From positions 3,678,001-3,742,000 of the forward strand of contig NZ_CP054424.1 of assembly GCF_013334205.1 (NCBI RefSeq): a DNA stretch of 64,000 nucleotides. Reading direction: 5' to 3'. A model generated the notes under the pieces. The model ran no database searches and was not told the origin of the DNA. It was given only the letters and a program-made list of their open reading frames with translations. The stretch is from Rhodoferax sp. BAB1. Lineage in GTDB: Bacteria; Pseudomonadota; Gammaproteobacteria; Burkholderiales; Burkholderiaceae_C. Shown piece after piece: positions 1-64,000 of this stretch (the first letter of the stretch is position 1; the number at the start of each line of letters is the position of its first letter). The position numbers and the translations under genes are program-made.

Positions 1-460
1 CCAGCAGGGCCCGGCCTTCGCTGGTGCAATACGCCGGCATGCGTACACCGAGGTAGGAGCGCGTGCGGATGGCGTGCGGGCTGTCGATGTTGCGCAGGTA
101 GAGGATTTCGGCGTCGTGCAGCACCGCCAGGTGCACCGTCTCGCCACTCTGTGTGCTCAGCGCGTGCAGGTGCGGCACCGCCTGCTCCGACACGTCCATG
201 CGCCGGCGCACCTGGGCGCCCAGGGAAAACAGCAGCAGTCCGAGCCGGTAACGGCCATCGACCGGGTTCTGTTCCAGGAAACCTTCGGACACCAGTGTGC
301 TCGCCAGCCGATGGGCCGTGCTCTTGGCCACACCCAGGCGTTTGGCCAGGGCGGTGATGCCCAGTTCCGGCTCTTCGGGGGTGAAGGTCTTGAGCAGGCG
401 CAGGGCGCCGCCGACGGATGACAGGCGGCGCGACGGGCTTTCAGCGTCGACGGTCGTCAT
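1..460 (-). CDS. IclR-family transcriptional regulator (3' part outside window)
   Basis: The first 153 codons are visible. Residues about 13-75 form the IclR winged helix-turn-helix, with the family-typical stretch LGVAKSTAHRL and then GRYRLG at the wing. After it begins the ligand-binding domain (LSTQSGETVHLAVL, where IclR proteins carry the start of the GAF-like fold). The ATG at 460 overlaps the stop of the upstream dehydrogenase as ATGA, so the two are translationally coupled and share a transcript with the Rieske oxygenase. IclR proteins next to aromatic catabolic genes usually sense the pathway substrate. That role, probably controlling the divergent promoters at 2876-2974, is inference. 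Confidence 0.9.
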   Translation of the reverse strand, partial: MTTVDAESPSRRLSSVGGALRLLKTFTPEEPELGITALAKRLGVAKSTAHRLASTLVSEGFLEQNPVDGRYRLGLLLFSLGAQVRRRMDVSEQAVPHLHALSTQSGETVHLAVLHDAEILYLRNIDSPHAIRTRSYLGVRMPAYCTSEGRALL

Positions 461-1554
461 CGCTTGGGCTCGATGGTCATGTGGATGGGACCGGCCACGC
501 CTTCCCCCACCAGCGAACGCAGCGCCAGATCGGTCTCCTCCAGCGTGAAGGTGTGGGTGCTCATGGCGGTGACGTTGTGGCGATTGCCGGCGATGAGCTG
601 CAGCGCCAGTTCCACCGACTCGTAGGAATGCCCGCGCATGCCCTTGACGGTCAGGAAGTTGGCGATGATGCGGTCGCTGTCGAAGGCCGGGATCTTCTGG
701 CGCTTCTGTCCGCCCAGGATGACACGGCCGCGCTTGCGCGCCAGCTCGATCGCGCTGATCACCGAGGCCGGCCCGCCGGCCGCGCAGTCGATCACCAGGT
801 CGGCCATGCGCCCGCCGGTGAGGTCGGCCACGGTCTCCAGCAGGTCCTGCGCCTCGATGTCGATGGTGTGGTGAGCGCCCAGCTGCCGGGCCAGGACCAT
901 GCGCTGGCGGTCGGTCTCGCTGCCCAGGCCGGTCACGATGATCTGCTCGGCCCCCGCTTCGCGCGCAGCCACCACGCAGGCCAGGCCCTGCTGGCCGGGC
1001 CCCTGGATCAGCACCGTCTGCCCCGGCCCGGCGCCGCCTTGCAGGTAGGTCCACTCGATGCCGTTGGACAGGGGCAGGGCCAGGGCCGCGTGGCGCGCCG
1101 AGACCCCGGCCGGCACATGGTGGAACACCGTGTTGAAGTGCAGGTGCTGCTGCTGTGCAAAACCACCCCACAGGCCGGGCGCCACCGACAGGCCGGTGGC
1201 GCCGTAGCGCAGTCCGCCCAGGCGCCAGTCGGTGGCATTGCACAGCCGGAACTCGCCCGAGCGGCAGTACTCGCAATGACCGCAGGGCAGGTACTCCTCC
1301 AGTGCGACCAGATCGCCTTCCTTCACGTTCCAGTGCCGGGCCGCGAAGCTGCCGATCTGCTCGACCTGGCCCACGGTCTCATGGCCCAGGATCAGCGGCC
1401 CGCGCGAGGGCGGCAGGTTCTGGTAATAGCCCCAGTCGCTGCCGCAGACGCCGGTGCAAAGCACGCGCAGCACACCGGAGGCCGCGTCCGGTGCGGGCAC
1501 GTCCAGCTCGCGGATCTCGGTGACGCCGGCGGCGATCGCCACCGCGGCTTTCAT
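457..1554 (-). CDS. Zinc-dependent alcohol/polyol dehydrogenase (MDR superfamily)
   Basis: A 365-residue medium-chain dehydrogenase. The catalytic zinc site shows Cys37 (GVCGSD) and His58-Glu59 (GHET). The structural zinc site is Cys91, Cys94, Cys97 and Cys105. The nucleotide-binding loop GPGQQG lies at about 185-190, which predicts NAD(P). It sits 34 bp behind the Rieske oxygenase and overlaps the IclR gene. By position it may oxidise the dihydrodiol made by the oxygenase, but classical phthalate pathways use a Gfo/Idh-type dehydrogenase there, so the substrate is not established. The family assignment is firm; the pathway role is inference. Confidence 0.9.
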   Translation of the reverse strand: MKAAVAIAAGVTEIRELDVPAPDAASGVLRVLCTGVCGSDWGYYQNLPPSRGPLILGHETVGQVEQIGSFAARHWNVKEGDLVALEEYLPCGHCEYCRSGEFRLCNATDWRLGGLRYGATGLSVAPGLWGGFAQQQHLHFNTVFHHVPAGVSARHAALALPLSNGIEWTYLQGGAGPGQTVLIQGPGQQGLACVVAAREAGAEQIIVTGLGSETDRQRMVLARQLGAHHTIDIEAQDLLETVADLTGGRMADLVIDCAAGGPASVISAIELARKRGRVILGGQKRQKIPAFDSDRIIANFLTVKGMRGHSYESVELALQLIAGNRHNVTAMSTHTFTLEETDLALRSLVGEGVAGPIHMTIEPKR

Positions 1555-1588
1555 GCGGTGCCTCCGGCTGCGGGGTGGGGCTGCGTGC

Positions 1589-2875
1589 TCATACCGTGAC
1601 GTGCGGCTTCTTGGGTTCGGCCCGCAGCGCGTCCCTGGCGGCTTCGTGGAAGGGCTGGCCTGCGGGCAGCACGATGGCGACCGAACGGATCTTCTGCACG
1701 TGCGGCTCGGTGCCGGGCGGCGGTGTGCCGTGTTCGGCCAGCGCCGTGGCCGCGGCGATCAGGCGGCGGCGCGCCTGCACGATGCCGCGGTCGGTGCCGG
1801 TGAGGTGCTCGCGGGTGCGGTCCGCGATCGGGCCCATGCTTTCCTGCAGCGAGGAGTCCTGCACGGCAATGCCTTCGATGCCGCTGTAGAGCTCGCCGGA
1901 GCGCTGCTTCTCGCGGTCCATCAGGTAGTCGTTCGACTTGTTGGCCAGCGGGATGTAGGTGCCCGGTACGTACTTGCAGTGGATGCCGTGGCCTTCCTGC
2001 ATGGCCTGGCGCTCGGTCGCGCTGAGCGCGCGCGTGGGGTGGTAGTCGAAGCTCCAGGCCCAGCAGTTCTCGTCGTCGATCGGCACCCAGAAGTGGCCGT
2101 GCACCGGGTGGTCGCCGCGCGGCGGCACCATGGTGAACATGGGCATGATCCAGGGCGTGATGCGCCAGTAGAGCTTGCCGGCTTCGGCCTTGCGGCTCAC
2201 CCCGATCAGCAGCCCGCCCTCGGCCTCGGCCACCTCGAACTGCGGCCGCAGGTCCTGCATGTTGTACTCATTGCCCTTGGCGCCCTTGAAGAGCGGGTCG
2301 CGGCTCAGGCCGCCGCGGTGCAGGAAGGAGACGTGGCTGGAGTCGATGCCGCCTTCAAGGGCCTGCAGCCAGTTGCATTCCTGCAGCCGCTTGGACATGA
2401 AGCTCTGTTCGGCGGGCACGGTGGCAAATTCCCATTCGGGGGCCGGCGGCTGGTGCTCGGGCGGGCCCATGTAGATCCAGACCACACCGCCGCGCTCGAT
2501 CAGGGGATAGGACTTGAGCTTGACCTTGTCGCACAGGCGGCTGCCCTCCGGCTCCGAGGGCACGTCCACGCACTGGCCGTTGACGTCGAATTTCCAGCCG
2601 TGGTACGGGCAGCGCAGCCCGTTTTCCTCGTTGCGGCCGAACCAGAGCGAGACCCCGCGGTGCGCGCAGAACTCGTCCATCACGCCGAGCCGGCCCTGCG
2701 TGTCGCGGATGGCGATCAGGCGTTCGCCCAGCAGCTGGACGCGCACCGGCGCACAGTCGGGCGCGGGCAGCTCCTCGGACAGGAGCGCCGGCAGCCAGTA
2801 GCGCCGGAAGAGGTTGCCCATGGGGGTGCCGGCGTTGGTGCGGGTCACCAGTTCGTTCTGTTCTTTTTTCAGCAT
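1589..2875 (-). CDS. Rieske aromatic ring-hydroxylating dioxygenase, phthalate 4,5-dioxygenase-like oxygenase subunit
   Basis: 428 residues. The Rieske [2Fe-2S] ligands are Cys70-x-His72 and Cys89-x2-His92 (CAHRG, CPYHGW). The mononuclear iron site is seen as D178-S-S-H181 and H186. The N-terminus (ELVTRTNAGTPMG, RRYWLPALLSEELP) resembles phthalate 4,5-dioxygenase oxygenase components. Start chosen at the ATG at 2875: it gives the family N-terminus, and the open frame further upstream is only a shadow of the divergent transporter gene. No ferredoxin-reductase partner is encoded nearby, so electrons must come from an unlinked component. First gene of the minus-strand oxygenase-dehydrogenase-IclR transcript. 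The ring substrate is not proven. Confidence 0.9.
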   Translation of the reverse strand: MLKKEQNELVTRTNAGTPMGNLFRRYWLPALLSEELPAPDCAPVRVQLLGERLIAIRDTQGRLGVMDEFCAHRGVSLWFGRNEENGLRCPYHGWKFDVNGQCVDVPSEPEGSRLCDKVKLKSYPLIERGGVVWIYMGPPEHQPPAPEWEFATVPAEQSFMSKRLQECNWLQALEGGIDSSHVSFLHRGGLSRDPLFKGAKGNEYNMQDLRPQFEVAEAEGGLLIGVSRKAEAGKLYWRITPWIMPMFTMVPPRGDHPVHGHFWVPIDDENCWAWSFDYHPTRALSATERQAMQEGHGIHCKYVPGTYIPLANKSNDYLMDREKQRSGELYSGIEGIAVQDSSLQESMGPIADRTREHLTGTDRGIVQARRRLIAAATALAEHGTPPPGTEPHVQKIRSVAIVLPAGQPFHEAARDALRAEPKKPHVTV

Positions 2876-2974
2876 CGTTGTCTCCTGTTCCGTATAGAGG
2901 AATGGTTTTCCTTTTGGAAGAACGAAGATAGCATGAGCCCAACGGTTCCAGCAACCCATAAAAAGGAGACACCC
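2876..2974. promoter_or_regulatory. Divergent promoter region of the aromatic cluster
   Basis: The 99 bp between the Rieske oxygenase and the solute-binding protein must hold both promoters. A small palindrome TTCC-N4-GGAA lies at 2908-2919, which could be part of an IclR-type operator. A Shine-Dalgarno sequence AAAGGAGA lies at about 2962-2969 before the plus-strand gene. I could not fix convincing -35/-10 pairs. The operator assignment is a guess from position. Confidence 0.35.
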
Positions 2975-3946
2975 ATGGTTCGTCAACTCTTCGCCGTGGC
3001 CGCGCTGCTCGGCCTCTCGACCGGCGCCCTGGCGCAGGCCCCGTCGCCCGCCGGCGACTGGCCTGCCAGGCCGGTGCGCATCGTCGTGCCCTACGCCCCG
3101 GGCGGTTCCTCCGACACGCTGGGGCGCATGATCGCGCAGCAACTGCAGAACAACCTGAAGCAGACCTTCGTGGTGGAAAACAAGGCCGGCGGCGGTGGCA
3201 CCATCGGCTCGGGTCAGGTCTCCAAGCTGCCCCCCGACGGCTACAGCCTGGTGGTCTCGGGCATCGGCTCGCATGTGATCGCGCCGGTGGAGACCAAGGT
3301 CTTCAATCCGATGAACGACTTCACCCACATCGCGCTGCTGGGCGGCCCGCCCCTGGCGCTGGTGGTGCACCCCTCGGTGCCGGCGAATACGGTCCCCGAG
3401 TTCATCGCCTATGCCAAGCAGCTCAAGGACGGGCTGAGCTGGGGCTCGCCGGGCCAGGGCACCCACGGCCACCTGGTCGGTGAACTGCTGGCCAAGCAGG
3501 CCCAGTACGCGCAGACCCACATCAGCTACAAGGGGGCCGGGCCGGCCGTCACCGACCTGCTGAGCGGCCAGATCCTGGCCGCCGTGATGACCTATTCGTC
3601 GGCCAACGCACACGTCAAGACGGGCCGGCTCAAGGCGCTGGCCACCACGGCCTCCAAGCGCCTGGCCGACATCCCGAACGTGCCCACCTTTGCCGAGCTG
3701 GGCTACCCGGGCCTCACCTCCATCACCTGGTTCGCCCTCTCGGGCCCGCCCGGCATGCCGCCGGCCCTGGTGGCCCGGATCAATGAGGAAGTGCGCCGTG
3801 GGCTCAAGACCGAGGCCGCACAGAAGCAGCTCGCATTCGAGAGCATGGAAACCCAGGACTGGGATGCCGCGACCTTCACGCGCTACGTGGGCAGCGAGAT
3901 CGAGCGCTGGACGCCGCTGGTGTTGTCCATCAAGAAGCCCCAGTAA
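2975..3946 (+). CDS. Tripartite tricarboxylate transporter solute-binding protein (Bug/TctC family)
   Basis: 323 residues with a Sec signal peptide (about residues 1-21, ending ALAQA) and then the Bug-family opening WPARPVRIVVPYAPGGSSD. Bug proteins are periplasmic receptors, very numerous in Burkholderiales, that bind carboxylates including aromatic acids. No TctA or TctB membrane subunit is in the window, so it must borrow a distant permease or act as an orphan receptor. A clear Shine-Dalgarno sequence lies just upstream of the ATG. It diverges from the Rieske gene and is followed 22 bp later by the decarboxylase-like gene, which suggests uptake of the same aromatic acid. Confidence 0.9.
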   Translation: MVRQLFAVAALLGLSTGALAQAPSPAGDWPARPVRIVVPYAPGGSSDTLGRMIAQQLQNNLKQTFVVENKAGGGGTIGSGQVSKLPPDGYSLVVSGIGSHVIAPVETKVFNPMNDFTHIALLGGPPLALVVHPSVPANTVPEFIAYAKQLKDGLSWGSPGQGTHGHLVGELLAKQAQYAQTHISYKGAGPAVTDLLSGQILAAVMTYSSANAHVKTGRLKALATTASKRLADIPNVPTFAELGYPGLTSITWFALSGPPGMPPALVARINEEVRRGLKTEAAQKQLAFESMETQDWDAATFTRYVGSEIERWTPLVLSIKKPQ

Positions 3947-3968
3947 ACCGGAACGGGAAGTCGCAGCC

Positions 3969-4958
3969 ATGGCCAAACTCCAGCTCTCGGTCGCCATGGG
4001 CGACTACGACCGCACCCGTGCGCTGTACGACGGCCGGGTCCAGATCGACGGCGTCGACCCGGTCTACATGCTGCTCAACCCGGAAGAGATGTTTTTTCGG
4101 GCCATGCGCAGCCGCGACTTCGACATCGCCGAACTCTCGTTCTCCAGTTACCTGGTCAAGCACTCGCAGGGGGATTGCCCCTACATCGCGGTGCCGGTGT
4201 TCCTGTCGCGTGCCTTTCGCCACACCTCGATCTACGTGCGCAAGGACCGCATCAAGCAGCCGGCCGATCTCAAGGGCCGGCGCGTGGGCCTGCCGGAATA
4301 CCAGCTCACGGCCAATGTCTGGGCGCGCGCCATCCTGCAGGACGACTACGGCGTGCGGCCCGAGGACATCACCTGGGTGCGCGGTGGCATCGACACGCCG
4401 GGACGGCCCGAGAAGATCGCGCTGCAGCTGCCGCCGGGCGTGAAGGTGGAGGCCGCGCCCGAAGGCACGACCATCTCCGAATTGCTGGACCGCGGCGAGA
4501 TCGACGGTTTCATCGGCCCGCGCCCGCCCAACCGCGCGGCCCTGCGCAATCCCAACATCGGCTGGTTGTTCGACGACCCCACGGCCGAGGCCAAGGACTA
4601 CTACCGCCGCACCGGGGTGTTTCCCATCATGCATGTGGTGGGCATCCGCAAGGAACTGGCGCAGGCCCATCCCTGGCTGCCTGCGGCCGTGGTCAAGGCC
4701 TTCACGGTGTCCAAGGCGCAGGCGCTGGAGCTGCTGTCCGACACCTCGGCCACCAAGGTGACCCTGCCCTTTGTGGAAGAGCAGCTGAAGGCGGCGCGCG
4801 AATCGCTGGGCGAGGACTACTGGTCCTACGGCGTGCAGGCGGCACGCAAGACGCTGGAGACCTTTGTGCGGCACCACCACGCGCAGGGCCTGTCCAAGCG
4901 GCTCATGGCGGTGGAGGAGCTGTTCCACCCCGCCACCTACGAGACCTATTCGATCTAG
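3969..4958 (+). CDS. 4,5-dihydroxyphthalate decarboxylase-like protein
   Basis: 329 residues, the size of Pht5/OphC proteins, with the family N-terminus (LQLSVAMGDYDRTRALYDG, then VQIDGVDP) and the LKGRRVGLPEY motif. These proteins have a periplasmic-binding-protein-like fold but no signal peptide. Characterised members decarboxylate 4,5-dihydroxyphthalate to protocatechuate. It follows the solute-binding protein by 22 bp, so they probably form one transcript. With a phthalate-dioxygenase-like oxygenase across the divergent promoter the function is plausible, but many uncharacterised homologues carry the same name without tested activity. Confidence 0.8.
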   Translation: MAKLQLSVAMGDYDRTRALYDGRVQIDGVDPVYMLLNPEEMFFRAMRSRDFDIAELSFSSYLVKHSQGDCPYIAVPVFLSRAFRHTSIYVRKDRIKQPADLKGRRVGLPEYQLTANVWARAILQDDYGVRPEDITWVRGGIDTPGRPEKIALQLPPGVKVEAAPEGTTISELLDRGEIDGFIGPRPPNRAALRNPNIGWLFDDPTAEAKDYYRRTGVFPIMHVVGIRKELAQAHPWLPAAVVKAFTVSKAQALELLSDTSATKVTLPFVEEQLKAARESLGEDYWSYGVQAARKTLETFVRHHHAQGLSKRLMAVEELFHPATYETYSI

Positions 4959-4963
4959 TGTGA

Positions 4964-5647
4964 CTACGCGGCCCGTTCCTGGCGGCCGGCACCGCCATAC
5001 AGGTCCAGGCAGCGCTCGCGCCAGGCGTGGACCACGTCGTCCTCGGCCAGCAGGGCAAAGGGGCTGCTCACGCGCGCCCACATGAAAGCGCCGAAGGCCA
5101 GGTAGTCGGCGTAACCGGGCTGCTCGCCGCAAATGTAGGGGCCGTGGCCCAGGGCCAGGCGCAGGGGCTGCAGCGACTTGCGGAAGGCGTCGACGCGTTC
5201 CTCGCGGCCGGCCTGCACCTCTTCCAGCGTGGCCTTGTACTGCTTTTCGCGCGAGGCGCGGAAGTAGGCCTGGTCGGCCGGGTCCAGGCTGTCGTGCAGG
5301 TCTTTGAGGATCAGGCGCGCGATGCCGGCGTGCAGGGTGGTCTGCGCCCAGTACTGGAAGAACTTGAGCACGTGGCCCTCGGCGCCCGCGGGGATCAGGC
5401 GCGGCGTGTCGGGAAAGGTGGCGTCCAAGTATTGCACGATGGCCCAGCTGTCGGTGACGAGCCGGCCCTGGTGCGAGAGGGTGGGGATGGTGAGCTTGTC
5501 GCCGCCGGCGTTGATGCCGGGGATGTCGCCGAACAGCACGTCGCGCACCTCGAAGGCCAGGCCCTTGTGCAGCAGGGCCAGACGCGCGCGCCAGCTGTTG
5601 GGGCTGAAGTGCGCGCCGCGGGCATTGACCAGATCGTAAAAAAGCAT
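4964..5647 (-). CDS. Glutathione S-transferase family protein
   Basis: 227 residues. The N-terminal thioredoxin-like domain (about 1-80) contains NSWRARLALLHKGL and the cis-Pro/glutathione-site region IPTLSHQGRLVTDSWAI. An all-helical C-terminal domain follows. The N-terminal pattern resembles beta-etherase/LigE-type GSTs of aromatic degraders more than the alpha or mu classes. It is convergent with the decarboxylase-like gene (5-bp gap) and lies 30 bp behind the GT39 gene on the same strand. A role with the aromatic cluster is only positional inference. Confidence 0.85.
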   Translation of the reverse strand: MLFYDLVNARGAHFSPNSWRARLALLHKGLAFEVRDVLFGDIPGINAGGDKLTIPTLSHQGRLVTDSWAIVQYLDATFPDTPRLIPAGAEGHVLKFFQYWAQTTLHAGIARLILKDLHDSLDPADQAYFRASREKQYKATLEEVQAGREERVDAFRKSLQPLRLALGHGPYICGEQPGYADYLAFGAFMWARVSSPFALLAEDDVVHAWRERCLDLYGGAGRQERAA

Positions 5648-5677
5648 GGGTTCGTCTCCTGGGTTTTTTGGGGTGGT

Positions 5678-7201
5678 TCAGGCCGCGTCCTGGCGGCGTG
5701 GTGCGGGGCGACCGCCCCAGCCATGGCACAGGTGCAGGCGAAAGCGCGAGACCGCGCGCCCGGCGTGTTGCACGGTGAAGCTCTGCGCCGGTTCGCAGCG
5801 CTCGAACAGGCCCGGGCCCACGGGCAACTGGTAGGCGAGCTGTGACCAGTCCAGCAGCACGGCGCTTTCGCCCACGGGCAGCGGGCCGGTCCAGAGCGAG
5901 AACTGGTCGCTCTCGGGGGCCAGTACGTGCACCGGCAGGGGGCGGGCGTACCAGGCCAGGCGGCTGGCCAGGCTGCGGTGCTGCACGGCCAGGCGCGGGA
6001 TATGGTGGATGCGTGCCAGTTGCACCGCGTGCAGGCCGGCCTCGTGCCAGCCGTAGAAATCGGCGAAGGGGTTGCTTCTTTCGGGTTCAGGGCTGCCCGG
6101 CGCCTCGCTGCTGATCCAGGGCGGGCCGGCCAGCAGCATCAGGGCGTACAGGCCCACGGTGAACAGGGTCTGCAGGCCGCCCAGCAGCCAGATCAGCCTG
6201 CGCCGCCCGCTCGCCCACAGGGCGGCCAGGCCCAGGCCGGCAAAGGGCGCCAGCGCCACCCAGGCCGGTGCGGTCCAGTGCGTCAGGCTGGCGCCGCCAC
6301 CCGACAGGCCGGTGAGCACGGCAAAAGGCAGGGCGAAAAAGGTCAGCAGCCAGGCCTGGCTGTGGTCCAGTTCCAGGCCCCCCAGGACCTTGTGGCGCAG
6401 GCCGAAGATGCCCCAGATCAGCAGCGGGTAGAGCAGGGACTGCGCCAGCAGGAAGACCAGCAGCTGGCCGATGTCCCAGGCGCTGCCCATGACGTAGCGC
6501 AGCGGATAGGCCAGCGAGGCCCCGTCGTGCCCGGCATGCCAGAGCAGGACCGGCAGCACCAGCGCCAGCGTCAGCAGCAGGGCGATCCAGGGGCCGGCGC
6601 GGGTGAGCAGGCGCAGGCCGTGGGCGGCCAGCAGGCAGGCCAGCACCGGCAGGAAGGCGAAGAGGGCGGTGTATCTGGAGAGGCCGGCCAGCCCCAGCAG
6701 GGCGCCCAGCAGCAGCCAGTCGGACAGCTGCCGGACATGGGTTTCGTCCAGCAGGCGCAGGGTCTGCCACAGCAAGGCGGCGGTGAACAGCATCAGCAGC
6801 GTGTCGGGCAGCAGGCCGATGCCCAGGATGTGCAGCACGGGCGCCAGGCTGAAGGCCAGCACGGCCCACAGGCCGGCGTCGTCGATGCGGCCGACCGCCG
6901 GCACCAGCAGGGTGTGCAGGCGGCGTGCCGTGTCGTGGATGAACAGCGCCGTCAGCGCCCACAGCACTTCGGGGACCAGGCGCAGGAAACCTTCGGGCGC
7001 ATCCAGCGCCACCAGCGGCCACTGGATCCAGCCGACCAGCGGTGGGTGGTCAAGGTAGCTCAGGGCTGGCTGGGTGGCGTACAGCGCATGCAGCGCCTCG
7101 TCGCCCGAGAGTTCCAGCACCCAGCCCAGGATGAAATGCAGCAGGCTGTGACCCAGCAGGAGCAGGGCCAGCACGACGGGGGGGCGGGTGGCAATGGGCA
7201 C
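5678..7201 (-). CDS. GT39/ArnT-like membrane glycosyltransferase
   Basis: About 507 residues from a GTG at 7201. The N-terminal part has one membrane helix and then a luminal-type loop with ELSGDEALHALY and LSYLDHPPLVGW. This is the DE...DHPP pattern of dolichyl-phosphate-mannose/ArnT-type transferases, where the acidic pair binds metal or the lipid-linked sugar. About ten further hydrophobic helices follow, then a soluble C-terminal part. Such enzymes move a sugar from a polyprenyl phosphate to lipid A or another acceptor at the periplasmic face. The start is uncertain: codons further upstream run under the divergent cysteine-rich gene, so the GTG giving VPIATRPPVVLALLLLG was preferred. Confidence 0.8.
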   Translation of the reverse strand: MPIATRPPVVLALLLLGHSLLHFILGWVLELSGDEALHALYATQPALSYLDHPPLVGWIQWPLVALDAPEGFLRLVPEVLWALTALFIHDTARRLHTLLVPAVGRIDDAGLWAVLAFSLAPVLHILGIGLLPDTLLMLFTAALLWQTLRLLDETHVRQLSDWLLLGALLGLAGLSRYTALFAFLPVLACLLAAHGLRLLTRAGPWIALLLTLALVLPVLLWHAGHDGASLAYPLRYVMGSAWDIGQLLVFLLAQSLLYPLLIWGIFGLRHKVLGGLELDHSQAWLLTFFALPFAVLTGLSGGGASLTHWTAPAWVALAPFAGLGLAALWASGRRRLIWLLGGLQTLFTVGLYALMLLAGPPWISSEAPGSPEPERSNPFADFYGWHEAGLHAVQLARIHHIPRLAVQHRSLASRLAWYARPLPVHVLAPESDQFSLWTGPLPVGESAVLLDWSQLAYQLPVGPGLFERCEPAQSFTVQHAGRAVSRFRLHLCHGWGGRPAPRRQDAA

Positions 7202-7289
7202 GGTGACTGGGGCCGGGTAGGCACCGTGGAGTCTAAACGAGGGGGCCTGCCGCCGGGGGGCGGCTAAACTGCGGCCAACCCTGTTGCCC

Positions 7290-7517
7290 ATGGACCCGAG
7301 CCCCGCCGCCATCGACCCCTGCCGCTGCCCGCTGTGCGGCCAGCCCAATGGCTGCGCCAACGAGATCGCGCGCGCCACCGGGCAGGCCCAGCCGCCCTGC
7401 TGGTGCACCACCGTGGCCTTTGCCCCGGAGTTGCTGGCGCGAGTGCCGCCCGAGGCGCAGCGCAAGGCCTGCATCTGCGCGGCCTGCGCGGCCTGCGCGG
7501 GCGCCGTGCCGCGCTGA
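7290..7517 (+). CDS. Small cysteine-rich CWC-type protein
   Basis: 75 residues with paired cysteines: CRCPLCGQPNGCA near the N-terminus, then CWCT, then CICAACAACAG at the end. This matches the cysteine-rich CWC family of small proteobacterial proteins, probably metal binding, function unknown. The ATG at 7290 is preferred to the TTG two codons upstream. It diverges from the glycosyltransferase and converges on the cytochrome gene with a 6-bp gap. Confidence 0.8.
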   Translation: MDPSPAAIDPCRCPLCGQPNGCANEIARATGQAQPPCWCTTVAFAPELLARVPPEAQRKACICAACAACAGAVPR

Positions 7518-7523
7518 GGCGAA

Positions 7524-7841
7524 CTACTTCGCGCCCTCGATGATCCAGCGCATCAGCGTGATGCACTCTTCCTGGCTGAGGCGTTCGTGCGCCGCGATGT
7601 GGGCGAAGAGGCTGCCCTCTCGGAGCTTGTCGGTCAGCCGCTGCGGCGCATCGGCCTGGCCCCGGTAGCGGGCGTAGTCGCTGGCCAGCTGGGCCATGCC
7701 GGGGGTGTTGCGGCGCGGGGGCTCACCGTGGCAGTTGTAGCAGCCTTTGTCCAGCGCCAGTTGCGAACTGGCCTGGGCCGGCAGCGTGAACAGCAGTGTG
7801 AGCGACAGGCAGAGCAGGGGGCGGAATGTCATGCCATCCAT
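7524..7841 (-). CDS. Small periplasmic c-type cytochrome
   Basis: 105 residues: a signal peptide (about 1-24, ending PAQAS), then a single haem-attachment motif CYNCH at about 34-38, and a C-terminal helix LSQEECITLMRWI typical of class I cytochrome c. Candidate axial Met residues are in NTPGMAQL or the C-terminal helix. It should be a soluble or loosely bound periplasmic electron carrier. The second Met (at 7832) is an equally possible start. No oxidase or dehydrogenase partner is adjacent. Confidence 0.85.
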   Translation of the reverse strand: MDGMTFRPLLCLSLTLLFTLPAQASSQLALDKGCYNCHGEPPRRNTPGMAQLASDYARYRGQADAPQRLTDKLREGSLFAHIAAHERLSQEECITLMRWIIEGAK

Positions 7842-7907
7842 GGTGCCACCAAGTCGGCACGCCTGCTAGCATCAGTGTCCCGTCGTCTCCCGGATCCGCC
7901 CCCCGCC

Positions 7908-9038
7908 ATGACCCGCACCCAAACAGAACAGCGCCAGGCCCTGCGTTCGACCTGGATCAGCGTCTGGATCAACCTGGTACTGGCCGCCATGCAGGTGGTG
8001 ATCGGCGTGTTCGCACGTTCCCAGGCCCTGATCGCCGACGGTCTGCATTCGCTCTCCGACCTGGTGGCCGACGGCGTGGTGCTGTTTGCCGCGCGCCATT
8101 CGCACGCCGAGGCCGATGCGGAGCACCCCTACGGCCACGCGCGTTTCGAGACGGCCGCCTCGCTGGCCATCGGTCTGATCTTGCTGGCCACGGGCGTGGG
8201 CATGGTGTGGACGGCCGGGGTCAAGCTGCATGCGGGCGAGAGCCTGGGGGCCGTGCATCCGCTGGCGCTGCTGGCCGCGCTGCTCACGCTGGTCGCCAAG
8301 GAAGGGCTGTTCCGCTACATGCGGCGCATCGGCGAGCGGCTCAAGAGTTCGATGCTGATTGCCAACGCCTGGCACGCGCGCGCCGACGCCGCCTCCTCCC
8401 TGGTGGTGGCGGTGGGCATCGCGGCCAACCTGCTGGGCTATCACAGCATGGATGCGGTGGCGGCCGTCATCGTGGGTTTCATGATCGTCAAGGCCGGCTG
8501 GGATTTCTCGGTCGACGCCTTCCACAGCCTGACCGACCACGCGCTGGATCCCGAGGAGATCGCGCGCATCCACGGCACGGCGCAGGCGGTCGACGGCGTG
8601 CTGGACGTGCACAAGCTGCGCACGCGCCGCATGGGGGACTGGGCCGTGATCGACATGCATGTGGAGGTGGATGCGCACCTCACGGTCTCCGAGGGGCATT
8701 ACATCGCCGAGCAGATCGCGGCCCAGGTCCAGGCCGCGCACCGCGTGGCCGAGTGCACCGTGCACATCGACCCCGGCACGGTGCGCCACCTGCCACGCGT
8801 GCTGGCGCTGCCGCCGCGTACTCTGGTGCAGGCCCGGGCCCGGGAGGTGCTGGGCCATCCGGTGACGCTGCGCCTGCACTACCTGGAAGGCGGGCTGGAG
8901 GTGGAGGCCGAACTGGGCGTGCACGTCAGCGCCGCCGAACTGCAGCGCCTGCAGCGCGAACTGCAGGCGGCGCTGGCGGAGCTGGGCCACGTGGCCAGCG
9001 TCAGCCTGCGCTGCGTCCCCGCCGGAGGGCATGCGTGA
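7908..9038 (+). CDS. Cation diffusion facilitator (CDF) family metal efflux protein
   Basis: 376 residues. Six hydrophobic helices lie in the first two thirds. The CDF metal site is seen as ALIADGLHSLSDLVAD in helix II (HxxxD) and HARADAASS in helix V (HxxxD), with the signature HPYGHARFE between. A cytosolic C-terminal domain with histidines (DMHVEVD, CTVHIDPG) follows. It exports divalent metals such as Zn, Fe, Mn or Cd against protons; specificity cannot be read off. A further roughly 70-residue extension repeats a CDF-like C-terminal motif. The stop overlaps the GTG of the MFS gene. Confidence 0.93.
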   Translation: MTRTQTEQRQALRSTWISVWINLVLAAMQVVIGVFARSQALIADGLHSLSDLVADGVVLFAARHSHAEADAEHPYGHARFETAASLAIGLILLATGVGMVWTAGVKLHAGESLGAVHPLALLAALLTLVAKEGLFRYMRRIGERLKSSMLIANAWHARADAASSLVVAVGIAANLLGYHSMDAVAAVIVGFMIVKAGWDFSVDAFHSLTDHALDPEEIARIHGTAQAVDGVLDVHKLRTRRMGDWAVIDMHVEVDAHLTVSEGHYIAEQIAAQVQAAHRVAECTVHIDPGTVRHLPRVLALPPRTLVQARAREVLGHPVTLRLHYLEGGLEVEAELGVHVSAAELQRLQRELQAALAELGHVASVSLRCVPAGGHA

Positions 9039-10495
9039 AGCACCCCGCCACCCTGCCCGAGATGCAGGCGCGTTACGGCGAGCGCTACCGCTGGCTGCTG
9101 CTGCTGGCGGTGATGGTGGGGACCATGGCGTCCATCATGTCCTCCACCATCATCAACGTGGCCATTCCCGACATGAGCCACCAGTTCGTGCTGGGGCAGG
9201 AGCGTGCCCAGTGGGCCACGTCCAGCTTCATGGTGGCGACCACGGTGGCCATGCTGTGCACGCCCTGGCTGCTGGCCAGCTTCGGCTACCGCCGCACCTA
9301 CGTGGTGGCCATGCTGATGCTGCTGGGCGGCGGCGTGGGCGGCGGCCTGGCAGGGAATTTCGAGGTGGTGCTGGTCGCGCGTGTGGTCGAGGGCCTGGCC
9401 GCGGGGGTGGTGCAGCCCATCCCGGCCATCATCATCATGCGCGCCTTCCAGCCGCAGGAGCGCGGCCGCGCCGGCGGCATCTTCGGCATGGGCGTGGTGC
9501 TGGCCCCGGCGCTGGGCCCCAGCATCGGCGGCCTGCTGGTCGACTGGTTCGGCTGGCGTTCCATCTTCTTCATGGTCGTGCCCTTCTGCGTGGCGTCGAT
9601 CTGGCTGGCCTATCGCTACGTGCCGGTCACCGCGCCCGGCGGCGCCGCGGCCGACCGCCAGGGCAACCGGCTGGACTGGGCCGGCCTGCTGTTGGCCACC
9701 GTGGGCACGCTGTGCCTGCTCAACGGCATGGTCGAGCTGCACGGCGCAACGTCCGCGCAGGCCTGGGCGCTGCTGGGTGTGGCGCTGGCCTGCACGGTGG
9801 GTTTCATCGCCTGGCAGCGGCACCAGGCCAGGCGCGGCGACATGCCGCTCATGCATCCGGACCTGTTTGCCTTCCGCTCCTTCGCCATGGGCAGCCTGGT
9901 GGCCTTCATCTACGGCACGGCCCTGTTCGGCTCGACCTACCTGCTGCCGCTCTACATCCAGATGGCGCAGCAGCTCTCGGCATCCCACGTGGGCACCATC
10001 ATGCTGCCGGCGGGGCTGGTGCTGGCCGTCACCATCCCCCTGGCCGGGCGCCTGTCGGACCACTGGCCGATCCGCGTGCTGATCTGCCTGGGCCTGGCGC
10101 TGCTTTCCGCATCGTTCGCGCTGATGGTGACGATCAGCCTGCACGCTACACTGTGGCTGCTGGTGGCCTGGGTGGTGCTGGGCCGCATCGGCCTGGGGTT
10201 CATCCTGCCTTCGCTGAACAACGGCGCCATGGCGGGCCTGGAGCCGCGGCTGATCTCGCAGGCTTCCAGCGCCATCAATTTCCTGCGCATGCTGGGCGGT
10301 GCAGTGGGCGTGAGCCTGTGCGGCATCGTGCTGGAGTGGCGTATCGCCGCGCATGGCGACAACCTGAGCCGCCCCGACAGCAGCGTGGCGCGGCTGGCCG
10401 CCTTCGACGAGACCTTCGTTTTGCTGGCGGGGGTTTGCGCGCTGGCCATGCTGGCGGCCTGGCAGATGCGCGTGTCTGCGCGACTGGAGAAATAG
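9035..10495 (+). CDS. MFS drug:proton antiporter, DHA2 (EmrB/QacA) type
   Basis: 486 residues, starting at a GTG that overlaps the CDF stop. The length and hydrophobic pattern fit 14 membrane helices. It shows the DHA2 motif C region GMGVVLAPALGPSIGGLLVD and a motif-A-like loop after helix 2 (SFGYRRTYV). No HlyD/EmrA-type membrane fusion partner or TetR/MarR regulator is adjacent, so it probably works alone in the inner membrane. Substrates unknown. Confidence 0.9.
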   Translation: MKHPATLPEMQARYGERYRWLLLLAVMVGTMASIMSSTIINVAIPDMSHQFVLGQERAQWATSSFMVATTVAMLCTPWLLASFGYRRTYVVAMLMLLGGGVGGGLAGNFEVVLVARVVEGLAAGVVQPIPAIIIMRAFQPQERGRAGGIFGMGVVLAPALGPSIGGLLVDWFGWRSIFFMVVPFCVASIWLAYRYVPVTAPGGAAADRQGNRLDWAGLLLATVGTLCLLNGMVELHGATSAQAWALLGVALACTVGFIAWQRHQARRGDMPLMHPDLFAFRSFAMGSLVAFIYGTALFGSTYLLPLYIQMAQQLSASHVGTIMLPAGLVLAVTIPLAGRLSDHWPIRVLICLGLALLSASFALMVTISLHATLWLLVAWVVLGRIGLGFILPSLNNGAMAGLEPRLISQASSAINFLRMLGGAVGVSLCGIVLEWRIAAHGDNLSRPDSSVARLAAFDETFVLLAGVCALAMLAAWQMRVSARLEK

Positions 10496-10499
10496 GACC

Positions 10500-11267
10500 A
10501 TGTGCCAGCTGCTGGGCATGAACTGCAATGTGCCGACCGACGTGATGTTCAGCTTCGCGGGTTTTGCCGAGCGCGGCGGGCGCACCGACCACCACGGCGA
10601 CGGCTGGGGCATCGCCTTCTTCGAGGACAAGGGCCTGCGCCATTTCGTCGACCACCAGTCGGCCGCCGAGTCGCCCGTGGCCGAGCTGATCCGCCATTAC
10701 CCGATCAAGAGCCGCAACGTCATCTCGCACATCCGCAAGGCCACGCAGGGCGAGGTGACGCTGGAGAACTGCCACCCCTTCGTGCGCGAGCTCTGGGGCC
10801 GTTACTGGGTGTTTGCGCACAACGGTGACCTCAAGGACTACGCGCCGCGCCTGCATGGCAGCTTCCGGCCGGTGGGGCATACCGACAGCGAACGCGCCTT
10901 CTGCTGGCTGCTGCAGGAACTGGCCAAGTCGCACGCCAGCGTGCCTTCCATCGCCGAGCTGACGCTGACCCTGCGCGAACTGGTGCCGCAGATCGCACGC
11001 CACGGCACTTTCAATTTCCTGCTGAGCAATGGCGAGGCGCTGTGGGCGCATGCCTCGACGAAGCTCTTCCATGTGGTGCGTCAGCACCCTTTCGGCAGCG
11101 CCACCCTGCGCGACGAGGACCTGAGCGTGAATTTCGCCGAGCACGCCGCGCCGGGTGACCGCGTGGCGGTGGTGGTGACGGCGCCGCTGACCAGCGACGA
11201 GTTGTGGACGGCGTTTGCGCCGGGTGAACTCAGGGTGTTTGTGGACGGCCTGCCGCTGCCCGGCTGA
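10500..11267 (+). CDS. Class II glutamine amidotransferase (YafJ-like)
   Basis: 255 residues beginning Met-Cys: Cys2 is the N-terminal nucleophile that frees ammonia from glutamine once Met is removed. The amidotransferase core is clear ([31 protein letters not shown]). There is no synthetase domain, as in the stand-alone YafJ group, whose acceptor is unknown. It starts 4 bp after the MFS stop, so it is probably co-transcribed. Confidence 0.9.
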
Positions 11268-11367
11268 TACCGCTTTACGCCTTGAGCGGGGCTGGGCCAC
11301 AATGGGTGCCGAGGATCTTCCACCCCCCCCCGCGGACCTGGATGCAGGCTCGCAGACCGAGGAGTCG

Positions 11368-12915
11368 ATGATGAACAGCATAACCGTGCGTCTGCCCCTG
11401 GCCTTTGCCCTGGCCCTGACCCTCCTGCTGGCCGCGGCGCTGGCCGGTCTGTACCAGATGCGGCAGGCGCTGGGGGTGTATGAAACGGTCGTGCAGCTGG
11501 GCAATGACCAGGAGCGCGCCGCCTCCGCCATGCTGGTCGACTTCAAGACCCAGGTCCAGGAATGGAAAAACACGCTGCTGCGCGGCCGTGACCCCAAGCA
11601 GCTGGAGCGTTACTGGGGCAGTTTCACCAAGTCCGAGCAGGCCGTGGCGGACCAGGGGCGCAAGCTGCTGGCCACCTTGCCACCCGGGGAAAGCAAGACC
11701 ATGGTCGAGAACTTTCTCCAGGAGCATGCCAAGATGGGACAGGGTTACCGCAAGGGCCTGGAGGCCTTCAAGGCCGCCGATTTCGACGCCAGCGTCGGCG
11801 ACAAGGCGGTCAGCGGCATGGACCGGGCGCCGGCCAAGCTGCTCGACGATGTCAGCACCGAACTGGCGACTCATGCGCGTGAGGTCGGGCAGCAGGCCAG
11901 TATGGAAGGGCGCCAGGCCCTGGTGGTGTCGCTGGTGCTGATGCTGGTGGTGTTCGTGCTGGGTGTCGTCGCCGCTTATCGCTTCAGCCGCACCATCACC
12001 CAGCCGATCCAGCAGTCCCTGGCGCTGGCCCAGGCCGTCGCGACCGGGGACCTGACTTCCACGCAGCAGGCCCGCGGAAGCGACGAGCTGGCCCGGCTGC
12101 TGCAGGCCTTGATGGGCATGCAGCAGTCCCTGGCCCAGGTGGTGGCCCGGGTGCGCCAGGGCTCCGAGAGCGTGGCCACCGCCAGTGCCGAGATTGCCCA
12201 GGGCAACCAGGACCTGAGCTCGCGTACCGAGTCGCAGGCCAGTGCGCTGGAAGAGACCGCCGCCAGCATGGAAGAACTTTCCTCGACCGTGCGCCAGAAC
12301 GCCGACAACGCCAGACAGGGCAACCAGCTGGCCCAGAGCGCCAGCACGGTGGCCGTGCAGGGCGGCGAGGTGGTGGCCCAGGTGGTGGACACCATGAAGG
12401 GCATCAACGATAGCGCGCGCAAGATCCACGACATCATCAGCGTGATCGACGGCATCGCCTTCCAGACCAACATCCTGGCTTTGAACGCCGCGGTGGAAGC
12501 GGCCAGGGCGGGCGAGCAGGGCCGCGGTTTTGCCGTGGTGGCCAGCGAGGTGCGCTCGCTGGCCGGTCGCAGCGCCGAGGCCGCCAAGGAGATCAAGAAC
12601 CTGATCACCGACAGCGTGCAGCGTGTCGAGCAGGGCAGTGCCCAGGTCGACCAGGCCGGGACCACCATGAACGAGGTGGTGGCGGCCATCCGGCGCGTGA
12701 CCGAGATCATGGGCGAGATCAGCGGGGCCAGCAGCGAGCAAAGCCAGGGCGTGGCGCAGATCGGCGAGGCCGTGACCCAGATGGACCAGGCCACGCAGCA
12801 GAACGCGGCCCTGGTCGAGCAGATGGCGGCGGCCGCGGCCAGCCTGAAGATGCAGGCGCAGGAGCTGGTGCAGACGGTGGCCGTGTTCCGGCTGGCCGCC
12901 GGCCCGGTGGGCTGA
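11368..12915 (+). CDS. Methyl-accepting chemotaxis protein
   Basis: About 515 residues. Membrane helix 1 is at about 9-28. A periplasmic four-helix-type sensor (about 29-180) follows, then helix 2 at about 183-203, HAMP at about 205-255, and a cytoplasmic signalling domain with the conserved tip [18 protein letters not shown] near 361-380. There is no C-terminal CheR/CheB-docking pentapeptide, so it may depend on other receptors for adaptation. The start is one of two adjacent ATGs (11368 or 11371). The 5' leader has a run of nine C at about 11323-11331. The ligand is unknown. Confidence 0.93.
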
Positions 12916-12924
12916 GGCGGGCGC

Positions 12925-13887
12925 TCAGCGCACCGTCAGCGCCACTTCCAGCGTGTCGAGGAACATGGCCGCGACGTCGAAGCCGGCCTGGTCGGTGATT
13001 TCCTGGAAGCAGGTGGGGCTGGTGACGTTGATCTCGGTGAGGCAGTCGCCGATCACGTCCAGGCCGATCAGCAGCAGGCCGCGCGCGGCCAGCACCGGGC
13101 CGATGGCCTCGGCGATCTCGCGGTCACGTGCGCTCAGGGGCTGGGCCACTCCCTTGCCGCCGGCCGCCAGGTTGCCGCGCACTTCACTGCCTTGCGGGAT
13201 GCGTGCCAGGCTGTAGGGCACGGGCTTGCCGCCGATGACCAGGATGCGCTTGTCGCCCTGCGTGATGGCGGGCAGGAATTTCTGCACCATCAGGGTCTGC
13301 GCGCCGTGGCGGTTCAGCGTCTCGATGATGCTGCCCAGGTTCAGGCCGTCGTCGCGCACCCGGAAGATGCCCGCGCCGCCCATGCCGTCCAGCGGCTTGA
13401 GGATGATGTCGCGGTGCTGGGCGTGGAAGTCGCGCACGGCCTGCGCTTCGCGCGTGACCAGGGTGGGCGTGGTGAATTGCGGGAATTCGAGGATGGCGAG
13501 CTTTTCCGGGTGGTCGCGCAGCGCGCGTGGTTTGTTGAAGACGCGCGCACCTTCGCGTTCGGCCTGCTCCAGCAGGTGGGTGGCATAGAAGTACTCGCTG
13601 TCGAAGGGCGGGTCCTTGCGCATGACGATGGCGTCGAAGTCGCGCAGCGCGACCAGGCGCTGGGCCGGCGCCAGCGGCGATTCGTGGAACCAGTGCTCCT
13701 CGTGGCCGGTCAGCCGGATGCGGCGCACATGCGCCTGCACACCGGTGGCGGCCTGCCAGCCCAGCTGCTGCGGCTCGCAGGCTGCCACGGTGTGGCCGCG
13801 GCGCTGTGCCTCGCGCATCATGGCAAAGGTGCTGTCCTTGTAGGTCTTGAACGATTCCAGCGGGTCGGCGATGAAAAGCAGGTCCAT
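12925..13887 (-). CDS. gshB: Glutathione synthetase
   Basis: 320 residues, normal for bacterial GshB, an ATP-grasp enzyme joining gamma-glutamylcysteine and glycine. Recognisable parts are FIADPLESFKTYKDSTFAMM (N-terminal domain), MRKDPPFDSEY, the ATP-grasp segment ILKPLDGMGGAGIFR, and the metal-binding GLDVIGDCLTEINVTSPTC. The ATG at 13887 gives the standard N-terminus. It is convergent with the chemoreceptor gene. The gshA partner is not in the window. Confidence 0.96.
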   Translation of the reverse strand: MDLLFIADPLESFKTYKDSTFAMMREAQRRGHTVAACEPQQLGWQAATGVQAHVRRIRLTGHEEHWFHESPLAPAQRLVALRDFDAIVMRKDPPFDSEYFYATHLLEQAEREGARVFNKPRALRDHPEKLAILEFPQFTTPTLVTREAQAVRDFHAQHRDIILKPLDGMGGAGIFRVRDDGLNLGSIIETLNRHGAQTLMVQKFLPAITQGDKRILVIGGKPVPYSLARIPQGSEVRGNLAAGGKGVAQPLSARDREIAEAIGPVLAARGLLLIGLDVIGDCLTEINVTSPTCFQEITDQAGFDVAAMFLDTLEVALTVR

Positions 13888-14053
13888 GGCGGGTGGTCGC
13901 AAGCTGAGGTGGGCGTTGGGGGCCCGCGCGGGTGGGGCGGGGTCCTGACGGGCTTCAGTCAAGGCTGGAGCCTGGGGCTGGAAGTCTCTCACGAAACCGG
14001 CAGGCTCAGGAAAAGAGGCCCAAGCAAGGCCTGGACCAGCGGCCCGGCGCGAT

Positions 14054-14059
14054 TACAAT
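14054..14059 (+). promoter_or_regulatory. Candidate -10 element for lptAB-rpoN
   Basis: TACAAT, five of six matches to the sigma70 -10 box, lies 35 bp before the chosen lptA start. The -35 position (about 14031-14036) is poor. If used, transcription would begin near 14066, which argues against the earlier in-frame ATG at 14058. Weak evidence. Confidence 0.35.
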
Positions 14060-14093
14060 GCCCCAGACCCCAAAGAGCAAGATTCGTGCCTTT

Positions 14094-14690
14094 ATGAAAT
14101 TTCCCATCCTCCGGCTCCTGCTGTGTGCCGCTTGTGCACTGAGCGCGGGCCTGGCCGGGGCCGAAAAGGCCGACAGCAAGAAGCCGATGAACATTGAGGC
14201 CGACGCCCTGCGCTATGACGACCTCAGGCAGACCAGCGTCTTCAGCGGCAATGTGGTGCTGACGCGGGGTTCCATCATCATCAAGGGCGCCCGTATCGAG
14301 GTGCGCCAGGATCCGCAGGGTTACCAGTTTGGCGTGGTGACGGCCGAGGCCGGCCAGCGCGCCACCTTCCGCCAGAAGCGCGACGGCGATGACGAATACA
14401 TCGAAGGCGAGAGCGAGACCATCGAATACGACGGCCGTGCCGACGTCTTCAAGCTGATCAGGAACGCGGAGCTGCGTCGCCTGCGCGGCAGCCAGGTGGC
14501 CGACCTGGTGACCGGCAACATCATCCAGTACAACAGCCTGACGGATGTCTTCACCGTGGACGGCGGACAGCAAAAGGGCAGCGGGCGCGTACGCGCCACG
14601 CTGACGCCGCGCAGCGAGGCGCCGCAGCCGGCCGCATCGCGCCCGGGCGTGCCGCTGCGCAACGACGATTCCCTCGGAGGGCGCAAGTGA
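14094..14690 (+). CDS. lptA: LPS transport periplasmic protein LptA
   Basis: 198 residues: a signal peptide (about 1-23) and then the OstA/LptA domain with MNIEADALRYDDLRQTSVFSG and internal beta-jellyroll repeats. LptA forms the periplasmic bridge carrying lipopolysaccharide from the inner-membrane LptBFGC complex to LptDE. It overlaps lptB by 4 bp. An in-frame ATG at 14058 is possible; 14094 gives a conventional signal peptide. Unusually, lptC does not precede it: upstream is gshB on the other strand. Confidence 0.93.
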   Translation: MKFPILRLLLCAACALSAGLAGAEKADSKKPMNIEADALRYDDLRQTSVFSGNVVLTRGSIIIKGARIEVRQDPQGYQFGVVTAEAGQRATFRQKRDGDDEYIEGESETIEYDGRADVFKLIRNAELRRLRGSQVADLVTGNIIQYNSLTDVFTVDGGQQKGSGRVRATLTPRSEAPQPAASRPGVPLRNDDSLGGRK

Positions 14691-15517
14691 GCGACAGCCA
14701 GCAGATGGCCGGCACGATCCCGCCCGATACCCAGCCCGACACGGCCACCGCCCCCGACACCCTGCCCGGCGGCGACCCGAGCCGGCTCGAAGCCCGCCAC
14801 CTGAAGAAGTTCTACGGCAGCCGCGAGGTCGTCAAGGACGTCTCGCTGACGGTGCGCAAGGGCGAGGTGGTCGGACTGCTGGGCCCCAATGGCGCGGGCA
14901 AGACCACTTCGTTCTACATGATCGTGGGCCTGGTGCGTGCCAGCGCCGGCGAGATCCTGATCGACGACCAGCCGGTGGAGCACATGCCCATCCACCAGCG
15001 CGCCCGCATGGGCCTGAGCTACCTGCCGCAGGAGGCATCGATCTTCCGCAAGCTCAACGTCGAGGACAACGTGCGTGCCGTGCTGGAGCTGCAGCGCGAC
15101 GCGGACGGCAAGCCCTTGCGCAAGGACGAGATCGAGCTGCGCCTCACGGCCCTGCTGCAGGACCTGCGCGTGGAGAAGTTGCGCCTGTCGCCCGCGCTGG
15201 CGCTCTCGGGCGGCGAGCGCCGTCGTGTGGAGATTGCCCGCGCCCTGGCCACGCAACCGCGTTTCATCCTGCTCGACGAACCTTTCGCCGGCATCGACCC
15301 GATCGCCGTGATCGAGATCCAGCGCATCATCAGCTTCCTGAAGGCGCGCGGCATCGGCGTGCTGATCACCGACCACAATGTGCGCGAGACGCTGGGCATC
15401 TGCGATCACGCCTACATCATCAGCGAAGGCCGCGTGCTGGCCCAGGGTACGCCGGGCGACATCGTCAACAACGCCGACGTGCGCCGGGTCTACCTGGGCG
15501 AGCACTTCAAGATGTGA
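14687..15517 (+). CDS. lptB: LPS export ABC transporter ATPase LptB
   Basis: 276 residues. Walker A GPNGAGKTT is at 66-74, the ABC signature LSGGERRRVEIAR starts at 173, and Walker B FILLDEP ends at about 199. These are arranged as in LptB, which powers LPS extraction with LptFG. The GTG at 14687 overlaps the lptA stop. It gives an N-terminal extension of about 30 residues beyond E. coli LptB; an ATG at 14702 would shorten it only slightly. Confidence 0.96.
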   Translation: MSDSQQMAGTIPPDTQPDTATAPDTLPGGDPSRLEARHLKKFYGSREVVKDVSLTVRKGEVVGLLGPNGAGKTTSFYMIVGLVRASAGEILIDDQPVEHMPIHQRARMGLSYLPQEASIFRKLNVEDNVRAVLELQRDADGKPLRKDEIELRLTALLQDLRVEKLRLSPALALSGGERRRVEIARALATQPRFILLDEPFAGIDPIAVIEIQRIISFLKARGIGVLITDHNVRETLGICDHAYIISEGRVLAQGTPGDIVNNADVRRVYLGEHFKM

Positions 15518-15548
15518 GAGGGCTTGCCCTGCACATCGGACTGACAAC

Positions 15549-17123
15549 ATGAAACAGGGACTGTCGCTGCGGGTCTCCCAGCATCTGGCGCTCACGCCCC
15601 AGCTGCAGCAGTCCATCCGTCTCCTGCAGCTCTCCACGCTGGAGCTCAACCAGGAGGTCGAGCAACTGCTCGACGAGAACCCCTTCCTGGAGCGCGCCGA
15701 CGACAGCGTTGAGCGTGAGGCCCATGGCCTGGAGCGTGCCGATACCCCGGTGGCGCAGGACGAGGGCGACTACGACTACAGCAGCAGCGCTTCGTCCAGC
15801 GAGGCGCCGGACGAAAGCGTCGCGGTGAGCAGCCTGGAGAGCGAGGGCAGCTGGGAGGGCGATGGCAGCGTGGACATGTCGCCCGACGACAGCGAGTGGG
15901 GCGGTGACGCGCCGGCGCGCAACGGCGCGCGCGAGGACGATGAGGCCGATGCCACCGAGCTGGCGCGCAGCCAGGAATCGCTGCAGGACTTCCTCAAGCG
16001 CCAGGCCCTGTCCCTGCGCCTGGGGGCCGAAGACCGTGCCGCCCTGCAGTTCCTGATCGAGTCCCTCAACGAGGACGGTTACCTGGAGGACACGCTCGAA
16101 TCGCTGGCCCAGGGCCTGGCCGGCGAGGAAGGCGAGCATCTGGAGGCCCTGCTCGCCCACTTCGAGCTCGCGCTGCGTCTGCTGCAAAGCCTGGAGCCCA
16201 CCGGCGTGGGTGCGCGCAACATGGCCGAGTGCCTGCGCCTGCAGTTGCTGGCCCTGCAGGCCGAGGCCATGCGCGGCGCGCAGAACCTGCCGGAACCGGC
16301 CGTGGTGGCCCAGGCCCTGCGCATGGTCGAGCAGCCGCCGGAACTGCTGGCGCGGCGCGATCTCCGCAAACTCGCCCAGCTCTGTGGCGGCAGCGAAGCC
16401 CTGACGCGTGAGGCCCTGGGCCTGGTGGCGCGGCTGGAGCCCAAGCCCGGGCGGCGTTTCGTCAATGTCGAGCGCAACGTCATCGTGCCCGACGTGCTGG
16501 TCGTGCGCAGCGGCAGCGGCGCGCAGACCCGCTTTCGCGTGCAGCTCAACCCGGACATCATGCCGCGGCTGCGCGTGCACGATATCTATGCCAATGCGCT
16601 CAAGGGCCACAAGGCCGGCGGCCGCAGCGCCGACAACCACGCCGCGCTGCAGCAGCGCCTGCAGGAGGCGCGCTGGTTCATCAAGAACATCCAGCAGCGC
16701 TTCGACACCATCCTGCGTGTCTCCAGCGCCATCGTCGAGCGACAGAAGAACTTCTTCATGCACGGCGAGCTGGCCATGCGCCCGCTGGTGCTGCGCGAGA
16801 TCGCCGACGAGCTCGGCCTGCACGAGTCCACCATCAGCCGCGTGACCACGGCCAAGTACATGGCCACGCCCTTCGGCACCTACGAGCTCAAGTACTTCTT
16901 CGGCTCGGGCCTGGGCACCGAGTCCGGCGGCAATGCCTCCAGCACGGCGGTGCGCGCGCTGATCAAGCAGTTCGTCAGCGCCGAGAGTGTCAAGAAACCC
17001 CTGTCCGACAGCCAGCTCTCCGAGATGCTCAAGGAGCAGGGTATCGAGTGCGCGCGACGCACGGTCGCCAAATACCGCGAGGCGCTCAAGATCGCGCCCG
17101 CGAATTTACGGAAAGCCTTGTGA
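15549..17123 (+). CDS. rpoN: RNA polymerase sigma-54 factor
   Basis: 524 residues. The Gln/Leu-rich region I is at about 1-50 (LTPQLQQSIRLLQLS, the activator-responsive part). An acidic region II lies at about 55-150, then the core-binding domain and an HTH. The RpoN box ARRTVAKYRE, which reads the -24 element, sits near the C-terminus. It follows lptB by 31 bp, the usual lptB-rpoN order of proteobacteria. Partners are AAA+ activators, none of which is encoded in this window. Confidence 0.97.
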   Translation: MKQGLSLRVSQHLALTPQLQQSIRLLQLSTLELNQEVEQLLDENPFLERADDSVEREAHGLERADTPVAQDEGDYDYSSSASSSEAPDESVAVSSLESEGSWEGDGSVDMSPDDSEWGGDAPARNGAREDDEADATELARSQESLQDFLKRQALSLRLGAEDRAALQFLIESLNEDGYLEDTLESLAQGLAGEEGEHLEALLAHFELALRLLQSLEPTGVGARNMAECLRLQLLALQAEAMRGAQNLPEPAVVAQALRMVEQPPELLARRDLRKLAQLCGGSEALTREALGLVARLEPKPGRRFVNVERNVIVPDVLVVRSGSGAQTRFRVQLNPDIMPRLRVHDIYANALKGHKAGGRSADNHAALQQRLQEARWFIKNIQQRFDTILRVSSAIVERQKNFFMHGELAMRPLVLREIADELGLHESTISRVTTAKYMATPFGTYELKYFFGSGLGTESGGNASSTAVRALIKQFVSAESVKKPLSDSQLSEMLKEQGIECARRTVAKYREALKIAPANLRKAL

Positions 17124-18379
17124 ACCAGCTTCAATTGTTCCTGCCCTGCGCCGCCGGCGTCGAGGACTATCTGGCCCCCGAGATCCTGCGGATCACGGAC
17201 CTGCCGCCGGGCTGCATCACCAAACAACGTGGCGGGGTGGCGGTGCGCACCTCGTTTGCGCAGGCCATGCTGCTCAATCTCTACAGCCGCCTGGCGCAGC
17301 GTGTGCTGGTGCTGGTGTCCTACACCGAGTACCGCAGCGAGCAGGACCTGTACCGCGCCGCCATGGCAGTGCCCTGGGAGCAGTGGTTCACACCGAAGGA
17401 AAGCATCAAGGTCGAGATCACGGCCCAGCACAGCCCGCTGACCTCGCTGAACTTCGCGGCGCTGAAGGTGAAGGATGCGGTCTGTGACCGTTTTCGCGAA
17501 ACCTCGGGCGGCGTGCGCCCCGATGTGGACACCCAGTGGCCCGATGTGCGCATCTACGCCCACCTGACCACCGACAGCTGCTCACTCTACATCGACACCT
17601 CGGGCGAACCGCTGTTCAAGCGCGGCTGGCGCGAGGACAAGGGTGATGCGCCCCTGAAGGAAACCCTGGCCGCCGCCATGATCGCCGCCAGCGGCTGGGC
17701 CGAGGGCGACGCCGACGGTGACCTGACGCCGCTGTACGACCCCTGCTGCGGCAGCGGCACCATCGCCATCGAGGCGGCGCAGATTGCCTGCAACATCGCG
17801 GCCGGTTCCCTGCGTCGTTTTGCCTTCGAGAAATACCGCCCCTTCCGCGCCCCCGAATGGGCCGAGATGAAGAGCGAGGCCGCGCAGGCGGTGGTCAAGC
17901 CCGAGCCGGGCCAGGCCGCGCTGATCTACGGCAGCGACGTGTCGCACCGCATGGTGGACTTTGCCCAGCGCAATGCCCAGCGGGCCGGCGTGGCTGACGT
18001 GATCGAGTTCCGTGGCGGTGACGCCCTGCAGCGCATGCCGCCCTGCGCCACGCCGGGTGTGATGCTGGTCAACCCGCCCTATGGCGAACGCATCGAGGCC
18101 GGCGGCTTTGCGGGCGCCGCGCGCTTTGGCGCGCGTGAGCTGCCCGAGACGGAACAGGCCGGCGACGACAACGAATTCTTCAGCAAGCTGGCCAGCCACT
18201 GGAAGAAGAACTACAGCGGCTGGACCGCCTGGGTGCTCACGCCCGACCTCAAATTGCCCAGCAAGATGCGCCTGAAGGAATCGCGCCGTGTGCCCATGTG
18301 GAACGGCCCGCTGGAGTGCCGGCTCTTCAAGTTCGAGATGATCAGGGGCTCGGCACGCGAGAAACCGGGCCAGCCATGA
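17120..18379 (+). CDS. THUMP-domain class I RNA methyltransferase (RlmL N-terminal/YpsC-like)
   Basis: 419 residues from a GTG that overlaps the rpoN stop. The N-terminal part (about 1-160) is a THUMP/ferredoxin-like RNA-binding region. The catalytic part has a SAM-binding motif near DPCCGSGTIAIEAA and the catalytic VNPPYGERI. The NPPY motif indicates base N-methylation, and the family includes 23S rRNA m2G2445 methyltransferase. It lacks the second methyltransferase domain of E. coli RlmL. Overlaps at both ends (rpoN, PIN gene) suggest one transcript. Confidence 0.88.
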   Translation: MNQLQLFLPCAAGVEDYLAPEILRITDLPPGCITKQRGGVAVRTSFAQAMLLNLYSRLAQRVLVLVSYTEYRSEQDLYRAAMAVPWEQWFTPKESIKVEITAQHSPLTSLNFAALKVKDAVCDRFRETSGGVRPDVDTQWPDVRIYAHLTTDSCSLYIDTSGEPLFKRGWREDKGDAPLKETLAAAMIAASGWAEGDADGDLTPLYDPCCGSGTIAIEAAQIACNIAAGSLRRFAFEKYRPFRAPEWAEMKSEAAQAVVKPEPGQAALIYGSDVSHRMVDFAQRNAQRAGVADVIEFRGGDALQRMPPCATPGVMLVNPPYGERIEAGGFAGAARFGARELPETEQAGDDNEFFSKLASHWKKNYSGWTAWVLTPDLKLPSKMRLKESRRVPMWNGPLECRLFKFEMIRGSAREKPGQP

Positions 18380-18789
18380 TCGTGCTGGACACCAACATCG
18401 TGCTGGATCTGCTGGTCTTCGATGACCCGGCCACGCCGCCACTGAAAGAGGCGCTCGACAGCCGCCAGCTGCAATGGATCGCCACGCCCGCCATGCGCGA
18501 GGAACTGGTCCGCGTGCTGGCCTATCCGCACATCGCCGCGCGCCTGGCCTACTACCAGCTCGGCGTCGACGCGGTGCTGGCCGCTTTCGACCGGCAGGTG
18601 CAGATCGTCGAGACGGCCCCGCGGGTGTCTTGCGTCTGCAAGGACCCGGACGACCAGAAGTTCATCGACCTGGCCGTGGCGCACCGCGCGCTGCTGCTGA
18701 GCAAGGACCACGCCGTGTTGCGCCTCAAGCGACGACTGTTGCCGCTGGGGGTGAGCACCGCCCCGGCCCTGGCCGCCGCGACCCACTGA
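18376..18789 (+). CDS. PIN-domain putative ribonuclease
   Basis: 137 residues covering a complete PIN domain: Asp5 (VLDTNIVLDLL), Glu42/Glu43 (MREEL), and the DPDDQKFIDLA motif with Asp93 and Asp98, the acidic residues expected to hold Mg2+. It matches the group annotated as putative toxin-antitoxin toxin components. There is no small antitoxin ORF beside it: upstream is the RNA methyltransferase, overlapping as ATGA, and downstream the SEC-C gene. It may therefore be an RNA-processing PIN protein rather than a toxin. Confidence 0.85.
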   Translation: MIVLDTNIVLDLLVFDDPATPPLKEALDSRQLQWIATPAMREELVRVLAYPHIAARLAYYQLGVDAVLAAFDRQVQIVETAPRVSCVCKDPDDQKFIDLAVAHRALLLSKDHAVLRLKRRLLPLGVSTAPALAAATH

Positions 18790-18810
18790 TCACCACCCTC
18801 GGGAACGACC

Positions 18811-19602
18811 ATGACGACATCCGACAACCCCCAACCCGGCGAGCTGTTGCAGCCCGAAGATTTCGACGAGCTCGACGCCATCCTCGACGATCTGCGCGAA
18901 CGCGACGAGGAAATCCCGCAGTGGGAATTCTGCGAAGGCTTTCTGGCCGCCCTGGTCTGCTGCCGCCGGCCCATCCCTGCGGCGGAATACCTGCCGGTGC
19001 TGCTGGGCATGGACGATGCCGGGGCCGTCGCGCCCTTTGCCGATGCCGCCCAGCGCGAGCGCTTTCTCGCGCTCTGGACCCGGCGCTGGCAGGAGGTGCA
19101 AACGGCACTCGATGCCGAGGTCGAGAACCTGGAGGACGAAGCGGCCTACCAGCCCGAGGTCATGGACGTGCGTGGTGCGATCGCAGCCTTGTCGCCGGCG
19201 GAACGTGCGGAGCTCGGTGACGAGGTGCCGGCCTTCGCCCAGGTCTGGGCCCTGGGATTCATGTTCGCCGTGGAGAACTGGCCCGAGGAGTGGGCGCCCC
19301 CGCGCGACAAGGAAGCGGCCGAGTGGCTGGATGCCTCGCTGCAGGCCATGGTGGCCATGACCGAAGACGACACGGCCCCGCCCGAGATTTCACCCTTCGG
19401 CGACGACACGCCGCCTTCGGTCAGCGTGGAGCGGCTCAACGCCTTCGGTGACGCGATCTGGGCCGTCTACGACCTGCGCGAGATCTGGCGCAGCATCGGC
19501 CCGCGGGTGGAAACCGTGCGCAAGGAAACGACGCCCGGCCGCAACGACCTCTGTTATTGCGGCAGCGGGAAGAAGTACAAGAAGTGCCACGGCGCGACCT
19601 GA
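18811..19602 (+). CDS. YecA/UPF0149-like protein with C-terminal SEC-C motif
   Basis: 263 residues. The first about 190 form the UPF0149 helical domain (FCEGFLAALVCCRRPI, EEWAPPRDKEAAEWLDASL). The last about 22 carry the SEC-C zinc motif (CYCGSGKKYKKCHG), the same kind of zinc finger as on SecA. YecA-type proteins contact the ribosome and SecA-related steps; the function here is unproven. Its stop codon lies at the first base of the 144-bp inverted repeat. Confidence 0.88.
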   Translation: MTTSDNPQPGELLQPEDFDELDAILDDLRERDEEIPQWEFCEGFLAALVCCRRPIPAAEYLPVLLGMDDAGAVAPFADAAQRERFLALWTRRWQEVQTALDAEVENLEDEAAYQPEVMDVRGAIAALSPAERAELGDEVPAFAQVWALGFMFAVENWPEEWAPPRDKEAAEWLDASLQAMVAMTEDDTAPPEISPFGDDTPPSVSVERLNAFGDAIWAVYDLREIWRSIGPRVETVRKETTPGRNDLCYCGSGKKYKKCHGAT

Positions 19603-19745
19603 GAACTTGTGAATAAATCTACTGCGCGGCCCGATCGCCGCGTTGGGCGGTGCGCGCCATCCTCACGTACAGCAAGTACGTTCCGGTGGCTGTGCTCCGT
19701 CCGCCTTGCGCGCGGGCCGCTCGCTACGATTTCTTCACAAGTTCT
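19602..19745. repeat. 144-bp imperfect palindromic element with 12-bp perfect ends
   Basis: The ends are perfect 12-bp inverted repeats (AGAACTTGTGAA at 19602-19613 and its complement at 19734-19745). Both arms continue inward with an imperfect match: AAATC at about 19615 and 19728, and GCGGCCCG against CGGGCCGC. The centre holds a small hairpin, ACGTAC-N5-GTACGT (about 19666-19682). It fills the gap between two convergent genes and starts exactly at the end of the SEC-C gene. It contains no plausible ORF. It looks like a REP/MITE-type mobile repeat that may also act as a bidirectional terminator. Confidence 0.75.
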
Positions 19746-19757
19746 ACGCTGCCGGCT

Positions 19758-20657
19758 CTATACAAAGAAGTTCTTCAGTGCGGCGGCCGTTTCCTGCGGC
19801 AGTTCCTCGGGGATGAAATGCCCGGCCGTCAGCAGCTGGCCGCTGACGGTGGCGCAGCATTGCGCCTGCCAGAGCTCCAATGGCTTGAAGAGCCGGTTCA
19901 CCACGCCGCGCTCGCCCCAGATCACCAGCGTGTCGCAGGCGATCTTCTGACCGTGCGCGCGGCTGGTCCGGTCGTGTTCCAGGTCGATGCCGGCGCTGGC
20001 GCGGTAGTCCTCGCAGGCACCGTGGATGGCCTCGGGTCTGCAGAAGCAGCGTTCGTACTCGGCCAGGGCCAACGGTTCGATGTAGTCCAGTCCCTGGGAT
20101 CCCCAGCCGCCTAGCTTGGCGTGCAGGTAGGTCCTGGCGTCGGCCCCGATCATGCGTTCGGGCAGGGGCCAGGGCTGGATCAGGTGGAACCAGTGGTAAT
20201 AGGCGCGTGCGAAGGCCATGTCGGTGGCGGCGTACATGTCCAGCGTGGGCGCGATGTCGATCACGCAGAGTTTCTCCACCTTCTCGGCGTGGTCCAGCGC
20301 CAGACGATGCGCGACGCGGCCGCCGCGGTCGTGGCCGCAGAGGAAGAAGGTGGGACAGCCCAACTGGTCCATCACGTCCACCAGGTCCTGGGCCATGGTG
20401 CGCTTGCTGTAGTTGCCGTGGTCGGGCAGGCCGGCGGGTTGGGCCGAGTCGCCGTAACCACGCAGGTCGGGCAGCACGATCCAGTAGTCCTGCTGCAGCT
20501 GCTGCACCACGCGGTGCCAGAGTGCATGGGTCTGCGGGAAGCCGTGCACCAGCAACAGCGCGGGCTTGCTGCCACGCGCAGTGACGGGCACACGCGCATG
20601 GATCTGTACGCCGTTGACGTCGAAGCGACGGGGCTCGAAACCATCAAACCAGTTCAT
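19758..20657 (-). CDS. Haloacetate (fluoroacetate) dehalogenase-like alpha/beta hydrolase
   Basis: 299 residues with the alpha/beta-hydrolase fold (LLVHGFPQTH, DLRGYGDSAQP). Comparing residues with the known fluoroacetate dehalogenase of Rhodopseudomonas: nucleophile Asp110 with Arg111 and Arg114 (GHDRGGR), acid Asp134, base His280 (AGHFIPEE), and halide-pocket His155-Trp156 (YYHWFHL) with Tyr218. All are present at nearly identical numbering. No signal peptide, so cytosolic. Its ATG overlaps the pncC stop, so it ends the pgpA-pncC transcript. An epoxide hydrolase is less likely because of the Arg pair and the His-Trp pair. Confidence 0.85.
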   Translation of the reverse strand: MNWFDGFEPRRFDVNGVQIHARVPVTARGSKPALLLVHGFPQTHALWHRVVQQLQQDYWIVLPDLRGYGDSAQPAGLPDHGNYSKRTMAQDLVDVMDQLGCPTFFLCGHDRGGRVAHRLALDHAEKVEKLCVIDIAPTLDMYAATDMAFARAYYHWFHLIQPWPLPERMIGADARTYLHAKLGGWGSQGLDYIEPLALAEYERCFCRPEAIHGACEDYRASAGIDLEHDRTSRAHGQKIACDTLVIWGERGVVNRLFKPLELWQAQCCATVSGQLLTAGHFIPEELPQETAAALKNFFV

Positions 20658-21136
20658 GGCAGGAGTTCGTTGAGGCGCTGCAGCGCGTGCGTGACGGTGG
20701 CGGCACGCACGGCCGCGCGGTCACCGGGGAAATTCATCTTTTCCGTCAGCACCTGCCCCGGCAGCGCAAAGCCGAACCAGACCAGGCCCACGGGTTTGTC
20801 GGGGGTGCCGCCGGTGGGGCCGGCCACGCCGGTGACGGCCACGGCCACCTGGGCCCGGGAACGCGCCAATGCGCCGGCGGCCATGGCACGTGCCACTTCC
20901 TCGCTGACGGCACCGTGTTGTTTGAGCAGCGCAGTCTCCACACCCAGCAGTTCGTTCTTGGCCGTGTTGGAGTAGCTGACGAAGCCGCGTTCGAACCAGT
21001 TGCTCGAACCGCTGAGGTCGGTGCAGGCACCGGCGATCAGGCCGCCGGTGCAACTCTCGGCTGTGACCAGCATCCACTGGCGCTGCTGCAGCTGCGCGGC
21101 GAGGCGTTCGATCAGGGGGAGGGTGTCCGCGCTCAC
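20654..21136 (-). CDS. pncC: Nicotinamide-nucleotide amidohydrolase PncC (CinA C-terminal family)
   Basis: 160 residues making up a stand-alone CinA C-terminal domain: TAESCTGGLIAG at about 26-37, VSYSNTAKNELLGV, and VTGVAGPTGGTPDKPVG. It deamidates nicotinamide mononucleotide to nicotinate mononucleotide in pyridine-nucleotide recycling. It starts at a GTG overlapping the pgpA stop, and its own stop overlaps the hydrolase ATG. The pgpA-pncC order is common in betaproteobacteria. Confidence 0.93.
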   Translation of the reverse strand: MSADTLPLIERLAAQLQQRQWMLVTAESCTGGLIAGACTDLSGSSNWFERGFVSYSNTAKNELLGVETALLKQHGAVSEEVARAMAAGALARSRAQVAVAVTGVAGPTGGTPDKPVGLVWFGFALPGQVLTEKMNFPGDRAAVRAATVTHALQRLNELLP

Positions 21137-21681
21137 AGCGTTCTCCACAGCGCGATCAGCAGCAGGGTGCAGAAGGCGGCGACCAGGTCGTCCAGCATGA
21201 TGCCCCAGCCGGCCTTGGCCCAGCCGTGGCGCGCGTGGCTGGGGTCCATGTCGTGGTACAGGCGGTCGGCCCAGCCCACCGGGCCGGGCTTGGCGGCATC
21301 GAAATAGCGGAACAGCACAAAGGCCAGCAGCTGCTCGGGCCAGCCGGCGGGCATGATGAGCCACAGCACCAGCCAGAAGGCGAGGATCTCGTCCCAGACG
21401 ATGCAGCCCGGGTCGCCCGCGTGCAGGTGGCGCGCGGTGACGCTGCAGGCCCACCAGCCCAGCGGCAGCGCGAGCAGCAGCAGCAGGCCCCAGCGCGCCT
21501 CGTTCATCCAGGGCTGCAGCGCGAGAAAGGCGACCCAGGCCCAGAGGGTGCCCACGGTGCCGGCGGCCTTGGGGCTGAGCCCCGAACCGAAACCCAGGGC
21601 GATGGCGTGGGCCGGATGCGCCAGCAGGAAACGGCCGGTGGGCCGGGTCATGGGCGGACGCAGGGGGCTGGGGGCGTTCAT
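21133..21681 (-). CDS. pgpA: Phosphatidylglycerophosphatase A
   Basis: 182 residues with about four membrane helices and PgpA signatures: GFGSGLSPKAAGTVGTL near the N-terminus, IVWDEILAFW (the catalytic acidic helix) and FRYFDAAKPGPVGWAD. It removes the phosphate from phosphatidylglycerophosphate in the inner membrane. The ATG at 21681 is used; a second Met ten codons on is possible. It is normally next to thiL, but here a LysR gene and a small gene separate them. Confidence 0.94.
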   Translation of the reverse strand: MNAPSPLRPPMTRPTGRFLLAHPAHAIALGFGSGLSPKAAGTVGTLWAWVAFLALQPWMNEARWGLLLLLALPLGWWACSVTARHLHAGDPGCIVWDEILAFWLVLWLIMPAGWPEQLLAFVLFRYFDAAKPGPVGWADRLYHDMDPSHARHGWAKAGWGIMLDDLVAAFCTLLLIALWRTL

Positions 21682-21688
21682 GCGGCGA

Positions 21689-22606
21689 TTATGGTGGAGC
21701 GCCGGGTGCGGCGGCCAGGTCACGCAGCCACTCGGCCCAGTAGTCGATGCAGGCGCGGATCTTGGGCAGGCGGTGCCGCTCCTGCAGCATCACGGCGTAG
21801 ATGGGTACGGGCATGGCGCTGAAGTGGCCCTGCAGCACGGGCACGAGTTCGCCGCGCTCCACCATGGGCCGCGCCAGCAGGTCCATGAGGCGGGCGATGC
21901 CCGCGCCCTGCAGGGCCAGGGCCACGATGACCGAGGAGTTGTCGGTGCGCGTGTGGCCCTGCACCAGCAGCTCCTGGCCCTTGCCACCCTGGGCCAGGGG
22001 CCAGCGGTTGAGCAGGGGGCTGGCACTGTTGCCGATCAGGCGGTGCTGCGCCAGCTCGTCCGGGTGTTGCGGTGTGCCGTGGGCGGCCAGGTAGGCGGGC
22101 GCTGCGTAGAGCGAGCGCCCGGAGTGGCCGATCTCGCGTGCCACCAGGGTTTCGCTGCTGGGGGAGCCCGAGCGGATGGCGATGTCGATGCCGTCGCGTG
22201 CCATGTCGGCCAGGCGGTCGTCGGCATTGATGTCCAGCTGCAGCTGCGGGTAACGCCGGTACAGGCCGCTCAGGCCGGGCGCGATCACGACCTGGGCCAC
22301 CAGGGGGCTGGCGCTGATGCGCACCCAGCCGCCAGGGCCGGCCAGCTTGCCACTGAGTTCGCTGGCCAGTTCATCGCGGGTGTCGAGCAGGCGGCGCGCA
22401 TGGGCGAGGAAGGTGTCGCCCTCGTCGGTCAGGCTTAGGCCGTGGGTCGTGCGGTGCAGCAGGCGCACACCGCAGTCGGCTTCGAGCCGCGCCAGCGCAC
22501 GCGTGACCTGGCTGACCGGCACATTGCGCTCGCGCGCCACGGCCGAGAGGGTGCCCAGCTCGGTGATGCGGGCGAACAGGGCGACATCGTCCAACTGCAA
22601 TTGCAT
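21689..22606 (-). CDS. LysR-family transcriptional regulator
   Basis: 305 residues. The N-terminal winged HTH is at about 1-62 (LGTLSAVARERNVPVSQVTRALARLEADCGVRLLHRT), followed by the periplasmic-binding-like effector domain. It belongs to the broad CrgA/AaeR-like group with a short hinge. It diverges from an 80-codon gene; the shared 129-bp region has a strong palindrome at 22623-22647. The effector is unknown. Confidence 0.93.
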   Translation of the reverse strand: MQLQLDDVALFARITELGTLSAVARERNVPVSQVTRALARLEADCGVRLLHRTTHGLSLTDEGDTFLAHARRLLDTRDELASELSGKLAGPGGWVRISASPLVAQVVIAPGLSGLYRRYPQLQLDINADDRLADMARDGIDIAIRSGSPSSETLVAREIGHSGRSLYAAPAYLAAHGTPQHPDELAQHRLIGNSASPLLNRWPLAQGGKGQELLVQGHTRTDNSSVIVALALQGAGIARLMDLLARPMVERGELVPVLQGHFSAMPVPIYAVMLQERHRLPKIRACIDYWAEWLRDLAAAPGAPP

Positions 22607-22622
22607 GACAAACAGTATGGCC

Positions 22623-22647
22623 TGGTTTTGCATTAACTGCAAAACCA
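22623..22647. promoter_or_regulatory. LysR operator palindrome
   Basis: Perfect 10-bp inverted repeat TGGTTTTGCA-TTAAC-TGCAAAACCA. Its inner TGCA-N5-TGCA gives the LysR T-N11-A box. It lies 17 bp before the LysR ATG and about 90 bp before the divergent gene, the usual place for an autoregulatory LysR site. Binding itself is inference. Confidence 0.7.
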
Positions 22648-22735
22648 TCTTCGATTTTTTGCCGTTTCCGTCCCCTGCTTCAGCCAATAAAGTGCAAGCC
22701 ATGCCGACTTTCATTCCGGCATCAAGGAGCAGAGC

Positions 22736-22978
22736 ATGAGCACCGAGTCCCAGCACAGCATGCAGCGTCTTTACAGCGCCGCCGACTGGAACGCCCTGCA
22801 CGAGCAGGCCCTGCGCCAGGCCCAGGCCCTGCGGCGCGAGGCCTGGGCCGATTTCTGGCGCGGCACCGACAGTGTCTGTTCGGCCGGTCTGGCCACGGCG
22901 CAGCGCAGCGCCCGGCGTCTCGCCCACAGCCTGGGTCGGCACGCGCAGCTGCGCGGCGGCCCCGTTCAGGCGAAGTGA
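22736..22978 (+). CDS. Small hypothetical protein, possible LysR target
   Basis: 80 residues, alpha-helical, rich in Ala, Arg and Gln (LHEQALRQAQALRREAWADF), with no signal peptide, membrane helix or cysteine motif; I do not recognise a family. A good Shine-Dalgarno AAGGAG at about 22724-22729 and divergence from a LysR gene support it as real. Its last 13 bp overlap the end of thiL on the other strand. The charged amphipathic helices are loosely phasin-like, which is only an impression. Confidence 0.65.
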   Translation: MSTESQHSMQRLYSAADWNALHEQALRQAQALRREAWADFWRGTDSVCSAGLATAQRSARRLAHSLGRHAQLRGGPVQAK

Positions 22979-23931
22979 TCGTAGGACGTGTAGCGGCCGT
23001 CGAGTTGACGGCCCTGCGCGTCCACCACCCGCAGACCGGGTTCGGCCTCGAGCCGGCCGATGCGCGTGAGCGGTACGCCTGCTGCGCGGCCCGCCGCTTG
23101 TACCGCCGCCTGCTGCGCAACAGGCGCGCTGAGCAGCAATTCGTAATCATCCCCCCCGCCCAGCACCAGGGCCAGACGCGCCGCCTCGTCCAGTGAGGCG
23201 GCGTGCGCGGCCAGCAGTGTGCCCAGCACGGCGGCGTCGAGCCGTGCGCCGCAACCCGAGGCCTGCAGCAGATGGCCCAGATCGCCGGCCAGGCCGTCGC
23301 TCAAATCCATGGCGGCCGTGGCGATGCCGCGCAGAGACTGGCCCAGGCTCACACGCGGCGTCGGGCGTTCCAGGCGCTGGCGGGCCGCCTGCAGCACTTC
23401 GGCGGGCAAGCTGCGTTTTCCTTGCAAGGCTTCGAGCGCGAGGCGTGCATCGCCCAGCGTGCCGCTGACCCAGAGTTCGTCGCCGGGCCGTCCGCCCGAA
23501 CGCAGCAGGGCCTGTCCGCTGGGCACTTCACCGAAAACCGTGATGCAGATGTTGAGCGGGCCGCGTGTGGTATCGCCGCCCATCAGGGTGCAGCCGTGCG
23601 CATCGGCCAGCGCAAACAGGCCGCGCGCAAAACCTTCCAGCCAGGCTTCGTCGGCGCGCGGCAGCGACAGGGCCAGCGTGAAGGCCAGCGGGCGGGCGCC
23701 GCAGGCGGCCAGGTCGCTGAGGTTCACCGCCAGGGCCTTGTGGCCCAGGGCCTCGGGATCGACATCGGGAAAGAAGTGGCGGCCCTCGACCAGCATGTCG
23801 CTGGAGATGGCCAGCTGTGTGCCCGGCGTGGCCTGCAGCAGGGCGCAGTCATCGCCTATGCCCAGGGCCACGGCGGGGTTGGCGCCGCCGGGGCGCTGGA
23901 AGTAGCGCCGGATCAGCTCGAACTCACCCAT
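22966..23931 (-). CDS. thiL: Thiamine-monophosphate kinase
   Basis: 321 residues. PurM/ThiL-like ATP-binding fold with FELIRRYF at the start, the metal-binding GIGDDCALL at about 24-32, LMGGDTTRGP, and AMDLSDGLAGDLGHLL. It phosphorylates thiamine monophosphate to the active diphosphate. It overlaps the upstream PF10136 gene by 8 bp, so they are coupled. Confidence 0.95.
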   Translation of the reverse strand: MGEFELIRRYFQRPGGANPAVALGIGDDCALLQATPGTQLAISSDMLVEGRHFFPDVDPEALGHKALAVNLSDLAACGARPLAFTLALSLPRADEAWLEGFARGLFALADAHGCTLMGGDTTRGPLNICITVFGEVPSGQALLRSGGRPGDELWVSGTLGDARLALEALQGKRSLPAEVLQAARQRLERPTPRVSLGQSLRGIATAAMDLSDGLAGDLGHLLQASGCGARLDAAVLGTLLAAHAASLDEAARLALVLGGGDDYELLLSAPVAQQAAVQAAGRAAGVPLTRIGRLEAEPGLRVVDAQGRQLDGRYTSYDHFA

Positions 23932-25918
23932 GGCGTAGCGGCTCCACGACGGGCGTTTCGCGCGGCGGCCAGAAGAAGCTCAGCGGCGTCTGGCGCGCGC
24001 GGGTCCGGATGGCCCGGTACAGGCGCGCGCGGTCCAGGCCCGTGACGTTGTGCGCGCGCAGGGCCAGGCGGAAGGCGAAAAAGAAACTCACTGCGACGTT
24101 GAGCACGCCCACCAGCAGGATGGAGAGCACGCACCACCAGAACAGCGGTAGTTTCAGCACGTCCGGCCCCAGGGTGACGGCGGCCGCGCTCAGCTGGCCG
24201 GCGGAGAGCGTGACATGGCGCACGTCCAGCCCCAGGCCGAAGAAGGCCGCGAAGGCCGGCACCAGGCCCAGCATGAAGCCCAGCGAGATGTTGGCCGCCA
24301 GGCCCGAGATGTTGTGGCGCAGCCAGCTGGCCCAGCGGTCGGCGCGCGCCACACCGAGCACGGCGGTGACGCGCGGGTGGTAGCGCAGGGCCGAGTCCAG
24401 ACGCTGCAGCACGAACCAGTTTTCGGTCCAGCCCGCGACGATGCTGGAGGCGAACAGCAGCAGACCGGTGAAGGCGGCGAAGAAGAGCGTGGGGCCGAAC
24501 AGCGTCAGCGAGTGCAGCACATGGCCGGCCTTTTCCACGCTGAGCGGCGCATGGCCTATGGTCAGCCAGTACGCGCCGCACAGAAGCAGCACACCGGGCA
24601 CGACCAGGGCCAGGTTGCCGATCACGGCGGCCACCTGGGAGCGCACGAGGTGGCTGACCTCGTCGACGAAGTCCTCGACCGCACCGGGTGCCTGCAGGTC
24701 CTTGAGCTTGGCCGCCATGGCCGGCGCGGTCATGGCGGGCTGCTTGGTGGCCACCGTCCAGTGCAGCAGCTGCACGAGCACGAAGCACAGCGCGTAATTC
24801 ACGCCGGCAGCGAAGCCGCCCCAGAAGGCCGACAGGCCCAGGCCCAGCAACGCGAACTTCATGAGCGTGGTGACCGAGATCAGGGCGCCGCCGCCCGCGG
24901 CCTTGCGCAGCATGTCGGCGTACTCGGCCCGGTTGCGCGTGATGTAGTGTTCGCCGGTCTCGGCGCTGCGCTCAGTCACCTTGGCTGCCAGCAGGGAGGA
25001 GTTGCTCGCGATCAGCGCACGCAGGCTGCGGTTGTTGTGGCCGGCCAGGGTGAGCTGGGCCAGCAGCTTGCCGGTGCCCACGGCGCCGGGGGCCAGCAGG
25101 GTGTCGAGCAGCAGGCGGCAGCGCAGCACGCGCTCGCGCAGCTGGCGCAGGCGGAACACCACGTCGACCGAGATGCCGTGCTCGTCCAGGTGGGCATAGA
25201 CGCTGGCGGCGGCCTGGCGGCAGGCGTCGAGCCGGTCCTTGAAGGCCTGCACAGCCTGCTCCAGGGCGGCCGCGTCGAGCGGGCGCTGCTGCAGGGCGCG
25301 GCGCAGGGTTTCGAAGTCGACCAGCAGCTCGCGGTAGGCCTGCAGCTGCTGCGCGCTGTTGTCCATGCGCAGGCGCAGCTCGGGGGCGTAGCCGATGGCG
25401 CAGATCTGGCTCACGCAGCAGGCGATGGATTCCTCCAGGGCAGCGCGCCAGGGCCGCGCGCCCGTGAGGGACAGGCCCAGGACGGCGGCCAGGCGTTGTT
25501 CGGTCTCTTCATCCAGGCGGCCCAGCCAGGCAGCGTCGAAGTCGTGCGGGAAGAGCAGGGTGTGGAGCTCGGAGGCGTCGCGTGTCTGCGGCGTGGCCGG
25601 CAGCACGTGCTGCAGCAGGCGGTTGATGAATTCGCTCAGGAAGACCGGGCGCTGGGCCAAGCCGTGGTCGGCCAGCAGGGTGGTGCCGTCCACGCCGTCC
25701 AGCAGGGCCAGCCACCAGGCCTGGGCACGGCTGCGCAGCTCGGCGCTGGTCTCCAGCCGCTCGATCAGCAGCTGCAGGCGTTCCAGGGTGGTACTGACCG
25801 AGCTGCGGTCGCCGCGCATCCAGTCCAGCAGGCGGACCAGCCAGAGGTGGCGTTCGACCAGCGTGGCCTCGGGGTCCAGTGCGTCCAGCAGGGTGTCGAG
25901 ATCGCGCGGTAACGCCAT
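23924..25918 (-). CDS. SpecificRecomb (PF10136, Gcr-like) family membrane protein
   Basis: 664 residues. A long helical soluble N-terminal half (about 1-340) is followed by five or six hydrophobic helices in the second half (for example STTLMKFALLGLGLSAFWGG region, GNLALVVPGVLLLCGAYW, FGPTLFFAAFTGLLLFASS). It matches the family labelled site-specific recombinase after a Neisseria gene, but there is no tyrosine- or serine-recombinase catalytic motif and the protein looks like an inner-membrane protein. I consider the recombinase name unreliable. It lies upstream of, and overlaps, thiL. Confidence 0.8.
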   Translation of the reverse strand: MALPRDLDTLLDALDPEATLVERHLWLVRLLDWMRGDRSSVSTTLERLQLLIERLETSAELRSRAQAWWLALLDGVDGTTLLADHGLAQRPVFLSEFINRLLQHVLPATPQTRDASELHTLLFPHDFDAAWLGRLDEETEQRLAAVLGLSLTGARPWRAALEESIACCVSQICAIGYAPELRLRMDNSAQQLQAYRELLVDFETLRRALQQRPLDAAALEQAVQAFKDRLDACRQAAASVYAHLDEHGISVDVVFRLRQLRERVLRCRLLLDTLLAPGAVGTGKLLAQLTLAGHNNRSLRALIASNSSLLAAKVTERSAETGEHYITRNRAEYADMLRKAAGGGALISVTTLMKFALLGLGLSAFWGGFAAGVNYALCFVLVQLLHWTVATKQPAMTAPAMAAKLKDLQAPGAVEDFVDEVSHLVRSQVAAVIGNLALVVPGVLLLCGAYWLTIGHAPLSVEKAGHVLHSLTLFGPTLFFAAFTGLLLFASSIVAGWTENWFVLQRLDSALRYHPRVTAVLGVARADRWASWLRHNISGLAANISLGFMLGLVPAFAAFFGLGLDVRHVTLSAGQLSAAAVTLGPDVLKLPLFWWCVLSILLVGVLNVAVSFFFAFRLALRAHNVTGLDRARLYRAIRTRARQTPLSFFWPPRETPVVEPLRHG

Positions 25919-25927
25919 GAACAGGCC

Positions 25928-26320
25928 CTAGTGGAGGGTGCGCGTGCCGTCGCCGGCGCTCAGGGCGTCCAGCACGAACATGGGGATGTCCACGTCGAAG
26001 CGTTCACCGTCCTCGGCCACGAAGAAGTAGCTGCCGTGCATGGTGCCGGTGGCCGTGCGCAGCCGGGTGCCGCTGGTGTATTCGAAGGTCGCACCCGGCT
26101 GCAGCAGGGGCTGCTGGCCGATCACACCCAGGCCGCGCACCTTCTCGGTGTGGCCATTCGCGTCGTTCACGTTCCAGCTGCGCGAGATCAGTTGCGCGGG
26201 GATGTCGCCGGTGTTGGTGAGGGTGACGGTGTAGGCGAAGACATACAAGCCCTGTGCCGGGGCCGACTGCTCGGGCATATGGCGGGGCTGGACTTCGACA
26301 AGAATCTGGTACTTTGCCAT
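25928..26320 (-). CDS. apaG: Co2+/Mg2+ efflux-associated protein ApaG
   Basis: 130 residues with the ApaG/FBXO3-like immunoglobulin fold: YVFAYTVTLTNTGDIPAQLISRSWNV near the start and MHGSYFFVAEDGERFDVDIP at the end. ApaG is linked genetically to divalent cation resistance and Ap4A metabolism, but its biochemical role is unsettled. It diverges from rpe, a common arrangement in Burkholderiales. Confidence 0.94.
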   Translation of the reverse strand: MAKYQILVEVQPRHMPEQSAPAQGLYVFAYTVTLTNTGDIPAQLISRSWNVNDANGHTEKVRGLGVIGQQPLLQPGATFEYTSGTRLRTATGTMHGSYFFVAEDGERFDVDIPMFVLDALSAGDGTRTLH

Positions 26321-26327
26321 ATATGGA

Positions 26328-26333
26328 TATAGT
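26328..26333 (+). promoter_or_regulatory. Candidate -10 box for rpe
   Basis: TATAGT matches the sigma70 -10 box at five of six positions. Counting seven bases onward puts the transcription start at about 26340-26341, exactly the first base of the perfect hairpin below. No strong -35 element was found. Confidence 0.4.
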
Positions 26334-26340
26334 CGAGGAA

Positions 26341-26385
26341 ATGGTGCTCGGAACTGGCGCCGTGCGCGCCAGTTCCGAGCACCAT
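26341..26385. repeat. Perfect 20-bp inverted repeat (hairpin) between apaG and rpe
   Basis: Left arm 26341-26360 and right arm 26366-26385 are perfectly complementary over 20 bp around the 5-base loop CGTGC. There is no T tract and the flanking genes diverge, so it is not an ordinary terminator. It ends 31 bp before the rpe ATG. If the candidate -10 box is used, it forms the very 5' end of the rpe mRNA. Confidence 0.85.
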
Positions 26386-26416
26386 CCCCTGCATCGTACC
26401 TGTGAAAATACCGCCC

Positions 26417-27097
26417 ATGTCCCAAACCTTCCGCATTGCCCCTTCCATCCTCTCGGCCGATTTCGCCCGCCTGGGCGAAGAGGTTCGCAATGTGATCGCC
26501 GCTGGCGCCGACTGGATCCACTTCGACGTGATGGACAACCATTACGTGCCCAACCTGACCTTCGGCCCCATGGTGTGCCAGGCCCTCAAGCCGCACGCGA
26601 AGACCCCCGCTGGCCAGGCCGTGCCGATCGACGTGCACCTGATGGTGCAGCCGGTGGACGCGCTGGCCGAGGCCTTTGCCGCCGCCGGTGCCGATCTGAT
26701 CAGCTTCCACCCCGACGCTTCGGGCCACGTGCACCGCAGCGTACAGGCCATCAAGGGCAAGGGCTGCCAGGCCGGCCTGGTGTTCAACCCGGCGCAGCCG
26801 CTGGACGTGCTGGACTGGGTGATCGAGGACATCGACCTCATCCTCATCATGAGCGTCAACCCGGGTTTCGGCGGCCAGAGTTTCATCGACTCCGCCCTGC
26901 GCAAGGTCGAGGCCGCGCGCAAGCGCATCCAGGCTTGCGGCAAGGACATCCGGCTGGAAGTCGACGGCGGCATCAAGGCCGACAACATCCGCCGCGTGGC
27001 CGATGCCGGGGCCGATACCTTCGTAGCCGGCAGCGCCATCTTCGGCAAGCCGGACTACCGCGCCGTGATCCAGGCCATGCGCCAGGCGCTGGCCTGA
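26417..27097 (+). CDS. rpe: Ribulose-phosphate 3-epimerase
   Basis: 226 residues, a TIM barrel with the family motifs [30 protein letters not shown] (metal-binding His and Asp), [17 protein letters not shown] (phosphate site) and LEVDGGI. It interconverts ribulose- and xylulose-5-phosphate in the pentose phosphate and Calvin pathways. The ATG at 26417 fits the family N-terminus better than the GTG at 26402. The gph gene that often follows rpe before trpE is absent here. Confidence 0.96.
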
Positions 27098-27176
27098 GCA
27101 ACAGGCGGGGGCGCGCCCCCACGTGTCAGTCATGAGGCCGGGGAGTACGCTTCAGGGCTAGCATCGGCGCCAGTTC

Positions 27177-30100
27177 ATGAAAAGCAGCGAGACCACGTCC
27201 ATCGTTTCCGACCCGCAGGAAAAGCGCGGGTCCGCCTGGCGGCGCGTGCTGGACTGGTTGCCCAGGCGCAGCCGGCCCGAAGGCGGCATCCAGGTGTACC
27301 GCTGGGTGCGGCTGGCCCTGTACACGGTGCTGGTGGTGGTGGGCGCGCTGACCTACTGGCAGATGCGCCAGCAGCAGCAGGCCGAGGAAATCCGGCAAGC
27401 CGATGCGGAGATCATTCGCGTGGCAGCCGCCCAGAGCACGCTGATCCAGCGCATGAGCATGCTGCTGACCCGATTGCAGCACGACGAGGGCAGCGAAGAG
27501 GAGCATGTCAACGCCCTGACCGAAACCCTGAACCAGACGCAGACCCAGGCCACACTGCTCGACGAGCTGCTGGCCCGCCAGGGGGTCTGGCAGCTCGACG
27601 ACCGCCCCCAGCTGCGCGGCGCCATCTTCGAGTGGCAGGACCGCCGGGAGAAGGTCTGGTACCGGACCCAGTCCCTGCTGTGGCTGATCGACCAGGACAA
27701 TCCGGCGCGGCGTCTGGTCGCGGCCCAGTTCCTGCAGACGGAACTGGAATCCTTCTGGCTGACGACACAAAGCCTGGTGGACGAGCTGCAGCTGGCCGCC
27801 CAGCGGCGTTCAGGCGCCAGCATGGAGCGCATCGAGTTCTCGGGCAATTTCATGCTGGGTGTGCTGTTGCTGCTGATCCTGGCGGTGGCCGAGCCGCTGG
27901 TGCTGTTCGTGCGGCGGCAGAGCGAGGATCTGCAGCAGCAGTCGATGGAGCTCCAGCGCCTGGCCCTGGTGGCGCAGCGCACCTCGAACTGGGTGGCCGT
28001 GGTGGACCGCGAACGCCGTGTGCTCTGGTGCAACGAGGCCTTCCTGCGCGGCAAGGGCAGCACGCTGGACGAGGTGCTGGGCCAGCATGCGGCCCTGCTG
28101 GCCAGCAATGACTACAACGATGCCGAGGAAATGACACGCCTGCTGGCCGAGCTGGACATGGGGCTGGCGGCCAGGGTGGATGTCATGCACCGTGGCCGCC
28201 AGGGCGAGGAGGTCTGGCTCGATGTCGACTACCAGCCCATCCATGACGCGCAGGGCCTGCACACCGGCTTCACGCTGGTGGCCCGCGACATCACCGACAC
28301 GGTCAACGAGCGCGTGCGCATGCAGACGCTGCTGGACACCCTGCCCGCCGGTGTGGTGCTGCAGTCGGCCCAGGGGGTGGTGATCGAGTGCAACCGGCAG
28401 GCGCAGGAGATGCTGGCGCTGCCGCAGCAGAAGCTGCTGGGTCGTGACCGGCTGGCCGAGGACAATATGGTGGTGCGCTCCGACCTCACGCCCTATGCGA
28501 TGGCGGATCGCCCCAGCGTGCGCACCCTGAGCAGCGGCCGGGGGCTGCGCGGCGAACTGGTGGGCCACATGCGCACGGCGGGCGAGCTGCGCTGGCACAT
28601 GGTCAACACCGAGCCCATGCACGATGCGGCGGGGCACCTGACTGGCGTGATCTCCTGCCTGGTCGATGTGACGCAGCAGCGCGAACAGCAGCAGTTGCTC
28701 ACGCTGGCCATCGAAAGCGCCTCGCTGGGCGTCTGGCAATGGGACATACCCAGCGGCCGCATGGACGTGAACGACCGCCTGCTGTCCCTGTTCGGCTACC
28801 AGCCAGGTCAGATGGACCTGACGTCCGACGGCTTTCTCCAGCTGATCCACCCCGATGACCGCGAGGGCTGGGGCTGGGCCATCCGTACCAATCTGCGGGA
28901 CTCGCACCAGCCCCTGCACTGGGAGGTGCGCATGCACCATGGCAGCGGGCGCTGGATGTGGACGCTTTTCAGTGGTACCGTGGTGGCGCGCGACGGCAGC
29001 GGCCGGGCCCTGCGCATGGCGGGCATCTGCTACGACATCAACGCCCAGAAGGAGCTGGAGGAGCAGCTGCGGCAGTCCGCCCGCACCGACAGCCTGACGC
29101 GCCTGCCCAACCGGGTCGAATTGCTGGGCCGCATCGAGGCCTCGATCCAGCGCACGCGGCAGCAGCCGGGCTACTGCTTTGCCGTGCTGTTCATGGATTT
29201 CGACCGCTTCAAGCAGGTCAACGACACCCTGGGCCATTCGGTCGGGGACGAGTTGCTGCGCCAGATTGCCAAGCGCCTGGAGGACAGCCTGCGCCCGGGC
29301 GACGCCTTCGTGCAGACCAGCGATTTCAGCCAGATGGCCGCGCGCATCGGCGGCGACGAGTTCGTGGTGCTGCTGGACAACATCCGCGGCGATCTGGACG
29401 CCCAGGTGGTGGCCGCCCGCCTGCTCGAAGTGCTGGCCGAGCCCTACCAGATCGGTCCGCACCGCGTCAGCTCCACGGCCAGCATCGGTATCGTGACCAC
29501 GGCCCACATGGCCGAGGATCCCGACAGCGTGCTGCGCGATGCCGACATCGCCATGTACGAGGCCAAGCGCCAGGGACGCGGGCGTTATGAGATGTTCGAG
29601 CCCTCCATGCGCAAGCGTGTGCACGACGACGTGGAGCTGGAGAACGACCTGCGCCAGGCCATCGACAAGGGCGAGATCCATGTGGTGTACCAGCCCATGA
29701 TGGACCTGGGCAGTGGCCGTCTGGTGGGGATGGAGGCACTGGCGCGCTGGTCGCATCCGCTGCGCGGTCCGGTGTCACCCCTGACCTTCATCCCGGTGGC
29801 CGAGGCCACGGGCGTGATCGGCCGTCTGGGTGAATTCGTGCTGAAGACGGCCTGCCATGAGCTGGTGCGCCTGCGCGGCCTGCTGGGAGCGCGTGCGCCC
29901 GAGACGGTGTCGGTCAACCTCTCGCGGGCCCAGCTGCGCCAGGCAGGTTTCACCGCCAAGCTGTCGGAGTTGCTGTACAGCGCCGGGCTGGCACCGGGCT
30001 CGCTCATGCTGGAGGTGACCGAAAGCCTGGCGGCCCAGGACGAGGGCATGCAGGCCATCCTGCGCGAAATCCGGGCCCTCGGCGTGTCCCTTTCGCTGGA

Positions 30101-30416
30101 CGATTTCGGTACCGGTTATTCCTCGCTCTCCTGTCTGCACGAGCTGCCGGTCAACCAGGTCAAGATCGACCGTTCCTTCGTGAGCCAGGCGCTCACCAGC
30201 AATTACCACCGCGTGATGATCGATGCCACCATCAGCATGGCGCGCACGCTGGGCCTGCAGACCGTGGCCGAAGGCATCGAGACGGCCGAGCAGGCCGCGC
30301 TCATGGCCGAGCTCGGTTGCGGCAAGGGCCAAGGGTATCTGTACAGCCGGCCGCTGAGCGCCCGGGACCTCGAGTCATGGGCCCTGGCCATGCCGGCGGC
30401 TGCGCTCAGGACTTGA
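27177..30416 (+). CDS. Membrane-bound PAS-GGDEF-EAL cyclic-di-GMP protein
   Basis: 1079 residues. Membrane helices are at about 45-62 and 225-246, bracketing a periplasmic helical sensor, followed by about three PAS/PAC units (about 260-640). The GGDEF domain has GGDEF at 725-729, and the EAL domain has EAL at 853-855 and DDFGTGYSS near 975. Both catalytic signatures are intact, so it could make or degrade c-di-GMP. The inhibitory RxxD site before GGDEF is absent and a short insertion precedes it. It sits between rpe and the trp operon, with no receptor gene adjacent. Confidence 0.93.
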   Translation: MKSSETTSIVSDPQEKRGSAWRRVLDWLPRRSRPEGGIQVYRWVRLALYTVLVVVGALTYWQMRQQQQAEEIRQADAEIIRVAAAQSTLIQRMSMLLTRLQHDEGSEEEHVNALTETLNQTQTQATLLDELLARQGVWQLDDRPQLRGAIFEWQDRREKVWYRTQSLLWLIDQDNPARRLVAAQFLQTELESFWLTTQSLVDELQLAAQRRSGASMERIEFSGNFMLGVLLLLILAVAEPLVLFVRRQSEDLQQQSMELQRLALVAQRTSNWVAVVDRERRVLWCNEAFLRGKGSTLDEVLGQHAALLASNDYNDAEEMTRLLAELDMGLAARVDVMHRGRQGEEVWLDVDYQPIHDAQGLHTGFTLVARDITDTVNERVRMQTLLDTLPAGVVLQSAQGVVIECNRQAQEMLALPQQKLLGRDRLAEDNMVVRSDLTPYAMADRPSVRTLSSGRGLRGELVGHMRTAGELRWHMVNTEPMHDAAGHLTGVISCLVDVTQQREQQQLLTLAIESASLGVWQWDIPSGRMDVNDRLLSLFGYQPGQMDLTSDGFLQLIHPDDREGWGWAIRTNLRDSHQPLHWEVRMHHGSGRWMWTLFSGTVVARDGSGRALRMAGICYDINAQKELEEQLRQSARTDSLTRLPNRVELLGRIEASIQRTRQQPGYCFAVLFMDFDRFKQVNDTLGHSVGDELLRQIAKRLEDSLRPGDAFVQTSDFSQMAARIGGDEFVVLLDNIRGDLDAQVVAARLLEVLAEPYQIGPHRVSSTASIGIVTTAHMAEDPDSVLRDADIAMYEAKRQGRGRYEMFEPSMRKRVHDDVELENDLRQAIDKGEIHVVYQPMMDLGSGRLVGMEALARWSHPLRGPVSPLTFIPVAEATGVIGRLGEFVLKTACHELVRLRGLLGARAPETVSVNLSRAQLRQAGFTAKLSELLYSAGLAPGSLMLEVTESLAAQDEGMQAILREIRALGVSLSLDDFGTGYSSLSCLHELPVNQVKIDRSFVSQALTSNYHRVMIDATISMARTLGLQTVAEGIETAEQAALMAELGCGKGQGYLYSRPLSARDLESWALAMPAAALRT

Positions 30417-30987
30417 TGTCCAGCAGGGCGTTCTTGAGCTGCCAGTCCGCCGGGGCCTTGCCCAGCCAGATGCCCATCAGGGCGGCGAAGAACTCGGGCT
30501 CCTTGAAGGGGGCGCCCTGGACCTTGCCCTTGACCGCGATGGACAAGCCCTGACCGGGTACCCAGTCCAGGGTGAAGCTGTCGCCGGCCATGAGCTTCTT
30601 GTGATCGGAAAAGATCTGGCTCATGCGCATGATGCCGGGGATCAGCTGGACGAAGGCCGCGCGGTCCATGTTGTCCTCCATGCCGCGGGAGAACAGCTTG
30701 CCCAGTTCGGCGGCATCGATCTCGCGCAGCATGGTGATGCTCATGCGCTTGGGCCCGGGCGTCTTGAGGATTTCTTCCAGCGAGCCGGCCTTGCGGCTGG
30801 TGTAGAGGCCGGCGGCATAGACCTTGAAGACGGCCTTGTAGCGCACGCCGGCCCCGTTGAGATCCAGCTTGCTGCCGTTGACTTCGACTTGCGGCGCGAA
30901 ATTGACGCCGCCCACTTCCAGCGCGGATGCCACTTGGCCCAGACCCAGCAGCAGGCCGAACACGGCGGGACGTAAAGGAAACCACAT
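30406..30987 (-). CDS. Periplasmic chalcone isomerase-like protein
   Basis: 193 residues: a signal peptide (about 1-22), then the chalcone-isomerase-like domain (LEVGGVNFAPQVEVNG, GAGVRYKAVFKVYAAGLYTSRK, RMSITMLREIDAAELG). Bacterial members are periplasmic proteins of unknown function that keep the fold but usually not the flavonoid isomerase active site. It converges on the GGDEF-EAL gene with an 11-bp overlap. Confidence 0.85.
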   Translation of the reverse strand: MWFPLRPAVFGLLLGLGQVASALEVGGVNFAPQVEVNGSKLDLNGAGVRYKAVFKVYAAGLYTSRKAGSLEEILKTPGPKRMSITMLREIDAAELGKLFSRGMEDNMDRAAFVQLIPGIMRMSQIFSDHKKLMAGDSFTLDWVPGQGLSIAVKGKVQGAPFKEPEFFAALMGIWLGKAPADWQLKNALLDIKS

Positions 30988-31085
30988 GATCGGAAACCTC
31001 CGGAATAGTACGATCGTTCGTTCTAATTATCCCAGACCCCGGCGCCGGCCCGATTCAGGGTTTTTCTGGGGGTGGGCGCCTTTGC

Positions 31086-31091
31086 TAAACT
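31086..31091 (+). promoter_or_regulatory. Candidate -10 box of the trp operon
   Basis: TAAACT lies 6 bp before the ATG of the leader peptide (31098). A start site at the usual distance would coincide with that ATG, giving a leaderless leader-peptide mRNA as is known for trpL of Sinorhizobium meliloti. The -35 region (T-rich, about 31061-31066) is weak. Confidence 0.45.
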
Positions 31092-31097
31092 GGGCCC

Positions 31098-31163
31098 ATG
31101 TTCATTCACCGCCTCATCAGCACAGGTTGCAGCGACCGGGGAGCCTGGCCCTGGCGTACCTGA
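31098..31163 (+). CDS. trpL: Probable trp operon leader peptide
   Basis: 21 codons and a TGA: Met-Phe-Ile-His-Arg-Leu-Ile-Ser-Thr-Gly-Cys-Ser-Asp-Arg-Gly-Ala-Trp-Pro-Trp-Arg-Thr. Two Trp codons (31146-31148 and 31152-31154), separated by one Pro, lie just before the stop, the hallmark of a trp attenuator. It precedes trpE by 162 bp and is flanked by complementary segments. No Shine-Dalgarno is visible, consistent with a leaderless start. I found it by reading the region; it is not supported by homology. Confidence 0.75.
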   Translation: MFIHRLISTGCSDRGAWPWRT

Positions 31164-31224
31164 CATGACGTGCGCGCCCGGTCGCGCGACTGAGGCCGGC
31201 TGACGACCCGCCCGGTCATGCACC
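31132..31224 (+). promoter_or_regulatory. trp attenuator, competing complementary segments
   Basis: GCGACCGGG (31132-31140, just before the Trp codons) is perfectly complementary to CCCGGTCGC (31177-31185). Copies of CCCGGTC recur at 31211-31217 and 31227-31233, so the first segment can pair with any of three partners, the last being part of the terminator-like hairpin. A small GC hairpin (31172-31187) can also form. A ribosome stalled on the Trp codons would cover the first segment and change which pairs form. The exact fold was not computed. Confidence 0.55.
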
Positions 31225-31243
31225 ACCCCGGTCCACGGGGTTT
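31225..31243 (+). terminator. Terminator-like hairpin of the trp attenuator
   Basis: ACCCCG (31225-31230), loop GTCCA, CGGGGT (31236-31241), running into TTT. A short stem and a short T run make it a weak intrinsic terminator, as expected for a conditional one. It lies between the leader peptide and trpE. Confidence 0.5.
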
Positions 31244-31325
31244 CCAGAACTGAATGAATGAACAGGGCACACAGTGCCTGGCGCCAGGGCCAACCGTCCT
31301 GGCGTCGAACCGGAGTTTTCCCGTG

Positions 31326-32822
31326 ATGACCGAATCCGAATTCAAGGAACTGGCCCGCCAGGGCTACAACCGCATCCCCCTGCTGGCCCAGGCCTTTGCC
31401 GACCTGGAAACGCCGCTCTCGCTCTACCTCAAGCTGGCGCATGCGCAAAACGGCGGCAAGAACACCTTTCTGCTGGAGTCCGTGGTGGGTGGCGAGCGCT
31501 TCGGCCGCTACAGCTTCATCGGCCTGCCGGCGCGCACCTTGGTGCGCTCGCGCGGTTTTGGCGAATCGGCAGTGACCGAAGTCGTGACCGACGACGTGGT
31601 GGTGGAGACCTCGCGCCTGAACCCGCTGGACTTCGTGGCCCAGTACCACCAGCGCTTCAAGGTGGCGCTGCAGCCCGGCCTGCCGCGTTTCTGCGGCGGC
31701 CTGGCCGGCTACTTCGGCTACGACACGGTACGCCACATCGAAAAAAAGCTGGTGCACAGCTGCCCGCCCGACACCCTGGGCTGCCCCGACATCCTGCTGC
31801 TGCAGTGCGAGGAACTGGCCGTCATCGACAACCTCTCGGGCAAGCTCTACCTCATCGTCTACGCCGACCCCGGGCAGCCGCAGGCCTATGACCAGGCGCA
31901 GGCCCGGCTGGCCGAACTGCGCGAGCGTCTGAACACCTCGGTGCAGGCGCCGCCCATCAAGCCCAGCCCCTCGCATGAGATCGGCCGCGAGTTCGCCAAG
32001 GACGACTACATCGCCGCCGTGGAGCGCGCCAAGGAGTTGATCGCCGCCGGCGACTTCATGCAGGTCCAGGTGGGCCAGCGCCTGCACAAGCGTTACACCG
32101 AGTCGCCGCTGTCGCTCTACCGCGCGCTGCGCTCGCTCAACCCCTCCCCTTACATGTACTACTACCACTTCGGGGATTTCCACGTGGTGGGCGCCTCGCC
32201 GGAGATCCTGGTGCGGCAGGAGCAGACCCCCGAGGGGCAGAAGGTCACCATCCGTCCGCTGGCGGGCACCCGCCCACGCGGCGCCACGCCGGAGCTGGAC
32301 AAGGCGGCCGAGGTGGAGCTGGTGGGTGACCCCAAGGAGCGTGCCGAGCACGTGATGCTGATCGACCTGGCGCGCAACGACATCGGCCGCATCGCGAAGA
32401 CCGGCAGCGTCAAGGTGACCGAGGCCTTTGTGGTCGAGCGCTACAGCCACGTGATGCACATCGTCAGCAACGTCGAGGGCCTGCTGAAGGACGGCATGAG
32501 CTCCATGGACGTGCTCAAGGCCACCTTCCCGGCGGGCACGCTGACCGGCGCGCCCAAGGTGCACGCGATGGAACTGATCGACCAGTTGGAGCCCAGCAAA
32601 CGCGGCCTGTACGGCGGTGCCTGCGGTTACCTGAGTTATGCCGGCGACATGGATGTGGCCATCGCCATCCGCACCGGCATCATCAAGAACGACACGCTCT
32701 ATGTGCAGGCCGCGGCCGGTGTGGTGGCCGACTCGATCCCCGAGATGGAGTGGCGCGAGACCGAGCACAAGGCGCGCGCCCTGGTGCGCGCTTCGGAACT
32801 GGTCGAGCAGGGTCTGGAGTGA
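31326..32822 (+). CDS. trpE: Anthranilate synthase component I
   Basis: 498 residues. The feedback site LLES lies at about 49-52, where tryptophan binds. Chorismate-binding motifs include [32 protein letters not shown] and a C-terminal IAIRTGI. With TrpG it converts chorismate and glutamine to anthranilate. Start at the ATG 31326, which follows a CGGAG Shine-Dalgarno; an in-frame ATG at 31254 would add 24 unconserved residues. First structural gene of trpEG-D-C and probably attenuated by the leader upstream. Confidence 0.97.
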
Positions 32823-32827
32823 ACACC

Positions 32828-33418
<591 letters not shown>

Positions 33419-33431
33419 GGACCACAAGAAC

Positions 33432-34481
33432 ATGACCCAGCCCCACCAGATCACCCCGCAGGAAGCGCTGCAGCGTGTCATCGAGCACCGCGAGATCTTC
33501 CACGACGAGATGCTGCACATCATGCGTCTCATCATGGGCGGCGAGATGTCGCCCGTGCTGATGGCTGCGCTCATCACCGGCCTGCGCGTGAAGAAGGAGA
33601 CCATCGGCGAGATCACTGCAGCGGCGCAGGTGATGCGCGAGTTCTCGACCAAGGTGAATGTGGCCGACAGGAAGCACTTGGTCGACATCGTCGGCACCGG
33701 CGGCGACGGCGCGCACACCTTCAACATTTCCACCTGTTCCATGTTCGTGGCCGCGGCGGCCGGTGCCAAGGTCAGCAAGCACGGCGGGCGCAGCGTCAGC
33801 AGCAAGAGCGGCAGCGCCGACGTGATGGAGTCGCTGGGCATCAACATCAACCTCAAGCCCGAGGCCATCGCGCAGTGCATCGCCGAAACGGGCGTGGGTT
33901 TCATGTTCGCGCCCAACCACCATCCGGCCATGAAAAACGTGGCGCCGGTGCGGCGTGAACTGGGCATCAAGACCCTGTTCAACATCCTGGGACCGCTGAC
34001 CAACCCGGCCGGCGCGCCCAACATCCTCATGGGAGTGTTCCACGCAGACCTGGTGGGCATCCAGGTGCGTGCCCTGCAGCGCCTGGGTACCGAGCACGCC
34101 GTGGTGGTCTACGGCAAGGATGGGATGGATGAGATCAGCCTGGGCGCGGCGACCCTGGTGGGTGAGCTGAAGAATGGCGAGATCCGGGAGTATGAAATCC
34201 ACCCCGAAGACTTCGGCCTGACCATGGCCAGCACGCGCGCCCTCAAGGTGGACACACCGGAGGCCTCGCGCGCCATGCTCATGGGTGTGCTGGACAACCA
34301 GCCCGGCGCTGCGCGTGACATCGTCATTCTGAACGCCGGGGCGGCGCTGTATGCTGCCAATGTGGCAGACAGCATGGCGGCGGGCATGGCGCGTGCGCGT
34401 GAGGTCATTGCCTCGGGGGCGGCCAAGGCCAAGCTCGAGCAGCTGGTGACCGTGGCGCATCGCCTGGGCCAGGCGGGCTGA
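33432..34481 (+). CDS. trpD: Anthranilate phosphoribosyltransferase
   Basis: 349 residues, family-typical. The PRPP/Mg site is [13 protein letters not shown] at about 93-105, followed by [15 protein letters not shown], and PLTNPAGA later. It joins anthranilate to PRPP in the second step of tryptophan synthesis. It lies 13 bp after trpG in the same transcript. Confidence 0.97.
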
Positions 34482-34486
34482 TCCCC

Positions 34487-34615
34487 GTGTGGCAAGACCC
34501 GGGCACCTGGATCGCCTTGGGCGTCTCAGCCCTTTTCGTGGTGGTCGGCCTGGCCCTCCATCGCATCTTCGTCAAGATTCTGAAAAACGGCTCATCGCCG
34601 CCTGACCATGAGTGA
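34487..34615 (+). CDS. 42-residue single-pass membrane peptide between trpD and trpC
   Basis: A GTG-started frame of 42 codons. It reads Trp at positions 2 and 8, then a hydrophobic helix ([16 protein letters not shown], about 9-24), a basic stretch ([10 protein letters not shown]) and a polar tail. It begins 5 bp after trpD and overlaps the first 8 bp of trpC, so ribosomes finishing it could re-enter at trpC. Inside topology of the C-terminus is predicted by the positive charges. No known family; it could be a real small membrane protein or a coupling ORF. No good Shine-Dalgarno precedes it. Confidence 0.5.
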
Positions 34616-35408
34616 CATCCTGAACAAGATCGTGGCCGTCAAGCGAGAAGAAGTCGCTGCCGCCCTCAAGAAGACATCGCTGGTCGCCATGCGTGCCGAC
34701 GCGGAGTCGCGTGTGCTCACGCGCGATTTCGTTGCCGCGCTGCGCGCCAAGATCGCCGCCGGACAGGCTGCGGTGATCGCCGAGATCAAGAAGGCCAGCC
34801 CGAGCAAGGGCGTGCTACGCGAGGACTTCATCCCCGCCGACATTGCCCAGAGCTACGCCGAAGGCGACGGCCAGACCAGCGCGGCCTGCCTGTCGGTGTT
34901 GACCGATCGCCAGTTCTTCCAGGGTCAGCCCGACTATCTGAAGCAGGCGCGCGCTTCCTGCCCCTTGCCTGTGCTGCGCAAGGACTTCATGGTTGATCCG
35001 TACCAGATCTACGAATCGCGTGCCATGGGGGCGGACTGCATCCTGCTGATCGCCGCCTGCCTGGACGATGCGCAGATGGCCGACCTGGAGGCCATCGCGC
35101 GCGGACTGGACATGGCCGTCCTGGTCGAGGTGCACGATGGTGCCGAACTGGACCGTGCGTTGAAACTGAAGACGCCGCTGGTCGGCATCAACAACCGGAA
35201 TCTGCGCACCTTCGAGGTCACGCTGGACACCACGCTGGCCCTGCGCGATCGCGTGCCGGCGGATCGCCTGCTGGTCACCGAGTCCGGCATCCTGGACCGC
35301 GCCGACGTGCAGCGCATGCGATCGGCGGGCATCGACGCCTTCCTGGTGGGCGAGGCTTTCATGCGCGCACCCGATCCGGGCCTGGCCCTGGCTGAGTTGT
35401 TTGCCTGA
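34608..35408 (+). CDS. trpC: Indole-3-glycerol-phosphate synthase
   Basis: 266 residues, a TIM barrel with the catalytic lysines and phosphate site in [40 protein letters not shown] and [14 protein letters not shown], then TESGI. It closes the ring to indole-glycerol phosphate. It is monofunctional (no TrpF fused), as in most betaproteobacteria. The trpF and trpBA genes are not in the window. Confidence 0.97.
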
Positions 35409-35409
35409 C

Positions 35410-36164
35410 GTGGCCCAGCCGGATCTGTTCCGGGCCGAGCCCGCCGTGTCGGAGCGCCTGACGGCCTGGCAGCCGACCCAGTGGCCGGTGGCGCCCGACT
35501 GGCAGCCGCTGCTGGCTCAATTCCTGGTCAGCGAAACAGGTCGCCACCTGGCCTCCTTTGTCGAAGGCCGCCTGTCGGCCGGGGCTGTCGTCTATCCGCC
35601 CCGGCCGCTGCGCGCCCTGGAGCTGACGTCTTTGTCCGAGGTGCGTGTCGTGATCCTGGGGCAGGATCCCTATCACGGGCCGGGCCAGGCTGAGGGTCTG
35701 GCTTTTTCCGTGGCGCCGGGGGTGCGCCTGCCCCCTTCCCTGCGCAACATCTACCAGGAACTGGCGCGTGACCCGGCCCTGGCGCCCTGGACGCAGCCCA
35801 CCGATGGTTCCCTGCTGCGCTGGGCGCAACAGGGTGTGCTGCTGCTCAACACTTGTCTGACCGTGGAAGATGGCCAGCCGGCCAGCCATGCCGGGCAAGG
35901 TTGGGGAGTGCTTACTGAGCGGATAATCCATGCGGTAGTGGAGCGAGCGCAGCCCGTGGTTTTCCTGCTCTGGGGGGGCATGCCCAGCGCGCCGCAGCGG
36001 CGGCCGGCCTGGGGGCTGGGCTGGGGCGCCATCTGGTGCTGAGCGCCAACCATCCTTCGCCCCTGTCGGCCCGGCGCGGTCCGCACCCCTTTCTGGGCTG
36101 CGGCCATTTCGGCCAGGCCTGCGCGTTTTTGCGGGACCGGGGGCTGGGCGAGGTCCGGTGGTGA
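35410..36164 (+). pseudogene. ung: Uracil-DNA glycosylase, frameshifted at a G run
   Basis: From the GTG at 35410 the frame encodes a normal Ung, with catalytic Asp86 in GQDPYHG and LLLNTCLTVEDGQPASHAG. At the G7 tract 35972-35978 it shifts into nonsense and stops at 36042. The other frame continues correctly with [13 protein letters not shown] (the essential HPSPLS loop) and HPFLGCGHF, to a stop at 36162-36164. One extra G would restore LLWGGHAQR and an intact protein of about 251 residues. So it is either a recent or phase-variable mutation or a homopolymer base-calling error. It is coupled to trpC (stop and start 1 bp apart). Confidence 0.9.
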
Positions 36165-36206
36165 ATCCGGTGCTTTGGCGGCCTCGCTGGCGTCAAAATT
36201 TCATGG

Positions 36207-36212
36207 CATAAT
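36207..36212 (+). promoter_or_regulatory. Candidate -10 box for the tRNA-tuf transcript
   Basis: CATAAT, five of six matches to the -10 consensus, lies 14 bp before tRNA-Tyr. It would start the transcript at about 36219, leaving a short 5' leader for RNase P to remove. The -35 is poor. Confidence 0.45.
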
Positions 36213-36226
36213 CCGTGGTTCACCTA

Positions 36227-36312
36227 GGAGAGGTGGCCGAGTGGTTAATGGCAGCAGACTGTAAATCTGCCCTCTTACGAGTACGCTGGTTCGAATCCAG
36301 CCCTCTCCACCA
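36227..36312 (+). tRNA. tRNA-Tyr(GTA)
   Basis: 86 bases including encoded CCA. The acceptor stem pairs GGAGAGG with CCTCTCC, the anticodon is GTA, the long variable arm is typical of class II tRNA-Tyr, and the T loop is GTTCGAATC. First of the Tyr-Gly-Thr cluster before tuf. A short CGCCCC-GTT-GGGGCG hairpin (36336-36350) lies between it and tRNA-Gly and may be a processing signal. Confidence 0.97.
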
Positions 36313-36390
36313 GTGATGAGTTGATTGTCAGGGCGCGCCCCGTTGGGGCGGGTGAACTGTCTGCTGTGAACGCTTGCAAGGCAGGTTTGC

Positions 36391-36464
36391 GCGGGGTTCG
36401 TATAGTGGTAATACCTTAGCCTTCCAAGCTAAAGCGAGGAGTTCGATTCTCCTACCCCGCTCCA
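36391..36464 (+). tRNA. tRNA-Gly(TCC)
   Basis: 74 bases with encoded CCA. The acceptor stem is GCGGGGT/ACCCCGC, the anticodon TCC, and the T loop GTTCGATTC. Second member of the tRNA cluster. Confidence 0.97.
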
Positions 36465-36495
36465 CAATTGACTTGTTGTGATGGTGAAAGAATTT

Positions 36496-36570
<75 letters not shown>

Positions 36571-36651
36571 GTTTCAGGTGCGCGGCTTGTGCCGACGTGT
36601 CTTGGTGTTTGATTCGTATTGCTTTTCGCATCCTTTCTGGAGATTTGAAAA

Positions 36652-37842
<1,191 letters not shown>

Positions 37843-37850
37843 TTGTTCGT

Positions 37851-37926
37851 AGGGGTATAGCTCAATTGGCAGAGCGTCGGTCTCCAAAACCGAAGGTTGT
37901 AGGTTCGATTCCTACTGCCCCTGCCA
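37851..37926 (+). tRNA. tRNA-Trp(CCA)
   Basis: 76 bases with encoded CCA. The acceptor stem is AGGGGTA/TGCCCCT, the anticodon loop CTCCAAA gives CCA, and the T loop GTTCGATTC. It sits 8 bp after tuf, as in E. coli, and is read from the tuf transcript. Confidence 0.97.
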
Positions 37927-37955
37927 CCTGACCCGCTGATCCGGGTTGGTGCACC

Positions 37956-37982
37956 AAAAAGCCCGCCATCGCCATGGCGGGC
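37956..37982 (-). terminator. Intrinsic terminator oriented for the minus strand
   Basis: GCCCGCCA (37961-37968), loop, TGGCGGGC (37975-37982): an 8-bp perfect stem. The run of five A (37956-37960) is a T tract only when read on the minus strand; the plus-strand side has just TT. It would stop antisense transcription coming from secE-rpoBC and may slow plus-strand transcription between tRNA-Trp and secE. Confidence 0.6.
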
Positions 37983-38039
37983 TTCAGCGTCTAAAGAGGC
38001 GCGACGGTTTTGATACAGGCGCTAAGTGGAATTTTGAAA

Positions 38040-38423
38040 ATGGCAACGTCACAAGTGGAAACGGTCGGTAGCGGAGCGGACAAGCTCAAGCTGGTTGCGG
38101 CAGTGCTGCTGTTGCTGGCTGGCTTGGTGGCTTTCTACTGGCTGGGCAAGCAGGGTGCCCTGGTGCAATGGGGCGCGCTACTGGCTGGCCTGGTGGCGGC
38201 TGTCGTCGTGTTTTTCTCTGCCCAGAGCGGGCGCGACCTGTGGGCCTTTGGCCGCGATGCCTGGCGTGAGGTCAGCAAGGTGGTCTGGCCGGCGCGCAAG
38301 GAAGCCATCCAGATGACGGCCTATGTCTTCGCTTTTGTGGTGGTGATGGCCTTGTTCCTGTGGCTGACCGACAAGTCGCTCGAGTGGGTGATCTTTGACC
38401 TGATTCTGGGCTGGAGGAAGTGA
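38040..38423 (+). CDS. secE: Preprotein translocase subunit SecE
   Basis: 127 residues, the same length as E. coli SecE, with three membrane helices at about 16-35, 42-60 and 95-113. The conserved amphipathic motif [20 protein letters not shown] precedes the last one. It clamps SecY in the translocon. The ATG at 38040 is preferred to 38010. Its stop overlaps the nusG ATG. Confidence 0.95.
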
Positions 38424-39010
38424 TGACTGACGTGCTGGATACTTCTTCGACCGAGCCGGTGGCCAAGCCGGCCAATCCGGACCTGCGCTGGTACGTTGTG
38501 CACGCCTACTCCGGCATGGAGAAGGCGGTCGAGCGCAACATCATCGAGCGCATCACCCGTTCGGGCATGCAGGACAAGTTCGGCCGCATCATGGTGCCGA
38601 TGGAAGAGGTGGTCGAGGTCAAGAACGGCCAGAAGCGCACCACCGAGCGCAAGTTCTTCCCCGGCTATGTGCTGGTGGAAATGGTCATGGATGACGACAC
38701 CTGGCACCTGGTGAAACACACCAACAAGGTGACGGGTTTCGTGGGCGGCGCCAAGAACCGACCGGCCCCGATTTCCGAAGAGGAGGTCATGAAGATCGTC
38801 AACCAGATGCAGGAAGGCTCCGACAAGCCGCGTCACAAGGTTGAGTTCGAGGTGGGCGAGTACGTGCGCGTCAAGGAAGGACCCTTCACCGACTTCAACG
38901 GCACGGTCGAGGAAGTCAACTACGAAAAGAACAAGGTGCGCGTGGCGGTCACGATCTTCGGCCGTTCGACACCGGTGGAACTCGAGTTCTCGCAGGTCGA
39001 GAAGACCTGA
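38423..39010 (+). CDS. nusG: Transcription termination/antitermination protein NusG
   Basis: 195 residues. The NGN domain has [29 protein letters not shown] and TGFVGG. The KOW domain follows at about 145-190 ([23 protein letters not shown]). It binds RNA polymerase and Rho or S10. The ATG at 38423 overlaps the secE stop; a GTG one codon earlier is less likely. Confidence 0.97.
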
Positions 39011-39134
39011 GGCCCTGCGCCAGACAGTTTTGGATTTCGCGCTTTACGACTCGGCGCGGATGTTTGAAGTGAGTCGTTAACCCCGGGGAGCCGAGGCAGA
39101 TTGCCCAGGCGCTATCACCCGTAAGGAGAAAAGC

Positions 39135-39566
39135 ATGGCGAAAAAAATCGTCGGTTTTATCAAGCTGCAAGTGCCGGCTGGTAAGGCCAATCCCTCGCCG
39201 CCGATTGGTCCCGCTCTGGGCCAGCGCGGTCTGAACATCATGGAGTTCTGCAAGGCGTTCAACGCCCAGACCCAGGGCGTCGAGCCCGGTCTGCCGCTGC
39301 CGGTGGTGATCACCGCTTTCGCGGACAAGAGCTTCACCTTCATCATCAAGACGCCGCCGGCGACCGTGATGATCAAGAAGGCCATCAAGCTCGACAAGGG
39401 CTCGGCCAACCCGCTGAAGGACAAGGTCGGCAAGATCACCCGGGCCCAGCTCGAGGAAATCGCCAAGACCAAGATGAAGGACATGACGGCTGCCGATCTG
39501 GACGCCGCGGTTCGCACCATCGCTGGTTCTGCCCGTTCCATGGGCGTGAATGTGGAGGGCGTGTAA
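39135..39566 (+). CDS. rplK: 50S ribosomal protein L11
   Basis: 143 residues with the L11 N-terminal [27 protein letters not shown] motif and the RNA-binding C-terminal domain ending in AGSARSMG. It binds the GTPase centre of 23S rRNA. Shine-Dalgarno AAGGAGA precedes it. The 124-bp leader has a 7-bp stem (39046-39052 with 39071-39077), possibly part of the L1-regulated leader known for this operon. Confidence 0.97.
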
Positions 39567-40256
39567 ATGACCACCAAGAAACAGAAGGCCCTGCAAGGCA
39601 AGGTCGACAGCAACAAGCTGTACCCGCTGGCCGATGCGCTGAAGATCGTGCAAGAGTGCGCCACCGCCAAGTTCGATGAGTCCATCGACGTGGCCGTGCA
39701 GCTCGGCATCGATGCCAAGAAGTCGGACCAGGTGGTGCGTGGCGCCGTCGTGCTGCCCAACGGCACCGGCAAGACCAAGCGCGTGGCCGTGTTTGCCCAG
39801 GGCGCCAAGGCTGAAGAAGCCAAGGCCGCCGGTGCCGACGTGGTCGGCATGGACGATCTGGCTGCCCGCGTGAAGGCTGGCGACATGCCCTTCGACGTGG
39901 TGATCGCCGCTCCCGATGCCATGCGCGTCGTCGGTACCCTGGGTCAGATCCTGGGTCCGCGTGGCCTGATGCCCAACCCCAAGGTGGGTACCGTCACCCC
40001 CGACGTCGCCACGGCCGTGAAGAACGCCAAGGCTGGTCAGGTGCAGTTCCGCGTGGACAAGGCCGGTATCGTGCACAGCACGATCGGCCGCCGCTCGTTT
40101 GATGCTGCCAAGCTCCAGGGCAACCTGGCCGCGCTGATCGAGGCCCTGAACAAGGCCAAGCCGGCGTCGAGCAAGGGTGTGTTTTTGCGCAAGGTTGCTG
40201 TTTCGTCCACGATGGGCGTGGGTGTCCGTGTCGACACCCAGACCATCTCGGCGTAA
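39567..40256 (+). CDS. rplA: 50S ribosomal protein L1
   Basis: 229 residues with the L1 motifs [35 protein letters not shown] and [15 protein letters not shown]. It binds the L1 stalk of 23S rRNA and is the classical autogenous repressor of rplK-rplA. It directly abuts rplK. Confidence 0.97.
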
Positions 40257-40490
40257 TCGCAAGAATTTGGGCGGTTCGAAAGAATCGCCTGATGTGGTGG
40301 GTCGGCCGGTTGCAAGACGGGTCGGGCCATCCAAGACCGCTGGTGTGCAGTCTGACTGTGCTTAATCAGTGAAAGCCAGCGTAGATGGCGATCCCGCTGC
40401 AGATGGATTGAGTTCCTGAACAGTTGGTCGCTGCAATGAGGCGTGTTCTGAGGCGTTTAGCCGAGGGGCACATTTTGAAGGAGTTAGACC
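40257..40490 (+). promoter_or_regulatory. rplJL leader, likely L10 autoregulatory RNA
   Basis: A 234-base untranslated stretch with no ORF, in the position of the L10 leader that binds the L10-L12 complex to repress rplJL translation. It can form GCTGG (40339-40343) with CCAGC (40376-40380) around an inner ACTG/CAGT stem. A long unpaired-looking region follows, ending in the rplJ Shine-Dalgarno. The function is assigned from position and known biology. Confidence 0.6.
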
Positions 40491-40991
40491 TTGAGTCTGA
40501 ATCGCAGTGAGAAAGAAGCGGTCATCAGTGATGTGACCAGCCTCGCCGCTAAAGCTCAAACGCTCGTGATGGCGGAGTACCGCGGCATCACGGTCGCTGA
40601 CATGACCAAACTGCGTTCCAATGCCCGCAGCCAGGGTGTGAGCCTGAGCGTGTTGAAAAACACGCTGGCCCGCCGTGCTGTGGCAGGTAGCGCGTTTGAA
40701 GTGGCAGCCGACCAGATGACCGGTCCGCTGATCTATGGCTTCTCCGTCGATGCCGTGGCCGCCGCTCGCGTGGTGGCCGATTTCGCGAAAACCAACGACA
40801 AGCTGGTGATTCGCGGCGGCGCATACGGCGGCAAGGCCCTGGACGTCAAGGGCGTGAAGCAGCTGGCAAGCATCCCCTCCAAGGAAGTGCTGCTGGCTCA
40901 GCTGTGTGGCTTGCTGATGTCGCCGATGTCCCGCACCGCCGTGGTGCTGGGTGCCCTGGCGGCGAAAAAAGGCGAAGTTGCTGCTGCTTGA
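40491..40991 (+). CDS. rplJ: 50S ribosomal protein L10
   Basis: 166 residues with the L10 motifs [26 protein letters not shown] and [13 protein letters not shown]. It anchors L7/L12 dimers on the stalk. The start is the TTG at 40491: it lies 7 bp after a strong GAAGGAG (40477-40483) and gives the standard N-terminus ([10 protein letters not shown]), and no ATG fits. The weak start may help translational control of the operon. Confidence 0.96.
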
Positions 40992-41031
40992 AGCGCGGCA
41001 ATCCTGTTAACCAATTGTTAGGAAATTAAAA

Positions 41032-41406
41032 ATGGCATTCGATAAAGACGCATTTCTGACCGCGCTGGACAGCATGACGGTCATGGACCTCAACGACCTG
41101 GTGAAAGCCATCGAAGAGAAATTTGGCGTGAGCGCTGCCGCCATGGCCGCCCCCGCTGCTGCTGGCGGTGGTGCCGCTGCTGCCGTGGAAGAGAAGACCG
41201 AGTTCAACGTGATGCTGCTGGAAGCTGGTGCCAACAAGGTGTCGGTCATCAAGGCCGTGCGCGAAATCACCGGTCTGGGCCTCAAGGAAGCCAAGGACCT
41301 GGTGGACGGCGCTCCCAAGGCTGTCAAGGAAGCCATGCCCAAGGCCGACGCCGAAGCTGCCGTCAAGAAGCTGGTGGAAGCCGGCGCCAAGGCCGAACTG
41401 AAGTAA
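41032..41406 (+). CDS. rplL: 50S ribosomal protein L7/L12
   Basis: 124 residues: N-terminal dimerisation helix ([20 protein letters not shown]), an Ala/Gly-rich hinge at about 38-55, and the factor-binding C-terminal domain ([26 protein letters not shown]). It recruits translational GTPases. Confidence 0.97.
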
Positions 41407-41705
41407 TTCAGCCCCGCTCGAAGGCTGGAGTGTCTGAAAAGGCCTCCAGCCTTTGGCGCTTACAGAGCGCACCCAAAAGCCGGCTCGTTGCCGGCTTTCC
41501 CGGGGACCTTCAGGTCAACGGAAAAGCCAAAACGAGACGTTTTTTGAGTGACTTCTGACCCGACTGCAGAAGACGCCTTGGTTCGGGCCGCGTGCAATGC
41601 GCGGCCGTCCGCCATTGGTTGGTAGCGGCCAACCACCAAGCCTGCTGGGTGTGATGCCCGGCGCGCCAGTCGCCAAAGACCTCTCAAGCCCGTGGAGCAG
41701 ATCTA
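41407..41705 (+). promoter_or_regulatory. rplL-rpoB intercistronic attenuator/processing region
   Basis: 299 bp without a gene but with three strong hairpins: AAGGCTGGAG (41421-41430) with its perfect complement (41444-41453); AAAGCCGGC (41476-41484) with GCCGGCTTT (41490-41498); and TGGTTGG (41616-41622) with CCAACCA (41629-41635). In E. coli the same gap holds a partial terminator and an RNase III site that lower rpoBC expression relative to rplJL. A similar role here is inferred; T tracts are short. Confidence 0.65.
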
Positions 41706-45818
<4,113 letters not shown>

Positions 45819-45838
45819 TTCGCAAAGGATAGAGTCAT

Positions 45839-50038
<4,200 letters not shown>

Positions 50039-50057
50039 GACCGGTTGCGCTCGCGCA

Positions 50058-50094
50058 AAATGCCCCAGGTGCTCCGCACTTGGGGCATTTTTTT
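50058..50094 (+). terminator. Intrinsic terminator of rpoBC
   Basis: A 15-bp stem (50058-50072 with 50076-50090) containing one G-U pair and a 3-base loop, followed by seven T (50088-50094). The arms start AAATGCCCC and end GGGGCATTT. A textbook strong terminator 20 bp after the rpoC stop. Confidence 0.95.
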
Positions 50095-50136
50095 GCCTGG
50101 GGCCGGATGGACGATGAACATGTCGAGGAACGATGC

Positions 50137-51462
50137 ATGAGTGAGACCGGGCAAGCCCCCGCCTTATGGCGCCAGTTGCAGGCCGGTGCAGTCGCCCTGG
50201 CGGCCATCCGCGCCGGCAGCTCCGGGACGCTGGCCATCGAGGCCGTGCCCGCCCTGCTGCGCCCCGGCGTGCAGGCGCTGGTCTACGCCGCGCTGCGCCA
50301 GCTCGGCCGCGCCGAAGCCCTGCGCAAGTTGCTGGCCCCGCGCAAGCCGCCGCCGGCGGCCGATGCCCTGCTGTGCCTGGCCCTGGCCCTGGCCTGGCGC
50401 GACGAGGGGGCGCCCTACGAGGTCCATACCCTGGTCAACCAGGCCGTGGAAGCGGCCAAACGGACCGAGGCCACCCACGCCCAGGCCAACTTCATCAACG
50501 CCTGCCTGCGCCGTTTCCTGCGCGAACGCGAGGCCCTGGTGGCACAGACCGAACAGGATCCGGTCGCGCGCTGGAACCACCCGGCCTGGTGGATCACCCG
50601 CCTGCAGCGGGAGGTGCCGGAGCACTGGCAGGACATCCTGCAGGCCAACAACCGGCAGGCGCCCATGACGCTGCGCGTGAACAGCCGCCAGACGACGGTG
50701 GCGGACTATCTGGAGGTCTTGCGCACGGCCGGCATCCCGGCCGTGCGCAATGGCTCTTACGGCGTGACTCTGGGGGAGCCGCTGCCGGTGCAGCAGATCC
50801 CGGGTTTCATCCAGGGACAGGTCTCGGTGCAGGACGCGGCGGCCCAGCTGGCGGCCCCCCTGCTGTTGCAGGGCCTGGAGGGCCGGCCCGGCTTGCGCGT
50901 GCTCGATGCCTGCGCCGCCCCCGGCGGCAAGACGGCCCATCTGCTGGAACTGGGCGCGGGGGAGGTCACGGCCCTGGACATCGACCCGCAACGCTGCGGG
51001 CGCATCCGCGAGAACCTGCAACGCCTGGGCCTGCAGGCTGAGGTGCTGGCGGCGGACGCGGGCACGCCGCAGCGCTGGTGGGACGGGCAGCCGTTTGATG
51101 CCATCTTGCTCGACGCCCCCTGCACCGCCTCAGGCATCGTGCGCCGCCATCCGGACGTGCGCTGGCTGCGCCGCGAGAGCGACATCACCCAACTGGCGAT
51201 CCAGCAGGCCCGTCTGCTGGCCACGCTCTGGCCCCTGCTCAAACCAGGGGGACGATTGGTGTACTGCACCTGCTCGGTGTTCCGGGCCGAGGGGGAAGAG
51301 CAGGTGCAGGCGTTTCTTGCACACAACAGAGCGGCACGTTTGCTGCCTTCGCCCGGCCATTTATGGCCCTCCATGTCGCGGGGAAGCGCCGCGGTCACGG
51401 ACAATCAGAGCAGTGATCAAGACGGTTTTTATTACGCACTGCTGGAGAAGGGCGAGGGCTGA
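50137..51462 (+). CDS. rsmB: 16S rRNA (cytosine-967-C5) methyltransferase
   Basis: 441 residues. The N-terminal NusB-like RNA-binding domain is at about 10-150. The methyltransferase part has the SAM loop LDACAAPGGKTAHLLELG, the catalytic DAPCTASGIVRRHPDVRW (motif IV Cys) and YCTCSVF (motif VI Cys). ATG at 50137 after GAGGA. It overlaps the next gene by 50 bp. Confidence 0.95.
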   Translation: MSETGQAPALWRQLQAGAVALAAIRAGSSGTLAIEAVPALLRPGVQALVYAALRQLGRAEALRKLLAPRKPPPAADALLCLALALAWRDEGAPYEVHTLVNQAVEAAKRTEATHAQANFINACLRRFLREREALVAQTEQDPVARWNHPAWWITRLQREVPEHWQDILQANNRQAPMTLRVNSRQTTVADYLEVLRTAGIPAVRNGSYGVTLGEPLPVQQIPGFIQGQVSVQDAAAQLAAPLLLQGLEGRPGLRVLDACAAPGGKTAHLLELGAGEVTALDIDPQRCGRIRENLQRLGLQAEVLAADAGTPQRWWDGQPFDAILLDAPCTASGIVRRHPDVRWLRRESDITQLAIQQARLLATLWPLLKPGGRLVYCTCSVFRAEGEEQVQAFLAHNRAARLLPSPGHLWPSMSRGSAAVTDNQSSDQDGFYYALLEKGEG

Positions 51463-52054
51463 GCTGTCCGCGCTGCTTGTCTGCGCCCTGTTCGGGCTGC
51501 TGCAGCCGCTGCCCCTGCATGCGCAGCCGGCCCGGGTTGAGATCACCCAGCTGGATCTGGGCCGCAGCGGCGAGGGGGTCGATCTGGCGGCCACCGTCAC
51601 TTTTGATTTGCCCTCGGCTGTGCAGGATGCCCTGTACAAGGGCCTGCCGGTGATCTTCGTGCAGGAGGCCGAGGTCTACCGCGAGCGCTGGTACTGGCTG
51701 GACAAGCGCGTGGGCGGGGCCCAGCGCCACATGCGCCTGGTGTTCCAGCCTCTGATCCGCCGCTGGCGGCTCACCATGGGGGCCGGACTGGCCAGCAGCG
51801 GCGGAGCCGGTGTGGCCCTGGCACAGACCTTCGATACGCTGGACGAGGCCCTGGCCGTGATCCGGCGCGTCTCGGGCTGGCGCATCGCCAGCCTGGCCGA
51901 CCTGGAGGCCGGATCGCAGCACCGCTTCGAGTTCCGCTTCCGTCTCGATGTCACGCAACTGCCCCGTCCCTTGCAGATCGGCGCCCTGGGTGAGAGCGAC
52001 TGGGTGCTGGCCGTCAGCGCCAGCAAGCGCCTGGCGCCGGAGAACCTGAAGTGA
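51413..52054 (+). CDS. DUF4390-type exported protein
   Basis: 213 residues from a GTG inside the end of rsmB. A signal peptide-like helix (LSALLVCALFGLLQPLPLHAQP) is followed by a beta-rich domain (VEITQLDLGRSGEGVDLAATVTFDLP) characteristic of DUF4390, found between rsmB and ntrY in many Burkholderiales. Function unknown. Its stop overlaps the kinase GTG, so rsmB, this gene and the kinase are coupled. Confidence 0.85.
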   Translation: MIKTVFITHCWRRARAELSALLVCALFGLLQPLPLHAQPARVEITQLDLGRSGEGVDLAATVTFDLPSAVQDALYKGLPVIFVQEAEVYRERWYWLDKRVGGAQRHMRLVFQPLIRRWRLTMGAGLASSGGAGVALAQTFDTLDEALAVIRRVSGWRIASLADLEAGSQHRFEFRFRLDVTQLPRPLQIGALGESDWVLAVSASKRLAPENLK

Positions 52055-54339
52055 AACCCCCGGCCGCGGGTGCCGACAAGCGCCTGTATCCGCAGCAATC
52101 CAGGGCCTTGCGCTGGACCCTGGGTGTGGTGCTGGCCATCGTCGTGGCCATCGGCATGGTGCTGCTCTTCCTGCTGACCCAGGCCACCGACAACCGCGAG
52201 ATGTACGAGCGCAACTACGCGCGCCTGTTCACCCTCAACGTGGTGGTGGCCGTGACGCTGCTGGGGGTCATCGCCTGGGTGGCCTGGCGCTTGTTCAAGC
52301 GCCTGCGCCAGGGGCGCTTCGGCAGCCGGCTGCTGGTCAAGCTGGCCGCGGTGTTTGCGCTGGCCGGCTTCGTGCCGGGCCTGCTGATCTATGTGGTCTC
52401 CTACCAGTTTGTCTCGCGCTCCATCGAGAGCTGGTTCGACGTGCAGGTCGAAGGCGCGCTGGAGGCCGGCCTGGGCCTGGGGCGTGCCACCCTCGACACC
52501 CTCTCCAAGGACCTGGCCGGCAAGACGCGCGCTTCCGCTGCCCAGTTGCAGGACACGCCCGATGTGGTGGCCGGCCTGATGCTGGAGCGCCTGCGCGAAC
52601 AGCTGGAGGTGCGTGACGCCATCCTCTGGAGTGCCAATGGCCAGGTACTGGCCAGCGTGGGGGATCTGCGTTTCCAGCTCAATCCGGAAAAACCGCCGCC
52701 CGCCCAGTTCCGCAAGGCGCGCACCCAGCGCGCCGTGACCTGGGTCGAGGGCCTGGAAGAAGGCAGCGCCATGGCGCCGGCGCAGGCGCGCATCACGGCC
52801 CTGGTGCTGGTGCCACGCACGGGCCTGGAAATCCTGGACGAGCCGCGTTTCCTCATGGTCACCCAGATCCTGCCCGAAACCCTGGTGGCCAATGCCCTGG
52901 CGGTGACCGAGGCGCATCGCGAGTACCAGGAGCGCGCGCTGGCACGCCAGGGCCTGCGGCGCATGTACATCGGCACGCTCACCCTCAGCCTTTTCCTCGC
53001 CGTCTTCGGCGCCGTGCTGCTGGCCGTGGTGCTGGGTAACCAGATCACGCGGCCGCTGCTGCTGCTGGCCGACGGCGTGCGCCAGGTGGCGGCCGGCGAC
53101 CTGACCCCGAAGGCGGCGCTGCAGGGGCGTGATGAACTCGGCGGCCTGACGCGTTCCTTTGCCGACATGACGCAGCAGCTGGCCGACGCACGCCATGCGG
53201 TCGAGAGCAGCATGGAGCAGGTCAACGCCGCGCGCGAGAACCTGCAGACCATCCTGGACAACCTGACTGCCGGGGTCATGGTGCTGGACGCGCAGGGCGT
53301 GATCCAGTCGGTCAACCCCGGGGCCACCCGCATCCTGCGCGTGCCCATGGCCGCCTGGGAGGGCAAGCACCTGGCCGACATCGCGGGGCTGGAGGACTTC
53401 GCCAGCAACGTGCAGCAGCAGTTCGACCGTTTCGTCGAGGAGCGCGCCGAACACGCCCTGGACCACTGGCAGCAGTCCTTCGAACTCGGCCCGCCCTCGG
53501 GCTCGCCGGCGGCCGGCACCAGCGGGGAGAGTACCCTGACCCTGGTGGCGCGCGGTGCCGAACTGCCGGGCAAGGCCTGGCTGCTGGTGTTCGACGATAT
53601 TTCCGAAATCGTCTCGGCCCAGCGCTCCCAGGCCTGGGGCGAAGTGGCGCGCCGCCTGGCCCATGAGATCAAGAACCCGCTCACGCCCATCCAGCTCTCC
53701 GCCGAGCGGCTGGAGAAAAAACTCGCCGGCAAGGTCGAGCCCACCGAGCAGGCCGTGCTGACCAAATCGGTCAAGACCATCGTCGACCAGGTCGATGCCA
53801 TGAAACGCCTGGTCAACGAATTCCGCGACTATGCGCGCCTGCCTGCGGCCGAACTCAAGCCGCTGGACCTCAATGCCCAGGTGGTCGAGGTGCTGCATCT
53901 GTATGGCGGCGACAGTGCTCGCGTGCCGGTGCGCGCCGAACTGGACGAACGCTGTCCCCGTATCCTGGGCGACGCGCAGCAGCTGCGCCAGGTGCTGCAC
54001 AACCTGCTGCAGAATGCCCAGGACGCGACCGATACCGCCGGACGCAGCGGGCCGGAATTCCCGGTGATCGTGCGCACCCAGTGGGTGGAAGCCAGTGGCC
54101 GTGTGCGCCTGAGCGTGCTGGACTGGGGCGTGGGTTTCCCCGAGGCCATCCTCAAGCGCGCCTTCGAGCCCTACGTCACCACCAAGGCCAAGGGCACCGG
54201 CCTGGGCCTGGCCGTGGTCAAGAAAATTGCCGACGAACACGGTGCCCGGATCGACCTGGCCAACCGCCTGGCCGAGGAGCAGGTGGTGGGGGCGCAAGTA
54301 TCGTTATCATTCGCAGTGGAGAAACCGGCCCCGGCCTGA
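52051..54339 (+). CDS. NtrY-like sensor histidine kinase
   Basis: 762 residues. Two N-terminal membrane helices (about 22-44 and 60-82) and further helices near 100 and 310 frame a periplasmic domain of about 190 residues. HAMP follows at about 330-380, a PAS domain at about 395-500, HisKA with His538 (RRLAHEIKNPLTPIQLS), and HATPase with the G boxes DWGVGFP and GTGLGLAVVKK. NtrY-type kinases act in nitrogen or redox signalling with NtrX. It starts at a GTG. Confidence 0.93.
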   Translation: MKPPAAGADKRLYPQQSRALRWTLGVVLAIVVAIGMVLLFLLTQATDNREMYERNYARLFTLNVVVAVTLLGVIAWVAWRLFKRLRQGRFGSRLLVKLAAVFALAGFVPGLLIYVVSYQFVSRSIESWFDVQVEGALEAGLGLGRATLDTLSKDLAGKTRASAAQLQDTPDVVAGLMLERLREQLEVRDAILWSANGQVLASVGDLRFQLNPEKPPPAQFRKARTQRAVTWVEGLEEGSAMAPAQARITALVLVPRTGLEILDEPRFLMVTQILPETLVANALAVTEAHREYQERALARQGLRRMYIGTLTLSLFLAVFGAVLLAVVLGNQITRPLLLLADGVRQVAAGDLTPKAALQGRDELGGLTRSFADMTQQLADARHAVESSMEQVNAARENLQTILDNLTAGVMVLDAQGVIQSVNPGATRILRVPMAAWEGKHLADIAGLEDFASNVQQQFDRFVEERAEHALDHWQQSFELGPPSGSPAAGTSGESTLTLVARGAELPGKAWLLVFDDISEIVSAQRSQAWGEVARRLAHEIKNPLTPIQLSAERLEKKLAGKVEPTEQAVLTKSVKTIVDQVDAMKRLVNEFRDYARLPAAELKPLDLNAQVVEVLHLYGGDSARVPVRAELDERCPRILGDAQQLRQVLHNLLQNAQDATDTAGRSGPEFPVIVRTQWVEASGRVRLSVLDWGVGFPEAILKRAFEPYVTTKAKGTGLGLAVVKKIADEHGARIDLANRLAEEQVVGAQVSLSFAVEKPAPA

Positions 54340-54375
54340 ATCCCGCCCGAACTACGAGAGACCCGCGTTCACATC

Positions 54376-55056
54376 ATGGCAAACATACTGGTAGTCGATG
54401 ACGAGCTAGGCATACGCGACCTGCTGTGGGAAATCCTGAACGACGAGGGACACAGCGTCGAGGTGGCCGAGAACGCGGCGCAGGCCCGTGCCGCCCGCCA
54501 GCGCGAGCGCCCCGACCTGGTCCTGCTCGACATCTGGATGCCCGACACCGACGGCGTCACCCTGCTCAAGGAGTGGTCCACCACCGGCCTGCTGACCATG
54601 CCCGTCATCATGATGAGCGGCCACGCCACCATCGACACCGCCGTCGCCGCCACCAAGATCGGCGCCCAGGCCTTCCTGGAAAAACCCATTACCCTGCAGA
54701 AGCTGCTCAAGGCGGTGGAACAGGGCCTGGTGCGCAACACACCGCAAGCGGCAGCGCCGGCCCATGGGGGCGGGCTGCTGACGCCGGCCGCCAGCGCAGA
54801 GGCACAGGGCCTGAACCCGCCCCTGATGGCCAGCGCGGAGACCGGCCCGCAGGCGCAGCAGAACTTCCAGCTCGACAAGCCGCTGCGCGAGGCGCGCGAC
54901 GAGTTCGAAAAAGCCTATTTCGAGTACCACCTGGCCCGTGAAAGCGGCTCCATGACCCGCGTGGCCGAGAAGACCGGCCTGGAGCGCACCCACCTCTACC
55001 GCAAGCTCAAGCAACTCGGCGTGGACCTGAGTCGCGGCAAGCGCAACGGTGGCTGA
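54376..55056 (+). CDS. NtrX-like response regulator without an AAA+ domain
   Basis: 226 residues. The receiver domain is at about 1-120, with phospho-acceptor Asp52 (LVLLDIWMPDTDG), acidic Asp8-Asp9, the SGH switch and Lys in EKPIT. A Pro/Ala linker leads to a Fis-type HTH at about 180-220 (MTRVAEKTGLERTHLYRKLKQLG). The central sigma54-activating AAA+ domain of full NtrX is absent. It therefore should bind DNA but not activate sigma54 directly. It follows the kinase by 36 bp. Confidence 0.93.
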   Translation: MANILVVDDELGIRDLLWEILNDEGHSVEVAENAAQARAARQRERPDLVLLDIWMPDTDGVTLLKEWSTTGLLTMPVIMMSGHATIDTAVAATKIGAQAFLEKPITLQKLLKAVEQGLVRNTPQAAAPAHGGGLLTPAASAEAQGLNPPLMASAETGPQAQQNFQLDKPLREARDEFEKAYFEYHLARESGSMTRVAEKTGLERTHLYRKLKQLGVDLSRGKRNGG

Positions 55057-55082
55057 GCCCGGCCGCAAGGCCACCGGACTGC

Positions 55083-55091
55083 TGCTATAAT
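55083..55091 (+). promoter_or_regulatory. Extended -10 promoter of tRNA-Phe
   Basis: TGC followed by a perfect TATAAT (55086-55091) makes an extended -10 element that needs little -35 contact; indeed no good -35 is visible. Transcription would start about seven bases before the tRNA. Confidence 0.7.
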
Positions 55092-55104
55092 TCCATCTCT
55101 CCAT

Positions 55105-55180
55105 GGCCCGGTAGCTCAGTTGGTAGAGCAGCGGATTGAAAATCCGCGTGTCGGTGGTTCGATTCCGCCCCAGGCCACCA
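55105..55180 (+). tRNA. tRNA-Phe(GAA)
   Basis: 76 bases with encoded CCA. The anticodon is GAA in the loop TTGAAAA, with D and T arms normal (GTTCGATTC). The acceptor stem GGCCCGG pairs with CCAGGCC with one C5-A68 mismatch, where related genes have a C-G pair. A monocistronic gene between its own promoter and terminator. Confidence 0.95.
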
Positions 55181-55191
55181 GAATCTCTCAG

Positions 55192-55218
55192 AAAGCCATC
55201 CTCAGGGGTGGCTTTTTT
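55192..55218 (+). terminator. Intrinsic terminator of tRNA-Phe
   Basis: AAAGCCATCC (55192-55201), loop TCAG, GGGTGGCTTT (55206-55215): ten pairs including one U-G. The run of six T is at 55213-55218. Confidence 0.9.
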
Positions 55219-55356
55219 ATTTCCCCCGCGCCGGCCCTGGCCGCCCCCGAAACCGGGGCGGCTGGCCACCTTTCCCCCGTCTGCCCATTGGCCTGCGTGT
55301 TGATGGCTGTCGGACGTATCTTGGGCACCCGCTCATCACACCAACAGGAGTCCTCT

Positions 55357-55758
55357 ATGACCACTGAACATTCCGTGCACGAGCACACCGCACAGCTCGA
55401 CCGCGTGATGAACACGATCTGCACCCGCACGCTGAACCACTTCGCCGAGGAAGCCAAGATCAACGGGGAGAGCTTGAAAGACGCCTTCGAGCGTTACGAG
55501 ATCGATTACGCCTGGCATGTGCTGGGCTCCGACCGCCTGCGGGATGCCACCCTGGCCTGCCTGGCCCAGCGCCACAGCCACGTGGCGACCGATGCGCAGC
55601 GGGCCAGCCTGGCCGACATCCTGAAATCGGCGGCCGCAGCCCAGGCACCCGAGCTGCTGATGAGCTTTGACAACGAGGTGCCCGACCAGCTGGCGGACTC
55701 GCTGTGTGCGGCATGGACGGGGCGTACGCCGAGCCCTGGCAGCGCGCAAGCCGCCTGA
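55357..55758 (+). CDS. Hypothetical protein, 133 residues
   Basis: A soluble, mainly helical protein with an acidic, His-containing N-terminus (EHSVHEHTAQLDRVMNTICTR) and a region EAKINGESLKDAFERYEIDYAWHVLG; no signal peptide, membrane helix or known motif that I recognise. AGGAG at 55346-55350 and its own terminator downstream support a real, monocistronic gene. Confidence 0.75.
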   Translation: MTTEHSVHEHTAQLDRVMNTICTRTLNHFAEEAKINGESLKDAFERYEIDYAWHVLGSDRLRDATLACLAQRHSHVATDAQRASLADILKSAAAAQAPELLMSFDNEVPDQLADSLCAAWTGRTPSPGSAQAA

Positions 55759-55764
55759 GCCAAG

Positions 55765-55786
55765 AAGCCCCGTGAGGGGCTTTTTT
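55765..55786 (+). terminator. Intrinsic terminator
   Basis: AAGCCCC (55765-55771), loop GTGA, GGGGCTT (55776-55782), then T6 (55781-55786). It ends the 133-residue hypothetical gene. Confidence 0.92.
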
Positions 55787-55911
55787 CTTGCTGGCCCGGA
55801 GCGGCTGCGACCACGTGAATGGCGTGGCCATGTCGCCCAGGTGCGCAGCAGGCCACCGTGATCCCTGCCATCATGAAAGGATGCAGGCCGCGCCCGGCCT
55901 CTCAGGAATCC

Positions 55912-57249
55912 ATGGCTGCCACCCACTCCCTGACCTCCGCCCCTATCCTCCCCACCCTCTGGCGGCTCAGCGTGCCCAATATGGTTGCCATGGTGGCCAC
56001 GGCCCTGGTCAGCGTGGCCGAGACCGTGTATGTGGGTTTGCTGGGCACGCCGGCACTCGCTGGCATGGCGCTGGTCTTTCCCCTCGTCATGCTGCAGCAG
56101 ATGCTGTCGGCCGGCTCCATCGGCGGCGGCATCGCGGCCGCCGTGAGTCGGGCCATCGGGGCCGGCCAGCAGGCCCGGGCCGATGCGCTGGCCCTGCATG
56201 CCGTGATCATCAGCGCGGTGCTGGGGCTATTCTTCAGCGCGTTCATCCTGCTCTGGGGGCGAGCCCTGTTTCAGCTGATCGGCGGACAGGGCGAGGCGCT
56301 GGCGCAGTCCCTGGCCTACGCGCAGATCGCCTTTGCCGGGGCGCTGAGCATCTGGCTGACCAATGCCCTGGCTTCGGTCATCCGCGGCGCGGGCAATATG
56401 AAAACGCCGTCGCTCACCCTGCTGGGCGTGGCCCTGGGGCAGATCGTCCTGGGAGGCCTGCTGGGCCTGGGCTGGGGGCCGCTGCCCCGCATGGGCATGG
56501 CTGGTATCGCGCTGGGGCAGGTGATCGCCTTCAGCCTGGGCGCGCTGTACCTTTACCGCCACCTGCGCACGGGGCACGGCCGCGTGCGCCTGGTGTTCGC
56601 CACCCGGCTGCTGCATCGCAGCCACTTCCACGACATCCTCAAGGTCGGCGCCGTCGCCAGCATCTCCTCGCTGCAGACCGTGCTGACCATCCTCATCATC
56701 ACGCGCATAGTGGCCGCTTACGGCACCGAGGCGCTGGCCGGTTACGGCATCGGTGCGCGGCTGGAGTTCCTGCTCATTCCCGTGACCTTTGCCATCGGCG
56801 TGGCCTGCCTGCCCCTGGTGGGCATGGCCCTGGGCTCGGGCCTGGTGGCGCGCGCGCGGCGCGTGGCCTGGACGGGGGCCAGCCTGGCGGCTGCCATCGT
56901 CGGTGGCATAGGCCTGCTGGTGGCGGTTTTTCCTGATGTCTGGTCGCGGCTGTTCACTGACGAGCCGCAGGTGATCGCCTACGCCGGCAGTTACTTCCGC
57001 TGGGTCGCGCCGGCCTACGGTTTCTTCGCCTTTGGCCTGTGCCTGTACTTTGCGGCCCAGGGCGCGGGCAAGCTGCTGGGCCCGGTGCTGGCCGGCACGC
57101 TGCGCCTGCTGCTGGTGGCGGTGGGCGGCTGGCTGCTGCTGCGCTACGACGTGCCGGTGGCGGGCATGTTCGCCCTGATCAGCGCGGCCATGCTGCTCTA
57201 CGGCCTGGTCACGGCGCTTACGGTGTACTACGTACGCTGGGGCGATTGA
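55912..57249 (+). CDS. MATE-family efflux transporter
   Basis: 445 residues with twelve hydrophobic helices in two homologous halves, as in MATE/NorM pumps (start region LWRLSVPNMVAMVATALVSVAETVYVG; second half VGAVASISSLQTVLTILIITRIVAAYG). It exports cationic drugs or metabolites with Na+ or H+. The start at 55912 follows a weak AGGAA; an in-frame ATG at 55873 is possible. No regulator is adjacent. Confidence 0.9.
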   Translation: MAATHSLTSAPILPTLWRLSVPNMVAMVATALVSVAETVYVGLLGTPALAGMALVFPLVMLQQMLSAGSIGGGIAAAVSRAIGAGQQARADALALHAVIISAVLGLFFSAFILLWGRALFQLIGGQGEALAQSLAYAQIAFAGALSIWLTNALASVIRGAGNMKTPSLTLLGVALGQIVLGGLLGLGWGPLPRMGMAGIALGQVIAFSLGALYLYRHLRTGHGRVRLVFATRLLHRSHFHDILKVGAVASISSLQTVLTILIITRIVAAYGTEALAGYGIGARLEFLLIPVTFAIGVACLPLVGMALGSGLVARARRVAWTGASLAAAIVGGIGLLVAVFPDVWSRLFTDEPQVIAYAGSYFRWVAPAYGFFAFGLCLYFAAQGAGKLLGPVLAGTLRLLLVAVGGWLLLRYDVPVAGMFALISAAMLLYGLVTALTVYYVRWGD

Positions 57250-57308
57250 GCGCGCGGGCGCCGTTCGCCCTGTACAGTGGACGGCACATCACCACCCACG
57301 GAGACACC

Positions 57309-57698
57309 ATGGACGAGAACCCGAGATTCAAGGCCGGCCTGGCCGTGCGCAAGGCCGTGCTGGGCGAAGCGTATGTCAACCAATCGCTGGCCGCTGCCAG
57401 TACCGACGAGTTCATGGCGACGATCCAGCAGTTCCTGACCGAGAACGCCTGGGGCACGGTCTGGACCCGCGAAGGGCTGGACCGCAAGACGCGCAGCATG
57501 CTTAACTTGGCCATGCTCACGGCGCTGAACCGCCCCAATGAACTGAAGCTGCACATCAAGGGCGCGCTCAACAACGGCGTCACGAAAGAGGAGATGCGCG
57601 AGGTCTTCCTGCAGGCCGCTGTCTACTGCGGCGCACCCGCGGGGCTGGACTCCTTCAAGATCGCGCAGCAGGTCTTCAAGGACGAGGCGAGCAAGTAA
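57309..57698 (+). CDS. 4-carboxymuconolactone decarboxylase family protein
   Basis: 129 residues with the PcaC-type core: GLDRKTRSMLNLAMLTALNR, LHIKGALNNGVTKEEMREV and VYCGAPAGLDSF. It has a single Cys rather than the CxxC of AhpD peroxidases, so the decarboxylase side of the family fits better. Real PcaC acts in the protocatechuate branch of the beta-ketoadipate pathway, but no other pca gene is near, so the substrate is open. Confidence 0.82.
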   Translation: MDENPRFKAGLAVRKAVLGEAYVNQSLAAASTDEFMATIQQFLTENAWGTVWTREGLDRKTRSMLNLAMLTALNRPNELKLHIKGALNNGVTKEEMREVFLQAAVYCGAPAGLDSFKIAQQVFKDEASK

Positions 57699-57703
57699 GG
57701 TAA

Positions 57704-58810
57704 CTACCAGTCGACCAGGCTCAGACCGACGCTGAGCAGGCTGCGGCGGCGGTTGTAGTCCACCAGGGCGTCGCCGTAGCCGCTGAAGAACTGCACATGC
57801 AGGCGCAGGCCCTTGGAGCTGCTGTCCAGGGGGCTGAGCCATTCCAGGCGCCAGGAGCCATTGGCGTCGGAGCGCAGGGAGTGCCGCAGGGTCAGCGCCA
57901 CGGTGTGCTCGGGGTCGATCTGCCAGCTACCGGCCACTTCGGCACGCCCGATGGTGTCGTCGATGCCCGGGTTGTCGTCCAGCGAGCTGAGGGTGCCGTC
58001 GCCGTCGCCGTCGCTGATACGCTTCCAGAGCCGGGCCGTCACGGTGTAGCGGTCGTCCTTCTCCATGCCGGCCATCAGGATGGCGCGGTTCCAGCTACGC
58101 GACAGCGGCAGGGTCTGGCCGTTGGACTGGTGGTTGAGGCTCAGGCCGCTGTAGCGCAGGCGCCAGCCGCCGGGCAGGTCCAGCGGCGTGGGCAGGATGT
58201 ACATGACCTCGGGCTCGTGGTCCGTGGTGCGGAAAGGGCGAGAGAGCTCGGTGTTGAACAGCTGCCAGTAGGACTGCTGGCTGTAGCCGAACCAGAGCGA
58301 ATCGCGCTGCCCCTCGGGCAGCATGGGCAGCAGGCCCGAGGCGACCTTGGTCCGTACCGAGAGCTGGATGCGCATCTCGTTACGCATATAGGGCTGCTCG
58401 CTGGTGGCCGTGCGCCCCGTTGCGGTCGAGCTCGGCGCCGTGTTCACGCTGGTGCCGTGCACCCAGGACAGGCTGATGGGCTTGTAGCCGCGGATGTTGA
58501 AACGGCCGCAGTCGCTGCCGGCCTCCAGTTCCCAGTAGCGCGAGAGGGTGCTGTGCGTGCCGCTGCGGCAATCGGGCGGGCTGGCCGGTGTTTCGGTGGC
58601 GGTGGCGACCACCGCGGCGGGCGCGGCCTGCCCCTGCTGCTGCACCCAGCGGTCGTAGCAGGCCAGGCGCGCCGTCGCGTCCTGGCTCTGCTGGGCGCAG
58701 GCTTGCCAGCCCTGGGCCGGATCCGGTGCGCCCACCGTCGCGGTCTGCGACCAGGCCAGGCTGCTGAGGGCCAGACCGGCCAGCAGTCCCAACAGGCGAT
58801 GTGTTTTCAT
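57704..58810 (-). CDS. pldA: Outer-membrane phospholipase A
   Basis: 368 residues: a signal peptide (about 1-21), a roughly 90-residue linker with a Cys pair, then the OMPLA beta-barrel. The catalytic motif LSLNHQSNGQ holds the His and Ser, and SRSWNR carries the Asn, as in E. coli His142-Ser144-Asn156. An acidic Ca-binding-like stretch (SDGDGDGTLSSLDDNPGIDD) is present. It hydrolyses phospholipids that reach the outer leaflet. Its ATG overlaps the rep stop. Confidence 0.92.
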   Translation of the reverse strand: MKTHRLLGLLAGLALSSLAWSQTATVGAPDPAQGWQACAQQSQDATARLACYDRWVQQQGQAAPAAVVATATETPASPPDCRSGTHSTLSRYWELEAGSDCGRFNIRGYKPISLSWVHGTSVNTAPSSTATGRTATSEQPYMRNEMRIQLSVRTKVASGLLPMLPEGQRDSLWFGYSQQSYWQLFNTELSRPFRTTDHEPEVMYILPTPLDLPGGWRLRYSGLSLNHQSNGQTLPLSRSWNRAILMAGMEKDDRYTVTARLWKRISDGDGDGTLSSLDDNPGIDDTIGRAEVAGSWQIDPEHTVALTLRHSLRSDANGSWRLEWLSPLDSSSKGLRLHVQFFSGYGDALVDYNRRRSLLSVGLSLVDW

Positions 58811-60930
58811 GCAGCACCTCCAGCCAGCGCTTGAGCGGCTGCCGTATCCTGCGCCTTTTTGGCGAACTCGGCACGCAGGGCGCGCAGTTTTTCGCGCGGG
58901 TCTTCCCGGGTCGTGGCCTGGTTCAGCGCCATTTCGGCGATGAAACGGCTGGGCATCACGCTGACCATCTCGCGGCCTTTCTTGCGTTTCTTGGGCCAGC
59001 TCACGGCCAGCGTGCGCTGGGCCCGTGTGATGCCCACGTACATCAGGCGGCGCTCCTCCTGCAGGCGCAGCGCCACGCTCTCGTTGACGGCCTCGTGCTC
59101 GCGCGTCGAACCCCCGAGCGAGTCGGCGCCCTCGTCCAGCTTGAAGGGCAGCATGCCTTCGGTCACGCCCACCATCATCACGTGCGGCCACTCCAGGCCC
59201 TTGGCGGCGTGCAGGGTGGAGAGCGTCACCACGTCCTGGTCCTTGTCGCGCTCGCTGATGGTCGAGAGCAGGGAGATGGTCTGCGCCACTTCCAGCAGCG
59301 ACTTCTTCTCGCTGGCCAGCGTCACGCCGGCGGTGTCGTCGATCTCGCCGCCGCAGCGCTTGGCCATCCAGTCGCAGAAATCCAGCACATTGGTCCAGCG
59401 CGACGCGGCCAGCTTTTCGCTGTCCTCGCCGTCGTAGAGATGCTTCTCGTAGCCGATGTCCTTCAGCCAGTCCATCAGGAAGACCATGGCGTCTTCGGCG
59501 CCTTCGGTGTGGCGGGCGCGGTATTCGAGGTCGTTCACGTACCGGCCGAACTCGTGCAGGCTGCCGACCGCACGCGCGTTGAGCACCGAGGGCAGGGAAC
59601 TGGAGAACAGGGCCTCGAACAGGCTCAGCTTGTACTGGCCGGCAAAGGTGCCCAGGGACTGCAGGGTCTGGTGGCCGATACCGCGTTTGGGCGTGGTGAC
59701 CGCGCGCAGGAAGGCCGGGTCATCGTCGTTGTTGACCCACAGGCGGAACCAGGCGCAAAGGTCGCGGATCTCGGCGCGGTCGAAGAAGCTCTGGCCGCCC
59801 GAGACCTTGTAGGGAATCTGCGCCTTGCGCAGGGCCTGCTCCAGCACGCGGGCCTGGTGGTTGGCGCGGTAGAGCACGGCAAAGTGGCGGAATTCCTTGT
59901 GCTGCGACTCCGAGCGCAGGCTCTGGATGCGCGCCACCATGCGCTCGGCCTCGTGCTCCTCGCTGTCGGCGTCTACTACGCGCACCGGCTCGCCCTCGCC
60001 CAGATCGCTCCAGAGCTTTTTCGGAAACAGCTTGGGGTTGGGGCCGATCACGTTGTTGGCGGCCTGCAGGATGGCGCCGGTGGAGCGGTAGTTCTGCTCC
60101 AGCTTGATGACCTTCAGGGTGGGGAAATCCACCGGCAGTTTCTTCAGGTTGTCCAGCGTGGCGCCGCGCCAGCCGTAGATGGACTGGTCGTCGTCGCCCA
60201 CGGCGGTGAAGCGCGCCAGGGTCGGGTCCTCCGGCACCATGAGCTTGAGCAGTTCGTACTGCGTGGCATTGGTGTCCTGGTATTCGTCGACCAGGATGTG
60301 GCCCATGATCTTCTGCCACTTGGCCCGCACCTCGGGGTGGTCGCGCAGCAGTTTCAATGGCAGGCCGATCAGGTCGTCGAAGTCCACGCTCTGGTAGGCG
60401 GCCAGGCGCTCCTCGTAGCGCGCCATGATGCGCGCGGTGATGCGTTCGTTGTCGTCCTTGGCCTGGGCTTCGGCCTGCTCGGCGTTCAGCCCCAGGTTCT
60501 TCCACAGGCTGATGGCCCACTGCCACTGGCGTGCGGTGGCCGCGTCGGTGCTGCCGCCCGCGTCCTTCAGGATGCTGGTGACGTCGTCGCTGTCCAGGAT
60601 GGAGAACTTCGGCTTCAGGCCCACGGCCTCGCCGTCTTCCCGAAGCAGGTGCACGCCCAGGGCGTGGAAGGTGCAGATGCGCACGTCCTTTGCGGCCTTG
60701 CCGATCAGGCCCTTGGCGCGCTCGCGCATCTCGGCCGCGGCCTTGTTGGTGAAGGTGATGGCGGCAATGCGCTTGGGTTCCAGCCCGGCCTGGATCAGAC
60801 GGCCGATCTTGTGCGTGATGACCCGCGTCTTGCCGGAACCGGCGCCGGCCAGCACCAGGCAGGGGCCGTGGAGAAAGTTGACAGCGTCCTGCTGTGCGAC
60901 ATTGAGACCGTGGGAGGGGGATGACGACAT
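58807..60930 (-). CDS. rep: ATP-dependent DNA helicase Rep (UvrD/PcrA superfamily)
   Basis: 707 residues. The opening LNVAQQDAVNFLHGPCLVLAGAGSGKTRV with Walker A at 29-35 is closer to Rep than to UvrD. Further SF1 motifs: ITFTNKAAAEM (Ia), VDEYQDTN (II), GDDDQSIYGWRGA (III), LEQNYRS (IV), TLHAAKGLEW and VGITRA. It unwinds DNA 3'-5' ahead of replication forks. It overlaps pldA by 4 bp. Confidence 0.93.
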   Translation of the reverse strand: MSSSPSHGLNVAQQDAVNFLHGPCLVLAGAGSGKTRVITHKIGRLIQAGLEPKRIAAITFTNKAAAEMRERAKGLIGKAAKDVRICTFHALGVHLLREDGEAVGLKPKFSILDSDDVTSILKDAGGSTDAATARQWQWAISLWKNLGLNAEQAEAQAKDDNERITARIMARYEERLAAYQSVDFDDLIGLPLKLLRDHPEVRAKWQKIMGHILVDEYQDTNATQYELLKLMVPEDPTLARFTAVGDDDQSIYGWRGATLDNLKKLPVDFPTLKVIKLEQNYRSTGAILQAANNVIGPNPKLFPKKLWSDLGEGEPVRVVDADSEEHEAERMVARIQSLRSESQHKEFRHFAVLYRANHQARVLEQALRKAQIPYKVSGGQSFFDRAEIRDLCAWFRLWVNNDDDPAFLRAVTTPKRGIGHQTLQSLGTFAGQYKLSLFEALFSSSLPSVLNARAVGSLHEFGRYVNDLEYRARHTEGAEDAMVFLMDWLKDIGYEKHLYDGEDSEKLAASRWTNVLDFCDWMAKRCGGEIDDTAGVTLASEKKSLLEVAQTISLLSTISERDKDQDVVTLSTLHAAKGLEWPHVMMVGVTEGMLPFKLDEGADSLGGSTREHEAVNESVALRLQEERRLMYVGITRAQRTLAVSWPKKRKKGREMVSVMPSRFIAEMALNQATTREDPREKLRALRAEFAKKAQDTAAAQALAGGAA

Positions 60931-61000
60931 GCGTGGTGGATAACTCTTGCTGGCTGATCATACCGAGAGCGCGTTTCACACTGCGGCGACAATACACACC

Positions 61001-64000
<3,000 letters not shown>

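Follow-up and report, generated by a model that had tools for sequence, protein, structure and literature searches.

The region upstream of trpE in the window (the whole 64,000-nt stretch of Rhodoferax sp. BAB1 DNA that was analysed) is on balance best read as a tryptophan-sensing, ribosome-mediated attenuator of trpEGDC, probably translational in mode and headed by a leaderless leader peptide. Comparison with relatives bears out the leader ORF, the spacing of its promoter, a long-range helix at the leader start codon (P0) and the absence of a U-tract, while we infer that the start is leaderless, that control is translational and which way each regulatory step runs. In the proposed mechanism, transcription would start at the trpL AUG or only a few bases away from it, and ribosomes would load directly on the exposed 5′ end. 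When tryptophan is present, they would pass the Trp-Pro-Trp codons and leave, upon which a block before the Trp codons would pair with the trpE ribosome-binding region, reducing translation of trpE; with tryptophan short, a ribosome stalled on the Trp codons would cover this block and the trpE start would be free. As soon as the RNA of 31255-31264 has been made, the start codon and the rest of the leader 5′ end would fold onto it, limiting fresh loading of the leader.

The source genome is a single contig of 3.82 Mb, and the window holds trpE, trpG, trpD and trpC consecutively, with the families confirmed by Pfam; the TrpE protein shares 98% identity with Curvibacter and Hylemonella records. 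No match to Trp_repressor was found in the genome. Rfam yielded no cis-element in the window at gathering thresholds, five tRNAs elsewhere in the window being the sole matches, and at E up to 5 gave a single SAM-Chlorobi match that was below its cut-off and unrelated; the Trp_leader covariance model had no match at either setting. The features of the region are as follows.

31081-31091, + strand: extended -10 promoter element TTTGCTAAACT; in 89 of 93 distinct relatives a leader ATG stands 6-10 nt past TGNTA[CAT]A[CG]T
31098-31163, + strand: leader peptide ORF trpL, MFIHRLISTGCSDRGAWPWRT, probably leaderless; an ATG ORF with GAW.W in 91 of 93 distinct relatives
31099-31108, + strand: 5′ strand of helix P0, UGUUCAUUCA, overlapping the start codon; 10-bp perfect partner at 31255-31264
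31125-31137, + strand: mini-hairpin P1, GGUUG CAG CGACC, immediately ahead of the Trp block; across 34 rows, 95.9% of cells are paired
31138-31148, + strand: block GGGGAGCCUGG, conserved at the nucleotide level and with the first Trp codon as its end; a candidate anti-RBS strand that scores slightly better with its own trpE RBS than with a swapped one
31146-31154, + strand: Trp-Pro-Trp codons UGG CCC UGG, read from the sequence; both UGG codons were a selection criterion, met by 91 of 93
31226-31240, + strand: short GC hairpin without a U-tract, followed only by TTTCC
31255-31264, + strand: 3′ strand of helix P0, UGAAUGAACA; 83.3% of cells paired in 34 chosen relatives from the same family, versus 23.5-38.5% when slid by 1-3 columns
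31310-31325, + strand: trpE ribosome-binding region CCGGAGUUUUCCC and GUG start (AUG next, at 31326), from the sequence and the block:RBS test
31323-32822, + strand: trpE, first gene of trpE-trpG-trpD-trpC; Pfam Anth_synt_I_N and Chorismate_bind

From the window's own family (f1), 110 trpE loci were fetched, comprising 30 of the matches in 391 family genomes and the best 80 of 548 relatives, a choice that biases the sample to close kin; dropping 17 loci with the same upstream sequence or too short a one left 93 distinct upstream regions. The first-pass annotation had proposed a Trp-codon leader peptide before trpE, with TAAACT 6 nt before its ATG and translation perhaps beginning at the RNA 5′ end, and this part held up. 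The ORF has 21 codons and ends in Trp-Pro-Trp-Arg-Thr-stop, TAAACT occupies 31086-31091 within TTTGCTAAACT, and 89 of the 93 regions carry an ATG ORF with GAW(P/L)WR placed 6-10 nt behind an extended -10 (a gap of 6 nt in 36, 7 in 18, 8 in 12, 9 in 20 and 10 in 3). Among the remaining four, L003 and L005 have a -10 slightly deviant from the pattern, and L007 and L045 lack an ATG ORF of this kind, L007 having a GAWPWR frame with a non-ATG start. The pattern TTTGCTAMACT-N4-10-ATG matched once in the source genome and not at all in the reversed control. Transcription starts about 7 nt past a -10 element, so that gaps of 6-10 nt would place the RNA 5′ end at the AUG or at most about 3 nt earlier, and no Shine-Dalgarno sequence was seen by eye in the gaps listed for f1 leaders. 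A leaderless or near-leaderless trpL start, conserved across the sampled family, is therefore likely. Codons around the UGG pair are near-fixed despite existing synonyms (CGG 86/89, GGA 86/89, GCC 79/89, CCC 78/89), which points to a constraint on the RNA rather than on the peptide.

Leaders of this kind appear to reach well beyond the family. A promoter-plus-leader sequence model matched in 16 of 300 genomes of the order, nine of them in the window's own family, three in f32 and three in f3 before trpE, and one in f39 not at trpE. One weak match, L126, was dropped since no trpE was recognised among its frames. Reading of 87 loci, taken from 293 order genomes with trpE, found small ORFs with paired Trp codons upstream of trpE in many, not all, families of the order. 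An AW.W leader was missing from 15 of 129 loci of f8 and f32, presumably Oxalobacteraceae and Burkholderiaceae; in f26 (presumably Methylophilaceae), f44 and f5, a leader was found in 69 of 90 loci, and 15 of the 21 without one by the search pattern belonged to f44. A short ORF with regulatory codons directly before a biosynthetic gene is the general mark of ribosome-mediated amino-acid attenuators, and, judged by this comparison, trpL is a genuine Trp leader, one of a wide set in its order.

Conservation of the Trp codons and of a specific pairing had been named at the outset as a check, and of the two only the codons (part of the selection, as given above) recur. As claimed, GCGACCGGG at 31132-31140 is perfectly complementary to CCCGGTCGC at 31177-31185, and further CCGGTC copies are present, one within the short hairpin at 31226-31240. 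As a conserved helix, GCGACCGGG/CCCGGTCGC was rejected, being at chance level across 89 f1 sequences: when the block that precedes and spans the Trp codons was paired with sequence further downstream, the score averaged 20.47 versus 20.30 in mononucleotide shuffles, 38 of 89 sequences lay above their own shuffle mean, and the exact 9-bp pairing was among the three best helices per sequence in L001, L031, L032, L034 and L035 only. Separately, the Trp codon stretch UGGCCCUGGCG (31146-31156) has an 11-nt perfect complement at 31282-31292, upstream of the trpE RBS, with shorter versions listed for L031, L032, L033 and L035; by eye, CCUGGCG at 31298-31304 offers a local partner for 31282-31288 as well.

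Conserved in place of that pairing, by comparative analysis, are the mini-hairpin P1 and the pairing of the first bases of the leader (31099-31108) with 31255-31264, the latter being new here. P1 has two pairs changed on both sides (13/500 shuffles) and a score reached in 9/500 shuffles; sliding it by -3 left 69.4% of cells paired and changed the score little (0.194 vs 0.185). For P0, RNAalifold run on clades suggested pairing of the leader 5′ end with UGAAUGAAC before trpE. Whole-region RNAduplex energies lay beyond all 1000 permutations in f8 and f32 and not in f1, and few sequences beat all 30 of their own shuffles (f8 9/60, f32 5/54, f1 3/89); contiguous helices were used instead as the test of P0. 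Contiguous helices scored higher with a leader's own downstream sequence than with swapped ones in f1 (6.99 vs 6.41, n=89, highest of 2000 permutations 6.71), f8 (8.15 vs 6.91, n=60, highest 7.40) and f32 (9.47 vs 7.65, n=54, highest 8.34), and a control leader segment stayed at shuffle level in f8 and f32 and was raised in f1 (6.06 vs 5.20 shuffled). This and the other own-versus-swapped permutation tests (leader:downstream, leader:RBS and block:RBS) involved no row selection favouring structure and leave relatedness in place.

In f8 and f32 the corresponding P0 helix covaries according to the alignments, and its partner is mostly the U-tract behind the leader; compensated changes include CAAGAAACGG/CCGTTTCTTG, ACAACAAACG/CGTTTGTTGT and CAATAAA/TTTATTG. 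Pair counts come from alignments that are selections leaning towards structure. The f32 alignment holds 27 of 41 rows, most of the others being partner-less at the U-tract or having the partner elsewhere (such as L304 and L313-L316), with L303, L305 and L328 also left out; 86.3% of cells are paired versus 44.8-61.0% slid, and 17 cells are changed on both sides versus 7.2 in shuffles (0/500), the both-side-changed pairs and the pair types being reached in 37/500 and 98/500 shuffles. In f8 (38 rows, 37 of 54 non-redundant f8 rows plus L239) the values are 80.8% versus 42.9-56.4% slid, 28 cells versus 13.2 (0/500), and 7/500 and 57/500. The f1 alignment holds 34 of 77 rows, Hydrogenophaga-type and other sequences being left out; P0 is nearly invariant there, with a covariation score reached in 7/500 shuffles and only one cell changed on both sides (106/500 shuffles), GUUUAUUC/GAAUAAAC in L071, one slid version having two. 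In 15 of the 17 Hydrogenophaga-type f1 sequences, the leader start AUGUUC instead forms 6-7 bp with GAACAU at the start of trpE, and AUGUUGA/UCAACAU in L056 is a compensated change of this pairing. In the f32 loci L304 and L313-L315, among the matches listed, the partner can sit directly behind the leader stop without a U-tract.

Folding models of the 62 of 72 f1 sequences with the helix gave the leader strand a mean unpaired probability of 0.75 before the partner is made and 0.13 after (0.35 in a longer RNA), the drop exceeding 0.2 in 44 of 62 and the window going from 0.36 to 0.06; some fall is expected because the partner was chosen as the best helix. The AUG inside GAAUGAAC was considered as an upstream trpE start and rejected: GAATGAAC occurs in 26 of 89 sequences, sharing the trpE frame in 10 (one of them interrupted by a stop) and not sharing it in 16, hence not as a start.

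Pairing between the leader and the trpE RBS was compared in the same own-versus-swapped manner. For 42 leaders of other families, with start codons hand-picked among the in-frame starts, the part before the first Trp codon scored 7.51 with its own downstream region versus 5.78 swapped (highest permutation 6.60), the mean falling to about 7.03 without L172. The leader-like ORF of L172, MNHRDTEAQ..., and the trpE RBS region together make up a perfect inverted repeat of 27 bp, which may be a dispersed repeat recruited upstream of trpE; L171 has a similar ORF. By family, the scores were 8.00 versus 5.80 in f26 (highest permutation 6.81), 7.70 versus 6.10 in f44 (7.30) and 6.55 versus 6.03 in f5 (6.50). 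Confined to the RBS (-24 to +3), they were 7.54 versus 5.32 in f26 (highest of 5000 permutations 6.33; helix score of at least 7 in 15/26 vs 11% swapped), 7.50 versus 5.58 in f44 (highest 7.13; 9/15 vs 20%), 6.09 versus 5.56 in f5 (highest 6.00; 7/28 vs 16%) and 5.49 versus 4.71 in 34 others, a group that leaves out f15 and f29 (highest 5.44; 5/34 vs 4%). Helices such as TTCCTTAAAAAG/CTTTTTAAGGAA, CCGAATCCTGA/TCAGGATTCGG and CCGTGAAAAA/TTTTTCACGG differ widely in their strands and the pairing stays. In f26 and f44, and weakly in f5, codons ahead of the Trp codons are matched to the trpE RBS, with changes compensated.

In the window's own family, the Trp-proximal block perhaps pairs with the trpE ribosome-binding site in the same way. 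Block CCGGGGAGCCTGG, which runs up to and across the first Trp codon, gave -13.22 with its own RBS, slightly yet consistently better than -12.71 with swapped ones (0/5000 permutations, n=72), and a longer block 4/5000, or 8/5000 on 59 distinct rows. Twelve variant blocks were compared with the consensus; seven fit their own RBS better than it would, most clearly those of L071 (-17.6 vs -13.6) and L065 (-12.2 vs -9.1), two equally and three worse. The RBS outscored 95% of its own shuffles in only 6 of the 72 sequences, an average of 41% of intergenic windows matched the block equally well, and in the 17 Hydrogenophaga-type sequences no block:RBS pairing stood above shuffles. P0 and the block:RBS pairing cross, implying a pseudoknot or mutual exclusion. 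When the leader 5′ end was masked in an opening-cost model, the cost at the trpE start fell from 5.71 to 3.84 kcal/mol in the Hydrogenophaga-type sequences (by more than 0.5 in 13 of 17) while in the other 72 it rose from 7.76 to 8.60 and in the window from 3.9 to 8.5. Placing a ribosome on the Trp codons gave these 72 a cost of 7.39, versus 8.13 with one at the stop codon (sd 2.1-2.7); the window gave 3.90 versus 3.94, no difference, and a queue was worse there (8.55). Since the block:RBS pairing is weak per sequence and the opening-energy signs are opposite in the two f1 groups, the translational mode in the window is graded no higher than likely.

Trp attenuation is a textbook ribosome-read RNA switch known mainly from transcription terminators, and classic transcription attenuation, in which stalling of the ribosome lets an antiterminator form and 31226-31240 acts as the terminator hairpin, is the main rival, though an unlikely one here. 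The first-pass annotation had called this hairpin terminator-like, a description that found no support: it has no U-tract, a pattern scan recognised no + strand terminator in the window region, and a T-run of at least 5 occurs behind the leader in only 3 of 89 f1 sequences, searched up to 15 nt before trpE. A U-tract terminator in the window is thus unlikely as far as the sequence goes, and in the family the leader is retained while the U-tract is nearly absent. Within 110 nt, such T-runs are found in 46 of 60 f8 and 39 of 54 f32 sequences, as classic attenuation would have it, and some f1 members, such as L073 and L075, retain GCCCCGG..TCGGGGC-GTTTTGA. A crude hairpin-plus-T scan, which misses hairpins with a spacer (T-runs were counted in addition for this reason), also leans that way in f1, with 20 of 89 versus 9.8 expected from shuffles, and gave 3 of 8 versus 1.4 in f4, but the pattern discriminates poorly, doing no better in f32 (25/54 vs 22.2) and giving 18/60 versus 8.4 in f8.

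Termination could instead depend on Rho, with translation of the leader deciding Rho loading in the untranslated stretch 31164-31310, which is long and without a U-tract; a comparison of Actinobacteria from 2005 raises the same idea, in its part on mycobacterial cys leaders without terminators (PMC1262725). This would leave the leader:RBS pairing in other families unexplained, and we consider it somewhat less probable still than a classic terminator. Very unlikely, in our view, is a leader that serves mainly as the source of a small RNA or functional peptide, like rnTrpL/peTrpL of S. meliloti, with P0 protecting the RNA ends. S. meliloti provides the precedent, its leaderless trpL having trans-acting products according to passages in PMC7298713 and PMC10117765, and P0 joins the leader to the U-tract in f8 and f32; f1, however, hardly has a U-tract to end a short RNA, and the nearly fixed synonymous sites of the block point to RNA over peptide.

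Among known systems, the E. coli trp attenuator, which we take to be Rfam RF00513, likewise has a Trp-codon leader peptide before trpE; unlike it, the leader in the window has no Rfam match, U-tract terminator or leader Shine-Dalgarno sequence. In ermC and other macrolide-inducible translational attenuators, the next RBS is freed by a ribosome that stalls on the leader peptide. On the translational reading favoured here a stalled leader ribosome would do the same for the next gene, the differences being starved Trp codons and one long-range helix in place of a drug stall and a chain of hairpins. The leaderless trpL of S. meliloti had been named at the outset, rightly so: passages of PMC7298713 and PMC10117765 state that rnTrpL has the trpL AUG as its first bases and becomes an sRNA through termination. 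The window shares a trpE leader peptide with Trp codons and, by sequence, a -10 near enough for the RNA to start at the AUG, with no Shine-Dalgarno sequence; it differs in having hardly any U-tract where S. meliloti has the sRNA-forming terminator, another peptide, a Pro between the two Trp codons, and a P0 helix that overlaps the start codon. Leader codons that pair with the Shine-Dalgarno box, together with a pseudoknot, are proposed for the actinobacterial leuA LEU element in the relevant part of PMC1262725, but there the leucine codons themselves pair, whereas in the window the strand lies mostly before the Trp codons, and gene, phylum and peptide differ. The portions consulted of a premature-terminator survey (PMC2965389) and a structured-RNA survey (PMC8632094) contain nothing on betaproteobacterial trpE. 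A literature search, its scope leaving out most subscription papers, turned up no apparent description of such helices or of a leaderless trp leader in these bacteria; the leader peptides themselves may already be in print.

A wider reading, which we put forward tentatively and with slightly less confidence than that for the window, is that across the order the early codons of trpE leader ORFs serve as an antisense strand to the decisive downstream site. In several families this site would be the trpE RBS and in two the terminator U-tract; Comamonadaceae leaders, which would be leaderless and have their own start codon in the helix, would target the trpE start codon or a position about 40-85 nt before it. 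One covarying, ribosome-opened helix would tie together two starts, or a start and a terminator. A lineage that has nearly lost the U-tract and combines a leaderless leader with a long-range helix to RBS or U-tract would show interconversion of transcriptional and translational attenuation, with helices specific down to single compensated pairs.

In the surroundings of the locus, a chalcone-isomerase-like gene (30406-30987, by Pfam) lies divergently upstream of trpE; in the f32 loci L120-L122 other frames, presumably rpe- and gph-like, take its place. At 36227-37926, about 3.4-5 kb past the trpE end, tRNA-Tyr, tRNA-Gly, tRNA-Thr, a presumably tuf-like gene, and tRNA-Trp follow one another.
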